From Dulcicalothrix desertica PCC 7102 (GTDB lineage Bacteria; Cyanobacteriota; Cyanobacteriia; Cyanobacteriales; Nostocaceae), in NCBI RefSeq assembly GCF_003991905.1, contig NZ_RSCL01000020.1:81715-145714 (forward strand): DNA of 64,000 nt. Reading direction: 5' to 3'. Made by a program: the position numbers and the translations under genes. Each line of letters starts with the position of its first letter. Position 1 is the stretch's first letter. The notes beneath the pieces are model-generated. The model ran no database searches. It saw only the letters and a list, made by a program, of their open reading frames with translations, and was not told the DNA's origin. Below are positions 1 to 64,000 of this stretch, piece by piece.

Positions 1-78
1 CCAAAATCAAGACTATTCAGCAAATAGTCTTATCTACTTATTCAAATAAAACCAAAAATTTGGTGCTAGTAGTTCACA

Positions 79-106
79 GTAGGGTGGGCATTGCCCACCT
101 TACTAC
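79..106. repeat. Dispersed intergenic palindrome (GGGTGGGCA/TTGCCCACC)
   Basis: A near-perfect inverted repeat with arms around GGTGGGCA and TGCCCACC, in the non-coding stretch downstream of nrtD. Similar GC-rich palindromes occur at 5734-5781, 15880-15897, 27272-27289, 32102-32125 and 56559-56577. The rest of 1-250 holds only a weak hairpin at about 10-31 (AAGACTATT/AATAGTCTT) and no gene I can support. Confidence 0.6.
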
Positions 107-251
107 ATTGTGCCCATTGTCTCTTCGTGGTTCCTTATCTTACACATAAGTATTGTGTATTAATGAACAATCTAAAAAGCTTTCTTATATACAAATTAGA
201 ACTAAGACGCAACTATATTGGTATCACCTGTAACCGTTTGAAAGTATCCAT

Positions 252-278
252 GAAAAAAACGCATTGAAGCAATGCGTT
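252..278 (-). terminator. Rho-independent terminator after nrtD
   Basis: Reading the minus strand there is an 8-bp stem (ACGCATTG, 3-nt loop, CAATGCGT) followed directly by a run of seven T. It lies about 28 bases after the nrtD stop codon, so it should end the nirA-nrtABCD transcript before any downstream narB. Confidence 0.8.
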
Positions 279-305
279 ATAAAAGATACTCACATAATTA
301 AAGCT

Positions 306-1136
306 CTATTCCTCTACATGAGCGCAACGACGATAGAGAAAATCGAGAGCATAATTACGAAGCTCGTAGTATTTAGTGTCTTCCATAATACGCTTGCGGT
401 TACGGGGACGAGAAAACGGAATATCAAGAACCTCGCCAATTTGTGCAGCAGGCCCATTGGTCATCATTACCAGTCGGTCAGCGAGAAACAAAGCTTCATC
501 AATATCATGCGTAATCATCAACACAGTAACTTGATGCTCACGCCAAATTTGTAGTAGTTCCTCCTGTAGCTCCTCTTTAGTAATAGCATCAAGGGCGCCG
601 AAAGGTTCATCAAGAATTAATACTTTAGGACGAATACTAAGCGCACGGGCAATCGCAACCCGTTGTTTCATCCCACCAGAAATTTGTGAAGGTCTTTTTT
701 CAGCAGCTTCTGTCAAACCTACCAGTGCTAAATGCTCTTTAACAATTGCCCTTTTTTCAGCTTCGATTTTTTCGGGGAAAACCGCATCAACAGCCAAGTA
801 CACATTTTCAAATACCGACAGCCAAGGCAGCAAACAGTAATTTTGAAATACCATCATCCGGTCTGGGCCGGGTTCAGTAATGGGTGTATCTTGCAGCAGT
901 ACAACACCCTCAGTAGGAGTATTGAAACCCGAAATCATATTTAGCAGCGTTGACTTACCGCAACCAGAGTGACCAATTAAGCAAACAAACTCACCCTCAC
1001 GAACCTTAAGGTCTATTCCATCAAGAACAGTGTAAGGACCATCTTTAGTTGGGTAAATCTTGCTAACGCCTTCGACGACTAAAAAATTGTCGGATGCTCT
1101 CGTGTCCTGTTGATTCGATTGAATTGTTGTTTGCAT
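306..1136 (-). CDS. nrtD: Nitrate ABC transporter ATP-binding protein NrtD
   Basis: ATPase subunit of the high-affinity nitrate/nitrite uptake transporter at the cytoplasmic membrane; it pairs with NrtC to drive import through NrtB. The 276-aa protein shows Walker A GHSGCGKST (about 55-63), the ABC signature ISGGMKQR, Walker B VLILDEPFGALD and the switch histidine in MITHDIDEA. It lacks the binding-protein-like C-terminal domain found on NrtC. It is the last gene of the operon, 89 bases after nrtC, and is followed by a terminator. Single-domain ATPase architecture plus position after nrtC makes NrtD rather than CmpD or TauB the best call; the nirA linkage argues against the bicarbonate paralogue. 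Confidence 0.95.
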   Translation of the reverse strand: MQTTIQSNQQDTRASDNFLVVEGVSKIYPTKDGPYTVLDGIDLKVREGEFVCLIGHSGCGKSTLLNMISGFNTPTEGVVLLQDTPITEPGPDRMMVFQNYCLLPWLSVFENVYLAVDAVFPEKIEAEKRAIVKEHLALVGLTEAAEKRPSQISGGMKQRVAIARALSIRPKVLILDEPFGALDAITKEELQEELLQIWREHQVTVLMITHDIDEALFLADRLVMMTNGPAAQIGEVLDIPFSRPRNRKRIMEDTKYYELRNYALDFLYRRCAHVEE

Positions 1137-1163
1137 ATTATTTAAGGTAATGATGGGTAATTA

Positions 1164-1229
1164 AGAAACCGGGTTTCTGGTTCGATATTGTTCGTACAAT
1201 TAAAAATTTTCTAGAAACCCGGTTTCTAG
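1164..1229. repeat. Paired GAAACC/GGTTTC palindromes between nrtC and nrtD
   Basis: Two related palindromes: 1164-1178 (AGAAACC, one base, GGTTTCT) and 1211-1229 (CTAGAAACC, one base, GGTTTCTAG). The second overlaps the nrtC stop codon (TAG, 1228-1226 on the minus strand). The two can also pair with each other around a 32-base loop. There is no T tract, so an mRNA stability or processing element is more likely than a terminator. Confidence 0.7.
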
Positions 1230-3229
1230 AAGAACATTTCTTCGATGCGTATTTGGCGCTTGATTTCTAAACTGTTGAGATATTCAATTGGGTCTGATGG
1301 GTTAAAAACTTTGCCATCAAATAAATGAATTGGGTTATCCCATCCAATATCAAGAACACCTAAGTCGCGTGCTGCGGCGCCAAATATGTCTGGACGGCAA
1401 ACTCGTTCAATGACTTCTACCCAGTTTTTTGGGAATGGTATTAAACCCCAACGTGCCATCTGTGTCATCATCCACAGTATTTCTGTACGGTTGGGACAAT
1501 TTGTTTTATTGACAAAAAATCTAATATATGATGTTAACTCTTGCGGTTTACTACCATCTGCGCGTTCGTAAGGTGCTACAAAACCAGGACGGACGTACAC
1601 AGGGTCTATATCAAGATATTCAGGACGACAGATAATTTTAAGAATTTCTTCTCGGTTGCGAAGGTCGTCACAATATTCGCAAGCTTCTAATAAAGCTTTA
1701 ATAAGAGCAAGATAAGTTTCGGGATATTGTTGCGCCCATTCTTCTCTCACTCCCAAAACTTTAGCAGGTTGTCCCGCCCAAATTTCTAAAGCTGTCGCAG
1801 CAACAAAACCTGCCTTTTTGTGAACTGCCATATAATTCCAGGGTTCACCAGCGCAGTAACCATCTAGTGTTCCAGCTTGAAGTTGCGAAGCCATTTGCAT
1901 TGGTGGTAATACAGTCAAATTCACATCTAGGTCAGGGTCAATACCACCAGCAGCTAACCAATAACGCAAAATAAAGTTCTGCATTGACGTAGGATGCACA
2001 ACTCCCATATTCATAACATGGTCAGCATCCGCGTTAATTGCAGCTTTCAAATCTGAGACAGTTCTAACTCCCTGGTCGTATAATTTTTTACTTAAAGTAA
2101 TTGCGTTAGCATTCCGGGAAAGATTAAGCGCGTTAACTACAGGAATTGGGGTTTTACCACCGGCGCCTAAAGTTAAGGCTAGGGGCATTCCTGCTACCAT
2201 TTGAGCAGCATCAAGTCTACCAGTTCCAACCCCAAATGCGATATCCTTCCAACTAGTTTCGCGAGTCAGGTTAATTTCTTCTAATCCGTATTTAGCGAAA
2301 AAACCTTTTTCTTTAGCTACAATTAAAGGCGCCGTGTCAGTTAAAGGTAAAAAGCCAATATCGAGATTGATTTTCTCTAAACCGTTGCGGGATACTAATA
2401 TTGGTGTAGCGGTCTTTTGAACAAGTTTCGCTTGTTGACGCTTCTTAGCTTGCTTCTGCTGATTAAGGAAATTTATTATTTCATTCCGCATGTTGTAATA
2501 ATCTGGATGATTAACAACTTCCATTCTTTGACGAGGACGCGGAATGTCTACTTCTAAAATTTGACCAATATGTGCTTCTGGTCCATTTGTCAACATCACA
2601 ATGCGGTCAGAAAGCAATAATGCTTCATCAACATCATGCGTTACCATCACACAAGTTAATTTGTTTTCGTTGCAGATTTTCATTAGCTGTTCCTGCAACC
2701 CACCTCTTGTCAATGCATCGAGGGCGCCAAAAGGTTCATCGAGTAATAGTAATTTTGGACGAATTGCCAAAGCGCGCGCTATTGATACCCGTTGTTTCAT
2801 ACCACCAGATAATTCTGATGGTAGTTTATTTGCATGGCGCCGTAGTCCCACCATATCAATATTGTGTTCGATAATTGAGCGACGCTCACCTTTGGGCTTG
2901 TCTTGGTAAACTTCATCAACAGCCAAAGCGATATTATCACGAACACTCAACCAAGGCAGCAACGAGTAGTTTTGAAACACCACCATTCGGTCGGGTCCAG
3001 GTTCGCGTATTTCACGTCCTTCAAGTGTTACACCGCCAATCGAGGCACGGTCTAACCCCGCAATAATATTAAGTAAAGTCGATTTACCACAACCAGAATG
3101 CCCAATTAGTGAAATAAACTCACCTTGTTGAATCTTCAATTCAATATTTTTGAGGGCAATATAAGTCTTACCATTGGGTAAATCGAATACGCGGTCAATA
3201 TGGTCTACTTCAACAAAACAAGTTGTCAT
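1226..3229 (-). CDS. nrtC: Nitrate ABC transporter ATPase/binding-domain fusion NrtC
   Basis: Second ATPase subunit of the nitrate transporter. Residues 1 to about 265 are an ABC ATPase (Walker A GHSGCGKST at 43-51, signature LSGGMKQR, Walker B LLLLDEPFGALD). From about 280 to the end the protein is homologous to the periplasmic binding protein NrtA (start of domain near LDIGFLPLTDTAPLIVA). This 667-aa fusion is diagnostic of NrtC and its bicarbonate relative CmpC. In NrtC the C-terminal domain is known to mediate ammonium-responsive inhibition of transport. The stop codon lies inside a palindromic repeat. Between this gene and nrtB is a heptad repeat tract. Confidence 0.95.
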   Translation of the reverse strand: MTTCFVEVDHIDRVFDLPNGKTYIALKNIELKIQQGEFISLIGHSGCGKSTLLNIIAGLDRASIGGVTLEGREIREPGPDRMVVFQNYSLLPWLSVRDNIALAVDEVYQDKPKGERRSIIEHNIDMVGLRRHANKLPSELSGGMKQRVSIARALAIRPKLLLLDEPFGALDALTRGGLQEQLMKICNENKLTCVMVTHDVDEALLLSDRIVMLTNGPEAHIGQILEVDIPRPRQRMEVVNHPDYYNMRNEIINFLNQQKQAKKRQQAKLVQKTATPILVSRNGLEKINLDIGFLPLTDTAPLIVAKEKGFFAKYGLEEINLTRETSWKDIAFGVGTGRLDAAQMVAGMPLALTLGAGGKTPIPVVNALNLSRNANAITLSKKLYDQGVRTVSDLKAAINADADHVMNMGVVHPTSMQNFILRYWLAAGGIDPDLDVNLTVLPPMQMASQLQAGTLDGYCAGEPWNYMAVHKKAGFVAATALEIWAGQPAKVLGVREEWAQQYPETYLALIKALLEACEYCDDLRNREEILKIICRPEYLDIDPVYVRPGFVAPYERADGSKPQELTSYIRFFVNKTNCPNRTEILWMMTQMARWGLIPFPKNWVEVIERVCRPDIFGAAARDLGVLDIGWDNPIHLFDGKVFNPSDPIEYLNSLEIKRQIRIEEMFF

Positions 3230-3237
3230 CTTAATTT

Positions 3238-3388
3238 TAGTTAGGAGTTAGGAGTTAGGAATTAGGAGTTGGGATTTAGGAGTTAGGAGTTGGGAATTAG
3301 GAGTTAGGAGTTGGGAATTAGGAGTTAAGAATTAGGAGTTGGGAGGAACGGAATATAACTCCTCACTCCTCACTCCTAACTCCTAACT
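3238..3388. repeat. Heptanucleotide short tandem repeat (TTAGGAG-type) tract
   Basis: About fifteen consecutive 7-base units of the TTAGGAG/TTGGGAA/TTAGGAA type run from 3238 to about 3343. A short reverse-complement run of ACTCCTC/ACTCCTA units follows at about 3358-3386. The two runs are complementary and can fold into a hairpin inside the nrtB-nrtC intergenic RNA. Short tandemly repeated heptamers are typical of filamentous heterocystous cyanobacteria. Confidence 0.85.
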
Positions 3389-4261
3389 TTATTTTTGTTC
3401 TGCTGGAATTACCAAGCTGGCAACAAAACCAATGGCGCGGTCGAGCAAAAGACCAACTACACCTATGTAAACTAGTGCTAATACAACTTGACCCATATCG
3501 CCACTATTGTAAGCATCCCAAATAAAGAAACCTAAACCGCCGGCGCCGTCGCTACTACCTGCGTTAACCATTTCGGCAGCAACAATAGCTAACCATGCTA
3601 AACCAATCCCAATTCGTAATCCGCTGAAAATATAAGGAACTGCTGCGGGAAATAATATCTTGAAGAAGTATTTTCTTCCTTTTAATCTCAACACTCTTGC
3701 GACGTTGCGATAATCTTGAGGAATTTGCTGTACTCCAGTTGTGGTATTGATCACAATTGGCCAAACAGCGGTGATAAAAATTACGAAGATTGCTGCAACT
3801 TCGCTTTTACTAATACCACCCAAAGTGGGTACAGCAGATAAAGCAATAGGCAACCAAGCGAGCGGAGGAACTGTTCGTAATATTTGAAAAATAGGGTCTA
3901 GTGCTTCAAACATTAAACGGTTAGTTCCGGTTAGCACACCTAAAGCAATACCAATAGTAGCTGCGAAGAAGTACCCATAACCAACCCGTTGCAAACTGGC
4001 AAGTAATTGGAATGCCAAACCTTTACCATCGTCATCATCCAGAAAAGGATTGAACAGAAGTTTTTGAACTGTGGGGTCTGAAAGAATTTTGATTGGCCCA
4101 GGAAATTCAGAAGAAGGCGCCGAACAAAGTATTTGCCAAACGACTAAGAAAATTAAAACAGCAACTAAAGGAGGAATTGCTTTTTTAGAATTTTTTCCGA
4201 TTTGAGCAACTAGTTTACTGCTACTATTCTTAGTAGAAAATCTGCCTGCTTGTACTGCCAT
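3389..4261 (-). CDS. nrtB: Nitrate ABC transporter permease NrtB
   Basis: Integral membrane permease of the nitrate/nitrite transporter. The 290-aa protein has a basic cytoplasmic N-terminus, a first membrane segment near 32-48 (AVLIFLVVWQILC) and several more hydrophobic segments. The cytoplasmic EAA-type loop sits around RVLRLKGRKYFFKILFPAAV, where NrtC and NrtD dock. Length and motif fit the NrtB/SsuC/TauC permease family. It lies 104 bases after nrtA on the same strand. The downstream gap to nrtC is filled by a heptad repeat. Confidence 0.95.
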   Translation of the reverse strand: MAVQAGRFSTKNSSSKLVAQIGKNSKKAIPPLVAVLIFLVVWQILCSAPSSEFPGPIKILSDPTVQKLLFNPFLDDDDGKGLAFQLLASLQRVGYGYFFAATIGIALGVLTGTNRLMFEALDPIFQILRTVPPLAWLPIALSAVPTLGGISKSEVAAIFVIFITAVWPIVINTTTGVQQIPQDYRNVARVLRLKGRKYFFKILFPAAVPYIFSGLRIGIGLAWLAIVAAEMVNAGSSDGAGGLGFFIWDAYNSGDMGQVVLALVYIGVVGLLLDRAIGFVASLVIPAEQK

Positions 4262-4365
4262 CTTTTATATTTTACTTATTTTTGTAGTGGGGATTTGCAA
4301 CGAATTTTAACGGATGTAACGGATAGGAAGAAGCAATCATCCGTTACATCCGTTGCATCCGTTGC

Positions 4366-5694
4366 CTAGGCTTTCTTGATTTTTAATCCTTTGAGATAAC
4401 CTGCGGAGTCAGCGGGGTCAAATTTAATTCCGAGAATATCTTCAACACCGCGCGAGTCGCTAGCAGGAATTGCAGCTTCTTGTCCGATAGCTTTAGCTGC
4501 TTCTTTCCACATATCTTCACGGTTTACTTTTGCAATCAAAGCTTTAACATCAGTGTCAGCAGGAAGTTGACCCCAGCGTATATTTTCAGTTATAAACCAG
4601 GTATCGTGACTCTTATAAGGGAATGAAGAATTATCATTCCAGAATTTCATTGCTACTGGACTTGCTGTTTCAATTCGACCTGTACCATAGTCTATTTTAC
4701 CTTTGGAACGGTCGCTAATAGCAAGAGCATCTACTTTTAAATACTTACCAGTTGCAATTATTTTAGACATTTCGTCTTTATTTTCAGGCTTATCGCACCA
4801 AATTTGCGCTTCTTGCACTGCCATTAATATTGCTTTAGCTGCATTGGGATTCTTTTCTACCCAGTCAGCGCGCATTGACAAAGCTTTTTCTGGGTGGTCT
4901 TTCCACATTTCACCAGTCACTAACGCAGAATAGCCAGTTTGTTCTTGAATGAGTTTGCCATTCCAAGGTTCTCCAACACAGAAAGCATCCATCTTACCTG
5001 CTTTCATACTGGCAACCATTTGTGGTGGTGGGATAACTATGATTTCTACATCTTTTTCGGGGTCGATACCACCTGCTGCTAACCACGAACGCATCCACAA
5101 ATCGTGGGTTCCACCTGGGAATGTGACTGCACAAGTTAGCTTTTTACCACCAGCTATAGCTTGCTTCAGTGGTGAACTATCTTTTCCTATCTTTAAGTCT
5201 TTATATTTATTTGATACCGAAATTCCCTGACCGTTGGTATTCAAGCGTGCCAAAATTTGCATTGGCAACGGTTGTTTTGTCTTAGTAATGGCGCCAGCAG
5301 TCATCAAATAAGGCATTGGGCTGAGAATGTGCGCTCCATCGATGCCACCTTGAGCAGAACCGAGTTCTAAGTTATCGCGTGTTGCTGCCCAAGATGTTTG
5401 TTTGACAACTTGAACATCGGTCATTCCATATTTTTGGAATAGTCCTTTTTCAAAAGCAATAATTAACGGCGCCGAGTCGGTTAAAGCAATGAATCCTAGT
5501 TTGGCTGATTTGGTTTCAACTTTGGGAGCATTTGCAACAGTCGTCACATTTGCTGCTGGTTTTGCTGTGTTACTTGTCGAAGCTCCAGAATTGTCAGCAT
5601 TAGACCCATTTGATGAACAACCGTTTGCGATAATGGCGCCCGCTGCGGTAATACCTGCGGTGATGATGAATTTTCTTCTGGAGAGATTTGTCAT
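4366..5694 (-). CDS. nrtA: Nitrate/nitrite-binding lipoprotein NrtA
   Basis: Periplasmic solute-binding component that captures nitrate and nitrite for NrtB. The 442-aa precursor starts with a twin-arginine-like signal (SRRKFIITAG) and a lipobox ending in IIANGC at about residue 26, so it is probably lipid-anchored. A low-complexity Ser/Asn/Ala linker follows (about 27-60). The binding fold starts at KLGFIALTDSAPLIIA and parallels the C-terminal half of NrtC. It sits 91 bases after nirA. The family includes the bicarbonate binder CmpA; the operon context decides for nitrate. Confidence 0.95.
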   Translation of the reverse strand: MTNLSRRKFIITAGITAAGAIIANGCSSNGSNADNSGASTSNTAKPAANVTTVANAPKVETKSAKLGFIALTDSAPLIIAFEKGLFQKYGMTDVQVVKQTSWAATRDNLELGSAQGGIDGAHILSPMPYLMTAGAITKTKQPLPMQILARLNTNGQGISVSNKYKDLKIGKDSSPLKQAIAGGKKLTCAVTFPGGTHDLWMRSWLAAGGIDPEKDVEIIVIPPPQMVASMKAGKMDAFCVGEPWNGKLIQEQTGYSALVTGEMWKDHPEKALSMRADWVEKNPNAAKAILMAVQEAQIWCDKPENKDEMSKIIATGKYLKVDALAISDRSKGKIDYGTGRIETASPVAMKFWNDNSSFPYKSHDTWFITENIRWGQLPADTDVKALIAKVNREDMWKEAAKAIGQEAAIPASDSRGVEDILGIKFDPADSAGYLKGLKIKKA

Positions 5695-5733
5695 TACTTT
5701 GTTTATTTGTTTAGTAGTTGAATTATTAATCTT

Positions 5734-5781
5734 GTGGAATGGGCATCCATTGTGGAATGGGCATCCTTGCCCGTTCCAACC
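5734..5781. repeat. GGAATGGGCATCC dispersed repeat between nirA and nrtA
   Basis: Two direct copies of TGTGGAATGGGCATCC are followed by a complementary TGCCCGTTCC arm, forming a hairpin in the nirA-nrtA intergenic RNA. The same family occurs at 27272-27289 and 32084-32125. Confidence 0.7.
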
Positions 5782-5785
5782 CTTA

Positions 5786-7333
5786 CTATGTATTAACTAA
5801 TACCTTTGGTTTGGCGCCAAAGTGTGTAACTAGCAATTCTTGCAATACTGGCTGTAAATCATCACAAGGAACTCCTTTGGTAACGCAAGTTCCTAAATGC
5901 GCGTCTTTGCCAACTTTGCCACCCATGTAAATATCAACACCTTCGACAGGTTTGCCATTTTTACGCGCTTTGGTTCCCATCAAGCCAATATCCGCTACTT
6001 GAGGTTGTCCGCACGAGTTTGGACACCCTGTCCAATGAATGCGTACTGGTTGAGTCATTTCTAACTCAGATTCTAACGCTTTTATCATTGCTAGCGCACG
6101 GTTTTTGGTTTCTATCAACGCAAAATTACAGAACTGGGCGCCTGTACAAGATACCAAAGCGCGTGTAAGTGGTTCGGGATTAATTTTAAACTTTCCAAGC
6201 AGAGATTCTGTAAAAAATGATGCCAAACGCACATCAGATATATTGGGAATAACAATATTTTGTTCTACAGTGAGCCGAATCTCACTAGTCCCATAAACCT
6301 CTGCTAGACGGGCAATTTCAAACATATCTTCTGCATACAACCGACCCACCGGAATCTGCAATCCTGCGTAGTATAAATCTGATTGTTTTTGTTTATGTAT
6401 ACCAATATGATCTCGTTTTTCCCAGTCGATTTCGTCGTGTGCGGCGCCTGGTAAAAGTGATTTACCCAAACGCAACTCGACTTCTTCACGAAACCTTTCT
6501 AAACCCCACTCATCAATTAACCACATTAAACGTGATTTTTGACGGTTCGCACGTAATCCATTATCGCGGTAAACCTCCAAAATGGCTCGGCATACAGCTA
6601 CCACATCTTGTGGAGGAACCCAAGCATTTAGAGGAATAGCAGCATCACAACGTTTAGCTGAGAAGAATCCACCCACTAATATATTGAATCCAAAATTTCC
6701 ATCTGTAAATGCAGGCACAAATGCTAAGTCATTTATTTCTGCATGAACCGAATTGTCCCGTCCTCCAGTAATTGCGATATTAAATTTACGCGGCAGATTT
6801 GAAAACTCGGCGTTACCAACTCCATTGTTGGTAATCATCGCCTGGATTTGTTCAACCAACTCGCGCGTATCATACAATTCTGAAGCGTCTAATCCAGCAA
6901 TTGGGTCGCCAGTAATATTACGGACGTTATCCATCCCAGATTGAACAGAAGTTAACTCAACTTCTCGGAATCGATTGAAAATTTCTGGTAAATCTTCGAT
7001 TCGTATACCGCGCAATTGAAAATTCTGCCTGGTAGTAATATCAGCACAACCATCGTCACCGTACCGCTGAACTACTTCGGCTAACACCCGCATTTGTGAA
7101 GAATTAAGAATACCATTCGGCAATCGTAACCGCATCATAAATTTACCAGGTGTAACAGGGCGAAAAAACACACCTAACCACTTCAGTCGATGGTCACGGT
7201 CGGTTTCGTCCATCGCTTCCCAACCTAGCGTTGCAAATTTTTCAAGTTCTGCCTTAACGGAAAGTCCGTCTTTTTCTGCTTTTAATTTTTCAAACTTGTT
7301 TTGACTGGTAGTATTGATAGTGGCTGCTGTCAT
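5786..7333 (-). CDS. nirA: Ferredoxin-nitrite reductase NirA
   Basis: Reduces nitrite to ammonium with six electrons from ferredoxin, using sirohaem and a [4Fe-4S] cluster, in the cytoplasm. The C-terminal half carries the four cluster/sirohaem cysteines: CTGAQFC followed by CPNSC. Two sulfite/nitrite reductase ferredoxin-like half-domains are visible (RLPNGILNSSQM and RLYAEDMFEIA regions). I chose the ATG at 7333 (515 aa, MTAATINTT) because GGAAG sits five bases upstream and the N-terminus then matches cyanobacterial NirA. An in-frame ATG at 7345 and a TTG at 7360 also exist. It is first in the nirA-nrtABCD operon with a leader of about 150 bases below an NtcA promoter. Confidence 0.96.
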   Translation of the reverse strand: MTAATINTTSQNKFEKLKAEKDGLSVKAELEKFATLGWEAMDETDRDHRLKWLGVFFRPVTPGKFMMRLRLPNGILNSSQMRVLAEVVQRYGDDGCADITTRQNFQLRGIRIEDLPEIFNRFREVELTSVQSGMDNVRNITGDPIAGLDASELYDTRELVEQIQAMITNNGVGNAEFSNLPRKFNIAITGGRDNSVHAEINDLAFVPAFTDGNFGFNILVGGFFSAKRCDAAIPLNAWVPPQDVVAVCRAILEVYRDNGLRANRQKSRLMWLIDEWGLERFREEVELRLGKSLLPGAAHDEIDWEKRDHIGIHKQKQSDLYYAGLQIPVGRLYAEDMFEIARLAEVYGTSEIRLTVEQNIVIPNISDVRLASFFTESLLGKFKINPEPLTRALVSCTGAQFCNFALIETKNRALAMIKALESELEMTQPVRIHWTGCPNSCGQPQVADIGLMGTKARKNGKPVEGVDIYMGGKVGKDAHLGTCVTKGVPCDDLQPVLQELLVTHFGAKPKVLVNT

Positions 7334-7494
7334 AATCGCTTCCATTACGTCGTAGTTCAATGCTCCGGTGACCGTATCCCAATATCAACCGTTTTGGTTT
7401 GCGCTATTGCACCCAAATTACCGGGATGAAATATACACGTTTGTACGTTAAGAGCGAGGCTTAGATACTGGGTTAGTAACTCTTTACATAACTT

Positions 7495-7536
7495 AAGTTA
7501 ATGTTGAGTGAGAGCAAAAATCGTATAAATTGTTAC
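7495..7536 (-). promoter_or_regulatory. NtcA-activated class II promoter of the nirA operon
   Basis: A perfect NtcA consensus GTA-N8-TAC lies at 7523-7536, extended symmetrically to TCGTA-N8-TACGA. Reading the minus strand, exactly 22 bases further on is TAACTT (7500-7495), matching the TAN3T -10 box. GTAN8TAC-N22-TAN3T is the canonical architecture of nitrogen-controlled cyanobacterial promoters. Transcription should start near 7488. A bare GTAN8TAC occurs often by chance, but exact spacing and position make this convincing. Confidence 0.88.
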
Positions 7537-7561
7537 GATTTGTTAGAAAAAATGCACAATA

Positions 7562-7585
7562 CGGATGCCATCTATGTAACATCCG
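7562..7585. promoter_or_regulatory. Candidate LysR-type (NtcB?) operator upstream of nirA
   Basis: A perfect 6-bp inverted repeat CGGATG-N12-CATCCG lies just upstream of the NtcA site in the nirA promoter. NtcB, a LysR-family activator encoded nearby, is known to bind above NtcA at nirA in other cyanobacteria. Assigning this repeat to NtcB is inference from position only. A second palindrome, GTACATTTT-cccc-AAAAGTAC-like, lies at 7672-7692 closer to the divergent gene. Confidence 0.35.
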
Positions 7586-7747
7586 CATAAAATTAATCAA
7601 ATTTTAAGGAAAAAGCATCTTGTTATTGGGAAGTACAGGACAGCTAAGAGATAATGAGTACTAAGAACGTGCGTACATTTTCCCCAAAAGTACACAAGCA
7701 AATTTTTGAACTCTAAATTTCCTGAATACCTTTCATTACATTAAGAC

Positions 7748-8968
7748 GTGAACAACATCAACCAACTATTAATGCAAGCTATCGCAGCACGTGATACACA
7801 TAACTGGTCGTCATTCAATCAATGCAAAGAGCAATTGCTAAAGGAAAACTCAAATTACCTTGAGACTGTCGAGCGTCAAGAAGATTTGTTGGAATTAGCG
7901 CTTTTGATTTTCGAGCATAGTGATTTTCATTCTCGTTGGGAAGTTGCTAAAGTCTTTAAACGTTTGGGGAGTGTCGCAATTCCAAAGCTCGTAGAAATAT
8001 TGTCCGATGATACGCTAGATGAAGAGTTACGTTGGTACGCAGTGCGAATTTTGGGAGAACTCAAAAACGAGTCAGCAATTCCAGTATTAATAGAGTTAAT
8101 TCAAACCGACGACTCGGAAGAATTAAAGTCAATGGCATCTGTCGCATTAGGGCAACTTGGCTCCAAAGCAATTTTATCACTCTCTTCTTTGTTAGCTTAC
8201 TCGGATACGCGGTTCTTAGCTACGCAGGCATTATGTTACATCCGTAACAAAGAGACTATTTTACCCTTACTGAGCGTTGCTGAAGATTCCCAAGTCGCTG
8301 TAAGGGTAGCAGCGATTGAAGCGTTGAGTAGTTTTCATGACTCGCGTGTCCTTGCAGTACTTTTACGTAGTTTAGATGATGAATCAGCACAAGTAAGACG
8401 CACAGTTGTTACAGGATTAGGTTATCGTCGTGATTTGCATAACTCCGAGTTAGATTTAGTCGCATTATTACAACCCAAACTTTACGATTGTGATTCAATA
8501 GTCGCGAGTGCAGCTGTTGTTGCGTTGTCACGGATGGGTAATGATGCTGCTGCACATCATTTGTATCAGTTTCTATTATCACAAAAGGCGCCGCTTCAAT
8601 TACAAATCGAAACAATCCGCGCGCTAACATGGGTTGGTACAATTTCCGGCTTAGAATATCTACAGCAAGCCCTAAATATAATTAGATCAAAAACACTATG
8701 CGAGCAAATTGTCACTGTTTTAGGACGAGTCCAGCAATCAGATTTAATACATAAAGCCGCCGATATTTTATTAGAAATGCTACATCAAAAGCATCCAGCT
8801 TGTTCAATAGATACCGTTAGAAGCGCAATCGCTTTATCTTTAGGACAACTTGGTAGAGTTGATGCTGTTGAACCATTAACTACCCTACTTAATGATAGTA
8901 ATACTCAAGTACGCCTACACGCTCTAGCAGCTTTGAAGAACTTGGCGCGGTTAAACTATTTGCCTTAA
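7748..8968 (+). CDS. HEAT-repeat protein divergent from nirA (possible NirB)
   Basis: A 406-aa soluble protein built of HEAT/PBS-lyase-type helical repeats from about residue 60 to the end. Recurring patterns are AIPVLIELIQTDDSEELKSM, AVRVAAIEAL and AVEPLTTLLNDSNTQVRLHA. The start is GTG. It is transcribed away from nirA across a 414-base promoter region, so it may share nitrogen control. Proteins of this kind beside nirA have been linked to full nitrite reductase activity (NirB) in Anabaena; I recall this only in outline, so no symbol is given. Bilin-lyase-related HEAT proteins are the alternative, but no phycobilisome gene is nearby. Confidence 0.8.
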   Translation: MNNINQLLMQAIAARDTHNWSSFNQCKEQLLKENSNYLETVERQEDLLELALLIFEHSDFHSRWEVAKVFKRLGSVAIPKLVEILSDDTLDEELRWYAVRILGELKNESAIPVLIELIQTDDSEELKSMASVALGQLGSKAILSLSSLLAYSDTRFLATQALCYIRNKETILPLLSVAEDSQVAVRVAAIEALSSFHDSRVLAVLLRSLDDESAQVRRTVVTGLGYRRDLHNSELDLVALLQPKLYDCDSIVASAAVVALSRMGNDAAAHHLYQFLLSQKAPLQLQIETIRALTWVGTISGLEYLQQALNIIRSKTLCEQIVTVLGRVQQSDLIHKAADILLEMLHQKHPACSIDTVRSAIALSLGQLGRVDAVEPLTTLLNDSNTQVRLHALAALKNLARLNYLP

Positions 8969-9078
8969 ATCTATGTAAATCTATACATATGTCATTATTT
9001 TCAGAAGATACATAGGTTTAAGAAAATCGTAAATACGCGCGCAGGAAGCTGGACTGTTATGTACCCTTTTTCCGTTCC

Positions 9079-9385
9079 CTTACCGGAATGTACTTCTCCG
9101 TATAATACTCAAGCTAAGTAAGAATCATCGTAATAAAGCTACATTGTCTTCATTGCTTTTTATCGCTAACTCAAGAACTTTAGCTTTAATACTGAGTGCT
9201 TAAAAAACATCAATTGTTCTTGGTGCATTCCGGTGAGTTCCGGGATATGTAAGACACCTTTATACACAATATATCAACTCCGCAAAGAGTGCATGGTGCT
9301 AGAGCGCTACCAAAGGTAAGTTCAAGTGCGTGTTGGTTCAAAACAACAATCTTTACAGATGCGGGAAAGTCTAGATTTGTTTAAG
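9079..9385 (+). ncRNA. Candidate structured RNA upstream of the TnpB-like gene
   Basis: Non-coding stretch with strong long-range pairing. Bases 9079-9093 pair with 9223-9237 over 15 consecutive positions (two G-U). Inside the loop, 9107-9111 pairs with 9193-9197 and 9112-9118 with 9179-9185. A row of short hairpins follows at about 9276-9352: ACTC/GAGT, TACC/GGTA, TGTTG/CAACA and ATCT/AGAT. Then comes GCGGGAAAG (9361-9369), which resembles a group I intron P element but without the other core elements. I recognise no known family. Direction is assumed from the downstream gene. No protein gene is supportable in 8969-9547. Confidence 0.4.
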
Positions 9386-9547
9386 GGAAGTTAAGAAGTG
9401 AAAACAATTTATTATCAATTCTAGATGTTTTTTAGTGTCAGAAAATTTTGTCATAATTTTTAATAATTAAGCTTTCAGAAAATCCAGATATTATGTTAGA
9501 GTAAATTCATCAACTTTATGAGAACAAAATCTAACTAATTAGTTGTT

Positions 9548-11098
9548 ATGAAAGCAAACAAGCAACAAACAACTGAAGAGTCTTATACAGTAATTACGCC
9601 TGTGATTTATTGCTCAGATGAACCACAAATAGACAGATTAATGAATGCTTGTGGAGTTGTAAGAGCAGTAACTTATAATAAACTAGGGTCACTACAAGGA
9701 TGGAATTTAAATTGGATGTTTGCAGCGCCTCAAATTAAACCAATACTGCCTCCAGAGTCAGTTGGAATGTCGAAGTGCAGGAAAATTTGGGAATGGTCTG
9801 TAAACGATTGCATGAAAGCGATTGCCGCGCAGCAAGAAGCAGCAATCGCTGTGATTATCCGTGAAATCTGGCAGAAATTGCCAATGCAAGTCAATCAACA
9901 AAAACGAATTGCCTGGTTATTAGAGAAAGAAAACAAAAAACTCCATGAACAGGCATTAATATTATTTCCCAAATGTGAAATAGAGTTATCAAGAGAAAAA
10001 TTATTAAATCTGTTATATACAAACCCAACAGAGGTCAATTGGTTGCATCGACGTGTTAGAAAACATTTTCAACGAGGACATACTTATAAACGTAATCAAA
10101 TAGTTTACCAAGGTGCCGGTTATAAGTGTCAGCGAGTTAATCGACACTCAGTAGTATTGACTGTAATGGGTGAAGACGCACGTCAAAAGATTACATTAAA
10201 ATTACGTAGCCGCCAAATCATAAAAGGACAAATTCGATTAATTCGTAACGAGCTTCAAGTACTCGAAGTTCATTGGACAAGAACTAGAACTATCATTTTA
10301 CCCACACAATCTAAGTTACCTGTACTCATTGGTCTCGATAAAGGTTATACAGAAGGCTTTTATACATCAGATGGTGTACAAGTGGCGCCTGGTTTAGGTA
10401 AGTTAATGTCTAATAAAACTAATCGCATTACAGCAAAAAATCGTAATCGCTACCGAATTCGAGCTTTTTCTGAATCATTGAAGAAACATGACCCCGTTTC
10501 TTCAGCACGTATTTTCAAAAATAATCTTGGTTATAAAGTAAAAGAAAGAAAGCTACAAAACGAGAAAAACACAATTAAAAATTTTATTCGCAGAGATTTA
10601 AGACGAGTAATTACAACGAATGTAGAATTATTCTGCGAAGATTTATCCTCTCCAATAAAAAGCAAGACAGGTGCGAAATCAGTTAATCGCAAGCTAAATC
10701 AATGGATGAAAGGAGAGTTACAGACTTCAGTCGATAAGATCGCTCTGGAGACCGGTTCAAAAGTTACGTTAGTCAACTGTGCTTACACATCGCAAATGTG
10801 TTCTCTGACTGGAACGCTTTTAGGTTTTAGAAAAGGGGATCGTTTTACCTGCCACACAGGGGTTGTGCTGCACGCTGACAAAAATGCGGCCATAAATATT
10901 CGTAATCGTGGTACAGATTATGAAATCCAAAGGTTCATGAAATCAGAGGAAGTTTTGGTCGTGTTACTGAATCGTACCATTCGGTATTTAGTTTCGATTG
11001 GGAAGTCTATAAGTGATGCTTTAGAGTTGGGTTGGCTCAACCCAAAGTTTAAAGCAAAAGCTTTAAAACTTGAAACTATTTATCACTCTCAGGGGTAG
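9548..11098 (+). CDS. TnpB/Cas12-like RuvC nuclease, solitary
   Basis: 516-aa protein of the TnpB (IS605 OrfB)/Cas12 class, whose active members are RNA-guided DNA nucleases. The RuvC triad is intact: D264 in IGLDKGYTEG, E364 in LFCEDLSS and D444 in HADKNAAIN. The N-terminus (YTVITPVIYCSDEPQI) fits the wedge domain start. The zinc ribbon before D444 is degenerate: only one Cys of each CxxC pair remains (C418 in QMCSLTG, C435 in FTCHTG). No tnpA transposase or CRISPR array accompanies it. Structured non-coding sequence flanks it on both sides, and a repeat island lies downstream. It could be a transposon accessory nuclease or a domesticated derivative. IscB is excluded (no HNH, contiguous RuvC). 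Confidence 0.8.
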   Translation: MKANKQQTTEESYTVITPVIYCSDEPQIDRLMNACGVVRAVTYNKLGSLQGWNLNWMFAAPQIKPILPPESVGMSKCRKIWEWSVNDCMKAIAAQQEAAIAVIIREIWQKLPMQVNQQKRIAWLLEKENKKLHEQALILFPKCEIELSREKLLNLLYTNPTEVNWLHRRVRKHFQRGHTYKRNQIVYQGAGYKCQRVNRHSVVLTVMGEDARQKITLKLRSRQIIKGQIRLIRNELQVLEVHWTRTRTIILPTQSKLPVLIGLDKGYTEGFYTSDGVQVAPGLGKLMSNKTNRITAKNRNRYRIRAFSESLKKHDPVSSARIFKNNLGYKVKERKLQNEKNTIKNFIRRDLRRVITTNVELFCEDLSSPIKSKTGAKSVNRKLNQWMKGELQTSVDKIALETGSKVTLVNCAYTSQMCSLTGTLLGFRKGDRFTCHTGVVLHADKNAAINIRNRGTDYEIQRFMKSEEVLVVLLNRTIRYLVSIGKSISDALELGWLNPKFKAKALKLETIYHSQG

Positions 11099-11117
11099 AG
11101 AGTACGCTTAAGCCCAC

Positions 11118-11270
11118 CATTGGTAGACAAGACCAAACGTCAACCATAGTCTAAAAGCACTAACCAATGCGTGAAGATAGCAGCAATTAACGACAAATTT
11201 ATTGAAAGCTAGGTAAACATTATATTTAAAATATAAAGGTTTGCATAGGAATAAGTAGATTTAGTTTACC
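11118..11270 (+). ncRNA. Candidate guide-type RNA downstream of the TnpB-like gene
   Basis: Starting 20 bases after the nuclease stop codon, CATTGGT (11118-11124) pairs with ACCAATG (11163-11169), and nested UAGAC (11124-11128) with GUCUA (11149-11153). A third stem pairs GGTAAAC (11212-11218) with GTTTACC (11264-11270) around a perfect TATATTT/AAATATA hairpin (11221-11235). TnpB guide RNAs characteristically lie at and beyond the 3' end of tnpB, so this is the expected place for one. Function is inference; the complementarity is directly visible. Confidence 0.4.
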
Positions 11271-11274
11271 CCTG

Positions 11275-11530
11275 ACAAACACTGGAACTTTGACTCATGT
11301 CATGCTGAGGAACGAAGTATCTAAAATCTGTAACTCATGTCATGCTGAGGAACGAAGCATCTAAAATCTGTAACTCATGTCATGCTGAGGAACAAAGCAT
11401 CTAAAATCTACAACTCATGTCATGCTGAGGAACGTTAACGCAGTTTTCCCGAAGGGTAGCATCTAAAATCTACAACTCATGTCATGCTGAGGAACGTTAA
11501 CGCAGTTTTCCCGAAGGGTAGCATCTAAAA
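11275..11530 (+). repeat. Tandem repeat array, 40-bp and 62-bp units
   Basis: Five head-to-tail copies of a unit containing GTCATGCTGAGGAAC and GCATCTAAAATCT. Three copies are about 40 bases long. Two carry an extra block of about 22 bases (GTTAACGCAGTTTTCCCGAA...) between the same ends. Copies are adjacent with no unique spacers. The core is dispersed in the window at 24250-24282 and 42510-42622. Confidence 0.9.
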
Positions 11531-11606
11531 GATTTTGATGCTTGTTTAAAACTAAACTTATAACCAGTTTGAGAATATATATCCTCGCCTGAAAATTCGC
11601 AAACCA

Positions 11607-11648
11607 TTTCCTAGAGGATAAATCCCGGCAAATATATCCTCTAGGAAA
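11607..11648. repeat. 14-bp perfect inverted repeat within the repeat island
   Basis: TTTCCTAGAGGATA (11607-11620) and its exact complement (11635-11648) flank 14 bases. A related smaller hairpin, GAGGATA/TATCCTC, lies at about 11816-11842. Both sit between the two opposed tandem arrays. No gene is supportable in 11531-11849. Confidence 0.8.
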
Positions 11649-11849
11649 ATTAGCGAAACACAATACTGCCTCTACAGTAATTATTTTTACTATTTTTAAT
11701 CAAAATTAAGTATTTTTTGCAAAAAAAGCGCTATTTTAGAAAATTAATATTTACAAAAGTATCGTTTTTATACAGCTTCATATTTGTCTCTATGTGGAAG
11801 TGGTAGAGTTCAAGCGAGGATAAATTCGATAAATATATCCTCAAAATAT

Positions 11850-12075
11850 TTAAGATGCTTTGTACCTTAGCATGACAAAGATGCTTCGTACCTCAGCATG
11901 ACAAAGATGCTTTGTACCTTAGCATGACAAAGATGCTACCCTGCGGGAAAACTACGTTTACGTTCCTCAGCATGACAAAGATGCTACCCTGCGGGAAAAC
12001 TACGTTTACGTTCCTCAGCATGACAAAGATGCTACCCTGCGGGAAAACTACGTTTACGTTCCTCAGCATGACAAA
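11850..12075 (-). repeat. Tandem repeat array in inverted orientation, 26-bp and 48-bp units
   Basis: Six tandem copies of AGATGCTT...CTCAGCATGACA, the reverse complement of the core repeated at 11275-11530. Three are about 26 bases and three carry a 22-base block (ACCCTGCGGGAAAACTACG...), so the short/long unit architecture is the same as in the first array. The two arrays could pair into a large cruciform or hairpin. A short open frame across it is only repeat-encoded. Confidence 0.9.
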
Positions 12076-12111
12076 AGTTCACATTTTACTCGTTTGGAGT
12101 ATAATGCAACT

Positions 12112-13404
12112 TCACTCAATATAACTACCGACTCTCAAAGGAATTTGAATAATAAACTCACTTCCCTGTCCTAACTCAGAAACACAGTGTAACGAACCAG
12201 CGTGTCTCTCGGTAATAATTTGATAGCTAATAGCTAAACCCATACCTGTACCAACACCAATGGGTTTTGTAGTAAAAAAAGGGTTAAATATTTTTTGTTT
12301 GACTTGTTCTGGTATTCCCAAACCGTTATCAGCTATACAAATTTTAACAATATTGCTTTCGACTAACTCAGTAGAAATTGATATTTCAGGATTTGGGAGT
12401 ACACTTTTCGTAATTTTCTCTTCTATTGCATCAATTGCGTTGCTAAGAAGATTCATAAATACTTGATTTAGCTGTCCTGCATAGCACTCAATAAGAGGTA
12501 GCTCGTTATATTTTTTAATAACTTCAATTGCAAGACGTTCCGAATTAGCTTTAAGTCGATGTCCTAGAATCATCAAAGTACTATCAATTCCTTGATGGAT
12601 ATCAATAGGTTTTATATCAGCTTCATCTAGTCGCGAAAATACTCGTAAAGAAAGCACAATCTCTTGAATGCGCTTTGCACCTACTTTCATTGACTGAAGT
12701 AGCTTGGGGAAATCTTCTATTAAATAATTTAGTTCGCTTGTTTCTATTTCAGCTTCGACTTCTGGTAAAGGGTTGGGATAGTGATGTTGATAAACGTTAA
12801 TTACTCTCAGTAATTCTTGAGCATATTCGTTAGCGTGAGTAAGGTTAGCAGAGATAAAATTAACTGGGTTGTTAATTTCATGCGCGACACCTGCAACTAA
12901 TTGACCCAAACTAGACATTTTCTCACTCTGAATAATTTGGGTTTGAGCTTGTTGCAACTCTGTTAAAGTTTGCTCAAGTCTATTTTGTGCTTCAGTACGT
13001 TCGTTTACTTCCTTCTTCAACATTAGCTCTGTGTTTCTTAGCGCTAAGTGAATGTTGACTCTCGCTAGCACCTCCTCTACTTGAATTGGTTTACTAATAT
13101 AGTCTACGGCGCCTCCAAGCAAACCTTTGACTTTATTTTCAGTATCAGAAAGTGCCGTCAAAAAAATTACTGGTATTTCTTTTATCCTAGAATCGGCTTT
13201 TATCCGCTTACAAGTTTCAAAACCATCAATTCCAGGCATCATAATATCTAATAAAATCATATCTGGCTGGATAACTGGTAGTTTTTCAAGTGCCATTTCG
13301 CCACTTTTGACAACATACACTTTAAATCCAGCTTCATGTAAAATATCAAATAATATACGTATATTATTAGGATTGTCATCAACAATCAAAATTGAGTTTT
13401 TCAC
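12112..13404 (-). CDS. Response regulator-histidine kinase hybrid
   Basis: 430-aa cytoplasmic signalling protein. Residues 1-120 are a receiver domain (ILIVDDNPNN, phospho-acceptor Asp in ILLDIMMPGIDG, conserved K in PVIFLTAL...SKPI). A coiled coil follows (about 130-165), then a HisKA dimerisation domain with the phosphorylatable His in GVAHEINNP, and a HATPase_c domain with N box (NLLSNAIDAI), G1 box (DNGLGIP) and G2 box (GTGMGLAIS). It has no membrane segments, so input probably comes through the receiver. It follows the MASE1 kinase by 12 bases in the same operon and is a plausible partner. No target gene is evident. Confidence 0.9.
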   Translation of the reverse strand: MKNSILIVDDNPNNIRILFDILHEAGFKVYVVKSGEMALEKLPVIQPDMILLDIMMPGIDGFETCKRIKADSRIKEIPVIFLTALSDTENKVKGLLGGAVDYISKPIQVEEVLARVNIHLALRNTELMLKKEVNERTEAQNRLEQTLTELQQAQTQIIQSEKMSSLGQLVAGVAHEINNPVNFISANLTHANEYAQELLRVINVYQHHYPNPLPEVEAEIETSELNYLIEDFPKLLQSMKVGAKRIQEIVLSLRVFSRLDEADIKPIDIHQGIDSTLMILGHRLKANSERLAIEVIKKYNELPLIECYAGQLNQVFMNLLSNAIDAIEEKITKSVLPNPEISISTELVESNIVKICIADNGLGIPEQVKQKIFNPFFTTKPIGVGTGMGLAISYQIITERHAGSLHCVSELGQGSEFIIQIPLRVGSYIE

Positions 13405-13416
13405 TACTACCTTCTT

Positions 13417-15798
13417 TTAGTTACAGTCAATAATATAAATATTAATTAAAGAAACTATCGCTTCCATTTCAAATTCATCAGCTAAAAACAAAACTTTCTC
13501 AGTAAAAGCTTTATATTTCTTATCTAGCCGTTCAATTTCTAAGACAGCAGCTTGAATATCAGCAACATCGCACCGTTGTGCAGCTTCATACAATGTTGTG
13601 AGTGCAGATGCAGGAGGAATGTCCATCACACTTGTTTCAGCTAAATATAACGAATTGGTTGCTAATTTCTGACTCTGCTCATAAATCCATTGCAATTGTA
13701 AGTGATTTTGTAACTGTGAAAATAATTCCTCTACTTGTACAGGTTTGGGAAGAAAATCATTACAGCCAGATAAAACTGCTTCATGCCGATGAAAATCAAA
13801 CACGCTAGCAGAGGAGGCAATAATTAGTGAATTTTCAAATTCCTCTAACTCTCGCAGATGCTTGGTCATTGTAAACCCATCCATCACAGGCATTGCTAAG
13901 TCTGTAATAATTAAGTCAGGTTTTTCTTGAATAGCTTTTTCTAATCCCTCCTCACCGTTAGTTGCTTCCAATACCTCAAAACCTATTGGTTGAAGTAAAT
14001 TCACTAAAACCGAACGATTTTCCCAACGGTCGTCCACAATCAATATTTTGCGTTTTTCGCTCTCAAATCCTATAACAGTACCTTTTTGGGTATTGTGAGT
14101 ATTCGTCCATTCTTTTGCTTCCATAAATTCTATGTCAAACCAAAAAGTACTGCCTACACCTAATTGACTTTCTACATTAATTGTGGCGCCCATTAAACTC
14201 ACAACCTTATGACTAATAGCTAAACCTAACCCCGTACCTTCGATTTGTTTTTCAGATGAACCAACCTGCTCAAATGGTAAAAATATTTTCTCCATAACGT
14301 CCGGCGCCATCCCCACACCAGTATCTTCAATTAAAAAACGAATCATCCCGTTTTCTAATACCTCAACTTTAAATGTTACTCCTCCAGTATCGGTAAACTT
14401 AATCGCATTACCCAAAAGATTGATTAAAACTTGCCGCAAACGTTTATCGTCAGCACAAATAGCAATAGGTAGTTGATTGTTTAACCGATAATCAAAACTG
14501 ATACCCTTTTGTTCTGCACGAATGCTACAGATTTCCACGACACTTTGTAAAAAAGACGGAAAGTGGAAATCTTTTGGATGAAGCTCCATTTTTTTGGCTT
14601 CAATTTTTGAGAGGTCAAGGACATCGTTAATTAAAGTTAACAAATGCTCACCACACTGGTGAATAATATTAATCCCTTTATGTTCTTTCTCTGGTATAAC
14701 TTTAGAACGCTGGAGAATTTGGGCATAACCCAAAATTCCATTGAGAGGAGTACGCAATTCATGACTCATCGAAGCGAGGAATTCGCTTTTTGCTTGGTTG
14801 GCAGTGTCAGCAATAATTTTTGCTTGTTGCAATTCTAGAGTACGTTCCTCTACTCTTTGTTCTAACTCATCGTTAGCTCGCTTGAGTTTTGCTGCGGCTT
14901 TTTTATTTTCGTTAATTACTCCAGAAAGTATTAAAGTAGTTAAGGCAACAACACAAATAAAAGATTGCAGCAGAAATAAAGACAAAACAACTGAGTGTTT
15001 AGCAAACGACCCAAAACCATGACCCGTTCCATAAATAGCAATTACTGATATAATAAAAACAAGTGTCGTTGATTCCCGTTGCCCAAACCGAAATACCGCC
15101 CAAATCAACGGTGGAATTAACATGTACTCTAAAGGATATCCGCTGGAAAATGTAGTCCAACTAATAATAATTACTAATAGAAGTAAGCATCCCAACTCTG
15201 CGAACTTTTTTAAAGATTTTTGCTTATCTACATATCTTTGAGACCACGTTAACAGCATTGGAATGATGACTAAGTAACTAGTAAAACCCTGTATCAACCA
15301 ATTTCGCAATACATCTCCAAAACTTGCCCAAGGAGTAATTCCAGCTAATGCTTGTACCGTGACCCCATAAGTATTAGTAACAAGAGGACTAGGTATTAGT
15401 AATAAGACAAATTTAAAAATGTCCTCAGACCTTTCTAAGGGGTTACGACGTTTAATAATGCGATGGATAAGAAAAGTTGTTACTAAAACGTCAATAACTG
15501 TAACTGGCGATATCAACGTATTGACAATAAATGTCGATAATTTACCATCAGAAAATAGTAATTGGTTGATAGTAAATTCACTCAGTAAGGCAGCAGGCCA
15601 AATGCGGTATCCCAGACGCAGCATTGCCGCTAAGTAAACACCACCTGTAGGCCAACATGCTATGGCGCCATCTTTAAAGTACAGTGTTTTGGATAAATAA
15701 ATTAGAGTATAGCCAATAATTGGAAGTACAACTGCCGAAATAAGCACCGTCCAGTCCAATGTAAATTTAAATTGCTTTTTATTGACAATTTGTTCCAT
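13417..15798 (-). CDS. MASE1-domain hybrid sensor histidine kinase
   Basis: 793-aa membrane sensor kinase. Residues 1 to about 295 hold eight or so hydrophobic segments matching the MASE1 integral membrane sensor. A coiled coil (about 300-335) leads to HisKA (H346 in SMSHELRTP) and HATPase_c (N box NLLGNAIKF, G1 EDTGVGM, G2 GTGLGLAIS). A receiver domain begins near 590 (KILIVDD, Asp in IITDLAMPVMDG). About 75 helical residues at the end may be a remnant phosphotransfer-like region, but no clear Hpt histidine motif is visible. It is first gene of the pair with the response regulator-kinase downstream. The ligand is unknown. Confidence 0.9.
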   Translation of the reverse strand: MEQIVNKKQFKFTLDWTVLISAVVLPIIGYTLIYLSKTLYFKDGAIACWPTGGVYLAAMLRLGYRIWPAALLSEFTINQLLFSDGKLSTFIVNTLISPVTVIDVLVTTFLIHRIIKRRNPLERSEDIFKFVLLLIPSPLVTNTYGVTVQALAGITPWASFGDVLRNWLIQGFTSYLVIIPMLLTWSQRYVDKQKSLKKFAELGCLLLLVIIISWTTFSSGYPLEYMLIPPLIWAVFRFGQRESTTLVFIISVIAIYGTGHGFGSFAKHSVVLSLFLLQSFICVVALTTLILSGVINENKKAAAKLKRANDELEQRVEERTLELQQAKIIADTANQAKSEFLASMSHELRTPLNGILGYAQILQRSKVIPEKEHKGINIIHQCGEHLLTLINDVLDLSKIEAKKMELHPKDFHFPSFLQSVVEICSIRAEQKGISFDYRLNNQLPIAICADDKRLRQVLINLLGNAIKFTDTGGVTFKVEVLENGMIRFLIEDTGVGMAPDVMEKIFLPFEQVGSSEKQIEGTGLGLAISHKVVSLMGATINVESQLGVGSTFWFDIEFMEAKEWTNTHNTQKGTVIGFESEKRKILIVDDRWENRSVLVNLLQPIGFEVLEATNGEEGLEKAIQEKPDLIITDLAMPVMDGFTMTKHLRELEEFENSLIIASSASVFDFHRHEAVLSGCNDFLPKPVQVEELFSQLQNHLQLQWIYEQSQKLATNSLYLAETSVMDIPPASALTTLYEAAQRCDVADIQAAVLEIERLDKKYKAFTEKVLFLADEFEMEAIVSLINIYIIDCN

Positions 15799-15879
15799 TG
15801 ATTTATTTGGTAGAATAACGAGTTAACGTGCAAGACTTTCATTTTTATACTTCCCAAAAAATATTGAAAGTAACATGGA

Positions 15880-15897
15880 ACAGGCAAGGATGCCTGT
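15880..15897. repeat. Dispersed palindrome (ACAGGCA/TGCCTGT)
   Basis: Perfect 7-bp arms around four bases in the divergent region between the MASE1 kinase and ntcB. It resembles 56559-56577, where CACAGGCA pairs with TGCCTGTG. Apart from this and the ntcB promoter, 15799-16178 holds nothing else I can support. Confidence 0.6.
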
Positions 15898-16099
15898 GCT
15901 ACAAGACAAAATATTTAATTATAGATTAAGTAATTGTTATGAAATGTAAATTTTTTCTTGAAACTGAATTATTTTTTAAGAAAATATTTAGAATTTTCTG
16001 ATAGTCAGATTTCGTCAAAATCTCAGTTATTTTACCGTTTTGAAGGTAAATAACCCAACATCGTTGGTACTGTAGAAAGTCGCAGCGAAAGAGCAAGAT

Positions 16100-16141
16100 G
16101 TAACAAAATCTACTAAAACTTAGTGTCAAATCAGCTAAGTT
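16100..16141 (+). promoter_or_regulatory. NtcA-activated class II promoter of ntcB-cnaT
   Basis: Perfect GTA-N8-TAC at 16100-16113, then exactly 22 bases, then TAAGTT (16136-16141) matching TAN3T. This is the same canonical NtcA architecture as at nirA. Transcription should start near 16148, about 30 bases before the chosen ntcB start codon. It also explains why the upstream in-frame TTG (16140) cannot be the start. Confidence 0.88.
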
Positions 16142-16178
16142 GATATCAGCCACAAATGTAATTCAGGCTACACAAACA

Positions 16179-17129
16179 ATGCGACTAGAGCAGCTGCAAG
16201 CTTTTCTGGGTATTGCTGAAGCTGGTAGTTTTCAAGGAGCAGCGCGTAAATGCGGTGTAACACAATCTACTATCAGTCGTCAAATTCAGGCATTAGAAGG
16301 GGACTTGGGGTGTGAACTATTTCACCGTACAAGTCAGGCAAAATTGACGCTTGCGGGTGAGCGGTTGTTGCCACGCGCGCGTAAAATATGTGCTGAATGG
16401 CAAAGCGCGACGCAGGAAATAGCTGATTTGGTTTCTGGAAAGCAACCAGAACTATGTGTTGCAGCTATTCACTCGCTATGTGCTTATTACTTACCGCCAG
16501 TATTACAGCAATTTTGCCACGATTACCCGGATGTTCAATTGCGAGTGACTTCGTTAGGGAGTGACCGTGCATTAAAAGTTCTCAAAGATGGTTTGGTTGA
16601 TTTGGCTATTGTAATGAACAATCGTTTCTTGACTACGGGTCGCGAAATGATTGTAGAAACGCTATACGAGGAACCAATTGAGGTTTTAGTAGCAGTTAAC
16701 CATCCTTTGGCACAATATGACATGGTTCCTTGGTCGGAGTTAGTGAATTATCCGCAAGTTGTGTTTAAAGATGGATATGGAATGCAAAGGTTAGTACAAG
16801 ATAAGTTTGAGCGACTCGAAGCAACTTTACAAGCGGCTTTAGAAGTAAATACGCTTGATGCTTTTAGAGGAGTGGTTCGACAAGGTGAATTTGTAGCGTT
16901 ACTGCCATATTCAGCTTTAGTCGAAGCACGCAATGACCCCACCCTTGCAGTTCGTCCCCTTGCTGGTAACAGTAGTCTTTTAAACGAGACCACATCGAGT
17001 ATGACCCGTCGAGTCGTTATGGTAACTACTAATGACCGTTTGCAAATTCCCCCAATTCAACATTTCTGGCAGTTGGTGCGTAAACATATACCACCTCAGT
17101 TTGCTTTGGATATGCGAAACGCAAGTTAA
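16179..17129 (+). CDS. ntcB: LysR-type nitrate assimilation activator NtcB
   Basis: Transcriptional activator that, together with NtcA, raises expression of the nirA operon in response to nitrite/nitrate. The 316-aa protein has an N-terminal LysR helix-turn-helix (MRLEQLQAFLGIAEAGSF, then CGVTQSTISRQIQALE) and a C-terminal effector-binding domain. I chose ATG 16179, the classic LysR N-terminus; an in-frame TTG at 16140 lies inside the NtcA promoter. cnaT follows 23 bases later, so the two are probably one transcript. Pairing with cnaT and proximity to nirA support NtcB over other cyanobacterial LysR proteins such as CmpR or RbcR. Confidence 0.88.
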   Translation: MRLEQLQAFLGIAEAGSFQGAARKCGVTQSTISRQIQALEGDLGCELFHRTSQAKLTLAGERLLPRARKICAEWQSATQEIADLVSGKQPELCVAAIHSLCAYYLPPVLQQFCHDYPDVQLRVTSLGSDRALKVLKDGLVDLAIVMNNRFLTTGREMIVETLYEEPIEVLVAVNHPLAQYDMVPWSELVNYPQVVFKDGYGMQRLVQDKFERLEATLQAALEVNTLDAFRGVVRQGEFVALLPYSALVEARNDPTLAVRPLAGNSSLLNETTSSMTRRVVMVTTNDRLQIPPIQHFWQLVRKHIPPQFALDMRNAS

Positions 17130-17152
17130 TTATTGGTGAAACGGTAAATAAT

Positions 17153-18232
17153 ATGAGTAATAAATTTCGGGATTTGCTAAAAAAAGTCGGCAGTGGAAAC
17201 CATACTTCTGAAAATCTAACTCGTAATGAGGCCTCAGAAGCTACTAAAATGATGCTGCTGGGTGAAGCAACACCAGCCCAAATTGGTGCATTTTTGATTG
17301 CTCACCGCATTCGGCGCCCAACTGGCGAGGAATTAGCGGGTATGTTAGATGCGTATAATGAGCTTGGCCCAAAACTTAGACAAATTGAGAGTCAACGTCA
17401 GGTCATAGTTTTGGGTATACCTTATGATGGTCGCACCCGCACTTATCCAATTAGTCCCATTACAGCTTTATTACTCGCAGCAGCAGGACAACCGGTTGTT
17501 ATGCATGGTGGAAATCGTTTGCCAACTAAATATGGTTTACCTTTAATAGAAGTATGGCAGTCATTAGGAGTTGACTGGACTTTGATGTCATTCGAGAAAC
17601 TTCTTCAAGTATTTGAGCAAACAGGTATTGCCCTAGTATACACACCCAAACATTTTCCTTTAACTAATGCAATTTGGGAATACCGCGACCAATTGGGTAA
17701 ACGACCTCCATTTGCCACAATGGAATTAATATGGAACCCTTATGATGGTGATGCTCATATTATTTCTGGATTCGTTCATCCTCCTACCGAGGGAATGTTT
17801 CAAACGGCTTTAGGATTACAAGGTATTACTAAATTTACTACTATTAAGGGGTTAGAAGGTAGTTGTGATTTAGCACGCGACCGTAGTGCCATAATCGGTT
17901 TAGGCTCTACTGTATCTCAAACTGCATCCATCGAACGCTTAATAATGGCGCCTCGTGATTACAACTTTACAACCCAAGATGTTCCATTAACATCTACTGA
18001 ACAACTAATTATAGACATCAAAGCAACGCTGACAGGTTCAAATTGTGAACTTATGCAAAGTACATTATGGAATGGAGGATTTTATTTGTGGCGTAGTGGT
18101 ATATGTGAGGATATCCAAGCAGGTATCGCCAAAACTGAACAACTCCTTAGCAATGGAACTGTCCTTAAAAAACTCGAAGAAGTATCTCGTGCAATTACTA
18201 CAGTCTGCCAAAATATGTTTCAACCAGCTTAA
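17153..18232 (+). CDS. cnaT: Anthranilate phosphoribosyltransferase-like protein CnaT
   Basis: 359-aa member of the TrpD/glycosyltransferase family 3 fold. It has the N-terminal helical domain (LTRNEASEATKMMLLGEATPAQIGAFLIAHRI) and the phosphoribosyl-transfer-like domain (PVVMHGGNRLPTKYGL). In Anabaena the homologue CnaT is needed for nirA operon expression and does not serve tryptophan synthesis. Following ntcB under an NtcA promoter supports that role here. The usual glycine-rich PRPP loop of TrpD is changed (VVMHGGNR), in keeping with a regulatory or altered-substrate function, but the substrate is unknown. A perfect terminator hairpin follows. Confidence 0.88.
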   Translation: MSNKFRDLLKKVGSGNHTSENLTRNEASEATKMMLLGEATPAQIGAFLIAHRIRRPTGEELAGMLDAYNELGPKLRQIESQRQVIVLGIPYDGRTRTYPISPITALLLAAAGQPVVMHGGNRLPTKYGLPLIEVWQSLGVDWTLMSFEKLLQVFEQTGIALVYTPKHFPLTNAIWEYRDQLGKRPPFATMELIWNPYDGDAHIISGFVHPPTEGMFQTALGLQGITKFTTIKGLEGSCDLARDRSAIIGLGSTVSQTASIERLIMAPRDYNFTTQDVPLTSTEQLIIDIKATLTGSNCELMQSTLWNGGFYLWRSGICEDIQAGIAKTEQLLSNGTVLKKLEEVSRAITTVCQNMFQPA

Positions 18233-18252
18233 ATTTTATTTCGGCGCCGTCT

Positions 18253-18283
18253 AAAATGTCCACCAATGGTGGACATTTTGCTG
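18253..18283 (+). terminator. Terminator after cnaT
   Basis: Perfect 12-bp stem AAAATGTCCACC/GGTGGACATTTT with a 3-base loop, 21 bases after the cnaT stop. The T-rich 3' arm supplies the release tract. A partial repeat (GTGGACATTTTT) follows at 18283-18295. Confidence 0.75.
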
Positions 18284-18407
18284 TGGACATTTTTAATTAC
18301 CAGATTTCCATTTAAGTATAAATACTATTTTTTGTCATAAATGTAACAAACCTCCCGATGCCAATGAAAGTTGAGATGCAGGAGCTTTCATACATTTTTT
18401 AATATAT

Positions 18408-19313
18408 TTAAAACTTATCTATATTTAATACTAAACCTTCGTGTGCTAGTACTGCTGAATCAAAGACTGATTTCACCTTTGTTTGCATTCCATCTAGAAA
18501 ATCATCATTATCATCAGGGTGATGATGTGAAATAACTAAACGTTTAACTTCGCTTTTGGATGCTAAGTCAACAGCAGCTTGCCAGGGTAAATCATCATTT
18601 TGATGGTTTCGTGGTGTCAGTTCTGTATAAGTCGAGTTAGCAATCAACAAATCGGCGCCTTGTACTAATTGAATCACGTTTGCTAATTCAACGTCATCAA
18701 CACTATTACTTAAATCTGTAATATAAGCAACGCTATAATTCTGCCAAGTAATTCGATAGCCAATCGATTTCTGAGTATGATTAATTAAAGCAGTAGTTAT
18801 TGTCACATCATCTAAAGTAATTACACGGTTTGGAGTTAGATAACAGAATGCTAACTCTGATTGCATTACTTGCAATGGATATGGAAAGTGAGGTTGTAGC
18901 ATTTGGTCTCCCAAACACTGTTTAATTGAGGCGCCGTTACTTGCAGCGCTACCATAAATGTGAAGATTATTATTAGCCACAAACGCAGGAGCGAAGAAGG
19001 GAAACCCTTGAATGCGATTAGACTGGGAGTTGGTAAAAAATAAATGCGTGCTGAGAGGAGCATCTCTAAACAGCAAACTTTTGCCCAAACTTCTTAAACC
19101 AGTACCACCATCAAAAATCAAGTGTTTACCAGCTACAAACATTTCGACACAAGCAGTATTTCCCCCATAGCGGTCAGTGCTACTACCAGGTGTTGGAATT
19201 AAACCCCGTACACCCCAAAATTGTACGGCAAAATTCCCCACTTGTCTTTCGCACAAAGAAACCCTTGAAGAATCTTTAAGTAGGTAATCTCGAGTCGTTG
19301 ACATCTCTTTCAT
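18408..19313 (-). CDS. Metallo-beta-lactamase-fold protein lacking metal ligands
   Basis: 301-aa protein with the scaffold of cyanobacterial MBL-fold hydrolases (VQFWGVRGLIPTPG, YGGNTACVE, LIFDGGTGLRSLG, IQGFPFF). The metal-binding HxHxDH motif is gone: the site reads TNSQSNRIQG at 94-103, with N, Q, N and R at the four ligand positions. The later His/Asp ligands are also altered (ITDLSNSV, ANSTYTEL). ISHHHPDDNDDFLD near the C-terminus is retained. The frame is intact, so it is probably a folded non-catalytic homologue, not a pseudogene. It follows panD by 15 bases on the same strand. Its function is unknown. Confidence 0.85.
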   Translation of the reverse strand: MKEMSTTRDYLLKDSSRVSLCERQVGNFAVQFWGVRGLIPTPGSSTDRYGGNTACVEMFVAGKHLIFDGGTGLRSLGKSLLFRDAPLSTHLFFTNSQSNRIQGFPFFAPAFVANNNLHIYGSAASNGASIKQCLGDQMLQPHFPYPLQVMQSELAFCYLTPNRVITLDDVTITTALINHTQKSIGYRITWQNYSVAYITDLSNSVDDVELANVIQLVQGADLLIANSTYTELTPRNHQNDDLPWQAAVDLASKSEVKRLVISHHHPDDNDDFLDGMQTKVKSVFDSAVLAHEGLVLNIDKF

Positions 19314-19328
19314 TCTTACTTTTCATGT

Positions 19329-19718
19329 TCAGGAATGGTATGACGATAGCAGGTCATCATAACGTCGCACTTCTAAAAGTCGATTTTTTTCGTCTACAAG
19401 TACAACCGTCGGAGAGAAAGTTTTTAACTCATCCATTGTGAACTGCCCGTAAGACATTATAATCAAGCGATCCCCTAAAATGCCTAGACGTGCCGCAGCC
19501 CCATTTAGTTCTATCGCTCCTGAATTAGCCGCTGCGGGAATTGCATAAGTCGTGAAACGCTCACCATTGTTGATGTTGACAACTTGTACCTGCTCGTAAG
19601 GTAAAATCCCTGATTTATCTAATAATACTTGGTCAATACTAACACTACCAACATAGTTGATATTTGCTGCGGTCAGAGTGCAGTTATGAATCTTCGCCAA
19701 AAGAATTGTACGATACAT
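19329..19718 (-). CDS. panD: Aspartate 1-decarboxylase PanD
   Basis: Converts aspartate to beta-alanine for pantothenate and coenzyme A synthesis. The 129-aa proenzyme has the self-cleavage site in NYVGSVSID (Gly24-Ser25), where the new N-terminal Ser becomes the pyruvoyl cofactor. It also has the conserved N-terminal [16 protein letters not shown] and the substrate-site segment [10 protein letters not shown]. Length is standard for the family. It lies directly upstream of the degenerate MBL protein on the same strand. Confidence 0.95.
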
Positions 19719-19742
19719 TTTTAATAGTTAGGAGTTAGCAGG

Positions 19743-19857
19743 GGCGGGTTTACCTATATCCTAGTAAACAATGAGAAATTTATGTTAACCCGCCCGTACC
19801 GGAAATAGGAGGTAGGAGCTAAATTTTATTATTCACCAAGATATAGGTAAACCCGCC
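19743..19857. repeat. Inverted-repeat element between panD and ppa
   Basis: Perfect 18-bp arms (GGCGGGTTTACCTATATC at 19743-19760 and its complement at 19840-19857) enclose 79 bases. The interior contains another GGGCGGGTT-like arm on the opposite strand and heptad-like AGGAGGTAGGAG. It looks like a small MITE-like or dispersed palindromic element. The same type was not seen elsewhere in the window. Confidence 0.75.
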
Positions 19858-19875
19858 TCGACGCTCCTCCTAACT

Positions 19876-20388
19876 TTATTTATTGCCAGCTTTAATACAC
19901 TTGTCAACTAGAGGTTGAACCATTGCAACATCTTGCCAACCAAGAATTTCAGTAACTTTCTTTTCTAAATTCTTGTAGCTGCGGAAGAATTCGGCAATTT
20001 CATCTAGTTTGTGCGGAGCAAGGTCTTTAAGAGATTTAACGTGAGCATAGCGTGGGTCTTTGTCGGGAACGCAAAGAATTTTCTCATCACGGTCACCACC
20101 GTCAATCATCTCTAACATGCCAATTGGTCGTGCGGCAATGACACATCCAGGAAAGGTTGGTTCATCCATAATTACCATTCCATCTAATGGGTCACCATCA
20201 TCAGCCAAAGTGTTGGGCACAAAACCGTAATCGTAAGGATATTGTACTGACGAATATAATACGCGGTCTAAAGCAAAAGCATTCAAATCCTTATCAAATT
20301 CGTATTTATTTTTACTCCCGCCTGTAATTTCAATCAATACGTTGATGATACCGGGTTTTGGTTGGGCTGGAATACGGGACAAATCCAC
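19876..20388 (-). CDS. ppa: Inorganic pyrophosphatase
   Basis: Hydrolyses pyrophosphate to two phosphates in the cytoplasm. Family I signature residues are visible: [33 protein letters not shown] and DKDPRY, containing the acidic Mg2+ ligands. I chose the GTG at 20388 ([13 protein letters not shown], 170 aa). AGGAGA stands six bases upstream, and known cyanobacterial enzymes begin at this point; the ATG at 20412 would add eight residues. The gene is monocistronic as far as can be seen. Confidence 0.93.
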
Positions 20389-20546
20389 AAAAAATCTCCT
20401 TGCTTCATACACACAAATATATGGGTAGTGTTTTTCAGCTACCCGTAATAAATTTTAAGGCGAATAATGTACTTTTGTTGACGTGATATCTTTAATACTT
20501 TGTTTTCAAGCTTTTTGGCAAGCTTTTTTTAAGTTATGTCCAAGTC

Positions 20547-20580
20547 AAAAAATAACTCCCCGTCCGAGAACTAGGGAGTT
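20547..20580 (-). terminator. Terminator for the small membrane protein gene
   Basis: On the minus strand AACTCCC, a 13-base loop and GGGAGTT are followed by ATTTTTT. It lies about 170 bases after the 20751 gene. The rest of 20389-20750 is non-coding, apart from a plus-strand hairpin with T tract at about 20498-20531 that has no obvious gene. Confidence 0.55.
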
Positions 20581-20750
20581 GACAAATTACATTAAATCGT
20601 GCATGTATAAAAAAGGCTTCTTGAAAACGCGCGCTTCGCTTTCTGATGAGTTCTGCATTATATACTCTACACACAAGCACTTGTGGCGCGAAAAATTAGC
20701 TAATGCTAAACTATTGAGTTATTGATTGAAAACATGCTGTTGTACGTGAT

Positions 20751-20960
20751 TTAGTCTCGACTTTGTTGCAAGCTAGACGTAATTGGCTGCGGTGTGTTAA
20801 TTTCGACATTATTTGATGAATAATGAGCAATAACAAACATAGGCAAGCCTAAAGTTAAAATTGCAATGAAAGTTCCGACAATGTCTGCCAAACGATGAGA
20901 TGAACTATCAACATTAGCAGACTGACTATTAGAATTCATAAAAAACCAAAACCGTGACAT
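20751..20960 (-). CDS. Small single-pass membrane protein, unknown function
   Basis: 69-aa protein with a polar N-terminus (NSNSQSANVDSSSHR), one clear membrane helix (IVGTFIAILTLGLPMFVIAHY) and a polar tail. A GGGAG sequence precedes the ATG at 20960; a second ATG at 20939 would give 62 aa. A terminator follows and 840 bases of gene-free AT-rich DNA precede it, so it appears to be an independent transcription unit. I do not recognise the family. Coding status rests on composition and transcription context. Confidence 0.6.
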   Translation of the reverse strand: MSRFWFFMNSNSQSANVDSSSHRLADIVGTFIAILTLGLPMFVIAHYSSNNVEINTPQPITSSLQQSRD

Positions 20961-21663
20961 TATTGCACTGACTCCCTAGCTTGAGAGTCTTGATACCATT
21001 TTAACCAATATCCGACGCGAGCATTACCTAGCATTTGAGCATTTCAAATACTCTCACACGGACGCTGTAATCAAAAATATTACACATCAAATTTTCAATT
21101 GCACTTGCAAAATTTGTATTCTGTGTTTCAATTTTATTATACATAACCTTAGATGCATTACTGTACCCTATCCTGATTACCCATTATTTTAAAGCTATTC
21201 CTAGCATTACAATTTACACTAACTGTACATATATTATTTTAATTGCGAATTTTCAAATCAGCAACATTAATCTACTTAAGCCAGTATTTTAAATGCTTTC
21301 AGCACTAATTTCTTACTCACAAAGACCAAATTTACTGCTGTCACAGTTAACCAAATACATTCGCAAAAATACTGAGACAGCAACCTTCACATTAATCATA
21401 TAAGTAGTTATACTCAAAATCAATCATACTTCCGTAAATCACTTAGCAACTGCGGTTATAGCTACCAAACAGTACGAATAAATACACACAAAACTTTATG
21501 AGTAAAAATAATTATCTATTTACTAAAGTCAACAAAACTTCAAATTTAAATCTACACTCATTTAATATGCACTACATCAAAAAATAAGCAATCCTTCCTA
21601 AGATAGATTGAATTTAGTTTATAAGTTAATTGATAAGTCAGATTTAGGCGCCAAATAATAATA
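20961..21663. other. Gene-free AT-rich interval
   Basis: About 700 bases with frequent stops in all frames, no GGCGCC site until 21647 and no clear repeat. It probably holds the promoter of the small membrane protein gene. I see no RNA gene I can support. Confidence 0.5.
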
Positions 21664-21702
21664 ACAAAAAAACTGCCCCCACTGAATTTTGGGGGGCAGT
21701 CT
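21664..21702 (-). terminator. Terminator after the DUF362 gene
   Basis: On the minus strand ACTGCCCCC pairs with GGGGGCAGT around an 11-base loop, followed by seven T. The stem occupies 21672-21680 and 21692-21700. It lies about 100 bases after the DUF362 stop codon. Confidence 0.85.
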
Positions 21703-21799
21703 AGTTAAGCAATCGGAGGGTATTCATAGCTTACTCTGCCCACGAGTAGAATTGTTGTAGCCAAGTTATCACTTGGGGACTGGAATACAAATATTAAAA

Positions 21800-22768
21800 T
21801 CACTCTGAGCGCATATTGTAAGCACGCATTGGTTCAAAGATGAATCGAATGTAAAGATGTTTAAAGGTCGATTTAATTACTCTAGGCATTCCAAAATCAA
21901 TGGCTACCATTTTATCAGGCAGGCGCCAATCCGAGACTTGTAAAGTATGAGGTTCTAGAAGCGGAAAATTAATATTTGTAAACTCAGGGACTAAATTAGC
22001 ACGTTGTCCAGCAGCGAGAGTAGGTACTTGATTGGGTGGAACTTGCAGTATTTCTACTATTGCCCTATCCAAAGCAAACACATTATCAGATGCAGCTAAA
22101 ACATTGAGTTGACGTGGTTCACCCCCACTAGGTCCATTACCTTCGTGTCCAATAATGCCATCGAGTATAGTTAAATCAGGGTTAATAACACGCGCAGTTG
22201 AGACCAGCATATCAGCAAAACGATTAGCATCTTTACCAGCTTCCATGTGCCACCAAGCTTTCATCTTGCCAGGAACACAGCCAAATAAATTTTTAACTCC
22301 CATCGTGAGAACAAGCTGAACGTGTGATTTAACTTTTGGTAAGTTAATTACAACATCAGCTTCCATAGCTTCTTTACACAGCAACAAATGATTAAAATCT
22401 TCGCTTGCTGCTTGGTAACGTTTGCCATGAAATTCAACGATAGGCAAATTCAGTTCATCCAAAATAAACTGGTACCCATTCGCTATGGCCACACCCTTAG
22501 CACTACCAAACGCTGGACTATCACCCAAAAAAGGTTTACCACCAGCGTCAATAACCATTTTGGCAACAGCGTATACAAGTTCCGGACGGGTGGTACACTC
22601 TTTGGTAGGACGGGCGCCTGTTAGTAAATTCGGTTTTAAAAGAACACGGTTTCCAGGTTTAACAAACGCTCTCATCCCACCCAAAGGTTCAAGCAGAGCT
22701 TCAAGAGACGCTCGTAACATCTCACGTTCATAAGAAGTAGCACGAATTAAACTAACAGAAGGCGCCAT
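21800..22768 (-). CDS. DUF362 domain protein
   Basis: 322-aa protein of the DUF362 family (VSLIRATSY, RVLLKPNLL, VINLPKVKSH, GVKNLFGCVPG). Family members are predicted redox or iron-sulfur-associated proteins of unsettled function. No ferredoxin-type CxxCxxC motif is visible here. I chose ATG 22768 (MAPSVSLIRA) because the upstream ATG at 22789 lies inside a dispersed palindrome. It is the downstream neighbour of aspA on the same strand, so possibly co-transcribed. Confidence 0.8.
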   Translation of the reverse strand: MAPSVSLIRATSYEREMLRASLEALLEPLGGMRAFVKPGNRVLLKPNLLTGARPTKECTTRPELVYAVAKMVIDAGGKPFLGDSPAFGSAKGVAIANGYQFILDELNLPIVEFHGKRYQAASEDFNHLLLCKEAMEADVVINLPKVKSHVQLVLTMGVKNLFGCVPGKMKAWWHMEAGKDANRFADMLVSTARVINPDLTILDGIIGHEGNGPSGGEPRQLNVLAASDNVFALDRAIVEILQVPPNQVPTLAAGQRANLVPEFTNINFPLLEPHTLQVSDWRLPDKMVAIDFGMPRVIKSTFKHLYIRFIFEPMRAYNMRSE

Positions 22769-22778
22769 ATTATTGTAG

Positions 22779-22798
22779 AGACGTGACATGTCACGTCT
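22779..22798. repeat. Dispersed GAGACGTGA palindrome
   Basis: Perfect 20-base palindrome AGACGTGACATGTCACGTCT between aspA and the DUF362 gene. Further members of this family are at 37454-37475, 44820-44841, 56611-56638, 62059-62080 and 63168-63193. Confidence 0.85.
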
Positions 22799-22802
22799 AA
22801 TA

Positions 22803-24218
22803 TTAAATTAATGGTACAATTGCGCTCATTTGTTCGAGGTTAAGAACTTCGGCAAGTTGAGCTTCAGTCATTAGTTCCTTTTCTAACACAATTTGGCGAA
22901 GAGATTTCCCTGTTTGTAGTGATTCGGACGCAACAGCAGCAGCATTAAGGTAGCCAATATGGGTATTTAGCGCAGTAACCAAAGCTAAACTACCTTCTGC
23001 GTATTCCAAACATCTTTCAGTATTAGCAGTAATACCTTTGATACATTTCTCAGTCAAGGCGCCAATAGTATTACCAAGAATTTCAATACTATGGATTAAA
23101 TCATAAGCAATAAGCGGCATCATCACATTAAGTTCAAGTTGTCCAGCTTGAGCCGCAAACGTAATTGCATTATCATAGCCCATAACCTGGAAGCAAACCA
23201 TACTAGTCATTTCTGCCATAACAGGATTATATTTACCTGGCATAATCGAAGAACCAGGTTGTACGGGTGGAAGTTGAATTTCTTTGAACCCAGTTTTTGG
23301 GCCTGAGTCCATCAACCGTAAATCATGGGATATTTTAGCTAAATCTTGAGCCAAATTACGAAGGGCGCCGGATACATTAACAAAAGGCGCCATACTTTGC
23401 ATAGCCGCCATTAGATGTGATGCTGGTTGTAAAGGACAATCAATAAGCTGTGAAAGTATTTCTACCACACGCGCCCGATATTTGGGATGAGTGTTTAACC
23501 CCGTACCAGCAGCACTACCCCCTAACCCCAACACCATCAAATCACTCGAAGCGGTATAAATACGGTTTTGGTGTTCGCTTAAAATTTGTGCCCATGCGCG
23601 GAAACTATCACCCAAGCGTACAGGAACAGCATCTTGCAGGTGAGTACGACCCGACTTTATCACATTTTCAAATTCCACAGCCTTAACATTCATAGCTTCA
23701 ACAGCATTATCCAAAGCAGGGTGTAGCGTCTGCATCAAAGCCAACAACCCACCAATTCTAATCGCAGTTGGAATTACATCATTAGTAGACTGACCATAAT
23801 TTACATCATCATTAGGATTAACTCGTTTATAATTACCTTTTTCATCACCAAGAAGTTCTAACGCACGGTTCGCCAAAACCTCGTTAACATTCATATGATG
23901 CGACGTTCCGGCGCCTGCTTGGTACACATCAACTACAAATTGGTCACGAAGCTTACCAGTAAGAACCTCATCAGCAGCTTGAATAATAGCTTTACTCGTA
24001 TCTTCAGCAATACAACCAAGCTCACCATTTACAATTGCCGTAGCCTTTTTAATATAAATACAAGCATCTACGTAAGTAGGCAAAGGCTTAATCCCGCTAA
24101 TCGGGAAGTTTTCAACAGCACGCAGCGTCTGAATACCGTAATAAACATTACCAGGTATTTGCATTTCTCCCATCGAATCGCGTTCGATACGGAATTGAGA
24201 ATCTTGTGTTTGCGACAT
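22803..24218 (-). CDS. aspA: Aspartate ammonia-lyase
   Basis: Reversible deamination of aspartate to fumarate and ammonia. The 471-aa protein belongs to the aspartase/fumarase superfamily: RDSMGEMQIPGNVYYGIQT at the N-terminus, SGRTHLQDAVPV, and the catalytic-loop signature GSSIMPGKYNPV near residue 320. GK in the signature favours aspartase over class II fumarase (usually AK), but Y replaces the common V, so substrate assignment is slightly uncertain. Length is normal. DUF362 follows. Confidence 0.88.
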   Translation of the reverse strand: MSQTQDSQFRIERDSMGEMQIPGNVYYGIQTLRAVENFPISGIKPLPTYVDACIYIKKATAIVNGELGCIAEDTSKAIIQAADEVLTGKLRDQFVVDVYQAGAGTSHHMNVNEVLANRALELLGDEKGNYKRVNPNDDVNYGQSTNDVIPTAIRIGGLLALMQTLHPALDNAVEAMNVKAVEFENVIKSGRTHLQDAVPVRLGDSFRAWAQILSEHQNRIYTASSDLMVLGLGGSAAGTGLNTHPKYRARVVEILSQLIDCPLQPASHLMAAMQSMAPFVNVSGALRNLAQDLAKISHDLRLMDSGPKTGFKEIQLPPVQPGSSIMPGKYNPVMAEMTSMVCFQVMGYDNAITFAAQAGQLELNVMMPLIAYDLIHSIEILGNTIGALTEKCIKGITANTERCLEYAEGSLALVTALNTHIGYLNAAAVASESLQTGKSLRQIVLEKELMTEAQLAEVLNLEQMSAIVPLI

Positions 24219-24249
24219 AATAATTTTGGATTGCCAAGCATCTCTATAA

Positions 24250-24282
24250 TGTCATGCTGAGGAACGAAGCATCTCTATAATG
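24250..24282 (+). repeat. Solo copy of the GTCATGCTGAGGAAC dispersed repeat
   Basis: One copy of the core (GTCATGCTGAGGAACGAAGC) bounded by a short direct duplication of ATCTCTATAATGT. It is the same core as in the arrays at 11.3-12.1 kb. It lies between aspA and the broken ATPase remnant. Confidence 0.8.
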
Positions 24283-24297
24283 TATGATTTGAGACTA

Positions 24298-24865
24298 CTA
24301 CCTATCTGGAATAGTAAACCTGTATATTAACTTACGCTCTCCAACTAACGATTTTTTACCCAATGAGTCAGGGGTAAACTCCTTATTAATATCTTCTCTA
24401 ATTTGACGACTTAATTTACTCCACGTTGTCATATCGTTAGCTGTACTAATATCAAAACCGTTATTAAGATTAATGCCAATGAGGTTACTTATAAGATAGC
24501 GGTCATGAAAATCATCCCAGACAAAAACTTCAATCTTAAGTTTAGCCGTGACTAAAGTAGTAGAAAGTCTCTTAAATCGGGTCTAATTCAACAGCCCACT
24601 CAACCACATTATTACGTTTACGTTGATATACATATTGCCCAAAACCACCTAAATCAACAGCTTCACCACCTATTTTGGTACGGTAAACGTCTAATTTTCC
24701 AGTATTAATACCGTGGTGTGCTAGTAACAAACTATGAATAATACTCGATTTACCTGCACTATTGGCGCCATAAATCAACGTCAGGGGTCGAAGTGGTATA
24801 CGTTGAGTATCACCAAATGCTTTAAAATTACCAAGTCGTAAAGCCGTTATGGCGTTGGGTTTCAT
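24298..24865 (-). pseudogene. Deletion fossil: AAA ATPase N-terminus joined to the C-terminus of another protein
   Basis: From 24865 a 97-codon frame encodes the N-terminus of an AAA_15/OLD-like ATPase: ALRLGNFKAFGDTQRI, then Walker A YGANSAGKSS near residue 35. It stops at 24572 where Walker B and most of the domain should follow. In another frame, 24577-24298 encodes about 90 residues (LKIEVFVWDDFHDRYLISN ... KLIYRFTIPD) resembling the C-terminal end of a different protein with an HDR motif, reminiscent of MIT_C/PLD-like ends. The simplest reading is one large deletion removing most of two adjacent genes, perhaps an ATPase-effector defence pair. The effector assignment is tentative. Confidence 0.7.
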
Positions 24866-25062
24866 TTATATCAAGCCAAAGTTGAGGGAAAGCTTAGTTC
24901 TAGTGCGCGGAGATTTTTCCAATATATACATATATACTACATATCGCGGCTAATTTTTGTTTTTTCGACAATTTAAATTGGAACTGATGTTACGTATTGT
25001 ACGACTATTATATTTAGATATTTAAAGGCGCCTCCCAAAAGCATACATATATTTAAAAAATA

Positions 25063-25608
25063 ATGAAAAAAACTTTAATAATCCTTAGTTTCCTATTGGT
25101 TACTATAGGTGTAGTACCAACTGTAATTTTTTGGTCAAAGCGTGCTATGACTCAAAATCAACCGAATAATCCTCATGAAAAGGAGCGTCTTGAGAGAGCC
25201 AGAAGGTCTGAATCTTTATTTCAAGCCCGTTTACTAGTAGATGCTTCACATGAAGAAGTTGGAAAAGCAGCTCTTGATTATACTAAAGCTAAATTTAACA
25301 TTTTGAGTGGGGCGCCGACAGTAGCCTTTACTCGCTCAATTACAAATGCTGAAATACCTTCTACAGGTCTTGGTAAAATTAACTTTATTGGTGGAGAACC
25401 GCCATTAATGCTTGTAGTGGTTAAAGGAGACTTTGATGTTAGCAGCTTGGCTACTGCTCGATTTCGTGATTTAAAACCTCGCACTCAAACAAAATATATT
25501 GTCTACATTTTTGACCTGCGTGCTGGAATTCCCTGTCTAACTTCGACAGGTGCAACAGGAGAGTACTTCCGTCGTGTACTTAATGATGCAAGTTTACCTG
25601 ATAGATAG
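25063..25608 (+). CDS. Hypothetical membrane-anchored/secreted protein
   Basis: 181 aa with a strong N-terminal hydrophobic segment (TLIILSFLLVTIGVVPTVIF) that could be a signal anchor. A charged linker (PHEKERLERARRSESLFQ) and a soluble domain rich in beta-prone stretches follow (LMLVVVKGDF, TKYIVYIFDL). The family is not recognised. A clean start codon and a good frame throughout suggest a real gene. The neighbours, also hypothetical, give no functional clue. Confidence 0.65.
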   Translation: MKKTLIILSFLLVTIGVVPTVIFWSKRAMTQNQPNNPHEKERLERARRSESLFQARLLVDASHEEVGKAALDYTKAKFNILSGAPTVAFTRSITNAEIPSTGLGKINFIGGEPPLMLVVVKGDFDVSSLATARFRDLKPRTQTKYIVYIFDLRAGIPCLTSTGATGEYFRRVLNDASLPDR

Positions 25609-25740
25609 GATTTTAATTACGATTATAAACTAGATGTAAGTATCAACTATTAGCTCTAGTGAAGTACTTCCCATGTATCAGTAGGAACTGCTGGAGCAAT
25701 TAAGTCCCACAGGATTTCGCCGCAAATATTAGAATTAGGA

Positions 25741-26007
25741 TTGCGTGAACTAAATGCCTCTTCGCAAAATGGCTTTAGCGGTACTACACAAATATTAGAA
25801 TTTCTTGCACAACTTCCCAGTCCTGAAGAGATTCTCGCTTTACGTCCATCAGAGGAATTGCGAACACAAATAGACACATTGCTTGAAAAAAATCGGAATA
25901 CTGGCTTGACTCCAGAAGAAGAACAAATATGGCAGCAGTACGAATATTTAGAGCATTTAGTTAGAAAAGTAAAAGCAAAAGCTTTATTAAAGCTAAAAAG
26001 TAATTAA
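25741..26007 (+). CDS. Small hypothetical cyanobacterial protein, start uncertain
   Basis: 88 aa from a TTG start, mostly helical and charged (LPSPEEILALRPSEELRTQIDTLL, GLTPEEEQIWQQYEYLEHLV). It resembles small proteins common beside mobile or toxin-antitoxin genes in cyanobacteria, usually beginning with a segment like ISPQILELGLREL. That segment is present upstream in frame (about 25714-25740), but no ATG precedes it before a stop at about 25680. The 5' end may therefore be truncated. Function is unknown and no toxin partner follows. Confidence 0.55.
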   Translation: MRELNASSQNGFSGTTQILEFLAQLPSPEEILALRPSEELRTQIDTLLEKNRNTGLTPEEEQIWQQYEYLEHLVRKVKAKALLKLKSN

Positions 26008-26048
26008 GTCTTAGAAGAACCGTTTTATGAGCAAAACATACATTTATA

Positions 26049-26576
26049 TTACTGCACAGTCAGCAATTGATTAAGTTTAATTTTTAAATCTGACGATGCT
26101 AAAAGTGGTTTATAGACTTCACCTTCATAAGTTTTCCAGACATATCCTGAGCTAAAATAATGAAAAGTTTGAGGTGAACCTGTTTCTTGCCAAATACTAA
26201 GAGCTAGGACTAAACCTGGAAAAGCAAAATTTGGTAAATCTTCTAATAATTCGTTATAAGTTCTGAATTCATCAACTTCTACACCCACCAAAGCGTAACG
26301 GAAATTAGGAGCAGAAAGCAAACGTTTATACAGCAATAAACCTAGTTCAGTCATCAAATAAGCTGTTTCTGGTGTACTTACTCCTACTTCACTAATGTTA
26401 CTAGGGCAAACTCGACACCACCAGTTGTCCTCAATATCTTGAAAAATACTTACCTGACATTGGGACTGAGTACCATTTGAGAGAGTCCAGTAAATACCAT
26501 CAAAATGTTGCGAAAACTCTTGTGCTAGCGCTTGCTCAGAACCACATTCGGCAGACAAACTAAATACCCATGCCAT
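26049..26576 (-). CDS. Hypothetical protein
   Basis: 175-aa soluble protein (MAWVFSLSAECGSEQALAQE; ISEVGVSTPETAYLMTELGL; FAFPGLVLALSIW). It has no membrane segment or recognised motif. Composition is normal for a cytoplasmic protein. It is convergent with the small gene at 25741 and divergent from pgsA. Confidence 0.6.
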   Translation of the reverse strand: MAWVFSLSAECGSEQALAQEFSQHFDGIYWTLSNGTQSQCQVSIFQDIEDNWWCRVCPSNISEVGVSTPETAYLMTELGLLLYKRLLSAPNFRYALVGVEVDEFRTYNELLEDLPNFAFPGLVLALSIWQETGSPQTFHYFSSGYVWKTYEGEVYKPLLASSDLKIKLNQLLTVQ

Positions 26577-26692
26577 TAATATTCTCCTATTAACTATTAT
26601 TAAACCATCAAACGAGTACCCCCTATTTTAGGTTTACTATTTTTCTCTACCATTCCCCGATAATAAAGTTGTGCCATCAGCTAGAATTATTC

Positions 26693-27214
26693 ATGAATAT
26701 TCCTAATTTAATTACTTTCTCGCGACTTTTGGGCATACCGTTTCTACTGTATGGGTTGCAGAACCCGACATCACAAGCAAGATGGATATGCTTGGTTATT
26801 TTTTTAGTATGCGCGCTTACTGACTGGTTAGATGGATATCTCGCGCGTAAGTTAAATCAAATTACTGACTTGGGTAAGTTTCTCGACCCTTTAGTTGATA
26901 AGTTACTTGTACTGGCGCCTTTACTTTCGTTAATTGAGCTTGGGCAAATACCAGCTTGGGGAGTATTTGTAATTTTGGGTAGGGAGTTGGCGATAGCTGG
27001 ATGGCGTGTTAATCAAGCTACTATATCTGGCGCCAATATTTGGGGTAAGCTCAAAACGGTTAGTCAAATTATTGCTATCGCGCTTTTAATTGCTCCACTT
27101 GGAGAAAGTTGGAGAGTTCCTGCGCTTGCTGCTTTTTGGGTGTGTGTGGCACTGACTGTTATTTCTGGGGTTATTTATTTGTTGCCTTCTGAACCTCTAA
27201 AAAGTCAGTCCTAA
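26693..27214 (+). CDS. pgsA: CDP-diacylglycerol-glycerol-3-phosphate 3-phosphatidyltransferase
   Basis: Makes phosphatidylglycerol phosphate, the committed step to phosphatidylglycerol, an essential thylakoid phospholipid. The CDP-alcohol phosphatidyltransferase motif DG-x2-AR-x8-G-x3-D-x3-D is present at about 44-66 (DGYLARKLNQITDLGKFLDP). Several membrane helices are visible. I chose the ATG at 26693 (MNIPNLITFSRLLGIP), the usual family N-terminus; an upstream in-frame ATG at 26669 adds eight residues. A related cardiolipin synthase cannot be fully excluded. Confidence 0.88.
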   Translation: MNIPNLITFSRLLGIPFLLYGLQNPTSQARWICLVIFLVCALTDWLDGYLARKLNQITDLGKFLDPLVDKLLVLAPLLSLIELGQIPAWGVFVILGRELAIAGWRVNQATISGANIWGKLKTVSQIIAIALLIAPLGESWRVPALAAFWVCVALTVISGVIYLLPSEPLKSQS

Positions 27215-27271
27215 TTGTGGAGTGAACTATCTTTAACTCTGTGTCTAATAAGGTAAGAAACTTGGTATGAG

Positions 27272-27289
27272 ACGGGCAGGGATGCCCGT
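27272..27289. repeat. Dispersed palindrome (ACGGGCA/TGCCCGT)
   Basis: Perfect 7-bp arms around four bases in the gap between pgsA and the convergent glycosyltransferase. It is related to the repeats at 5734-5781 and 32102-32125 and could act as a shared terminator, though it has no T tract. Confidence 0.65.
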
Positions 27290-27332
27290 TCCACAAGTCC
27301 ACAAGGCAGAGGACACAGAGATAAGAGGGAAG

Positions 27333-28475
27333 TTAGGCGCCACGGAATAATTGTAAGCGAGGTCTTTGTAGGACTTGAGTATACAATTCTTCTAGCATTG
27401 AAACATTTTTATCGAGGGTATAGCGTTCGATAGCGCGCGCTCGTGCTTTTTGTCCAAGTATAGTTGCCATTTCTGGATGGTCTTGGAATAAAGGCAGTAA
27501 AGTTCGTAGTTGTGAACGCACAGTCTTTGTATCTATTACTACGCCTGCTCCTTCTAATGCTTCACCATCGGCACCAACGTCAGTGGCAATACAAGCTACT
27601 CCACACGCCATTGCTTCGAGTAAAGACAATGATAACCCTTCAACTAGCGAAGGTAATATAAATACATCTGCTCCTCGTAATATTTCGATGCGTCGCAGTT
27701 CGTCGGCGACAAAACCCAACCAAGTTATATTATATTCGGCGCCATAGAATGGTTCGAGGGAATTTTTTAATGGTCCATCACCAACTATTAATAGCTTGCT
27801 TTGTGGTCCCATTTGTGCTTGTTTCCACGCGCGCAGTAATGACTCTACGTTCTTTTCTGCGGCAATACGTCCTTGATACACAAACAAACGTTCGGCTCTA
27901 AATTCAGATTTAATTCTAGAGGTGCCAGGAGAATACTTAATGGTATCTACCCCGTTGGGGATGACAGCAATATTATCTTCGGGGACTCCTAAGCGTGCTA
28001 ATAACTCGCGCTGTATTTGCGAAAAAATAATTGTTGAGTTGTAGTTACACAGAAATGGTGCATAGAGTTGGTACGCTAAAAGCTGAGTTCCTGATACAAG
28101 TTTGGCGCCTTTGCCCGCAAATGGTGTGTGGAAAGTCGCAATTAGTGGTAAATTTAGCTCTTCACAAATTTCTGGTAGTACAAAATCTAAAGGTGATAGC
28201 GTTAGCGAGGCATGTACAACATCAGGTCTAATGCGTCGCAGCGACTGCGTTAATAACTTAGTCGCTTTGAACGAGGGAATTGTATAAACCTGAGATTTAT
28301 AAATGAAAGGTAAAGGAACCTCTTGACAATTCCATGAATTATCTGCACGAGATTCTGTCGCAAAATGTAGAAAACTTACCTGATGTCCTCGGTCGAGTAA
28401 TGTATTTGTAATTTCTCGACTGTAGGTGACATTACCACAAAAGGGCGTTTTTTTTCCAATCCAAGCTATACGCAT
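27333..28475 (-). CDS. Family 4 glycosyltransferase
   Basis: 380-aa GT-B enzyme that probably transfers a sugar from a nucleotide-sugar to a lipid or glycan. The N-terminal acceptor domain starts RIAWIGKKTPFCGNV and contains the substrate-side His loop (ATFHTPFAGKG). The C-terminal donor domain carries FVYQGRIAAEKNVESLL, LLIVGDGPLK and the E-x7-E motif (FILPSLVEGLSLSLLEAMA). It looks monocistronic. Acceptor and donor cannot be deduced; the family includes digalactosyl lipid, sulfolipid and polysaccharide enzymes. Confidence 0.85.
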   Translation of the reverse strand: MRIAWIGKKTPFCGNVTYSREITNTLLDRGHQVSFLHFATESRADNSWNCQEVPLPFIYKSQVYTIPSFKATKLLTQSLRRIRPDVVHASLTLSPLDFVLPEICEELNLPLIATFHTPFAGKGAKLVSGTQLLAYQLYAPFLCNYNSTIIFSQIQRELLARLGVPEDNIAVIPNGVDTIKYSPGTSRIKSEFRAERLFVYQGRIAAEKNVESLLRAWKQAQMGPQSKLLIVGDGPLKNSLEPFYGAEYNITWLGFVADELRRIEILRGADVFILPSLVEGLSLSLLEAMACGVACIATDVGADGEALEGAGVVIDTKTVRSQLRTLLPLFQDHPEMATILGQKARARAIERYTLDKNVSMLEELYTQVLQRPRLQLFRGA

Positions 28476-28720
28476 TCTTTATTAGTTATTAACTTGCGGG
28501 GGGTAAATATTAAATTCTGTCTTTAGCACTGTGCTTCGATAAGAAGTACACTTTATGGACTTTTATTATCATAAAATCCCGCCGAAATATATAATAACCA
28601 GTAAAAATTAACTTTTGTCAATCGCTCCTCATCGTCTTTGTACATCACCAATGGTAAATAGATTACATTCAACCTCAGTAAAATTCCTTGAGATTGCGTG
28701 TAACATCAATTAATCAATGA

Positions 28721-30295
28721 CTACTTTGTAGTTGGTTCAGATTTAAACAGTACCAAACCACAGCTTAAAATCACTATTGCCGCAAGTCCTAAAAATACAG
28801 TTTTTAGTCCAAAAAATGTTTCAGCTACACCTGCTAATGCTAAAGGTAAAGAAAGAGCAATATTAATCACATTGTTTTGTAAACCAAAGACTTTGCCACG
28901 CATTTCTGGTGGGGTTTGAGTTTGTAGCACTGTTTGCATTGGTATCCCAATTAACGCTCCAAATACTCCCAGCAACATAATTAATGCTACTACTATATAA
29001 AGTTGTTTTGTAAATATTGACAATCCAATCAGCGATGCCGCCATCCCAATACATCCCAACAAACTCATCTGGCTATGCTGTAAGCGCGCGGCAAATTGCC
29101 CAATAAGCATGGCGCCAATAGCAATACCTACACCTCCAGAAGCAAGTAAAAAGCCAAATTGTTCAGCTTTCATATTCGGGATAATTTCTGCTAGCCTCAC
29201 TGCTAATACAGTCAGTGCAGCAAACACAGAGAATAATACTATTAATTGTACTAATGCACTGCGAAGCGGATGATTGCCTTTCAAATATCGTAAACCGTCG
29301 CGTAAATCAGAAAGCACATGAGGCGCCTCAGTATCAGGATGAGGCTTTTCCTGCGTGCCAATCAGCAATAAAATTACGCCAGCTATCACATAACTTCCAC
29401 CAACCACAAATTCTTTACCCAAACTTCCAAACAAACCGACCTGACACCAAATTCTATCGGCAAAGTTCAGCATCGGTTCTCCGACTGCAAAACCAATAAT
29501 TACCGATGCCATCATCGTGGTTGTATACAGCGAGTTTGCCGACAGCAAATTATTTTCTTCAATTATTAAAGGAATTGCAGCTTGTTCAGCAGGTGCAAAA
29601 AACTGAGTGAGGGTAGAGACTAAAAAAGTCACTGCCAAAATAATCAAAAATCCTACAGGTAGGGCGCCAACGGGTTGAAAGTCATGTGTCAGCCATAACA
29701 ATATAGGTATGGCAAAAACGAACATTCCCCGCAATATATTAGTACTAACTAATACAGCTTTCTTTGACCAGCGGTCTACAAATACACCAGCGACCGAACC
29801 AAATAATACTGCTGGAATAGTAAACGCCATCATAATTGCCGAAACCCAACCGCTTATGGTTTGCTCACCTGTTTGAAAGTGAGTTTTGATTATGGCAATC
29901 ATTAGTACTAAATAAACTTTATCTGCCAATTGGCAGAAGACCTGACCTCCCCAAAGTGCAAGGAAGTTTGGATTCTTCAATACAGGCAAAAAGCCAATAG
30001 GGTTACTATCTGGCTTAACGTCAATCGAATCTACACTCGTCTTACCATTATTAGAAGATGTGGCGCCATTTTTACTGACATGTACCAAATCGCTCGCATC
30101 AGTTTTTGAATTAACCGAGGCGCCATTTTTAGTCGAATCTAGAGGGATGACATTTTTGCTAAACCCCTGTGGGGACGATTTAGAATCGGGTGAATTATTA
30201 CTAATGGGTGTTCGATTTGGCTTTGCAGGATGGCTAGGTAACGAGTAATTGGTTTTTCTTTCACTGGAAGACGGTTGTATCATAATTAGCGGCAA
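28721..30295 (-). CDS. Major facilitator superfamily transporter
   Basis: 524-aa protein. The first 95 residues or so are a disordered Ser/Asn/Lys-rich extension ([15 protein letters not shown]). Twelve hydrophobic segments follow, in the arrangement of the enterobactin-exporter-like MFS group: [19 protein letters not shown], the loop [12 protein letters not shown] between TM2 and TM3, and [15 protein letters not shown]. The substrate is unknown. Its first 35 bases overlap the 3' end of recO; a second ATG at 30283 would reduce the overlap. It is probably co-transcribed with deoC and recO. Confidence 0.85.
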
Positions 30296-31211
30296 AAAAT
30301 GAATCGATTAAAGCAGCAGAGCGAATCGAACGTCCTAAATGATACTGAGCGTATTGGCGCAATACCTGCTCAACAGATAACCAACTTTGGTCTTGAGTAT
30401 TTCCCACAGCATCGCTGTTAGAAATATCTAATTGTGATAGCTGCTGAAACAGAAATAATTCTGTCGCATTTAGGCGCCTACTCAAGGTAGGTAATTCCTG
30501 CGAGTGGTGAATTGTTTCGTAAGTTTCGTATGTGTCGTGGGGCAATTGTTGTGGGGATGTATATCCCTCAACTTCGCGTGCAGTACTTTTTTCCTCCTCC
30601 TGCTTTAAAAGATTTTGTGATGAACGTAGTTTTTCCCATGCATCCAAATAAATAGCTCCACCAGCATTAATGCTAAACCCGACTTGGTTACGAGCGGCGC
30701 CAAAATCAGCAATTAGAGGACGTTGCGTCAAACAACAAGCATCAACTTGTGGTGCAAACCCCGCTAAAGCCATAAATTGGAATACTGCATGGCAAAGGAA
30801 AGCGACTACTTGTAATGGGTTCTTACTACTGACATTTTCCAAACGGGATAAATGTTCGTTGAGTAATTCATATAGTTCTTCTTGTGGGTTTTCGCTCAAT
30901 GCTTGGGACAAAACAATTTCAGCCAAGTATTGACTCGCGGCTAATTTCCCTAAATCTTTAGCCAGCCCCGGATATGATTTTACAGTATTTGCTTGTGTAA
31001 TTTTGTCTAGTGACCGCCCTTTGGCAATCAGTACTTCGTTTACTACAAACATTGCGCTTCTGCCGCCTAGACTAGAATTGTGCTTACGCGCGCCCGGTGC
31101 AATGGCTGTGAGTAAACCGTACTCTTTTGTCAAAATAGTCACTAACCTATCTGATTCCCCAAAAACTTGGGTTTTCAGATTAATACCAGTTGCCTTATAG
31201 GTTTTACTCAT
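30261..31211 (-). CDS. recO: DNA repair protein RecO
   Basis: Recombination mediator that helps load RecA on SSB-coated single-stranded DNA (RecFOR pathway). The 316-aa protein has the N-terminal OB fold ([36 protein letters not shown]) and the helical RecO_C domain. The cysteines normally forming the zinc module are reduced here to the CCLTQRP region. An insertion of low complexity (about 215-245, [12 protein letters not shown]) is unusual. It lies 11 bases after deoC and overlaps the MFS gene. Confidence 0.9.
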
Positions 31212-31222
31212 TAGCCACCGAA

Positions 31223-31939
31223 TCAGTAATTACCCTTTTGTTCCAGCGTATCGTACCCTTTGAGTAATTCGACACTGCGGGAAGTTCCCAGTCGAGTTGC
31301 CCCCGCTAATATTAAGTCTAAAGCTGCTTGTAACGTCCGAATACCCCCCGAGGCTTTAATTCCTACCCTGTCTCGTGCAACCTCTTTCAAAAGACGTACA
31401 TCCTCTACCGTGGCGCCACCGTTCCAACCTGTACTAGTCTTCAAAAACGCGGCGCCAGCGTCCATTGCAATTTCCGCAGCTAAAACTTTCTCAGTATCCG
31501 TGAGTAGCGTAGTCTCTAATATTACCTTAACAGTTTTTCCAGTTGCTTCACAAATATCAGCAATTTCACGGTGTACATCATCGGTCTTACCAGCTTTCAA
31601 AAAGCCTAAATTTAACACCACATCCAACTCAGTGGCGCCGTTTTCTACCGCTTCTTGTGCCTCATAAAGCTTCGTCGCTTTCGTCACTGCTCCTGTAGGA
31701 AAACCAATAACAGTACAAACAACAGGCTTTTTATTACGGAGAAGTTCCGTTGCCAACTTAACGTAAGTAGGGTATATACATACTGACGCAAAGCCATATC
31801 TATCAGCCTGCTCACACCATTGAGTAACCATATCTGGCGTTGCCGTCGGAACCAGCAGCGAATGGTCGATAAATGGCGCAATATCAATGTCCGAATACTC
31901 CGTATCTGAATATCTTGCTGCCATTACGTTTTTAATCAA
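31223..31939 (-). CDS. deoC: Deoxyribose-phosphate aldolase
   Basis: Cleaves 2-deoxyribose-5-phosphate to glyceraldehyde-3-phosphate and acetaldehyde. The 238-aa TIM-barrel protein shows the catalytic elements: [15 protein letters not shown] (second-site Asp and Lys), the Schiff-base lysine in FLKTSTGW, and KASGGIRT. An alternative ATG at 31924 (MAARYSD) would remove five residues. The deoC-recO-MFS spacing suggests one operon. Confidence 0.93.
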
Positions 31940-32083
31940 CTATATATTACTAAATCTTATCAAAACTTAAGAGTCCTTTAATCATTTTAACTTTTATTAC
32001 GGATTTTACGGATAAATTTCCATAAAATTATGCCAAACTGGCAAAATACAAGCCTTGTCAAGTCTAAGAGTGGAATAATTTCT

Positions 32084-32125
32084 TGTGGAATGGTTTCTTG
32101 TGGAATGGGCATCCCTGCCCGTTCC
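32084..32125. repeat. GGAATGGGCATCC dispersed repeat
   Basis: A direct repeat of CTTGTGGAATGG is followed by the palindrome GGAATGGGCATCC/TGCCCGTTCC (32102-32125), between deoC and the methyltransferase gene. Same family as 5734-5781. Confidence 0.7.
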
Positions 32126-32149
32126 TAATCCATGTATTTATAAAAATAG

Positions 32150-33262
32150 CTAATTAATAAAGTCAATAATAGATTGTGCAATAGCTTTTGATGCTAAATA
32201 AGGAACACCATTTCCAATAGTTTTAAACATATTAGTAAGTGACATATCATCAGGCAAAACAAAACTTTGTGGCAAAGATTGAATTGCCAAAGCTTCAGCT
32301 ACAGATATTCTCCGAACTTTATAAGGATGTAAATGTACTTCGTTATTACCATAGCAAGCAGTCGGAGAATAACGCCAACGATGTAAACGTTTAAAAGATT
32401 TTCTCGAATCATCTCCTTCTGCAATTGAAGCAAATTTACTAATTCCCGCTCTCGGTTGAAAATAGTGTTGAGAATTAGGATGATTTAAAACATTATTTTT
32501 TCTAAACCAAAATTCGACTGTTAGCTCTTCTGGAATTGTTAAAGGACAAGGTATAACAGAGTCTACTTCAAAAGGTTCGCACTGGCGCCAGGGATAAGAA
32601 AAAACAACACTTCGAGGATACACAATATATTTTTGCCAAGGGAATTCAAGTTCAAAAACTCCAATCTTGCTTAAAAAATGACTACGAAAGCCGATTAGGA
32701 TAATTCTGTCTCTATCTTGTGGGGCGCCGTATTCGATAGCATTAATTAAGCGGTCTGTCAATATATAACCAGCTGACTGTAATTTTACCTTCAGAGATTG
32801 ATAAAATAAATTATGCTTTTTTGTCTTCCATAAACCCTTGACATTTTCAAACACAAACAAATCAGGCTGTTGTTGACAAATCAATTCAACATATGCACTA
32901 CTCAGCTTACCATTATCACCCAAATAACCACGATTTTTGCCACCTATAGAAAAATCAGGACATGGTGGTCCACCAATAAACCCAATTACATTTGTATCGT
33001 TTGTACGACAATCTTTTACAAAATTCTTTAAATAATTAGCATGAGAAGATTCTATCAGCTTATTAACATCATTATCTTCCCCGTCATGATATCCATATTC
33101 AGGCAAAGGCAAATTTAGATTTACACGTGAGTATTTATATGCTGCCATGAAAGGCTTAAAAATATCGTTTACATAAACAATCTCATACCCACAAACTTCA
33201 AATCCAAAATCTAAAAAACCAGAGCCAGCAAAAAAAGAAAAAATCTTCGGTTTAACAGCCAT
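32150..33262 (-). CDS. Orphan DNA cytosine-5 methyltransferase
   Basis: 370-aa m5C methyltransferase that transfers methyl from S-adenosylmethionine to cytosine. Conserved motifs in order: I FSFFAGSGFLDFGFE (8-22), IV GGPPCPDFS with catalytic C101, VI FENV (138-141), VIII QDRDR (182-186), X near the C-terminus (TIGNGVPYLASKAIA). The target-recognition region lies between VIII and IX (about 195-300). No restriction endonuclease or vsr gene adjoins it, so it looks solitary and may have a regulatory or genome-marking role. Specificity cannot be read from sequence, but GGCGCC is worth testing given its abundance here. Confidence 0.92.
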   Translation of the reverse strand: MAVKPKIFSFFAGSGFLDFGFEVCGYEIVYVNDIFKPFMAAYKYSRVNLNLPLPEYGYHDGEDNDVNKLIESSHANYLKNFVKDCRTNDTNVIGFIGGPPCPDFSIGGKNRGYLGDNGKLSSAYVELICQQQPDLFVFENVKGLWKTKKHNLFYQSLKVKLQSAGYILTDRLINAIEYGAPQDRDRIILIGFRSHFLSKIGVFELEFPWQKYIVYPRSVVFSYPWRQCEPFEVDSVIPCPLTIPEELTVEFWFRKNNVLNHPNSQHYFQPRAGISKFASIAEGDDSRKSFKRLHRWRYSPTACYGNNEVHLHPYKVRRISVAEALAIQSLPQSFVLPDDMSLTNMFKTIGNGVPYLASKAIAQSIIDFIN

Positions 33263-33464
33263 TTACTTAATTATATAAATTCCTCTCTCTGTGGTCTAAT
33301 AGTCTCTGTGGTAAAAAAATATTTAGCATAATAATGTTTTGTTAGTGTTTTGTTGGGTTCCGTTCTCCAACCAACCTACAAATATTTTTTTAGCCCCCTC
33401 ACATATAAGTCGAAACTTTTGAGCAAGGGAGTCTCTAAACCTACAAATGGCGCCAAACTATTGT

Positions 33465-34436
33465 TTAATGCTCCTGTAACCAGTTGTTCAAATCATCAAT
33501 ATTAGTAAAATCTAACAAAGCCTCGCCAAGTGCTTCTAACTGAGTTGAATTCATAGACTCAACACGCGCGCGCACTTGGGGCGATAATTCTCCAAATCGT
33601 CGTGACAGTAAGCGTAAAATTAATCCTTGTTCACCATCTTGTCTACCGCGTTTGTAACCAATCCGCTCACCTGTGGTAATATAAGGCATACTTTGCTCCT
33701 CTTCAAATTGTTTTAATTCTTCCCAAAACTTGTTTTCTAACCTCTCTGGTAAAATCATAACCCAATCTATAAATCTATAGAGGTTACGAATATCCTGCTC
33801 GTCTAGCCCTTTTTCGTAAAGCTGACGTATCAAGCCAAATTTTGACTCTTTTCGTTGATTAGGTTTTCCTTGGGTTTGCTGCATTTTCAAGTGTGCCATG
33901 ACAACATGAGCAAACACGTTATCACTAGCTTCAAGTTGAGCAATGCGATTTTGGTAATCTAAAAGCTTAACGCTGTCGAATTGAAAATCCAATTTTGTAC
34001 CTGGGTAAGTAAAACTAAACCCCTTCGGGCGCCAGTTTGGGCTACTATCACATAAAATCGCCAAGCTAATTGCTGGTTTATCAAAACGGTCGAAAATTCG
34101 GAAGTTATATACAAACATGCGTTTTTCAAAGCCCTTTTCCGGTTGGGCCTGAATTTCTATATGTATCAGTAACCACAATTCTTCCCCTTTATGTCCCCAT
34201 ACTTTGACTAATTTATCTGCATATCGTTTACCTTGTTTGGCTTTACGAGAAATTTGGCGAAACTCTTTATCTAAAAACTCGTGTTTACGACTCCAGTTAA
34301 TAAGAGATGCAACCTCTGGGAAGAAAAACTGCATCGCTTGGGGAAAGTAAATTTCGAGAATTTCTTTCCAAGGTGAATCGTTATCAGCACGCTTTTTCTT
34401 AGTAGTTTTTTTAGTAGCTTTCGTAGTTGCAGCCAT
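33465..34436 (-). CDS. Rpn/DUF4351 family protein (PD-(D/E)XK type)
   Basis: 323-aa protein. The N-terminal part (about 25-200) fits the Rpn/transposase_31-like nuclease fold common in cyanobacteria: WKEILEIYFPQAMQFFFPEV, ELWLLIHIEIQAQPEKGFEKRM with the Glu-Gln active-site strand, FDRFDKPAISLAILCD. The C-terminal 55 residues (ILRLLSRRFGELSPQVRARV) are DUF4351. Related Rpn proteins promote RecA-independent recombination, but DUF4351 members are not well characterised. A poly-Lys/Thr N-terminus (KATKKTTKKKR) is unusual. It stands alone on the minus strand. Confidence 0.85.
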   Translation of the reverse strand: MAATTKATKKTTKKKRADNDSPWKEILEIYFPQAMQFFFPEVASLINWSRKHEFLDKEFRQISRKAKQGKRYADKLVKVWGHKGEELWLLIHIEIQAQPEKGFEKRMFVYNFRIFDRFDKPAISLAILCDSSPNWRPKGFSFTYPGTKLDFQFDSVKLLDYQNRIAQLEASDNVFAHVVMAHLKMQQTQGKPNQRKESKFGLIRQLYEKGLDEQDIRNLYRFIDWVMILPERLENKFWEELKQFEEEQSMPYITTGERIGYKRGRQDGEQGLILRLLSRRFGELSPQVRARVESMNSTQLEALGEALLDFTNIDDLNNWLQEH

Positions 34437-34706
34437 AAATTTATTTCATTGGTAGTGCAAATGTTTTTTCCATTAAAGGGTAAACTTTGCATTTAAACAA
34501 TATCAATGAAATAATTTAAAAAATGAACTTCAATGTTAGTATAAATTTTAATCAGTATCAGCGATATAAAAGTCTAATTTAGTGTCAAAATATTACGCAA
34601 TATCGAATAAACCACATCCAAAAAACCCTAAATGATTGGTAATTTTAGTATCACCGTAAAAACCACAAGTAAAAAAAGCTATGTCAAATTATATAGTTTT
34701 ATTAAA

Positions 34707-34736
34707 ATCAAAGCCCCCCAAATTTACACGGGGGGT
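34707..34736 (-). terminator. Terminator after the membrane GTPase gene
   Basis: Stem of six G-C pairs (GGGGGG/CCCCCC around a 10-base AT-rich loop) immediately after the stop codon, followed on the minus strand by CTTTGATTTTAA. Confidence 0.7.
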
Positions 34737-34745
34737 TGGGGGAGA

Positions 34746-36173
34746 TCAAACACCTTCAGGAACTAACTTTTTAACACCTTGACTAACAAACCCTTGTAAA
34801 GTAGCCACTTGTTGACTTTGCTGAAAAACATTTTGCAAAGACGAACGTAACTTATCCAAATTCAGTGCATTTCCAGTTTCAATAGAAACTTCCTGCGCTT
34901 GGAAATACTCAACCAAAGCTAACCCAGCAACGCGCGTTAGATATGCAGCACTTACACCTTGAATAACACCACCCACAGCGTAAGTAACAGCATTAGTCTT
35001 CAACACAGTACTAACAGCTTTCGTCGAAAGTTCAACTAAACCAAGTTTAAGCATTAACCCTCCCATTTCTGCTGCCACAGTTCTGGCTTGGTCAAGGGAG
35101 AATTTTTGCTGGTACACATTACCCAAGTCCATAACCATTTGTGCGTTAATAGCAGCAGTCGCTAAAATATCTAACGCAGGTAAGGGGTTAGCAAACGCAG
35201 CAGCAGCAGCTATCCATTGATTTTGTTCAATTATTGGAGTAGCGCGTGACAGTCTTACTATATTTAATGCTGTTTTAGCTTCAGTTTTGAGTAAGTTCGC
35301 TTTTCTAACAGTAGTTGCCCATATCAACTTTTGCCCTGTAGTCGCAAATACTTGACTCAATTGAGTTGTTAATTGCTGTATATCAGGCGCCGGCTGTTCC
35401 ATCCATTCGCTAGTCGTACCATCTGCGTTGTGCTTGCGAACTTTAATTGGTACAGGCGCCACCGATGTTGCAGTAACATCACATTGCAACCGTTGTTTTA
35501 AAGATGACAAGATACTTGCACGCTCATCCGGAATGTATTGGTCTTGCTTATTGAAGACCACCATGATGCGACCACTGGTAGCGTTCAGTTGCTGAAGCGT
35601 TTGATATTCTGTATCAGTAATATCACCGTTAGTAACAAATAACACGTAGTCAGATGTTACAGTATTATTTAAAACTTCATTATCAGTGTTAGAAGCCTCA
35701 ATAAACAAAGGCGCCGTTTCGTAAAAGTTCGCCTTGGTAACGGGTAATAATTCACAGTTTTGCTGTAAAGTGTTAATTAGCGTAGATTTACCTACAAATT
35801 TTCCACCAGTCACAGCTAGTTGCATTTCTTCCCTGTCAATTTCTTTCTCTAGTTTAGAGATTTGATTTTGCAGCAGAAACGCAAAGTTTTTTGTCTCTAC
35901 ATCATCTTCACAGGCGCCTGCTAACTGACTGACAACAGCAGAAGCCTTTAATATCGCCTTTTCAACAGCCGCACGGTCGCTAGGTAATTCTTCAAGCAGT
36001 ACGTTGGGACTAGTACTACGCTGCTTAAATAGCCATAAAGAACCACCAACAGCGACTAAACCCAATAAGCTAAACTCACTAAGAAAGACGAATGAGTCTT
36101 GCAAGCTATCGAACAGCCACAATGCAAAGCTAAGGGACAGTCCTCCTACTAATATCGGTCGCTGCAACTTCAC
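34746..36173 (-). CDS. Membrane-associated GTPase with DUF697-like C-terminus
   Basis: 475-aa protein. One or two hydrophobic segments near the N-terminus (about 8-50, PILVGGLSLSFALWL and LLGLVAVGGSLWLF) anchor it. A GTPase domain begins with P-loop GGKFVGKST (123-131) and has G4 NKQD near 208. The C-terminal third is alpha-helical and hydrophobic (AAAAAFANPLPALDILATAA) as in DUF697 proteins. Such GTPases are conserved in cyanobacteria without a firm function, with envelope or stress roles proposed. It is monocistronic, with a terminator directly after it. Confidence 0.8.
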   Translation of the reverse strand: MKLQRPILVGGLSLSFALWLFDSLQDSFVFLSEFSLLGLVAVGGSLWLFKQRSTSPNVLLEELPSDRAAVEKAILKASAVVSQLAGACEDDVETKNFAFLLQNQISKLEKEIDREEMQLAVTGGKFVGKSTLINTLQQNCELLPVTKANFYETAPLFIEASNTDNEVLNNTVTSDYVLFVTNGDITDTEYQTLQQLNATSGRIMVVFNKQDQYIPDERASILSSLKQRLQCDVTATSVAPVPIKVRKHNADGTTSEWMEQPAPDIQQLTTQLSQVFATTGQKLIWATTVRKANLLKTEAKTALNIVRLSRATPIIEQNQWIAAAAAFANPLPALDILATAAINAQMVMDLGNVYQQKFSLDQARTVAAEMGGLMLKLGLVELSTKAVSTVLKTNAVTYAVGGVIQGVSAAYLTRVAGLALVEYFQAQEVSIETGNALNLDKLRSSLQNVFQQSQQVATLQGFVSQGVKKLVPEGV

Positions 36174-36246
36174 AGTTTTATTCTCCGTTCACCAGACAAA
36201 TGGTTTCTCTTACAGGATAGTCCATTATCCATAGCTTCGATTCAGT

Positions 36247-36401
36247 CCAAAGAAACCAGGCTTCTTGTTATAAATTACACTAAGTATCACAGCCGTCGAT
36301 AGGTCAGTATTTCCACTGCTGTAAATCAGCCAAAGAAACCAGGCTTCTTGTTATAAATTACACTAAATATGAAAATTGTCGTAAAGAAGCCTGATTTCTG
36401 G
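36247..36401. repeat. Two 37-bp direct repeats plus an inverted partial copy
   Basis: Identical 37-base copies beginning CCAAAGAAACCAGGCTTC lie at 36247-36283 and 36330-36366. A complementary partial copy, AAGAAGCCTGATTTCTGG, is at 36384-36401. It belongs to the GAAACC..GGTTTC-type family also seen at 1164-1229. The array fills the divergent promoter region between the GTPase gene and the GT2 gene. Confidence 0.85.
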
Positions 36402-36488
36402 ACAATCAACTATCCGGTAGTGAAATAATTGGAATAGAAGTGTGTAATAAGCGACAAGTTCTGTACATCTGAGGCAAGTGTTCAGTTT

Positions 36489-37454
36489 ATGAAATTTAGT
36501 GTCGTAATTACGACGTATAACCGTTTGAAATTACTGCAAAGGGCAATAAACTCAGTTTTGCAGCAAACAATGGACTGTGAAATAGTAGTTGTGGATGATT
36601 GCTCTATTGATGGAACACGCCAATTTGTAGAGACTTTGTGTGACGAAATGTACGCACGCGAAGATTTTCGGTTAATTTACTATCGTAATTCTGAAAACTC
36701 AGGACATGCAGCGACGGTAAATATTGGAGTTGAGAAAAGTAGTGGAGATTGGATAAAGTTTTTAGATGATGATGATTACTTGGCGCCTAACTGTTTAGAA
36801 GAAATGAGCAAAGCAATTACACTTAATGAAAATGCTGCCATTTGCTCGTGTGTTGCCGCTCAGGTAGACCAGGACGGTGTTGAAAAAAGTCGCACTCCAC
36901 AACTTGGCCCAGGCAAAGCATATTACATCCCACAAGCTGACATTCATTATGGAATGCTGCTGGAAATTATTCCTTTTGGTACACCTGTACAAGTAGCTTG
37001 TAGGCGCCAAGCTTTTTTAGAATCGGGTGGATGGGATATTAGTATGACTTCTTGTGATGATATAGATTCTTGGATTCGCATTAGTAAATTTGGTGATGCG
37101 ATTTTTTTGAATCAATGTCTTGCGTATCGCACCCAATGGGATGGGGGGTATGACCAAAAAATAGCTTATTTGAAGCGACTTGATACAAATATATTGATGA
37201 AAGAGAAAATTTATGCTTTGGTGGATGCGACTCATAGTCAAAAAATTCCAAAGCTTGAAAATATACGAAGTTATCTCAAACTGCATTGGATGCTAGTGGC
37301 ACTTAAAAACAAAAATATTCGCACTGTCGTCAAAATATTTGAGCCAGCGATTTTATCTCAAAGCGCTTGCTGGTTACTAATTAGCGCTTTACTGATTCGA
37401 CGCTGGCGCCATCAAAATACCCAAATTCGTAAATTCATTTTAATACATTCGTAG
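36489..37454 (+). CDS. Family 2 glycosyltransferase
   Basis: 321-aa GT-A enzyme. It shows the nucleotide-binding start FSVVITTYNRLKLLQRAINSVLQQ, VVDDCS, and the metal-binding DxD-like acidic run FLDDDDYLAPNC. A distal catalytic-type SCDDIDSWIRI follows. It has no membrane segments and may attach to the inner membrane peripherally. It probably makes a surface glycan or exopolysaccharide; donor and acceptor are unknown. It stands alone with a repeat-filled promoter and a palindrome at its 3' end. Confidence 0.85.
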   Translation: MKFSVVITTYNRLKLLQRAINSVLQQTMDCEIVVVDDCSIDGTRQFVETLCDEMYAREDFRLIYYRNSENSGHAATVNIGVEKSSGDWIKFLDDDDYLAPNCLEEMSKAITLNENAAICSCVAAQVDQDGVEKSRTPQLGPGKAYYIPQADIHYGMLLEIIPFGTPVQVACRRQAFLESGGWDISMTSCDDIDSWIRISKFGDAIFLNQCLAYRTQWDGGYDQKIAYLKRLDTNILMKEKIYALVDATHSQKIPKLENIRSYLKLHWMLVALKNKNIRTVVKIFEPAILSQSACWLLISALLIRRWRHQNTQIRKFILIHS

Positions 37455-37475
37455 AGACGTGATTAATCACGTCTC
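37454..37475. repeat. Dispersed GAGACGTGA palindrome
   Basis: Perfect 22-base palindrome (GAGACGTGATT and its complement) starting at the GT2 stop codon and lying between it and the convergent RND transporter gene. It may double as a bidirectional 3' end structure. Confidence 0.85.
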
Positions 37476-37491
37476 CGGTTCCGGAGCATTT

Positions 37492-40400
37492 CTACCCAAA
37501 AAATTTCTTCGGCACTCCTAAACGAGATAAAATAGGTTTCCAAGAGCGTAAATCGAAAAAATCGTGCAGCATAACATAGAAACAGGGAATAATAAACAGT
37601 GTTAATACTGTTGCTAAAGATAACCCTGAAAAGACTACTACACCAAGAGGTTGTAAAAACTCAGAACCTTCACCAATTCCCAATGCCAAGGGAAACATAC
37701 CCAACACAGTAGTAATTGTAGTCATTAAAACTGGACGTAAACGTTGTGGTGCAGCTTCTAATATTGCAGTTCGACGATTAATACCTTTTTGTTCCCCAAG
37801 TTGATTTGCAAGTTCAACCATAATAATGGCGTTGTTCACTACAATACCAACTAGTAAAACTGCTCCAACTATAACCGTGGCGCCAATAGCAGTTTTAGTA
37901 ATATAAAGTCCGAAAATTCCCCCAGCTAGCGCAAGTGGAATTGTAAACATAATTACTAGCGGGTCGATGAGCGAGTTGTACTGTACTGCCATTACCACAA
38001 ATACGAGAAATGCAGCTAATCCTCCTAATAATCCGAGTGAACCTTGCAACTGTCGATTTGATTCAACCGCAGCACTAGGTAAAACTGTCACGCCTTGTGG
38101 TAGTTTAAGATTACTAAATACTTGATTAACTTGGGTAATCGCATCACCCAGACTGGCGCCTTCACTCAAGTTACCAGCAATTAAGAACACCTGACGCTGA
38201 TTAATCCGCTGTATTTCCCCTGGCGCCTGACCTTCAACTATTTGAGCAACATCACTCAGACGAACTTGGCGACTACTATCAATAAATAAAGGTATTCTTT
38301 CTAATTGCGAACTATTTCTAATAGACTCTTCATCTAACTGTACCCTAACATCGACTAAACGGTTGCCGCGTTGCAACTGAGTAGGGATACTACCTTCAAT
38401 TGCAGTTTGAATTGTGTTGCCAATATCTGTAGTTGTTAATCCTAAAGCAGCAACTCTTTCCCAGTCGGGACGAATTTGAATTTCTGGTTGACGTGCGTCA
38501 GCATCAGGACGGAATCGCGCAGCTTGCACTTTATCTTCTAAAGCACTTAAAACTTGGCGACCTGCTTGTTGTAAACTATTCTCATCATTGCCTTGAAGAA
38601 TGACATCAATATCGGCGCCACGAATCGGCGAATTATTTAGTATTAAACCTCGAACTTGACCGGGCGCCAGACGCAGACGAATTCCTGCTAAATTCAGTTT
38701 GTTAAATTGTTTATTGACTTTTTCAACATATGCTTCTACATCAGTTCCTGGTTTGAGGGTAATAGTACTCGAACTCCGCAATGGGTTTTCGTTCGTATTG
38801 CTACCAAACAAAAATCCGCCAACTGTAGAAAAAGCATACTCGGTTTCAGGTTGTTTCGTCACAATATCATCAACCGCTCTCATCACCTTACGGTTAGTTT
38901 CCAAAGGAGTACCAGGAGGAAACTGAGCGAATAAAGTTGCTTGTCCAGTATTGATACGGGGTAAAATTTCTTGAGGAATTTGCGGCGCCATCCACAAACT
39001 ACCACCACCAAAAAGCACAATAGCAAGACCCACAGCTAATAAGCGGTAACGTAACACCTGATTTAAGAAACCACCATATCCTCTAGTTGCACCTTCAAAG
39101 CGACGATTAAATTCGCGCAAAAACCAAAATTTGCCTATTCCACTAGAAAGGCGCCAAGCTAACATTCGTGAAGTTAACATTGGCACCACCGTTACAGCAA
39201 TCAAAATTGAAGCTGCAACAGAAAAACTAATTGTTAATATCAACTCATTAAATAACAGCGAGATAAATCCACCAATAAGTAAAAACGGTAACACAGCAAC
39301 TAAGTTAGTACTCGTAGAAGCAATAAGTGCCGATTCCACTTCACTACTACTTTTCTGTGCTTGATGTATCATTTCCTGTTGATTCAAGCGGGTTTTGCTG
39401 TCTTTGCCTGGAGTTACACCAGCACCCTCAGCAATGTTTTCTAACATCACAATTGAGTTATCAACAACAATACCCACACCTAAAGCTAAACCACCCAAAC
39501 TGAATACATTTATAGATAAACCAAATAACCCCATGAAAATAATTGCGGCAAGGGTAGCAAGGGGAATAGCAAAAACAATAATAAAAGTTTGGCGTAGCGA
39601 ACCAAGGAATAATAAAACGGCTAAAGCAGCTAAACCGGCGCCAATTAAACCAGAACTAGTAACATTAGAAATCGAATTACTAATAAACTTTGACTCATCT
39701 AATGTTGCTGTTAACGTCATTTCTTCAGGTATTAAACCTGACTGCTTAAGTTCATTCAAACGTTTTTTAACACCATCAACAACATTAATAGTGTTAGCAT
39801 CCGGTTGCTTCTGAACACTAATTTTTACTGCTGGTTGTTTATTTAGTAAAGCAAAGACTCGTTGATTCTCTGTACCATCAATCACAGCAGCAAAATCACG
39901 AAGATAAACACGTCTATTTGGAGTAGGAGTTGCAGTCGAGCTAGGAGAAGAAACTTCAAATGAAAGATTACGAATTTCATCAGCAGATTGAAAGCGTCCA
40001 ACAGTACGGGTTAGAGGTTCTGAATTTTGACCGAATATTCTACCGCCAGAGATATCTTGGTTACGGTTTCGTAATTCATCCAAAACATCAGTTAAACCAA
40101 CACCCAACGCTTGTAACCTATCCAAATCAATATTGACATTAACCTCTTCTTGCACCCCCCCCGACACATCGACACCCGCAACTCCCGCAACTACACCCAG
40201 TTCACGCGCGAGTTCCTCTTCAGCAAACACCCGCAACTGAACAGGTTCTAATGATGGTGAAGTCAAAGCAAATTCATAAACAGGTAACTGTGAAGGGTCA
40301 ATTTTAAAAATGCGCGGTTCTTCGATAGTGTCAGGTAGTCTGTTACGCGCACGGTTAAAAGCAGCAGTCGCATCATTCAAAGCTTGGTCAATATTACCCC

Positions 40401-40716
40401 CTGGCTGAAAGAACAAATTCAAATTTATTTGTCCTTCGCGCGTTTGCGAAAATACTTGTACTACTCCCTCCGTAGCCGAAAAAGCTTCTTCTAGAGGTCT
40501 TGTGACTTCATCAATTGCCACTTCTGGTGATATTCCAGGCGCCGTAATATTAACACCAATTCGGGGATAAGTAATTGAAGGTAATAAATCTACAGGTAAC
40601 TTCAGGATGAAAAAGACACCCATAACAATTACCGCTAGCGTCAACATCAAAGTACCAATATGCTGACGAATCGAAATTGCACTAATACTAAAGCCTGTGG
40701 TGTTAGTTTGCTGCAT
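37492..40716 (-). CDS. RND efflux permease (AcrB/HAE1 family)
   Basis: Inner-membrane proton-driven exporter subunit of 1074 aa, the usual length. Family features: N-terminal FSISAISIRQHIGTLMLTLA with the first membrane helix, PVDLLPSITYPRIGV, TRPLEEAFSATEGV, and TM4 GGLALGVGIVVDNSIVMLEN with the proton-relay Asp residue. The second half repeats the topology (PLVIMFTIPLALAGG, VGIVVNNAIIMVELANQLGE). The membrane-fusion protein lies 72 bases upstream in the same operon. No outer-membrane TolC gene is in the window. The substrate could be drugs or lipophilic compounds. CusA-type metal-binding residues were not evident. Confidence 0.93.
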   Translation of the reverse strand: MQQTNTTGFSISAISIRQHIGTLMLTLAVIVMGVFFILKLPVDLLPSITYPRIGVNITAPGISPEVAIDEVTRPLEEAFSATEGVVQVFSQTREGQINLNLFFQPGGNIDQALNDATAAFNRARNRLPDTIEEPRIFKIDPSQLPVYEFALTSPSLEPVQLRVFAEEELARELGVVAGVAGVDVSGGVQEEVNVNIDLDRLQALGVGLTDVLDELRNRNQDISGGRIFGQNSEPLTRTVGRFQSADEIRNLSFEVSSPSSTATPTPNRRVYLRDFAAVIDGTENQRVFALLNKQPAVKISVQKQPDANTINVVDGVKKRLNELKQSGLIPEEMTLTATLDESKFISNSISNVTSSGLIGAGLAALAVLLFLGSLRQTFIIVFAIPLATLAAIIFMGLFGLSINVFSLGGLALGVGIVVDNSIVMLENIAEGAGVTPGKDSKTRLNQQEMIHQAQKSSSEVESALIASTSTNLVAVLPFLLIGGFISLLFNELILTISFSVAASILIAVTVVPMLTSRMLAWRLSSGIGKFWFLREFNRRFEGATRGYGGFLNQVLRYRLLAVGLAIVLFGGGSLWMAPQIPQEILPRINTGQATLFAQFPPGTPLETNRKVMRAVDDIVTKQPETEYAFSTVGGFLFGSNTNENPLRSSSTITLKPGTDVEAYVEKVNKQFNKLNLAGIRLRLAPGQVRGLILNNSPIRGADIDVILQGNDENSLQQAGRQVLSALEDKVQAARFRPDADARQPEIQIRPDWERVAALGLTTTDIGNTIQTAIEGSIPTQLQRGNRLVDVRVQLDEESIRNSSQLERIPLFIDSSRQVRLSDVAQIVEGQAPGEIQRINQRQVFLIAGNLSEGASLGDAITQVNQVFSNLKLPQGVTVLPSAAVESNRQLQGSLGLLGGLAAFLVFVVMAVQYNSLIDPLVIMFTIPLALAGGIFGLYITKTAIGATVIVGAVLLVGIVVNNAIIMVELANQLGEQKGINRRTAILEAAPQRLRPVLMTTITTVLGMFPLALGIGEGSEFLQPLGVVVFSGLSLATVLTLFIIPCFYVMLHDFFDLRSWKPILSRLGVPKKFFG

Positions 40717-40732
40717 ATAGAGTCAAAAGTGC

Positions 40733-40766
40733 TGAGTGCTGAGTGCAAAAGTGCTGAGTGCTGAGA
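40733..40766. repeat. GTGCTGA heptad repeats between the RND genes
   Basis: Two blocks of the 7-base unit GTGCTGA (AGTGCTGAGTGCTGAG) separated by TGCAAA, in the 72-base gap between the membrane-fusion and permease genes. The same heptad appears at 60633-60700. Confidence 0.75.
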
Positions 40767-40788
40767 CCCAACATTAATTTACGTTTTG

Positions 40789-42126
40789 TTATGATTTCTC
40801 TGAAAGAATTGAAAGCCCGACGGTTTCACCATCTTTGAGAGGTTTACCGCTTCTCACAACATAAGACTCGCCTGCTTGCAACCCTGATAAAATCTCAACG
40901 TTTCCATTACTTCTTTGCCCAAGCGTTACAGGTCTAGCGCTTACCGTTGGTTTTGCGGCGCCTTGTTGCAGCACAAATATTGTGCCTTGACGGCTCTGAT
41001 TTTCTTCTTGTCTTGCTTTATTTCCTGATGCGTTTTCAGCTAGTGCTGTCACTGGTATAACTACTTGCTGTGCGGTATTAGTATCAAAAGCTACTCTTGC
41101 TAAAAGTCCGCTGCCTATCTTAGCATTGCTATTTCGTATTTCCACCTCAACTGGTATTAAGCGCGCGGTAGCATCTGCAACTGGGGAAATACGGGCAACT
41201 CTACCTGTATATGTTTGATTAGGAAACGCATCTAAACTGACTCTTACTGATTGTCCAACTCGAATATTTCCTATTTCTAACTCTGAGAGTTGAACCACAA
41301 CCTTGACGCGGCTAAAATCGCTAATTTTTAAAACTTCATTACCTGGTTGTAGTAAGTTACCTGGTTCGGAAACTTTTTCTGCCACTACACCATTAATAGG
41401 AGATATTAACCTAGCATAAGAGCGACGTTTTCTAGCTTCGGCTACAACTGCTTGTTGGGCAACAACTCGACCTTGAGCAGTTGCAACAGCTTGTTGTTCT
41501 GTACTGACTTGTGAAATTGCCGCACGCAAAGCTTGGGCAGCAGTTTGTGCTGCGGTACGACTAGTTTGTGTAACTTGTTCAGAAATGGCGCCTTCTTTAA
41601 ATAATTGCTGTTGACGGTTAGCATCAGATTGCGCTTGCACTAGTTCTAACCGTAAGCGTTCAACTTCAGCTTTTCGGTTGACTATTTGTGTATTCGTCCT
41701 AGCAACTTCTGATTTTAACGAAGCAAGTTCAGCTTCTGCTTGATTTAATGCTGTTACTAACAGTGCATCATCTACTTGTCCAAGCGTTTGTCCCTGCTTA
41801 ACAGTGCTACCCACATCAACCGAAAGCGCTAATAGTTGTCCTTCTATTTGTGAGCGCAATGATACAGTTCGATATGGCGCCGTTGTCGCAGTAAACTCTG
41901 GTTTTTCTTGCAGTACGCCTGTTTTAGCTATAGCTACATCTACAGGTGTCGCTCTATTTGCAGCTGCAGCAGGTTGCTGTGATTGTGCATCTGCTTTATC
42001 CTTGACTCCGGCGCCGCAACCTGCACACAAAAACCCAAGACCAAGTAAACAAGTAACTAATAGTTTATTACTTTGTATCCTTTTAGTGTAAACGTATTTA
42101 CCCACGTCAATTTTCACGTTAATCAC
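40789..42126 (-). CDS. RND efflux periplasmic adaptor (membrane fusion protein)
   Basis: 445-aa HlyD/AcrA-type adaptor linking the RND pump to an outer-membrane channel. A hydrophobic N-terminal segment ends in the lipobox LCAGC (about residue 36), suggesting a lipoprotein. Then follow the beta-barrel/lipoyl start (TVSLRSQIEGQLLALSVDVG), a long coiled-coil hairpin (about 125-230, rich in Gln/Ala/Glu) and the second lipoyl half (RLISPINGVVAEKVSEPGN). Some 30 residues precede the signal core, so the true start may be later. It is first gene of the efflux operon. Confidence 0.9.
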   Translation of the reverse strand: MINVKIDVGKYVYTKRIQSNKLLVTCLLGLGFLCAGCGAGVKDKADAQSQQPAAAANRATPVDVAIAKTGVLQEKPEFTATTAPYRTVSLRSQIEGQLLALSVDVGSTVKQGQTLGQVDDALLVTALNQAEAELASLKSEVARTNTQIVNRKAEVERLRLELVQAQSDANRQQQLFKEGAISEQVTQTSRTAAQTAAQALRAAISQVSTEQQAVATAQGRVVAQQAVVAEARKRRSYARLISPINGVVAEKVSEPGNLLQPGNEVLKISDFSRVKVVVQLSELEIGNIRVGQSVRVSLDAFPNQTYTGRVARISPVADATARLIPVEVEIRNSNAKIGSGLLARVAFDTNTAQQVVIPVTALAENASGNKARQEENQSRQGTIFVLQQGAAKPTVSARPVTLGQRSNGNVEILSGLQAGESYVVRSGKPLKDGETVGLSILSEKS

Positions 42127-42359
42127 CTAGCTAACGTCTGAATAAGCTTTCATTGATAAAAAACCAAATATACGAACGAACGACGAACTTGAGTTTTATT
42201 TACCTATAGCAACTAACACTCGCTTATTCGTTATTAGTACAAATAATACGGGTGCTTAACAATATGTACTGAGTGACAGGTTATATATAAGTATACTATA
42301 AAGATTCTTAAGTTATGTTAACTCTATCAAAGGATTGAAAATAGGCTTATTTCTTAGGT

Positions 42360-42490
42360 TCAGTCAACTACTTGCTGTTTGGGTATGTGAATACAAAACT
42401 CGGTTCCTTGTCCAAGCACAGAAAAACACTCCAATCTCCCACGATGTTTATCAGCAATAATTTGGTAGCTGATAGACATCCCCATACCTA
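42360..42490 (-). pseudogene. Remnant of a histidine kinase C-terminus
   Basis: On the minus strand about 42 codons read as the end of a HATPase domain: GMGMSISYQIIADKHRGRLE, CFSVLGQGTEF, CIHIPK, then a stop. This aligns with the G2 box and tail of the kinase at 12112-13404 (GMGLAISYQIITERH). Upstream of 42490 the similarity ends abruptly at the dispersed repeat, so the rest of the gene is gone. The remaining bases 42127-42359 are AT-rich with no gene, probably the RND operon promoter. Confidence 0.8.
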
Positions 42491-42509
42491 TTCGTAAAAT
42501 TCTAAACTT

Positions 42510-42622
42510 ATGTCATGAGTCGCGAACGTTAACGTAAACGAAGTTTTCCCGAAGGGTAGTTTTCCCGAAGGGTAGCATCTAACCTCATATGTCATATGTC
42601 ATGCTGAGGAACGAAGCATCTT
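42510..42622 (+). repeat. Degenerate copies of the GTCATGCTGAGGAAC repeat
   Basis: A long-type unit (CGAACGTTAACG..., with TTTTCCCGAAGGGTAG duplicated) is followed by a short-type unit (GTCATGCTGAGGAACGAAGC at about 42595-42618). It separates the histidine kinase remnant from the truncated LRV gene. Confidence 0.85.
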
Positions 42623-42755
42623 TAAAATACTCACGTTTATTTAAAAGTAAAGTTTTAGAATAAATATAAGCTATAGTATAGAATTTCCACAGGAACTATT
42701 TGATAATCCTGTTTTATCGTTACTGTTATTAGAAAATCCAAACCTGATACAAGAA

Positions 42756-44741
42756 ATGCCAGTTGAGACATTGGTTAAATTACTGGAGTTAGATACAATA
42801 CCTACTGATTGGATGGTAATGGCAGCTAATCGTAACAGTAAAAATGATTATCCAGTGTTAGAGACTTTAGTAAAAAGTTTAAGAACACCTGCATCCGCAT
42901 TGTCAAAATTACTTAAAATTGAAGATAGTGGAAATAAAATTGGTGATACTATTGCTTTATCGGCACAAATGCACGTTAACTATGCAGGAGAAATAACAGA
43001 AGGATGGGAAGAAGCGGCTAAAAATTTAATATCAGAATGCGAATTATATTGTCATGACGATTCAGTTTTTGAATTATGGAAATTTGGCACTATTCCAAAA
43101 TCTTTATTAGGTGCATTAAGCCATCAAGTCAAGTTAGAAATTGTGGATGATTTAACAATACCCGCACATACTTTAGAAACTTTGGCAAAAAACACTCGTA
43201 GTGACTCAATCTTAACGAAGTTAGCTGGAAATCCAAATACACCACTATCTACAATAGACAAGTTAGCAACTACCTATAATCAAGTCGATTTTACTGCATT
43301 TATTTATAATCCTACAATTCCTTTATCACTATTGCAAAAATATTGTCAGCAAAAATCTACAGCTAAATTCACAAATTTAATAGAACTTCAAAAAAAAAGA
43401 AATTTGGCAAATAATAAAAATCAACAAGTTCATACTTTAGAATTAAAATTTTTAGATACTGAAAGTCGAGAGCGATATGATATTGCTTGTAATCTTAATA
43501 CTTCTATAGATATTCTCAAAAAGTTAGCTGAAGATCAAATTTGGTTAATTCGTAAGGCAGTAGCATTAAATCCTAACACGCCAATAGATATTTTAGATAA
43601 ACTTGCAGAAGATAGCTCAAGTCAAGTCAAAGATGCTGTATTGGAAACATGTAAAAACATTTTTGAAAAATCTGAGTTTCTAGATAGTATTTTCACAAAG
43701 CTAGTGAATACCAAAGATGCTAGTGTAATTTGGCAGATTGTTTGTCATCCTTGTACAGCGGATAATATTTTAGAGAAATTGGCGCAAGATAATAAATATT
43801 ACTCATGGATTATTTGTCATCCGAATGCTCCATTACAATTATTAGTTAAATGTATATATGATAGTAATAGTAAACTGAAAAAAGAAGCTTTAGAACTTTT
43901 ATGGAGAAAATTGTTATTAAATCCTAAAATATTCGTCGATGTGATGCAAATTTTAAAAAATTCTTACTTGAACAAATATGATATAAAAATAGCGCTTGCA
44001 CGTTACCCTAATACATCTGTAGAAATTTTAAATGATTTAGCACAAGATTCAGATATTCGTATTCGCACTCTAGTCGCAAAACATGCAAACACATCAATTG
44101 AAGTTTTAACAAATTTATTAGAAGATAAAGATAATCATGTCAGATTAGCGGCTATTCAAAATTATCAAGAAAATGCAGATAAATATTTAACCAATTCAGA
44201 CAAGTTGCTTGAGAACTGGCAAGCATTACAAAATCCCAAAATTTCAGAATCTCAACTTGTAAGACTAGCAAAACATAAAAATGCTATTATTCGTGAAGCT
44301 GTAGCACTTCATTCAAATACACCTGCTGATATTCTAGCAAAATTAGCTAATGATAAACATGTCGCTGTGCGTATAGGCGCCGCTCAAAACCCAAATACAC
44401 CTTTAGATATTATCGAAAAATTAGCCCAAACAAAAACTAAAAAATTCCAAGCAGCCAAAACAGCAGCAATCAAAGTTTTAGTAATTAATTATCCAGAAAA
44501 AGCAAGTTTATACTTACAAACTTATATAAATACTCCTACACCTTCATTTTCTCGTTTCATTGGATTATTATATGTAGGCGCCAAGAGTGATTTTTTGGCT
44601 AATAATAGTGACTCCTTATCATGGGTCGAACGTTACGCTGTTGCTCAACATCTTAATACACCACAGGATATTTTGAGTCAGCTAAAAAATGACCCTAACC
44701 GTATAGTGCGCGCAGCAGCTAAGGCAAATTTGTTACATTGA
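42756..44741 (+). CDS. Leucine-rich variant (LRV) repeat protein, 5' end truncated
   Basis: 661 aa from the first ATG, made almost wholly of LRV-type helical repeats with the recurring pattern NPNTPxxILxKLAxD (for example LNPNTPIDILDKLAEDSS and QNPNTPLDIIEKLAQ). Such proteins are probable protein-interaction scaffolds. Coding sequence clearly extends upstream of this ATG: in-frame codons from about 42681 read EFPQELFDNPVLSLLLLENP, the normal family N-terminus, but no ATG, GTG or TTG is available back to the stop at 42648. A dispersed repeat adjoins the break. The gene therefore seems to have lost its true start and may be silent or start internally. Confidence 0.8.
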   Translation: MPVETLVKLLELDTIPTDWMVMAANRNSKNDYPVLETLVKSLRTPASALSKLLKIEDSGNKIGDTIALSAQMHVNYAGEITEGWEEAAKNLISECELYCHDDSVFELWKFGTIPKSLLGALSHQVKLEIVDDLTIPAHTLETLAKNTRSDSILTKLAGNPNTPLSTIDKLATTYNQVDFTAFIYNPTIPLSLLQKYCQQKSTAKFTNLIELQKKRNLANNKNQQVHTLELKFLDTESRERYDIACNLNTSIDILKKLAEDQIWLIRKAVALNPNTPIDILDKLAEDSSSQVKDAVLETCKNIFEKSEFLDSIFTKLVNTKDASVIWQIVCHPCTADNILEKLAQDNKYYSWIICHPNAPLQLLVKCIYDSNSKLKKEALELLWRKLLLNPKIFVDVMQILKNSYLNKYDIKIALARYPNTSVEILNDLAQDSDIRIRTLVAKHANTSIEVLTNLLEDKDNHVRLAAIQNYQENADKYLTNSDKLLENWQALQNPKISESQLVRLAKHKNAIIREAVALHSNTPADILAKLANDKHVAVRIGAAQNPNTPLDIIEKLAQTKTKKFQAAKTAAIKVLVINYPEKASLYLQTYINTPTPSFSRFIGLLYVGAKSDFLANNSDSLSWVERYAVAQHLNTPQDILSQLKNDPNRIVRAAAKANLLH

Positions 44742-44749
44742 AACAAGTC

Positions 44750-44778
44750 TTGATCCCCCCGGGTTAGGGGGGGATCAA
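44750..44778. terminator. Bidirectional terminator hairpin
   Basis: TTGATCCCCCC pairs with GGGGGGATCAA (11-bp stem, 7-base loop) between the converging LRV and SLH genes. There is no T tract of note on either strand. Confidence 0.6.
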
Positions 44779-44819
44779 ATCATGAACTCACACAATATAA
44801 AACCACACTCCGCCCAAGG

Positions 44820-44841
44820 GAGACGTGATTTATCACGTCTC
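44820..44841. repeat. Dispersed GAGACGTGA palindrome
   Basis: Arms GAGACGTGAT/ATCACGTCTC around two bases, just beyond the SLH gene stop codon. Confidence 0.8.
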
Positions 44842-44852
44842 TACATTATTAT

Positions 44853-46502
44853 TTAGGGGGTTCTGACGATATAGGGGGAAGGAATAGCTTGCGCTTGACC
44901 GGCATTAACTAAAGCTTGGTAAACAAAAGCAGCAACTTCCGCACGGGTTGCTTCGCGAGTTGGGTTGAGTTGTCTCACGGTAGGATAGTTGACTACTAGT
45001 CCTCTAGAGGTTGCGGCTGCAACTGGGCTAGCTGCATAGTTAGGAATACGAGCTGCATCGCTAAAGAAAGAATTAACGCTAACGTTAGGAGCAGTTAAAC
45101 CTAAGCCATTTGCTAGTGCAACAAGTACTTGTACACGTTCGATTTGTTGTGCTGGTTTAAATGTACGGTCAGGATAACCAGAGATAAAACCACCACGTGC
45201 AGCAGTTTGAATTACTTGAAACGCCCAAAAGTCATTCTTTACGTCTGTAAAGTTAGCTGCTTCTCTCTTTGGTGCTGGGTTAAAGGCTTTAGCAATAATA
45301 GCCGCAAATTGTGCGCGTGTTACTGGTTCGTTTGGTTTAAAGGTGCCATCGGGGAACCCGGCAATAATATTACGCGAAGCTAAAGCTTCAATATGCGCTT
45401 TTGCCCAATAATCACCAGTTACATCTTTGAAAGCTGTTGCACCTCCTACTACTGGTGGTGGTTCAACTTTTGCCACAACTAATTCGACTTTACCTGAAGT
45501 CCGGGTTGGGTCTACATCGTTACCAACAGCGGTAATAATTTTGTTTGTAGTGAAGTTATAAATATCAAAGAACTTTTTCGGGTCTTTTTTGCCGTTGTTG
45601 CGAATTAGGTTTTTACCTGGACTTTCTTGGGTACCTAAGTCTGGTTCTGCATTTTGAATTGCTATCAAACCGTGGTCACGGTTATCTTGAATGACGTTGT
45701 TTCGCAATACTGGTTTAGCTGTACTACTAATTACAATCCCACCGTTGTTCTGAGTAATTTGGTTATCAGTAATTAAAGGTGATGCGCTGTCGCTAACTGC
45801 AATTCCAAAACCTGTGTTTTGGAACAGGTTGTTACGAAGTTCACCTTTGGCATTTTTAGCGACTGAAACGCCATTGCCTTGGTTAAGAGTAAAGATATTA
45901 TTTTCGATTTTAGGATTACCTGTACCTGTGACAAATACACCTTCACGAACGCTTTGTGTAAAAGTACTATTTTGAATAGTTGGATTCGTTGATTCTACCC
46001 ATACTGCGGTTCCGCGTCCGTTAGGGTTAGTAACTGTGACTCCAGAAACTACCGCGTCATTACCTGCCAAAATTGTAATATTCTGACGTGCAAAAGTACG
46101 GCTCGTGTAAAATCCACCGCCACTTATTAACACTGTTTGACCTTTAGAGTTGTCATCTCCCCGTAGAGTTATTCCTGGATTTAAGGCAATTGGGAATGTT
46201 TCACCACTTTCGGCGTTATAAGTCCCCGGCGCCAATTGAATAATAGTACCTGGTTGTGCGCTTTTTAAGGCAAAACTAATCGATTTAAATGGTGTCGCTT
46301 CAGCTGTGCCGGCGCCTGCCGCATCATTGCCAGTTGCTGAGTTAACGTATAGTATAGTACCAGTAGCAGGAGCCTGAGCGGTACGAGTTGGAACTTGAGC
46401 GTTGGTAGCACCATTGTTGAGAAATGCTGGCACGATGGTAGAGGCGCCAGAAGCTACGATTAAAGCGGATAAGATAGCGGGCAGCGCACGTTGCTTGGTC
46501 AT
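44853..46502 (-). CDS. SLH-domain surface protein with right-handed beta-helix
   Basis: 549-aa exported protein from ATG 46502. It has a signal peptide (MTKQRALPAILSALIVASG), then a DUF1565/pectate-lyase-like parallel beta-helix (about 45-330) with repeats such as NPTIQNSTFTQSVREGVFV and NPKIENNIFTLNQGNGVSV. The C-terminus has two or more SLH modules (FKDVTGDYWAKAHIEAL, GFPDGTFKPNEPVTRAQFA, GYPDRTFKPAQQIERVQ). SLH domains bind cell-wall polymer or span the periplasm in cyanobacteria. The open frame continues upstream to 46646 with a non-signal-like sequence, so I favour the inner start. Confidence 0.88.
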   Translation of the reverse strand: MTKQRALPAILSALIVASGASTIVPAFLNNGATNAQVPTRTAQAPATGTILYVNSATGNDAAGAGTAEATPFKSISFALKSAQPGTIIQLAPGTYNAESGETFPIALNPGITLRGDDNSKGQTVLISGGGFYTSRTFARQNITILAGNDAVVSGVTVTNPNGRGTAVWVESTNPTIQNSTFTQSVREGVFVTGTGNPKIENNIFTLNQGNGVSVAKNAKGELRNNLFQNTGFGIAVSDSASPLITDNQITQNNGGIVISSTAKPVLRNNVIQDNRDHGLIAIQNAEPDLGTQESPGKNLIRNNGKKDPKKFFDIYNFTTNKIITAVGNDVDPTRTSGKVELVVAKVEPPPVVGGATAFKDVTGDYWAKAHIEALASRNIIAGFPDGTFKPNEPVTRAQFAAIIAKAFNPAPKREAANFTDVKNDFWAFQVIQTAARGGFISGYPDRTFKPAQQIERVQVLVALANGLGLTAPNVSVNSFFSDAARIPNYAASPVAAATSRGLVVNYPTVRQLNPTREATRAEVAAFVYQALVNAGQAQAIPSPYIVRTP

Positions 46503-46810
46503 ACGGTTGCTGTGTGTGAAAAAGGAATTGTTATTGCGTTGATTGTGTAAACCCTGACGTGTCATCTGATTCGCGTCTATAAATTTGCTGAAAAGTTGGC
46601 ATCTTGAGTCGGGTCTATTTTGCAGCAGTATTGCTATCAAACCCATGCAAAACTATACCGGAAGACTCGCACATTATCAGCACAGTTCCTTACGAAAATC
46701 AGAATTTATATTTATGGGTAAATGACCTTAAAAGCTATTGCTGCAATACATGCAACTAATAAGGTGTAATTATCGTCACATGATAATTAGGTTCAAATAT
46801 ATATAAGTAA

Positions 46811-47344
46811 ATGCTACGATTTATATTAATGCGCTATTGCTTGATAATAGCTGCTAGCATGTGCGTGTTTTCAATGAGTGTCCCCGTATTTGCCGCAGAA
46901 CAGATTGTTCTTAAATATCGCGCTTTCCGTCAACCGTTTCCTGTAAAAGAACTTTCGACTCTCGCTGATACTGGGCAACCTTCACTGCCACTACGCGCAG
47001 CTTTAGCGTTAGCGAAACAAGACCCTCAGAAAGTTCGTAACTATTTGACGGCGCCTGTGAAAGTCAATCCTGTTATTTTAGAAAGGGTATTGAACAGTCC
47101 TGTTGGGAATGTAATTTTAGACCAAATTAGTCAGGTGATTCATACACCGACGCGAAAAACCGATAGACAAGCTATGCGAACTGCACTTGTACTATCGGCG
47201 GCTAAGGATAATGATATTAAGTTAATTGAAGTTATTAGAAATTATCCAGGAAAAGAAGTGGAGGTAGATGGCGATAATCTTGAAAAAGCTTATCGCCAGT
47301 TACGTAGTTTGCAAGGGAGCTTGCAGAATATATTGGGTTTTTAG
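46811..47344 (+). CDS. DUF1400 secreted protein
   Basis: 177 aa with a signal peptide (RYCLIIAASMCVFSMSVPVFA, cleavage after AFA-like site near 28). The mature part matches the DUF1400 domain found at the N-terminus of cyanobacterial alpha/beta hydrolases (EQIVLKYRAFRQPFPVKELS). Here it stands alone without the hydrolase. An ATG at 46829 is an alternative start. The function of DUF1400 is unknown. Confidence 0.8.
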   Translation: MLRFILMRYCLIIAASMCVFSMSVPVFAAEQIVLKYRAFRQPFPVKELSTLADTGQPSLPLRAALALAKQDPQKVRNYLTAPVKVNPVILERVLNSPVGNVILDQISQVIHTPTRKTDRQAMRTALVLSAAKDNDIKLIEVIRNYPGKEVEVDGDNLEKAYRQLRSLQGSLQNILGF

Positions 47345-47346
47345 GG

Positions 47347-47541
47347 TTAGTACGCCAAATTTTCCAAAGTTTCTCGTAAATACCTTTGTACTTGTTCTTC
47401 TAGGCGCAGGTTTTGATACTTGGCACCTGCTTCGAGTTGCCAACGTAAAAATCCTGAGCTTGCGCCTATGGCTTGTTGCAAGCTGTTCCAAATTTCTGTG
47501 TCCGCTATATTGTTATTTGATTCTAAATTAATGTTACCCAT
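47347..47541 (-). CDS. Short hypothetical cyanobacterial protein
   Basis: 64 aa starting MGNINLESNNNIAD; a longer in-frame start at 47616 would add 25 residues of non-coding character (ANLHCFAPIALEVQL). It is soluble and helical, with WNSLQQAIGASSGFLRWQLE and LEEQVQRYLRETLENLAY. The pattern resembles small conserved proteins of unknown function in this phylum. It ends two bases from the DUF1400 stop, convergent. Confidence 0.6.
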   Translation of the reverse strand: MGNINLESNNNIADTEIWNSLQQAIGASSGFLRWQLEAGAKYQNLRLEEQVQRYLRETLENLAY

Positions 47542-47857
47542 TATACATAACTCCGATAGTTGTACTTCGAGAGCGATTGGGGCAAAGCAGTGTAAATTTG
47601 CACCCTGAAAAAGCAAAAATTAACTTTAACTTTAACTATTCCTTTATAAAACTAATCTTGTTTACATAGTAATTCTGTTACATTGATGACTAAACAGAGG
47701 AAATTAGTACGTAAATTCGGAAAATTGTTCTGAAAATTGTATTTATATTTCTAAATTCAAATTATAAGGGGCACAAGAATAATTGTGCCCACTTAAATAC
47801 TGATAAATGGAATAGTAAAGTTGGAGATTTTAGAGAAAATCTAAAATCTCAAATTTA
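47542..47857. other. Gene-free interval with infB terminator hairpin
   Basis: GGGCACAA (47769-47776) pairs with TTGTGCCC (47783-47790) about 70 bases after the infB stop. On the minus strand it is followed by a TA-rich stretch and is a probable infB terminator. Nothing else is recognisable here. Confidence 0.5.
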
Positions 47858-50800
47858 CTATTTCTTGGTGGAGGCTAGGGTTCGGCGTTTTGTTACCATC
47901 TGGAAGCCTTCGATGATGTCACCTTCTACCCAGTCGTTGAACTTGTCGATGCCGATACCACATTCGTAGCCAGCGTTGACTTCGCGTGCGTCTTCTTTCA
48001 TACGTTTGAGTGAGTCAAGCGCACCCTCGAAGAGTTGTTTGCCTGCACGTAGTACTCGTACTTTGCAGTTGCGTATCAACTTGCCATTTTGAATGTAGCA
48101 ACCTGCAACGGCGCCACGACCAACAGGGAAGACGGCACGAACTTCGGCGCTCCCCAATGCTTCTTCGACCAATTCGGGTTCCAACAAACCTTCGAGCGCA
48201 TCTTGAATGTCTTCGAGTAACTTGTAAATAATGTTGTACTCGCGAACATCCACACCAGCTTCGTCGGCAGCAGAACGGGCGCCACTTGCGTAGGTAGTAT
48301 TGAAACCAATAATAACCGCACCACTCGCTGCTGCTAAGTCAATATCAGTTTGAGTAATCTCACCTGCGGCTGAAAGCAATAAGCGAATTTGCACTTCGTT
48401 TTGTGGAAGTTGCTTTAATGAACCCACAATTGCTTCGACTGAACCTTGAACGTCTCCTTTCAATATCAAGTTGAGTTCTTTCAGTTCGCCTTCCTGTGCT
48501 TTCGCGGAAATACCCGCCAAAGTGACACGTCCTTGCATCAAACGTGATTGACGAATCTTCTCGGCACGTATAGCGGCAATTGAGCGCGCTTCTTTTTCTA
48601 CCAAGAATACTTCAAACTCATCACCTGCGGCAGGTACGTCACTTAAGCCCAATACCTCTACTGCAAACGACGGTGAAGCTACATCTACGCGCTTGCCGTG
48701 GTCATCGACCATTGCCCGCACTTTACCGAACACTGAACCAGCAACCAGAATATCGCCGACTCTCAATGTACCGTTTTGAATCAATAAAGTCGCAACTGCT
48801 CCCTTCGCTTTATCAAGATGCGCTTCGATAACAGTACCTTTTGCTGTACGATTTGGATTCGCTGATAGTTCTTCGACTTCTGCTACTAACAAAATCATCT
48901 CTAACAAGGTGTCTAAATTTTCACCCTTGATGGCGCTGACGGGTACCATAATGGTCTCACCACCCCATTCTTCAGGTGTCATACTATACTGCGTTAGCTC
49001 TTGTTTCACGCGGTCGGGCTGGGCGCCTTCTTTATCAATTTTGTTGATAGCGACGACAATTGGCACTCCTGCTGCTTGTGCGTGACTAATCGCTTCTACT
49101 GTTTGTGGACGTACACCGTCATCGGCTGCCACTACTAATATCGCGATGTCAGTAACGCGCGCTCCTCGTGCCCGCATTGCGGTGAATGCTTCGTGACCAG
49201 GTGTATCAAGGAACACAACTTGTTGCATTTCGCCGTTGTGTTCAACGTCAACATGGTAGGCGCCAATGTGCTGAGTAATACCACCTGCTTCACCTGCTGC
49301 GACCTTCGTTTTACGAATCGAGTCAAGTAAGGTAGTTTTACCGTGGTCAACGTGACCCATAATTGTAACAACCGGCGGACGACGTTGGAGATTATCTAAA
49401 TCTCCAGCCTCAATCATTTCGGTGACTTTACGAGCTTCTGCTTCTTTCTCTTGAGTTTCGACGGCAATTTCTAGCTCGGTACAAATTAAGGTGATTGTGG
49501 GGATGTCGAGGTTTTGAGTAATGCTGACTGGAATACCTTTGATGAAAAGAATTTTAACGATTTCGGTATCAGCTACTGCTATGGCATCCGACAATTCCTG
49601 TACGGTCAGTGTACCAGTTACTATCAATGTTGAAGGGCGCTCACGCTTGACTTCTGTGTCGTTACGGCGCTTGTTTTGGTCGCGAGAAGAAGACGAAGAA
49701 GAAGCATTAGCTCTTTTTACTGCTCTTTGTTGTTGGGTAACAGCTGCACTTGTTGGAGCTTGAATTGGTTTAGTTGATTTTGGTTTTGGAGGACGGACAA
49801 TCGCGTTGCTAACCTGAATCGCAGTTTGTGCATCTGGATCGTCATCATCAAGAAGATCGTCTTCGTCAAATTCTTCTTCGATGAGGGGTTTATTACGCTT
49901 CGCTTTAGCTGCTTTAGCTGCTTTTGATTCTTTGGTTTCTTCGATTTCTTCTTCAACCCATTTTTTACCACCTTTACTTGGACGAGGTGGACTTGGGCGC
50001 CGAAGTTCGATTGTTTCGTCTGGAATTGTTGTAGTTGTAGTTTTATCGCCCGTTTTTTCGCCACCAGAAGCAGGTCGTGATGGTGGTGCAACTAGCCTTG
50101 GTGCAGTTGCAACGGGAACTGCTTCTGATGCAGAGCGCGAAGGTCGATTTGGGCGAGCTACGTCGCTTGGGGCGCCACCACCTGCGGGTTGTCGATTTCC
50201 TCTTTCTGGTTTGCCTGCACCACCGCCACCTGGACGTGCTGGTTTTGGCGTTCCTGACTGTTGTTCTGTAGCTGTTGGAGCACCACCTTTGTTGCCCTTT
50301 GGCTTACTTGGTGGCGCCTCGCTACGGTCGCGTTTCAATACCGGTTTTTCGGTCGGCGCACCAGCTATCGCACCCTCTAATTGCGCCTCGGGTCGGCTTG
50401 GAGGTGCCGACAACTGTGGCTTCTGGGGTTTCTCCGGTTTGTTACGCGGAGGCGCCGATTTTTCGGGTTTCTCGGCTGCGATTTTCTCAGCGGGCTGATT
50501 GGTACTGGGCTTGCTATCCACGTTTACTGCTGGTGCAGGTTGTTGTGTGGAATCGCTTGTATTGCGGGCTACGGGTCGAATAGGTGCCGTCGGCTTCATG
50601 GGGGAGACTGCTGGAGCGATAGGTCGAGGGTTTGAGGGAGATTTGGCGGATTGGTTATTGCTGAGGCTAAACGCATCAACGGCGTTGGTATTAAAGTTAT
50701 TTAACAATTTAGGTTTGCGAATTTCTAAAATCTGTTGTTTGGTTGGTGTTGTCGGTCGGTTGTTACCAGTCGAAGATAAATTATTTTTTTGACTGGCGCC

Positions 50801-50998
50801 ATTATCCTTTCTGATATTTGAAGGAGCAGGTGGTCGCTTCTCGGCTTCTAACCGAATAAGCTCTGCCTCTGGTTCTGTAATTGTACTACTATGACTCTTA
50901 ACTGAGATATTGAGCTGGTCGCAAATTGCTAATAGCTCTTTGTTATCCAAATTCAATTCCTTTGATAATTCATAGATTCTAACTTTGCCGTTGTTCAT
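47858..50998 (-). CDS. infB: Translation initiation factor IF-2
   Basis: GTPase that brings initiator tRNA to the ribosome and promotes subunit joining. The 1046-aa protein has an IF2_N motif ([20 protein letters not shown]), a very long disordered Pro/Lys/Ser-rich linker (about 60-430), a second IF2_N ([20 protein letters not shown]), the G domain ([28 protein letters not shown]) and domains II-IV. The long linker is usual in cyanobacteria. It ends the rimP-nusA-ylxR-infB cluster, after a 475-base gap. Confidence 0.96.
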
Positions 50999-51473
50999 CC
51001 ACTCTTCCCCTATAAGAATACAGTTTTTGCGGATGGTTGCCAGCGCTATTTGACGCGCATCTCCATCCTTCGGTTACTGCTTTTAGGTTGCCGTTAAATA
51101 CTGTTTGCCGGTGCCTCCAAGTATATATAGGAAGAGAGATGTTTGTTTTTATGCTGGCATTACCCACGCGCCTAATCGGTTTAATGCCTTGCGGCTTTTT
51201 GTCGCTACCTAGTAGGAGTATCAATTTAATGTCTTTTTTGCTTTGTTACTTTCTTTTTGAGTTTACTCGACACAATCAAACAGCGATAATAACCCAGGTT
51301 TGAGCAAGAGCCTATGCGATTAAACAATTTTATAATCAGCAAGTAACAACTACTCAACTACTATTGTGGCATTAACCCCGAAGCTACGCACCATTATTTA
51401 AACGAGCAATTAGATAAGACTGTTCTTAAACTGCCTGTAGGGGTAACGCTGTTGCGCGGGGTTTTAACCAATA
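50999..51473. other. Gene-free leader between ylxR and infB
   Basis: A 475-base gap inside an otherwise conserved gene cluster. A plus-strand open frame here (51037-51303) has no family features and is antisense to the operon. A direct GGTTGCC repeat occurs at about 51035 and 51098. It may contain an internal infB promoter, but none is identifiable by eye. Confidence 0.4.
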
Positions 51474-51740
51474 TTAACGATTGTAGGTTGAACCACTGTC
51501 AACCGTTGCCAGGAGCTTCTGATAAATTTCATCAGAGACCGCTGCGTGCAACGCTCGTCCTAATCGATTTTTTTTCTGAGCTGCTCCTAAACAATCGTAA
51601 GACGGACAAATATAGGCAGAACGCCCCATGCCCTCATTTAATTGTACCTGCCCAGAAGGAAACACGCGGACAATCCGCCAAAACTCTTCCTTTAAACCGA
51701 TTTTGCGACAGCTTAAACAACGTCGATAATTAGGTTTCAT
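51474..51740 (-). CDS. ylxR: YlxR/RnpM family RNA-binding protein
   Basis: 88-aa basic protein of the YlxR (DUF448) family. It shows the conserved N-terminal RRCLSCRKIG, GRSAYICPSYDCLGAAQKKN, and a loop with three cysteines. In Firmicutes the homologue modulates RNase P (RnpM). The conserved position between nusA and infB confirms the call. The C-terminus is normal. Confidence 0.92.
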   Translation of the reverse strand: MKPNYRRCLSCRKIGLKEEFWRIVRVFPSGQVQLNEGMGRSAYICPSYDCLGAAQKKNRLGRALHAAVSDEIYQKLLATVDSGSTYNR

Positions 51741-51833
51741 TATTGTGATACGTTCTTTGCGCGCTCTCTAAACTTAAAAAAAGATGTAATGTTTCTTTGA
51801 CTCTACTTACTATTGGTACTTAGTGTCAAAGTT

Positions 51834-53189
51834 TTATCTTCGCACATCTTCCTCTCGGTCGGAGTCTAACTCGTCTAATTCCTCCAAATCTTCATCTAAA
51901 TCCTCAAAATCTCTCCCTAGTGCCATTTTTTCGTCATACTCTTCGTCCTCCTCATATTCTTCATCATACTCGTCTTCGAGAGCTTCAAGTCGTGCTGCTT
52001 CTTCTGCCGCTTTGGCACGTGCCGCAGCAAATTTAGTATCCTCTCCTTCACGGTCGTACTTTGCTTTATCTTTTATATCTATTTTCCAACCAGTTAGGCG
52101 AGCTGCTAACCGAACATTTTGCCCTTCTTTACCTATTGCCAAACTTAATTGATCTTCGGCTACTAGTACATGAGTTTGACGAGTTTCGGGATCCATTAGT
52201 CGCACTTCGTCAACTCGTGCAGGACTCAAAGCATTAGCAATATAAGTAGCGGGGTCAGGAGACCAGCGAATTACGTCAATTTTTTCACCGCGCAACTCGT
52301 TGACTACAACTTGAATTCGTGATCCCCGTGCCCCAATACAGGCGCCAACAGGGTCAACATCACGGTCTAAAGTATCAACAGCAATTTTGGTTCTTGGCCC
52401 AACATAACGAGAAGGAGGATTCGCTTCTCTAGCAACAGCGACTATTCGTACTACTTCGTCTTCAATTTCGGGAACTTCATTAGCAAACAAATATACTACT
52501 AAACCAGCATCAGCGCGAGATACCAATAGCTGGGGTCCACGCTGCTGCCCTTGAGATACTTTCTTTAAATAAACCTTAAATGTTGCGTTTGCTCGATAGT
52601 TATCATTAGGTAATTGTTCGCGCTTTGGCAACTCAGCTTCGACTTCAGGTTGCCCAAATCCGCTGCTAACCGCCAAAATTACAGATTGACGCTCAAACCG
52701 CAGTACACGCGCTTGTAATACCGAACTTTCTAAGTCTTGAAACTCTTCTTGCACCATTTGACGCTGCTGGTCGCGAAGCTTTTGCGCTAGCACTTGCTTT
52801 GTTTGCATCGCTGCCATGCGTCCAAACTCTTCTTTTTTGTCAGGGGTAACATCAAGAATTACTTCTTGCCCTAACTCTGCTCCCTCACCACCCATGTCTT
52901 TGACTTGTTCGAGTGAGATTTCATGGTCTGAGTTAACGACTTGCTCAACAATTGTTTTGGTAGCAACGACGCGAAAACCTTGGTCTTCGATATCAAGCTG
53001 AACGTCAAAATTATCGAAATAATCTTCGTCAAACTGTCTACGCTCCATATTTTGAGCGCGTCGATAACGTTCGTATCCTTTTAGCAATGCTTCGCGAATT
53101 GCTGCTTGTACAGCGGAACGAGGTAAATTACGCTCACGGCTTATACTTTCGATAAGTTCTTTTAATCCCTGTAACTCAATCATTGACAT
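51834..53189 (-). CDS. nusA: Transcription termination/antitermination factor NusA
   Basis: Binds RNA polymerase and nascent RNA to modulate pausing and termination. From ATG 53189 (MSMIELQGLKELIESISRER) the 451-aa protein has the NusA N-domain, an S1 domain (about 135-200, LGQEVILDVTPDKKEEFG), KH1 and KH2 (GACIGARGSRIQVVVNELRG; LSLAIGKEGQNVRLAARLTG). A highly acidic tail of about 60 residues (EEYDEEYEEDEEYDEK) follows. A GGAG ribosome site stands nine bases upstream; the TTG at 53204 is a less likely start. Confidence 0.95.
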   Translation of the reverse strand: MSMIELQGLKELIESISRERNLPRSAVQAAIREALLKGYERYRRAQNMERRQFDEDYFDNFDVQLDIEDQGFRVVATKTIVEQVVNSDHEISLEQVKDMGGEGAELGQEVILDVTPDKKEEFGRMAAMQTKQVLAQKLRDQQRQMVQEEFQDLESSVLQARVLRFERQSVILAVSSGFGQPEVEAELPKREQLPNDNYRANATFKVYLKKVSQGQQRGPQLLVSRADAGLVVYLFANEVPEIEDEVVRIVAVAREANPPSRYVGPRTKIAVDTLDRDVDPVGACIGARGSRIQVVVNELRGEKIDVIRWSPDPATYIANALSPARVDEVRLMDPETRQTHVLVAEDQLSLAIGKEGQNVRLAARLTGWKIDIKDKAKYDREGEDTKFAAARAKAAEEAARLEALEDEYDEEYEEDEEYDEKMALGRDFEDLDEDLEELDELDSDREEDVRR

Positions 53190-53476
53190 AGTGAAAATCT
53201 CCAAAGAATCGATTTTAATTTAATTGTTTAGTTGTTTAGTTGTTGGTAGTAATTGTGAGTTGCATAGTTGATATTTAAATTTGCCGTGAAAGTTGAGTGC
53301 GTGTAACTCTTGCATCTCTGACTTTGAGGTGCAAGCCGAAATAACTACGCACTTCAATGAGCGCGCGCCGACTAGTAACAAACCAATAATCAAGTAGCGC
53401 GGGTAAATTCTGTCAGTTATAAAGCTACCCTTAATATATAGATAGGCGCCGCGTGACAGAAAAAATAATTGCGCTT

Positions 53477-53944
53477 CTATTTACCTCGACGCTCGTCAAG
53501 TTGAACTTTGGTAATTTGAGAGCGAGGAATCTCAACAATTCTTCCTTTTAGGTTCAAAAAAACTTTATTTTCATCCCTACGAATTAGTTGACCTGCCCAG
53601 TCCTGTTGTCCTTCATGGGGTGGCGAAGTCGAGACAATAATACCAAAGCCTTTAAAGGTTAGGAATTCCCGGTCAGTAGTTAGTTGTCTAGAAATACCAG
53701 GACTAGAGACTTCTAACACATAAGCATCTGGAATAATCGATGCTGCATCTAATGAGGCTTCTAACGCACGACTCATTCGCTCACAATCGTCTAAACCAGT
53801 ATCCTGCTCTTTATTACGAATATCTACCCGTAAAACAGGAGGACGCTGATTTGTATGAAAAACAGCGCCAACAACTTCTAACCCCAGTTCTTCTGCCACT
53901 GGTGTCGCCATTTCAATAACTTGTGGGACTAACGGATGAGTCAT
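53477..53944 (-). CDS. rimP: Ribosome maturation factor RimP
   Basis: Assists 30S subunit maturation. The 155-aa protein has the typical [20 protein letters not shown] start of the N-domain, [15 protein letters not shown], and [17 protein letters not shown] at the domain junction. First gene of the rimP-nusA-ylxR-infB cluster. The 287-base gap to nusA has no second gene; it holds one GGCGCC site and GC-rich GCGCGCGCC. Confidence 0.94.
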
Positions 53945-53957
53945 GCAATAAATTCCA

Positions 53958-53984
53958 ACAAAAAAAGTGGGCTACAACCCACTT
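53958..53984 (-). terminator. Terminator of the 54140 gene, just before rimP
   Basis: On the minus strand AAGTGGG, a 6-base loop and CCCACTT are followed by seven T. It separates the upstream membrane-protein gene from the rimP start at 53944. Confidence 0.8.
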
Positions 53985-54139
53985 CCTGCGATAAGGATAT
54001 CTTTCAAGAAGTCTTGTGACGAACCGTTAGATGGTTCGCCTCTATAATCGAGTTTAGCGCATTTCTTCCAGAGCGAGAAGCTATAAATTAACTTTCTTTA
54101 TGAAACGCGACATGGCACTCGTATTGTTTCATAGTCTCC

Positions 54140-55570
54140 CTATTCCCTCTTCGGTAGCACAATTTCTGAATGCACCACTGTTTGAACTTTCATAGAACGC
54201 GTTTGCTCAAGCACCTGCTGGATATCTTCTTGGGACAAACGCTGTACATAATTAAGTTTTACTTCTTCTAAAAAGTCAGAAAGTAGACTTTGCAGTTCTG
54301 TAATTACCTGTTTTTTCTGCATTTCGGCGCCGAGGGTATCAGTAAAACGCTGTAACAACTGGCTAGAAAGAGTCGCTGAAACTGGGTCTTCGACGGCGCT
54401 AATTATCGCATTATATAGATTTGTGGCTATTTGAGATGCCAGTTGTTCGCTGATTTGAGTTTGAAATTGCGAAACACCAGGTAGTACTTGCAAATTTTTA
54501 TACACTGGTGCTTGATTTAAGGCGCCTTCAATATTGTGGCGTAAAATAGCGGTAATTTCGGGCTGAATCTTTGGCAAAACCTGGTAAATTACCGTTTGCA
54601 CCAGAATCGTAGAAATTGCTTCAACTTCATTAACATTATTGATATCAATGTAAGGACGAATACTTTCTTTTTGAAGCAACCACCGAGTTAATTCACCCCG
54701 CTTTACCGAACCCTGAATTTGATTAATCACCCGAACCACAATAATTTCAGTAAATTCTTCTGCGAAGTTAGATACTATACCTCTATGTACTTGCGTGCGA
54801 ATCGATTGAAAATTAATAATTTTGGCTTTATCAAGACGGATGATAACAGGAATCACACGCAAAATTCGCCAAAATGGTAATACTAGCAATAAATTATACC
54901 AATGCCAAATAATAGCTTCAAGCCAGCTAAACTCAGGATGACGACGTTTGATAAAAAAGCTACTGGCTAGCAGTTCCATGCCGAATATTAACGTGAAGGG
55001 GAAGTCAATCCAAAAAAATCTATCAACAAATTCGCCGTTCTCACCAATTTGACGGTAGTAGTTGGTGGCAATTAGCGGTTTAATTCTACGATTGAAAAAT
55101 TCTATTTCTTGATTCCATCCCTTCTGCTGTAGGTTTGCTTGACTCCAGAAAAACGCAAATGCTTTCTTAGCAGACTTTTCTCCAGTATGGTCACGCATTC
55201 GGTTCTTGATTTTTTCTAGCGTTCCACTTTTATCTGCCAGTGCAAACGGGTTCGTCTCGATTATCTCACTACTAGTGCGCCGTAATTCCTCTAACAGGGC
55301 GCCAACAACTTTCGACTCTACCCCTGTTTGACTAACTTGAGAAGAAACAGTTGTGACAGCTGCTAAATAAGCTTCTGTCTCACGATGAGGTTGTATACCT
55401 TTAATTGGGTCATACAAACGAGCCAAAGAAGGTAAATTACGTAAGTAAAAATCCCGCCAAGGAATGTAACCTAAATCAAATAAAACAAATCCTAAATTAA
55501 TTGTGGCGGTAATAGCCATTAATCGCTCAAACCACAGACTCCATCTATTCAAGGGTTTTCGGCTAATCAT
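54140..55570 (-). CDS. Conserved-looking membrane protein, unknown function
   Basis: 476 aa. Hydrophobic segments lie near 15-35 (LMAITATINLGFVLFDLGYI), at about 185-205 (FPFTLIFGMELLASSFF) and at about 220-240 (WHWYNLLLVLPFWRILRVIPV), the last two like a voltage-sensor or ion-channel-type hairpin. The C-terminal 230 residues are soluble and helical (FAEEFTEIIVVRVINQI; HNIEGALNQAPVYKNLQ). I do not recognise the family. It has its own terminator and is not part of the rimP cluster. Confidence 0.7.
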   Translation of the reverse strand: MISRKPLNRWSLWFERLMAITATINLGFVLFDLGYIPWRDFYLRNLPSLARLYDPIKGIQPHRETEAYLAAVTTVSSQVSQTGVESKVVGALLEELRRTSSEIIETNPFALADKSGTLEKIKNRMRDHTGEKSAKKAFAFFWSQANLQQKGWNQEIEFFNRRIKPLIATNYYRQIGENGEFVDRFFWIDFPFTLIFGMELLASSFFIKRRHPEFSWLEAIIWHWYNLLLVLPFWRILRVIPVIIRLDKAKIINFQSIRTQVHRGIVSNFAEEFTEIIVVRVINQIQGSVKRGELTRWLLQKESIRPYIDINNVNEVEAISTILVQTVIYQVLPKIQPEITAILRHNIEGALNQAPVYKNLQVLPGVSQFQTQISEQLASQIATNLYNAIISAVEDPVSATLSSQLLQRFTDTLGAEMQKKQVITELQSLLSDFLEEVKLNYVQRLSQEDIQQVLEQTRSMKVQTVVHSEIVLPKRE

Positions 55571-55798
55571 CTTTTTAAATTACGCTTTAATCTACGGGGT
55601 ATTATTTTTTATACTCAACACTTCTAGTTAATGGCAAAACTTTCGTTAATTTTAAGATACCTCTATCGGGGGATGACAGAGCAAAGTCACAATAGATTAT
55701 TTAAATTAAATTAACATCAGTAAAAATATTCAAAAATCATCAATAATCAATGAAAAACTAGTTACTAACAACAGATTTAATCAACAGGAGTTTTGAGC

Positions 55799-56551
55799 AT
55801 GTGGTGTGGGATAGGAAAATCTAGTTTTAGCATAGCAACAGCATGTTTAGTGTCCGCAGTAGTCGTAATATCCGATACAGCTGATGCAGTACGTCAACGT
55901 GATTATACACCGCAGCAATTTCGCGCAGTGTTACGTGGATTAGGTTATGACATAAAAGTTTCTAACGAACCCTTAACAAATGCCGATGCCAAAAAAGCGA
56001 TTACAGAATTTCAAACAGGGTATAGATTAAAACCAGTAGATGGATTAGCAGGCCCAAAAACCCAGGACTTTGCCGCGCAAATTATGCAAATTTTGCAAGC
56101 AAACCTCAACCTGGTAATGAAACCCAATCCTCCTTTACCTCGTAGCCAATACTACAGTACCAGAACAGAAGCAGTAGTAAGAGCATATCAAAAGAAAAAC
56201 CAGCTAACCGAAACAGGAATAGCTGACCTCGCTTTGAGACAAAAGCTTGACCAAGAAGCAAGTAATATCCTAGAGAAAAAACCAACTGCCAGCCCAACCA
56301 CTAAACCAACCACTAAACCAACAACAAGACCAACAGGCAAACCAGTAACCAGACCTACACCAAAACCAACTCCAACCCCAACCGAAACCGCAACACCCGA
56401 AGCAACCCCAACCGAAACACCAACACCCGAAACAACACCAACACCCGAAGCAACACCAACACCCGAAGCAACACCAACACCCGAAGCAACACCAACACCC
56501 GAAGCAACCCCAACAACAACCGCAACACCAACACCAACACCAACCAGATAA
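55799..56551 (+). CDS. Peptidoglycan-binding-domain protein with Pro/Thr tail
   Basis: 250-aa exported protein from ATG 55799. It has a short signal sequence (about 1-26), then two PG_binding_1-type repeats: YTPQQFRAVLRGLGYDIKV ... DGLAGPKT at 30-90, and SRTEAVVRAYQKKNQLTETG-like at about 115-150. The last 80 residues are low complexity: KPTTKP units, then tandem ATPTPE repeats encoded by a near-perfect 18-base repeat at about 56395-56515. It likely sits in the cell wall with an extended tail. The in-frame TTG at 55793 is a less likely start. Confidence 0.8.
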   Translation: MWCGIGKSSFSIATACLVSAVVVISDTADAVRQRDYTPQQFRAVLRGLGYDIKVSNEPLTNADAKKAITEFQTGYRLKPVDGLAGPKTQDFAAQIMQILQANLNLVMKPNPPLPRSQYYSTRTEAVVRAYQKKNQLTETGIADLALRQKLDQEASNILEKKPTASPTTKPTTKPTTRPTGKPVTRPTPKPTPTPTETATPEATPTETPTPETTPTPEATPTPEATPTPEATPTPEATPTTTATPTPTPTR

Positions 56552-56558
56552 CCCGTAG

Positions 56559-56577
56559 CACAGGCATCCTGCCTGTG
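56559..56577. repeat. Dispersed palindrome (CACAGGCA/TGCCTGTG)
   Basis: Perfect 8-bp arms around three bases, seven bases after the PG-binding gene stop. It could act as its 3' stabilising hairpin and is related to 15880-15897. Confidence 0.7.
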
Positions 56578-56610
56578 CAGTTTATGTAATTATATTTACC
56601 AAATATACAC

Positions 56611-56638
56611 GTAGAGACGCGATTAATCGCGTCTCTAC
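56611..56638. repeat. Dispersed GAGACGCGA palindrome (longest copy)
   Basis: A perfect 28-base palindrome with arms GTAGAGACGCGATT and complement. It lies between two converging genes, so it may also serve as a transcript end. Confidence 0.9.
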
Positions 56639-56675
56639 ACTCTGGCGCCTGTCTCCCAAAAATAACCTACGTTAA

Positions 56676-57569
56676 TCAATACTTTTGTACAGGTTCTTCC
56701 ATTGGTCTACCTTTAGGAAGAGGTAACATCGGGCGCCTGTCATCAAAAGGCATAGGAATATACTGAACGCTAGGTCTACCACCTTGAGGTTGTGGGTACA
56801 TATCCATCAAATTGTAAATCGAACGGGGAAGACCAACAGTAATAGGTAAACCCATTTCGGTAGCTTCTTCAACAGTAATAGGATAATCGTGAGTAACACG
56901 TCCAGTTGTTAAAGCGTCAATAATACTTTCGATATTCTCTGGTTTTACCTTTTGTTTAGGTATGGAGTCTTTAAGTAATGTCCGTACAAACCGCTGTACC
57001 TGCGCGATAGCTTTACGCGACAAGTCAGCCATAATCAAAGTTTGGTCATCAACTTCGCCAATTGGTTTATCGTCAACAACCTTAATAATGCTAGCAGCAG
57101 GGAAATTACCTAACTGTGGGTCAACAGGCCCAAGCACTGCATTAGCATCCATCACAATTTCATCAGCAGCAAGCGCTAACATCGTACCACCACTCATCGC
57201 ATAGTGTGGTACAAAAACTGTAACCTTAGATGGATGACGAATCAACGCGCGAGCGATTTGCTCAGTAGCTAGTACTAAACCACCAGGTGTATGTAAAATC
57301 AAATCGATTGGAACATCATCTGGAGTTAGACGAATCGCGCGTAAAATTTGTTCAGAATCTTCAATAGTAATATAACGAGATAAAGGAATCCCTAATAAAC
57401 TGATGGATTCTTGTCGGTGAATAAGTAAAATCACCCGGCTTTTACGTTCTTGCTGGAACTTTTGTAACGAACTGAAACGACGGTACTCTGTTTGGCGCCG
57501 TTGCCAGATAGGTTGCAGCGAGGAGAGCAAAAGAAAAATCCAGAACAAATCACCGATACCGAAGCCCAT
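56676..57569 (-). CDS. SDH-type membrane serine proteinase (Clp fold)
   Basis: 297 aa. It has an N-terminal hydrophobic anchor (IGDLFWIFLLLSSLQPIW) and a ClpP/crotonase-fold domain of the serine dehydrogenase proteinase (SDH_sah) family. Visible are ILHTPGGLVLATEQIARAL, the nucleophile serine in HYAMSGGTMLALAAD, and VLGPVDPQLG. These proteins are predicted membrane-surface proteases, substrate unknown. The C-terminus is proline-rich. It stands alone between a palindrome and the kinase-WD40 gene. Confidence 0.85.
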   Translation of the reverse strand: MGFGIGDLFWIFLLLSSLQPIWQRRQTEYRRFSSLQKFQQERKSRVILLIHRQESISLLGIPLSRYITIEDSEQILRAIRLTPDDVPIDLILHTPGGLVLATEQIARALIRHPSKVTVFVPHYAMSGGTMLALAADEIVMDANAVLGPVDPQLGNFPAASIIKVVDDKPIGEVDDQTLIMADLSRKAIAQVQRFVRTLLKDSIPKQKVKPENIESIIDALTTGRVTHDYPITVEEATEMGLPITVGLPRSIYNLMDMYPQPQGGRPSVQYIPMPFDDRRPMLPLPKGRPMEEPVQKY

Positions 57570-57682
57570 AATTATTAATCTTGGTAAAAAAATAGTAGTT
57601 GCCGCAACTTATTGTCACAATTTTTGGCTAACCACATTTCTACCTAAAGAGTTAAACTTTGTATTTTCCAACAAATCATCCG

Positions 57683-59527
57683 TTACATCCGTTGCCAATC
57701 TTTGTTACGCCAAATTTTAATCGTATCGTCATCACTCGCACTAACAAGAGTCCGTCCATCGGGGCTAAAAGCAACATTCCTAATGTAATTATTATGACCA
57801 CTTAAAGTACAAATCTCCGTTTCCGTACTTACATGCCAAAGTTTAATCGTTTTATCCCAGCTACCACTAGCAAGGATTTGCATATCTCGACTGAGTGCAA
57901 CAGATGAAACAGCACCTTGGTGTCCTGTAAACGTTTTCAACATTCTGCCTGTAACACCGTGCCAAAATTTAATCGTCTTATCGCTGCTACCACTAATAAG
58001 AGTTTCGCCAGTTGCATCAAAAGTCAGACTGTTTACAAAAAACGAATGACCTACCAATGTACGTATTTCTCGACCAGTACTAACTTGCCATAACTTAATA
58101 GTACAATCGGCGCCTGATGACGCAATACATTGACCATCGGGGCTAAAAGCTACAGATAGCACCGCATCAGTATGACCCAAAAAGGTATTAATAACATCAC
58201 CCGTACTAATAAGGATAAGTTTGACACTACAGTCAGAACTTCCACTCGCTAAGTACTTCCCATTGGGACTAAAAGCAAGAGTATTTACCCAATTAGTATG
58301 AGTGTTTAGGGTACGTATATTCTTACCAGTATTTAAAAACCACAGTTTAATAGTATTATCCCAACCACCACTAGCAAGTATTTGCCCATCAGGACTAATA
58401 GCTACCGTCCAAACTGAGTCACTATGTCCAGCAAACCAGCGTCCAAAATTGCGGATATTACGACCTGTAGATAAATTCCACAGCTTTATATTATTGTCAC
58501 CACTACCACTTACAATAAATTTTCCATCTGGACTAATTGCCACAGCATGAACCATACCCGCATGTCCTTTAATAGTACAGGTGCATTGCCATGTAAACTG
58601 GGGTGTAATTGGTGGTTTGGGTGATTTAAGTATGATTTTAGGTGGAGGTGTGAGGAGTGATATTGTATTGGATAAATGTATATCCTCAACATCTATAGAA
58701 CTAGAAAAACTAGATAAAAGTAATAACCATTCTTTTACAGATTGAGGACGATACTGGGGTTGCATTGCCATTGCTTGCATAATAGCCCGGTCAACACTAG
58801 TACTGATATTCGGATTAAAATGACTTGGTGGTAAAAGTGGTGTATTACGGTTACGTTCGTCAGCACTAGTGGGTACAACACCAGTTAATAATGTGTATAA
58901 CGTTGCAGCTAAACCATAAACATCAATATATTCGCCACGTGGCGCCAATTGTTGGTATTGTTCAGGAGGTGCAAACCCTGGAGTTCGATAGACAGTGTGA
59001 CGTTGTACAACACCAGGTATAAATTCTCTAGAAATGCCAAAATCAATTAATACAGCTTCTGCTTTGCCCGCACGAATGATAATATTGCGCGGTTTAATAT
59101 CTCGATGCAGCAAACCTTTTTGATGAATAACAGTTAATGCATCTCCAATTTGCTGAGTATATAAAAGCGCTTCTTTCTCTAATAATATACCTTGTTCTCT
59201 TAACCGCTTGCCTAAATCATCACCTTCGATATACTCCATAACGATACAAGGTAATTCATACTCATCAAAAATATTTTCAATTTGCACAATATGAGGGTGA
59301 CGACACACTGCAAGACGCACCCCTTCCGAGCGAAAATCTTGCCGTAATTTATCGCGGTGTACTTTCCATGTGCGATTATTAAGAACTTCCTCTTTCAAAG
59401 TTTTGATTACTCGTAATTCTGAGGTTTGGTTTCTTGCTAGGTAAGTTATACCTATTCCCCCTTCACCAAGTTTCGATTCAATAATATAACGTCCGCCAAA
59501 TAACGATTTTCCTCGGTTCCAATCCAT
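57683..59527 (-). CDS. Ser/Thr protein kinase-WD40 fusion
   Basis: 614-aa signalling protein. Residues 1-275 form a Hanks-type kinase: glycine loop LGEGGIGITY, catalytic HRDIKPRN and DFGISREF. A linker of about 45 residues (LLTPPPKIILKSPKPPI) leads to seven WD40 repeats from about 320 to the end (GHAGMVHAVAISPDGKFIVS and following), enough for one beta-propeller. The fusion is characteristic of filamentous cyanobacteria. The first invariant Lys of the kinase is present (RVIKTLK). Partners and inputs are unknown. Confidence 0.92.
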   Translation of the reverse strand: MDWNRGKSLFGGRYIIESKLGEGGIGITYLARNQTSELRVIKTLKEEVLNNRTWKVHRDKLRQDFRSEGVRLAVCRHPHIVQIENIFDEYELPCIVMEYIEGDDLGKRLREQGILLEKEALLYTQQIGDALTVIHQKGLLHRDIKPRNIIIRAGKAEAVLIDFGISREFIPGVVQRHTVYRTPGFAPPEQYQQLAPRGEYIDVYGLAATLYTLLTGVVPTSADERNRNTPLLPPSHFNPNISTSVDRAIMQAMAMQPQYRPQSVKEWLLLLSSFSSSIDVEDIHLSNTISLLTPPPKIILKSPKPPITPQFTWQCTCTIKGHAGMVHAVAISPDGKFIVSGSGDNNIKLWNLSTGRNIRNFGRWFAGHSDSVWTVAISPDGQILASGGWDNTIKLWFLNTGKNIRTLNTHTNWVNTLAFSPNGKYLASGSSDCSVKLILISTGDVINTFLGHTDAVLSVAFSPDGQCIASSGADCTIKLWQVSTGREIRTLVGHSFFVNSLTFDATGETLISGSSDKTIKFWHGVTGRMLKTFTGHQGAVSSVALSRDMQILASGSWDKTIKLWHVSTETEICTLSGHNNYIRNVAFSPDGRTLVSASDDDTIKIWRNKDWQRM

Positions 59528-59723
59528 TTTATATTATAAAAACGCTTGATTTTTCGTATTATTGCCTAACAGATGCGCTTTATTCTCTACTTAAATCTTT
59601 ATCGACCTTTAGAACTGTTATTAACATACATAAACTTAAAATATCCTTAGAGAATGTTTACCAATATCATCATTGGTAAATTTATATTGTTATATTTTTC
59701 AAAAGGGTTCAATTAGTAAAAAT

Positions 59724-60632
59724 ATGTTAAAAAATCTATATTTAAAACAAAAGTTTACAGTATTTTTAATTGTTATATTAGTATTTGGTTTGGGTATAAG
59801 TGGATTTACATTGTCATCTTTACTGCGGCAAAACGCTAAAAATGACATTGCTTCTACTGGTTTAATGTTAATGGAAGCAATGACTTCGGTACGTAAATAT
59901 ACAAGTACTCAAGTTAATCCGGAATTAGTAGACAAATTAGATACAAAATTTTTACCGCAGTCTGTACCTGGTTATTCAGCGCGTGAAGTATTTGAGATAT
60001 TGCGAGGAAAACAAGACTATCGAGATTTTTTCTATAAAGAAGCAACATTGAACCCAACTAATTTGCGTGATAAAGCAGACAGCTTTGAAACAAATTTAGT
60101 TAACCAATTTCGTAATGATAGAGCATTAAAACAACTAAGTGGTTTTCGCGCAGTTTCAGGTAGAGACATATATTATATAGCCCGTCCGTTATCAGTTTCT
60201 GAACCTAGCTGTTTACAGTGTCACTCGACTCCAGATGTTGCTCCTAAAAGTCAGATTGAGCGTTACGGTAGCGCCAACGGTTTCAACTGGCAATTAAATG
60301 AAATAATCGGCGCCCAAGTTATATCGGCGCCTGCAAGTAAAGTTATAGACAAAGCCAACAAATCATCGTTTGTAATTATTGGTTTAGTATCAGGAGTTTT
60401 TATTGCAGTAATATTACTTGTAAACATGTTCTTAAACAGCCAAGTAATTCGCCCACTTAAACGCATAACCCGCGTTGCCGAAGAAGTAAGTACAGGTCAT
60501 ATGGATGTAGAATTTGAGCAATATTCCAATGACGAAATTGGTAACTTAGCCAAAGCATTTAGACGAATGCAGTTCAGCTTAGAAATGGCAATGCGACGCC
60601 TCAAAAAAACCCACGGAAACACAAGGAGTTAA
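59724..60632 (+). CDS. DUF3365 haem-binding sensor with HAMP domain
   Basis: 302-aa membrane protein from ATG 59724. It has an N-terminal helix (FTVFLIVILVFGLGISGFTL), a periplasmic DUF3365 domain with c-type haem motif CLQCH (in EPSCLQCHSTPD), a second helix (SFVIIGLVSGVFIAVILLVN) and a C-terminal HAMP (IRPLKRITRVAEEVSTGHMD). It stops there without a kinase or cyclase, so output must pass to another protein. It converges on a Ser/Thr kinase and a PhnD-like binding-protein gene, a grouping that suggests one redox-sensing pathway. Confidence 0.85.
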   Translation: MLKNLYLKQKFTVFLIVILVFGLGISGFTLSSLLRQNAKNDIASTGLMLMEAMTSVRKYTSTQVNPELVDKLDTKFLPQSVPGYSAREVFEILRGKQDYRDFFYKEATLNPTNLRDKADSFETNLVNQFRNDRALKQLSGFRAVSGRDIYYIARPLSVSEPSCLQCHSTPDVAPKSQIERYGSANGFNWQLNEIIGAQVISAPASKVIDKANKSSFVIIGLVSGVFIAVILLVNMFLNSQVIRPLKRITRVAEEVSTGHMDVEFEQYSNDEIGNLAKAFRRMQFSLEMAMRRLKKTHGNTRS

Positions 60633-60697
60633 AAGTGCTGAGTGCTGAGTTCTGAGTATGAGAAGAAATTCACTCAGCACTCAGAACTCAGCACTTT
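60633..60697. repeat. Inverted GCTGAGT heptad repeats between converging genes
   Basis: A heptad run AAAGTGCTGAGTGCTGAGT (60632-60657) faces a complementary run (60672-60697) across 14 bases. The order of the GCTGAGT and TCTGAGT heptads is the same on each strand read outward, so pairing is long but slightly mismatched. It is a likely two-way transcript end. Confidence 0.75.
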
Positions 60698-60701
60698 CCA
60701 C

Positions 60702-62036
60702 TCATCCCAACAGTTTACGTGAAAATTCAATAGCATCGCGCGAGTCAGTAATTTCTCTAGAAAGAAGCTGAATAAAATGATAGTGGGAAATATCTGGATT
60801 TTCTGCGAGTACTTCTTCAATAATTAAATTAGCCATCGGCCCAATATAATAAGCTAGAGAAAGCTCGCAACGCTCAATAAATTCTACGTCTAGTGATGGT
60901 AAACGAGTTATCTGATTTTTATTATCATTCTCATTTAAATTATTTTGTGCATTATTTGAAGTATTAGAGGTATTACCAATAGTACTAGTAAATGTACTAT
61001 ACAATGTATTGTCTAATTGGGTACTAATTAATGGTCGTTGCCATGATGTATTAGGTATTTGTGGAGGTAACTGGACGGATAAATTATCAGACAATGTATC
61101 ATACTTGGGTAACAAACTATATGGTAGGTTAATCTCGGTTTTTGGTAGATTGTTAAATGGTGGCGCCTCTAGTTGTTCTAAGTGTTGAATAACTTCAGAT
61201 GCTGACTGGTAGCGGTTTTTAGGAATATCAATCAGCATTTTATCGAGAATTTGTGCAAAACCATCGCGAACATTAGCGTACAATCGCCATTTCCACTCTA
61301 AAGAGTATTGATCCATTAAAAACGATGGGTCACGACCCGTTAATAACACAACTGCTGTAACACCCAAAGCATATAAATCGCTACTAGGTGAACACATCCC
61401 AATACTAATTTGCTCGCGTGGTGCATATCCGACTTTTCCGACTAATGACATTTTGCCAACAAAAGTTACCTGTTCGCCGTTACTACTGTCATTAAAGTCG
61501 GCAATTTGTTTACCTACTCCAAAATCGATTAATACGGGTAAATCTTTTCCTGAAGGCAACATTATATTATCGGGAGAAATATCACGATGAATAATATTAT
61601 GTTCGTGTATATACTCAAGTATAGGTAATAATTTATTCAACCATTCAATAACTTCATTCTCAGTAAAAACTTTATCTTGCTGCTGCCGTTCGCGCAATAA
61701 AGCCGAATAAGTCTTACCATCAACATATTCTTGCACCAAAAATAATCTGCCTTCTCCTTCAAAACATGCCAAAAAGCGGGGGATTTGTGGGTGTTCGAGT
61801 TGGTGCAAAATTTTGGCTTCACGTTTAAATAAATTGCGACACTTTTCTATACCGCTTTCACCCGTACCAATGGGAGCAAATTCTTTTAGAACACAAGCTT
61901 CGTTGAAACGACGGGTATCAAAAGCTAAATAAGTTCTGCCAAGTCCTCCTTGTCCGAGTAGCTTTTGAATTATGTAACGATTATCAATTAATGTTCCAGC
62001 AGCTATTTCTGAACCTGCTAAGGGGAACCCAGACAT
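60702..62036 (-). CDS. Ser/Thr protein kinase
   Basis: 444 aa from ATG 62036 (MSGFPLAGSEIAAGTLIDNRY); the upstream ATG at 62075 lies in a palindrome. The N-terminal Hanks-type kinase has LGQGGLGRTYLAFD, VLKEFAP with the ATP-binding Lys, HRDISPDN and DFGVGKQI. The C-terminal part (about 280-444) has a linker rich in Asn/Ser and ends with a helical region (ISHYHFIQLLSREITD). It lies 55 bases downstream of the PhnD-like gene, probably the same operon, and opposite the DUF3365 sensor. Confidence 0.9.
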   Translation of the reverse strand: MSGFPLAGSEIAAGTLIDNRYIIQKLLGQGGLGRTYLAFDTRRFNEACVLKEFAPIGTGESGIEKCRNLFKREAKILHQLEHPQIPRFLACFEGEGRLFLVQEYVDGKTYSALLRERQQQDKVFTENEVIEWLNKLLPILEYIHEHNIIHRDISPDNIMLPSGKDLPVLIDFGVGKQIADFNDSSNGEQVTFVGKMSLVGKVGYAPREQISIGMCSPSSDLYALGVTAVVLLTGRDPSFLMDQYSLEWKWRLYANVRDGFAQILDKMLIDIPKNRYQSASEVIQHLEQLEAPPFNNLPKTEINLPYSLLPKYDTLSDNLSVQLPPQIPNTSWQRPLISTQLDNTLYSTFTSTIGNTSNTSNNAQNNLNENDNKNQITRLPSLDVEFIERCELSLAYYIGPMANLIIEEVLAENPDISHYHFIQLLSREITDSRDAIEFSRKLLG

Positions 62037-62058
62037 ATGTATTACTCCTACGTGACAG

Positions 62059-62080
62059 GAGACGTGATGAATCACATCTC
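62059..62080. repeat. Dispersed GAGACGTGA palindrome, imperfect
   Basis: GAGACGTGAT and ATCACATCTC around GA, between the PhnD-like gene and the kinase gene. Confidence 0.65.
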
Positions 62081-62091
62081 TACATTGTTTG

Positions 62092-62991
62092 TTATTTGGT
62101 TTTGGCTGATATTGTGGGTGCTAAGACAACGGGAGTTTGTTTGACTTTTTCCTCGAATGGTCGGACTTTTTCGATTAGTTTAATAAATTGTTCGTAGTTG
62201 GGTATTTTGGCAGTAGGCACATAACCAGCATCTGCGACAATATCAGCAGGCGCCTCACGCATCGATTTTTGGATTACAGAAAATAGCCTACGGTCGAGAT
62301 TTGGTGATGCGAGTACAACACCTGCTGGTATCCAACGACTTGTATGTAAAACTCTAAACTTGGTTTGGGTAAATTCGCGCCGCAACGTTTCATAATCATT
62401 TTCAGACATAGCAATAGCTTCAACAGTGCTATCGCTCAACCAAGTTAGTGCAGCTTTTGGAGTTGGCGCCAGTTTGATTTGTGCTAGTGTCATTCCATAC
62501 AAGTCGTACAATGGCACATAAAAAGCAGCAGCGGAACCAGGTTTACCTAAAGCAATAACTCTATTAGCCAAGTCGCCAATTTTTTGATAAGGTTTATCAT
62601 CACGAACCAAGATTAAAGAACGCTGCGTGCTAGTAACACCCTCCATTGAAAAAATCGGTTTATATTGTGACGAAGCAATAGCAATTGCCGCTAGTCCTGG
62701 TGGTGCAAAAACGACTTCCCAGGTTTTGCGCTCTACTTGTGCAACTGCTTGTAGTTCATTGTAAGCAGGCTCAAGTTCGACAATTTTTTTAGTTTTGGTA
62801 GCAATATAATCCTTAAATTGTTCGTACCTAGAAAGCAAATTGGCGCCTTCACCGTAGCTAACAACACCAATACTGAGCTTATCGATATTCGAGTTGTCAT
62901 CATTATTATTCTTAGTTTCGCATCCTACTGCAAATAGTCCAATAATTAGAACTTGCAGCAGCAGAACGCGCGATAAACTCATAAATTTCAT
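62092..62991 (-). CDS. PhnD-like phosphate/phosphonate-type binding protein
   Basis: 299-aa exported protein with a lipobox-like signal end (IGLFAVGC at about residue 24), hence probably a lipoprotein. The periplasmic binding fold is PhnD/TctC-like: LSIGVVSYGEGANLLSRYE, FAPPGLAAIAIA, NRVIALGKPGSAAAFYVPLY. No ABC permease or ATPase accompanies it, and the neighbour is a Ser/Thr kinase. Here such a protein may serve in sensing and not transport. Ligand unknown. Confidence 0.85.
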   Translation of the reverse strand: MKFMSLSRVLLLQVLIIGLFAVGCETKNNNDDNSNIDKLSIGVVSYGEGANLLSRYEQFKDYIATKTKKIVELEPAYNELQAVAQVERKTWEVVFAPPGLAAIAIASSQYKPIFSMEGVTSTQRSLILVRDDKPYQKIGDLANRVIALGKPGSAAAFYVPLYDLYGMTLAQIKLAPTPKAALTWLSDSTVEAIAMSENDYETLRREFTQTKFRVLHTSRWIPAGVVLASPNLDRRLFSVIQKSMREAPADIVADAGYVPTAKIPNYEQFIKLIEKVRPFEEKVKQTPVVLAPTISAKTK

Positions 62992-63167
62992 TACAGAGAG
63001 TGAGTTATAGCGTGATGATTAATTATTTATCTGAATGAAAGTTGAAATGAAACAGTAATTAAATAAATATACTTTGCAATATTTTGTTAAAAAAGTGTTA
63101 TAAATTACTAATATAATATGTTTTTAATTGTCATTTTTAATTATTTCAATTGTTAATCAGTAACAAA

Positions 63168-63193
63168 TAGAGACCGTATTAATACGGTCTCTA
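63168..63193. repeat. Dispersed GAGACCGTA palindrome
   Basis: Perfect 26-base palindrome (TAGAGACCGTATT and complement) just after the Uma2 gene stop. Variant core of the GAGACGTGA family. Confidence 0.85.
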
Positions 63194-63215
63194 CAGATGT
63201 TAATTTAGAATTTAA

Positions 63216-63965
63216 TTATATTTCTGGCTCAATCCCCATTGCTCGCAATTGGTTTGCTAATCTTTCGGCACGCTGACTTTCTTGTTCAGCACGCTGACTT
63301 TCTTGTTCAGCACGCTGACTTTCTTGTTCAACCAGTTCGGTGCCCCAAAGCAAAAGATTTCCTTCTTCATCCCACCAGCGCAACCAGTACCCAGTTCGAT
63401 TTTCTTTAGTCCCTTGCCATACTCCAAGGAAAAGGTTCATTTGAGAAACCCAATAACGATTATTTTGGTCAGCATCTTGTATGGTGTACTTTCCAGAAGT
63501 ATTTAAAACGTAAAACTCAATATCACCTGTATCAGGCTGAAATATCACATAGTTACTCACCTTTAAAATGGTCTCGTAAAAATACCATTTGCCTGGTGGG
63601 TAAGTTGGTTTTACAGAATACTCATTGCCTTCGGTATCAGAAACAAATTCTACGACAATTACAGGCATATCACCTTGTAAAGTCGGTGTATAACTGCGCT
63701 CTACTTCGCTTCTAGGTACGATAATATTAGGTATATATGTCCAATCAGGCGCCTTAATTACATATTTACCATTTACTTTCACGCATATACCATAATTGGT
63801 AGGAGTTAAAGCATTTGCTGGCAGTTTGCCATTCATTTCTAAAATTTCAGATAATGCTGCTGCAAGTGAGGGTTGGTTGATATTATCCACTGGTTCTGAA
63901 GGTAATACATAATCATCAGGTAGTTTTTCCCACGTCACTTGTAGTTGGGCAGGAGATATTATCAT
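63216..63965 (-). CDS. Uma2-family protein (predicted PD-(D/E)XK nuclease fold)
   Basis: 249-aa member of the abundant cyanobacterial Uma2 family. It shows LAAALSEILEMNGKLPANAL, APDWTYIPNIIVPRSEVERSY, and VVEFVSD with the acidic catalytic-type strand. Its C-terminus has three tandem EQESQRA heptads (a perfect 21-base repeat, 63268-63330) forming a coiled coil, then RLANQLRAMGIEP. Despite the family name, nuclease activity is unproven for most members. Confidence 0.88.
   Translation of the reverse strand: MIISPAQLQVTWEKLPDDYVLPSEPVDNINQPSLAAALSEILEMNGKLPANALTPTNYGICVKVNGKYVIKAPDWTYIPNIIVPRSEVERSYTPTLQGDMPVIVVEFVSDTEGNEYSVKPTYPPGKWYFYETILKVSNYVIFQPDTGDIEFYVLNTSGKYTIQDADQNNRYWVSQMNLFLGVWQGTKENRTGYWLRWWDEEGNLLLWGTELVEQESQRAEQESQRAEQESQRAERLANQLRAMGIEPEI
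63268..63330. repeat. 21-bp tandem repeat inside the Uma2 gene
   Basis: Three perfect copies of a 21-base unit (GCACGCTGACTTTCTTGTTC plus A) encode the EQESQRA heptads. Copy number can vary by slippage without breaking the frame. Confidence 0.9.
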
Positions 63966-64000
63966 GACTTTTTTCCAATTGAGTACAAATTGTTAAGGAA

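What the first reader, a model, noticed from the sequence alone, without database searches (positions are those of the whole stretch)
9079..11270. RuvC nuclease gene framed by structured RNA on both sides
A TnpB/Cas12-like gene with an intact D264-E364-D444 triad has no tnpA and no CRISPR. Strong complementarity occurs upstream (15-bp long-range stem plus nested stems) and downstream (nested stems from 20 bases after the stop). TnpB normally has only a 3' guide RNA, so the 5' structure is unexplained. Options: an intron-transposon chimera (IStron-like), a two-part guide RNA, or an autoregulatory leader of a domesticated nuclease.
Basis: partly seen in the sequence, partly recalled or inferred. 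Interest (0 to 1): 0.78.

Follow-up and report, generated by a model that had tools for sequence, protein, structure and literature searches.

The report
TnpB transposon with nested mini-transposon upstream
The gene looks like an RNA-guided DNA-cutting enzyme carried by a small bacterial transposon; the expected guide-RNA structure lies after the gene, and the puzzling structure before the gene is a second, tiny transposon that landed there, so the find is mostly ordinary.

Summary
The features are real; the puzzle dissolves. The unit is a mobile element (about 8949-11271) in a cyanobacterium: six of six congeners hold the empty site TTGGCGCC, and a 90% identical copy with unrelated flanks lies on a Calothrix plasmid. 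It encodes a TnpB (RuvC triad invariant in 12 of 12 aligned; dN/dS about 0.14). Relatives sit behind IS607-type transposases (5 of 16 loci), so this is a tnpA-less IS607 derivative.

The 3' structure is the expected right-end guide RNA, with shared end and covarying stems. The 5' stem is a nested MITE, 9079-9237, flanked by TTCC duplications. The repeat occurs in 97 of 145 family genomes; 44 of 49 sampled copies have identical 4-bp flanks; none of 39 MITE loci contains tnpB or tnpA. Outside the MITE, 5' folding is unremarkable.

No group I intron and no CRISPR array were found. IStron is rejected; a split guide RNA or leader has little support. Side interest: these TnpBs lack the zinc ribbon.

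The parts
8949..11271 (+). Mobile TnpB element, 2323 bp, tnpA-less IS607 derivative (ends uncertain by 1 bp)
   Evidence: Empty site TTGGCGCC in 6 of 6 congeners; 89.6-89.8% identical copy on a Calothrix plasmid with different flanks
8964..9022 (.). Left-end imperfect hairpin CTTAAATCTATGTA...TACATAGGTTTAAG, subterminal inverted repeat of the element
   Evidence: Sequence; fold of 8949-9078 only z -1.35; weak similarity (68-71%, E 0.008) to left ends of L043 and L003; likeness to tnpA-bearing relatives judged by eye
9075..9078 (.). Target-site duplication TTCC, left copy
9079..9237 (.).
   Evidence: Nine-copy alignment; model R1 matches in 97 of 145 family genomes; 4-bp duplications in 44 of 49 sampled copies
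9238..9241 (.). Target-site duplication TTCC, right copy
9242..9547 (.). AT-rich spacer before tnpB, no structure above chance and no tnpA remnant found
   Evidence: fold z +0.46; tblastn with five TnpAs not significant; 80.4% identity to L037 over 9238-9547, the least conserved of five segments
9548..11098 (+). tnpB, 516 aa, RuvC triad D264-E364-D444 intact, TNB domain without a zinc ribbon
   Evidence: dN 0.035, dS 0.252
11099..11271 (+). Right-end (guide) RNA scaffold: core pairing 11106-11108 with 11179-11181, stem 11115-11124 with 11163-11173, conserved GATAGCAGCAATTAA block, 3' end at TTTACCCC
   Evidence: Alignment of 10 elements, covarying pairs, arm-permutation test 1 of 3001, fold
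11272..11292 (+). Predicted guide segment (flanking DNA CTGACAAACACTGGAACTTTG), which resembles the uninterrupted site of congeners
   Evidence: guide function inferred from TnpB biology
7748..8948 (+). HEAT-repeat gene whose last codons were cut off by the insertion (...NLAPDKHWN... became ...NLARLNYLP, stop at 8968)

Best explanation
Two unrelated mobile elements are nested. The outer one is a tnpA-less IS607-derived element (about 8949-11271) that encodes a TnpB. The 3' end of its transcript is the right-end guide RNA, and the guide is the host DNA just beyond the right end. TnpB loaded with this RNA would recognise and cut the uninterrupted TTGGCGC/CTGACAAACA site, so that the element is kept or copied back after excision by an IS607 TnpA acting in trans. 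Shown: element ends, empty site, conserved RuvC triad, purifying selection, covarying 3' RNA, IS607 TnpA in relatives and in the same genome. Inferred: transcription and processing of the RNA, RNA-guided cleavage, action of TnpA in trans, role in retention. The inner element is a 159-bp MITE, probably of an IS701/IS4-like family. Because both known copies of the outer element carry it at the same place, it most likely inserted between the left end and tnpB before they parted. Its terminal inverted repeats make the 5' stem. The MITE most likely has no role in TnpB function.
For: Empty site in 6 of 6 congeners. Second copy with the same MITE at the same place, between genes on a plasmid. TTCC on both sides; 44 of 49 sampled copies with identical 4-bp flanks; 97 of 145 family genomes hold the repeat; 0 of 39 MITE loci (37 distinct places) encode a relative of tnpB or tnpA in their flanks of up to 1.5 kb. 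An element of 1419 bp with the same inverted repeats and CTAA/CTAA flanks in the same genome, with IS701/IS4-like transposase matches. IS607 TnpA (NF033518, 200 bits, cut-off 110) next to a related tnpB in L042, MerR plus resolvase domains in L041 and L042; 13 matches to that TnpA in the window's genome. 3' stems covary. dN/dS about 0.14. Fold matches: Cas12f, ISFba1 TnpB, Cas12m.
Against: The element itself has no tnpA, and its junctions do not show the matching GG dinucleotide reported for IS607 (left GC, right CC). NCBIfam's guided_TnpB cut-off is not reached (71.6 of 100 bits). The MITE segment is a little better conserved between the two copies than the spacer beside it (89.2% against 80.4%, Fisher p 0.017; not different from third codon positions, p 0.24). 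5 of 49 sampled MITE copies lack matching flanks. The proposed parent element's transposase is in two ORF pieces; one matches IS701/IS4 models below their cut-offs, the other nothing. 7 of 19 tnpB loci examined lack the right-end motif. The structure model is of middling quality (pLDDT 76, pTM 0.46) and its TM-scores to the hits are low.
Confidence: 0.93

Rival explanations
1. IStron: a group I (or group II) intron fused to the transposon, which splices the insertion out of the host transcript.
For: The insertion lies in a coding sequence, and removal of the element restores the HEAT reading frame, as it would for any insertion without a target duplication.
Against: No group I intron match even at E up to 5, only a reverse-strand group II domain match at E 2.6, far below its cut-off. 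The Calothrix copy is intergenic. The 5' structure is a MITE.
Confidence: 0.01
2. Two-part guide RNA: the 5' RNA pairs with or complements the 3' RNA as a tracr-like partner.
For: Strong folding of 9079-9237 (z -5.31).
Against: Apart from L037, blastn found no sequence like the 5' structured segment in the TnpB loci then fetched, although relatives keep the 3' RNA; and the segment occurs in many genomes away from TnpB.
Confidence: 0.01
3. The MITE, once inserted, was kept as a structured leader or insulator that controls tnpB expression.
For: MITE 141 of 158 identical between the two element copies against 234 of 291 in the spacer (p 0.017); 41 of 46 pairs of the window fold are standard pairs in L037.
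Against: MITE conservation does not differ from third codon positions (p 0.24). Only two copies are known, and the promoter and terminator scans found nothing above chance.
Confidence: 0.05

Closest known systems
IS607-family transposons with TnpB and right-end RNA (e.g. ISXfa1, PMC10711439; ISFba1 TnpB structure 8iaz)
   Same: TnpB downstream of, or here in place of, a serine-recombinase tnpA; 3' guide RNA that runs across the right end; no target duplication; subterminal inverted repeats
   Different: tnpA missing in this copy; 5' region enlarged by a MITE; junction dinucleotide not GG; TnpB lacks the zinc ribbon and has D-K-G rather than the DPG signature reported for pro-Fanzors
Cyanobacterial MITEs (Nezha and others, named in PMC10969869)
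   Same: Short, non-coding, terminal inverted repeats, many copies in filamentous cyanobacteria
   Different: Whether this family equals a named one was not tested; no Nezha sequence was at hand
IStrons (PMC4227781, listing only)
   Same: Transposon with a long structured non-coding 5' part
   Different: No intron found; the 5' structure is a separate transposon
Type V CRISPR effectors Cas12f / C2c8
   Same: RuvC and TNB fold, similar size
   Different: No CRISPR array in the window; the predicted guide scaffold lies in the transposon end

Membership tests
TnpB nucleases | RuvC D-E-D triad | tested here: met
   Invariant in 12 of 12 aligned sequences
TnpB nucleases | TNB domain (PF07282) | tested here: met
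   45.8 bits, cut-off 26.3
TnpB nucleases | NCBIfam guided_TnpB cut-off | tested here: not met
   71.6 bits, cut-off 100; three relatives tested, two of them beside an IS607-type tnpA, also fall short
TnpB nucleases | Four-cysteine zinc ribbon (recalled as usual, not required in all members) | tested here: not met
   No cysteine at 421 or 437, which align with the second cysteine of each knuckle of a Cas12f chain, in 12 of 12
TnpB nucleases | 3' guide RNA ending at the right end | tested here: met
   Conserved, covarying 3' region ending in TTTACCCC; transcript itself not shown
TnpB nucleases | RNA-guided DNA cleavage | not testable with these tools
   needs an assay
IS607 family | Serine-recombinase TnpA with N-terminal MerR domain | tested here: not met
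   Absent in this copy; such ORFs lie upstream of related tnpB in L008, L009, L015, L041, L042 (domains tested for L041 and L042)
IS607 family | No target-site duplication | tested here: met
   Empty-site comparison
IS607 family | Matching dinucleotide (GG) at both junctions | tested here: inconclusive
   Left GC, right CC around a GGCGCC target
MITE | Terminal inverted repeats, target duplication, many copies, no transposase gene | tested here: met
MITE | Parent autonomous element with the same ends | tested here: inconclusive
   L154 has the ends and CTAA/CTAA flanks, but its transposase matches are below cut-off and in two pieces
IStron | Group I intron | tested here: not met
CRISPR type V | CRISPR array nearby | tested here: not met
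   (64-kb window only, no dedicated CRISPR finder)

The most novel reading that the evidence does not exclude
A MITE that landed in the 5' region of a TnpB element was kept as a structured RNA leader, so that a transposon became the regulatory part of an RNA-guided nuclease of another transposon.
Probability: 0.05. Interest if true: 0.5.

Novelty: new member of a known kind. Interest (0 to 1): 0.22.

Why it matters
It removes a false lead: a strong, covarying 5' structure next to a TnpB gene is explained by a nested MITE, which warns that covariation alone cannot tell RNA structure from paired transposon ends. What remains of interest is a group of IS607-linked cyanobacterial TnpBs without a zinc ribbon, which could show how far the TNB domain can change while the nuclease stays under selection.

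Tried and rejected
Rfam at gathering score over the whole window (0 hits) and at E up to 5 over 8900-11700 (four matches, all below cut-off). tnpA remnants in the 5' region: tblastn with five TnpAs, best E 0.91 in the window; a degenerate tnpA start at about 9009 was considered but is only an impression. A first MITE alignment with wrong limits was replaced. In one search the stretch shown for L129 was misplaced; one search shows its site. RNAalifold on the MAFFT alignment of the 3' regions found 6 pairs only, probably because the stems misalign; the arms were therefore compared directly, with cross-pairing as control (own mean 16.5, cross mean 13.1, 1 of 3001 permutations reach the sum). That alignment holds 10 of the 12 loci with the right-end motif; L008 and L014 were left out. 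7 of the 19 loci (L011, L012, L015-L018, L043) showed no such motif. In one search the rule for MITE ends was: where the model match did not end in TGAG, one base was added; the same rule was used for every copy. Promoter-like sites: fewer than in shuffles; terminator-like sites: at shuffle level. Papers: passages of PMC10711439 (plus its section 25), PMC6188088, PMC10969869; search listing with the start of the abstract only for PMC4227781 and PMC11061315; the Nezha paper was not read (seen in a reference list); PMC2950511 is not held. One search for TnpB, zinc finger, cyanobacteri, IS607 and lack gave 0 papers, which is no proof that the zinc-ribbon loss is undescribed. That IS701 elements make 4-bp duplications, and the usual CxxC pattern of TnpB, are recalled.

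Full report
What was claimed and what is there. The stem arms at 9079-9093 and 9223-9237, the nuclease ORF 9548-11098 with D264, E364 and D444, and the structured 3' region are all real. The segment 9079-9237 folds far better than its shuffles (z -5.31, 0 of 200), the 3' region moderately (z -2.68, 4 of 200). The rest of the 5' region does not: 8949-9078 has z -1.35 (17 of 200) and 9242-9547 has z +0.46 (65 of 100). So the strong 5' structure sits in one 159-base segment.

The outer element. blastn of 8500-12500 against the loci then fetched found one long match outside the window's own genome, 89.6% over 8943-11273, on plasmid2 of Calothrix sp. NIES-4105 (L037); the plasmid collection gives 89.8% and one record of 72,556. 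Flanks are unrelated. The host HEAT gene has orthologues in all 7 genomes of the genus that were searched, the window's own included. The other 6 keep the uninterrupted TTGGCGCC. Joining the window's flanks gives TTGGCGCCTGACAAACACTGG, against TTGGCGCCTGACAAACATTGG in L128 and TTGGCGCCAGACAAACACTGG in L131. The element is therefore 8949-11271, within 1 bp, with no target duplication. It replaces the end of the HEAT protein (...NLAPDKHWN...) with ...NLARLNYLP. Only two full copies were found in the 7 genomes, this one and the one in G383; the latter has the coordinates of the Calothrix plasmid record. A second relative (57% identity, matched in two pieces that lie in different frames) and a fragment lie elsewhere in the window's genome. 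In a wider draw of the order, 186 of 291 genomes have some match to the protein at E up to 1e-3, many of them weak and probably other TnpBs.

The nuclease. Pfam's TNB domain is met; NCBIfam's TnpB model is matched at 71.6 bits, below its cut-off of 100. The profile of 12 sequences matches Cas12f, TnpB and Cas12m chains in the PDB, and the predicted fold matches Cas12f, ISFba1 TnpB and Cas12m, with low TM-scores; the model's domain arrangement is uncertain. Between the two copies, dN is 0.035 and dS 0.252, and differences by codon position are 20, 18, 76: the protein is under purifying selection. In one search I screened 16 loci with related tnpB for upstream ORFs. Five (L008, L009, L015, L041, L042) have an ORF of the IS607 TnpA kind just upstream, or one gene away in L041. 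L042's was tested by NCBIfam (NF033518, 200 bits), L041's and L042's by Pfam (MerR plus resolvase); the other three were judged by eye. Three (L038-L040) have a small divergent ORF instead. The other eight have neither as a full ORF. The window's genome holds 13 matches to such a TnpA, the best two at 53 and 55% identity, which could act in trans.

The 3' RNA. Ten elements aligned from the tnpB stop share a block around GATAGCAGCAATTAA and the end TTTACCCC (TTTACCCT in L003, TTCACCCC in three). RNAalifold finds 6 pairs, 4 with compensatory changes, for example C-G in 5 and G-C in 4 sequences. The arms of the main stem pair better within an element than between elements; 1 of 3001 permutations reaches the observed sum. 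Related sequences can inflate such a test. [quoted passage not shown]). The segment after the end, CTGACAAACACTGGAACTTTGA, would be the guide; the empty sites of L128 and L131 differ from it at few positions.

The 5' structure. A search with the 5' region found its segment 9089-9227 in other genomes of the family. Aligned copies have shared ends, CTCATATCTTGCACC...GGTGCAAGATGTGAG. A sequence model built from 9 copies, the window's and L037's included, matches 97 of 145 family genomes at E up to 1e-4, with about 600 matches when the listed rows are summed; at most 20 candidates per genome were scored. I sampled 50 copies, 30 loci chosen by the tool and 20 chosen by me from three genomes with near-identical copies. 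One was dropped as a duplicate flank. Of the remaining 49, 44 have identical 4-bp flanks; the five others are L078, L082, L091, L106 and L122. The window has TTCC on both sides, and so has L037. None of 39 MITE loci (37 distinct places, among them L077-L106) encodes a relative of the TnpB or TnpAs within flanks of up to 1.5 kb. In the window's genome, L154 holds a 1419-bp element with the same inverted repeats (CTCATATCTTGCACC and GGTGCAAGATATGAG) and CTAA on both sides. One of its two ORF pieces matches IS701 and IS4 transposase models, below their cut-offs; the other matches nothing. This is the likely parent. The window's MITE has altered ends (CCGGAATG in place of TATCTTG), changed in both arms. 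Pair counts therefore show compensatory changes, as paired transposon ends can.

Alternatives. No group I intron match and an intergenic second copy speak against an IStron. Apart from L037, no TnpB locus then fetched has sequence like the structured segment, which speaks against a split guide. One result leans the other way: between the two copies the MITE is 141 of 158 identical, the spacer 234 of 291 (p 0.017), though it is not different from third codon positions (p 0.24), and 41 of 46 pairs of the window fold remain standard pairs in L037. With two copies this cannot carry a claim of function.

Verdict. A tnpA-less IS607-derived TnpB element with a nested MITE: a new member of a known kind, well explained. 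The zinc-ribbon loss in this TnpB group is the part worth a specialist's look.

Noticed in passing
window 9548-11095, residues 418, 421, 435, 437; alignment: The TnpB group lacks the zinc ribbon: no cysteine at 421 or 437 in 12 of 12 sequences. Position 418 is C in 4 and D in 8; position 435 is C in 3 and R in 9, so a C-C or D-R pair seems to replace the metal site (one sequence, L041, has C and R).
   Followed up: partly
L038:3759-3932, L039:3753-3926, L040:3754-3942 (minus strand): A small conserved ORF (57-62 aa, MGKKK(L/V/I)RG...), divergent from tnpB, stands where relatives have tnpA; the L038 and L039 versions gave no Pfam match. It looks like a ribbon-helix-helix regulator by eye only.
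   Followed up: partly
L041:3507-3986: A 159-aa ORF without Pfam or NCBIfam match lies between tnpA and tnpB of an IS607-type element.
   Followed up: partly
window 11294-11518: Tandem repeats (40 and 62 bp) are absent from L131 and start about 22 bases after the right end of the element, near where a TnpB cut would fall; may be coincidence. Similar repeats, some inverted, lie at 11839-12077.
   Followed up: partly
L043:3914-5077: In a Moorena element a tnpA-like start (MHRLDDLVPMGEAAKVRGVS) is fused in frame to tnpB, an apparent internal deletion of tnpA.
   Followed up: no
L155 (G349:C180:46800-49900), contig bases 48337-48419: A lone right end, 87% identical to the last 82 bases of the element; the ORFs listed around it show no TnpB.
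   Followed up: partly
G361, G299, G335 and others: The MITE has 20 matches, the number scored, in eleven of the listed genomes, with many copies of equal score in G361, which suggests recent activity.
   Followed up: partly
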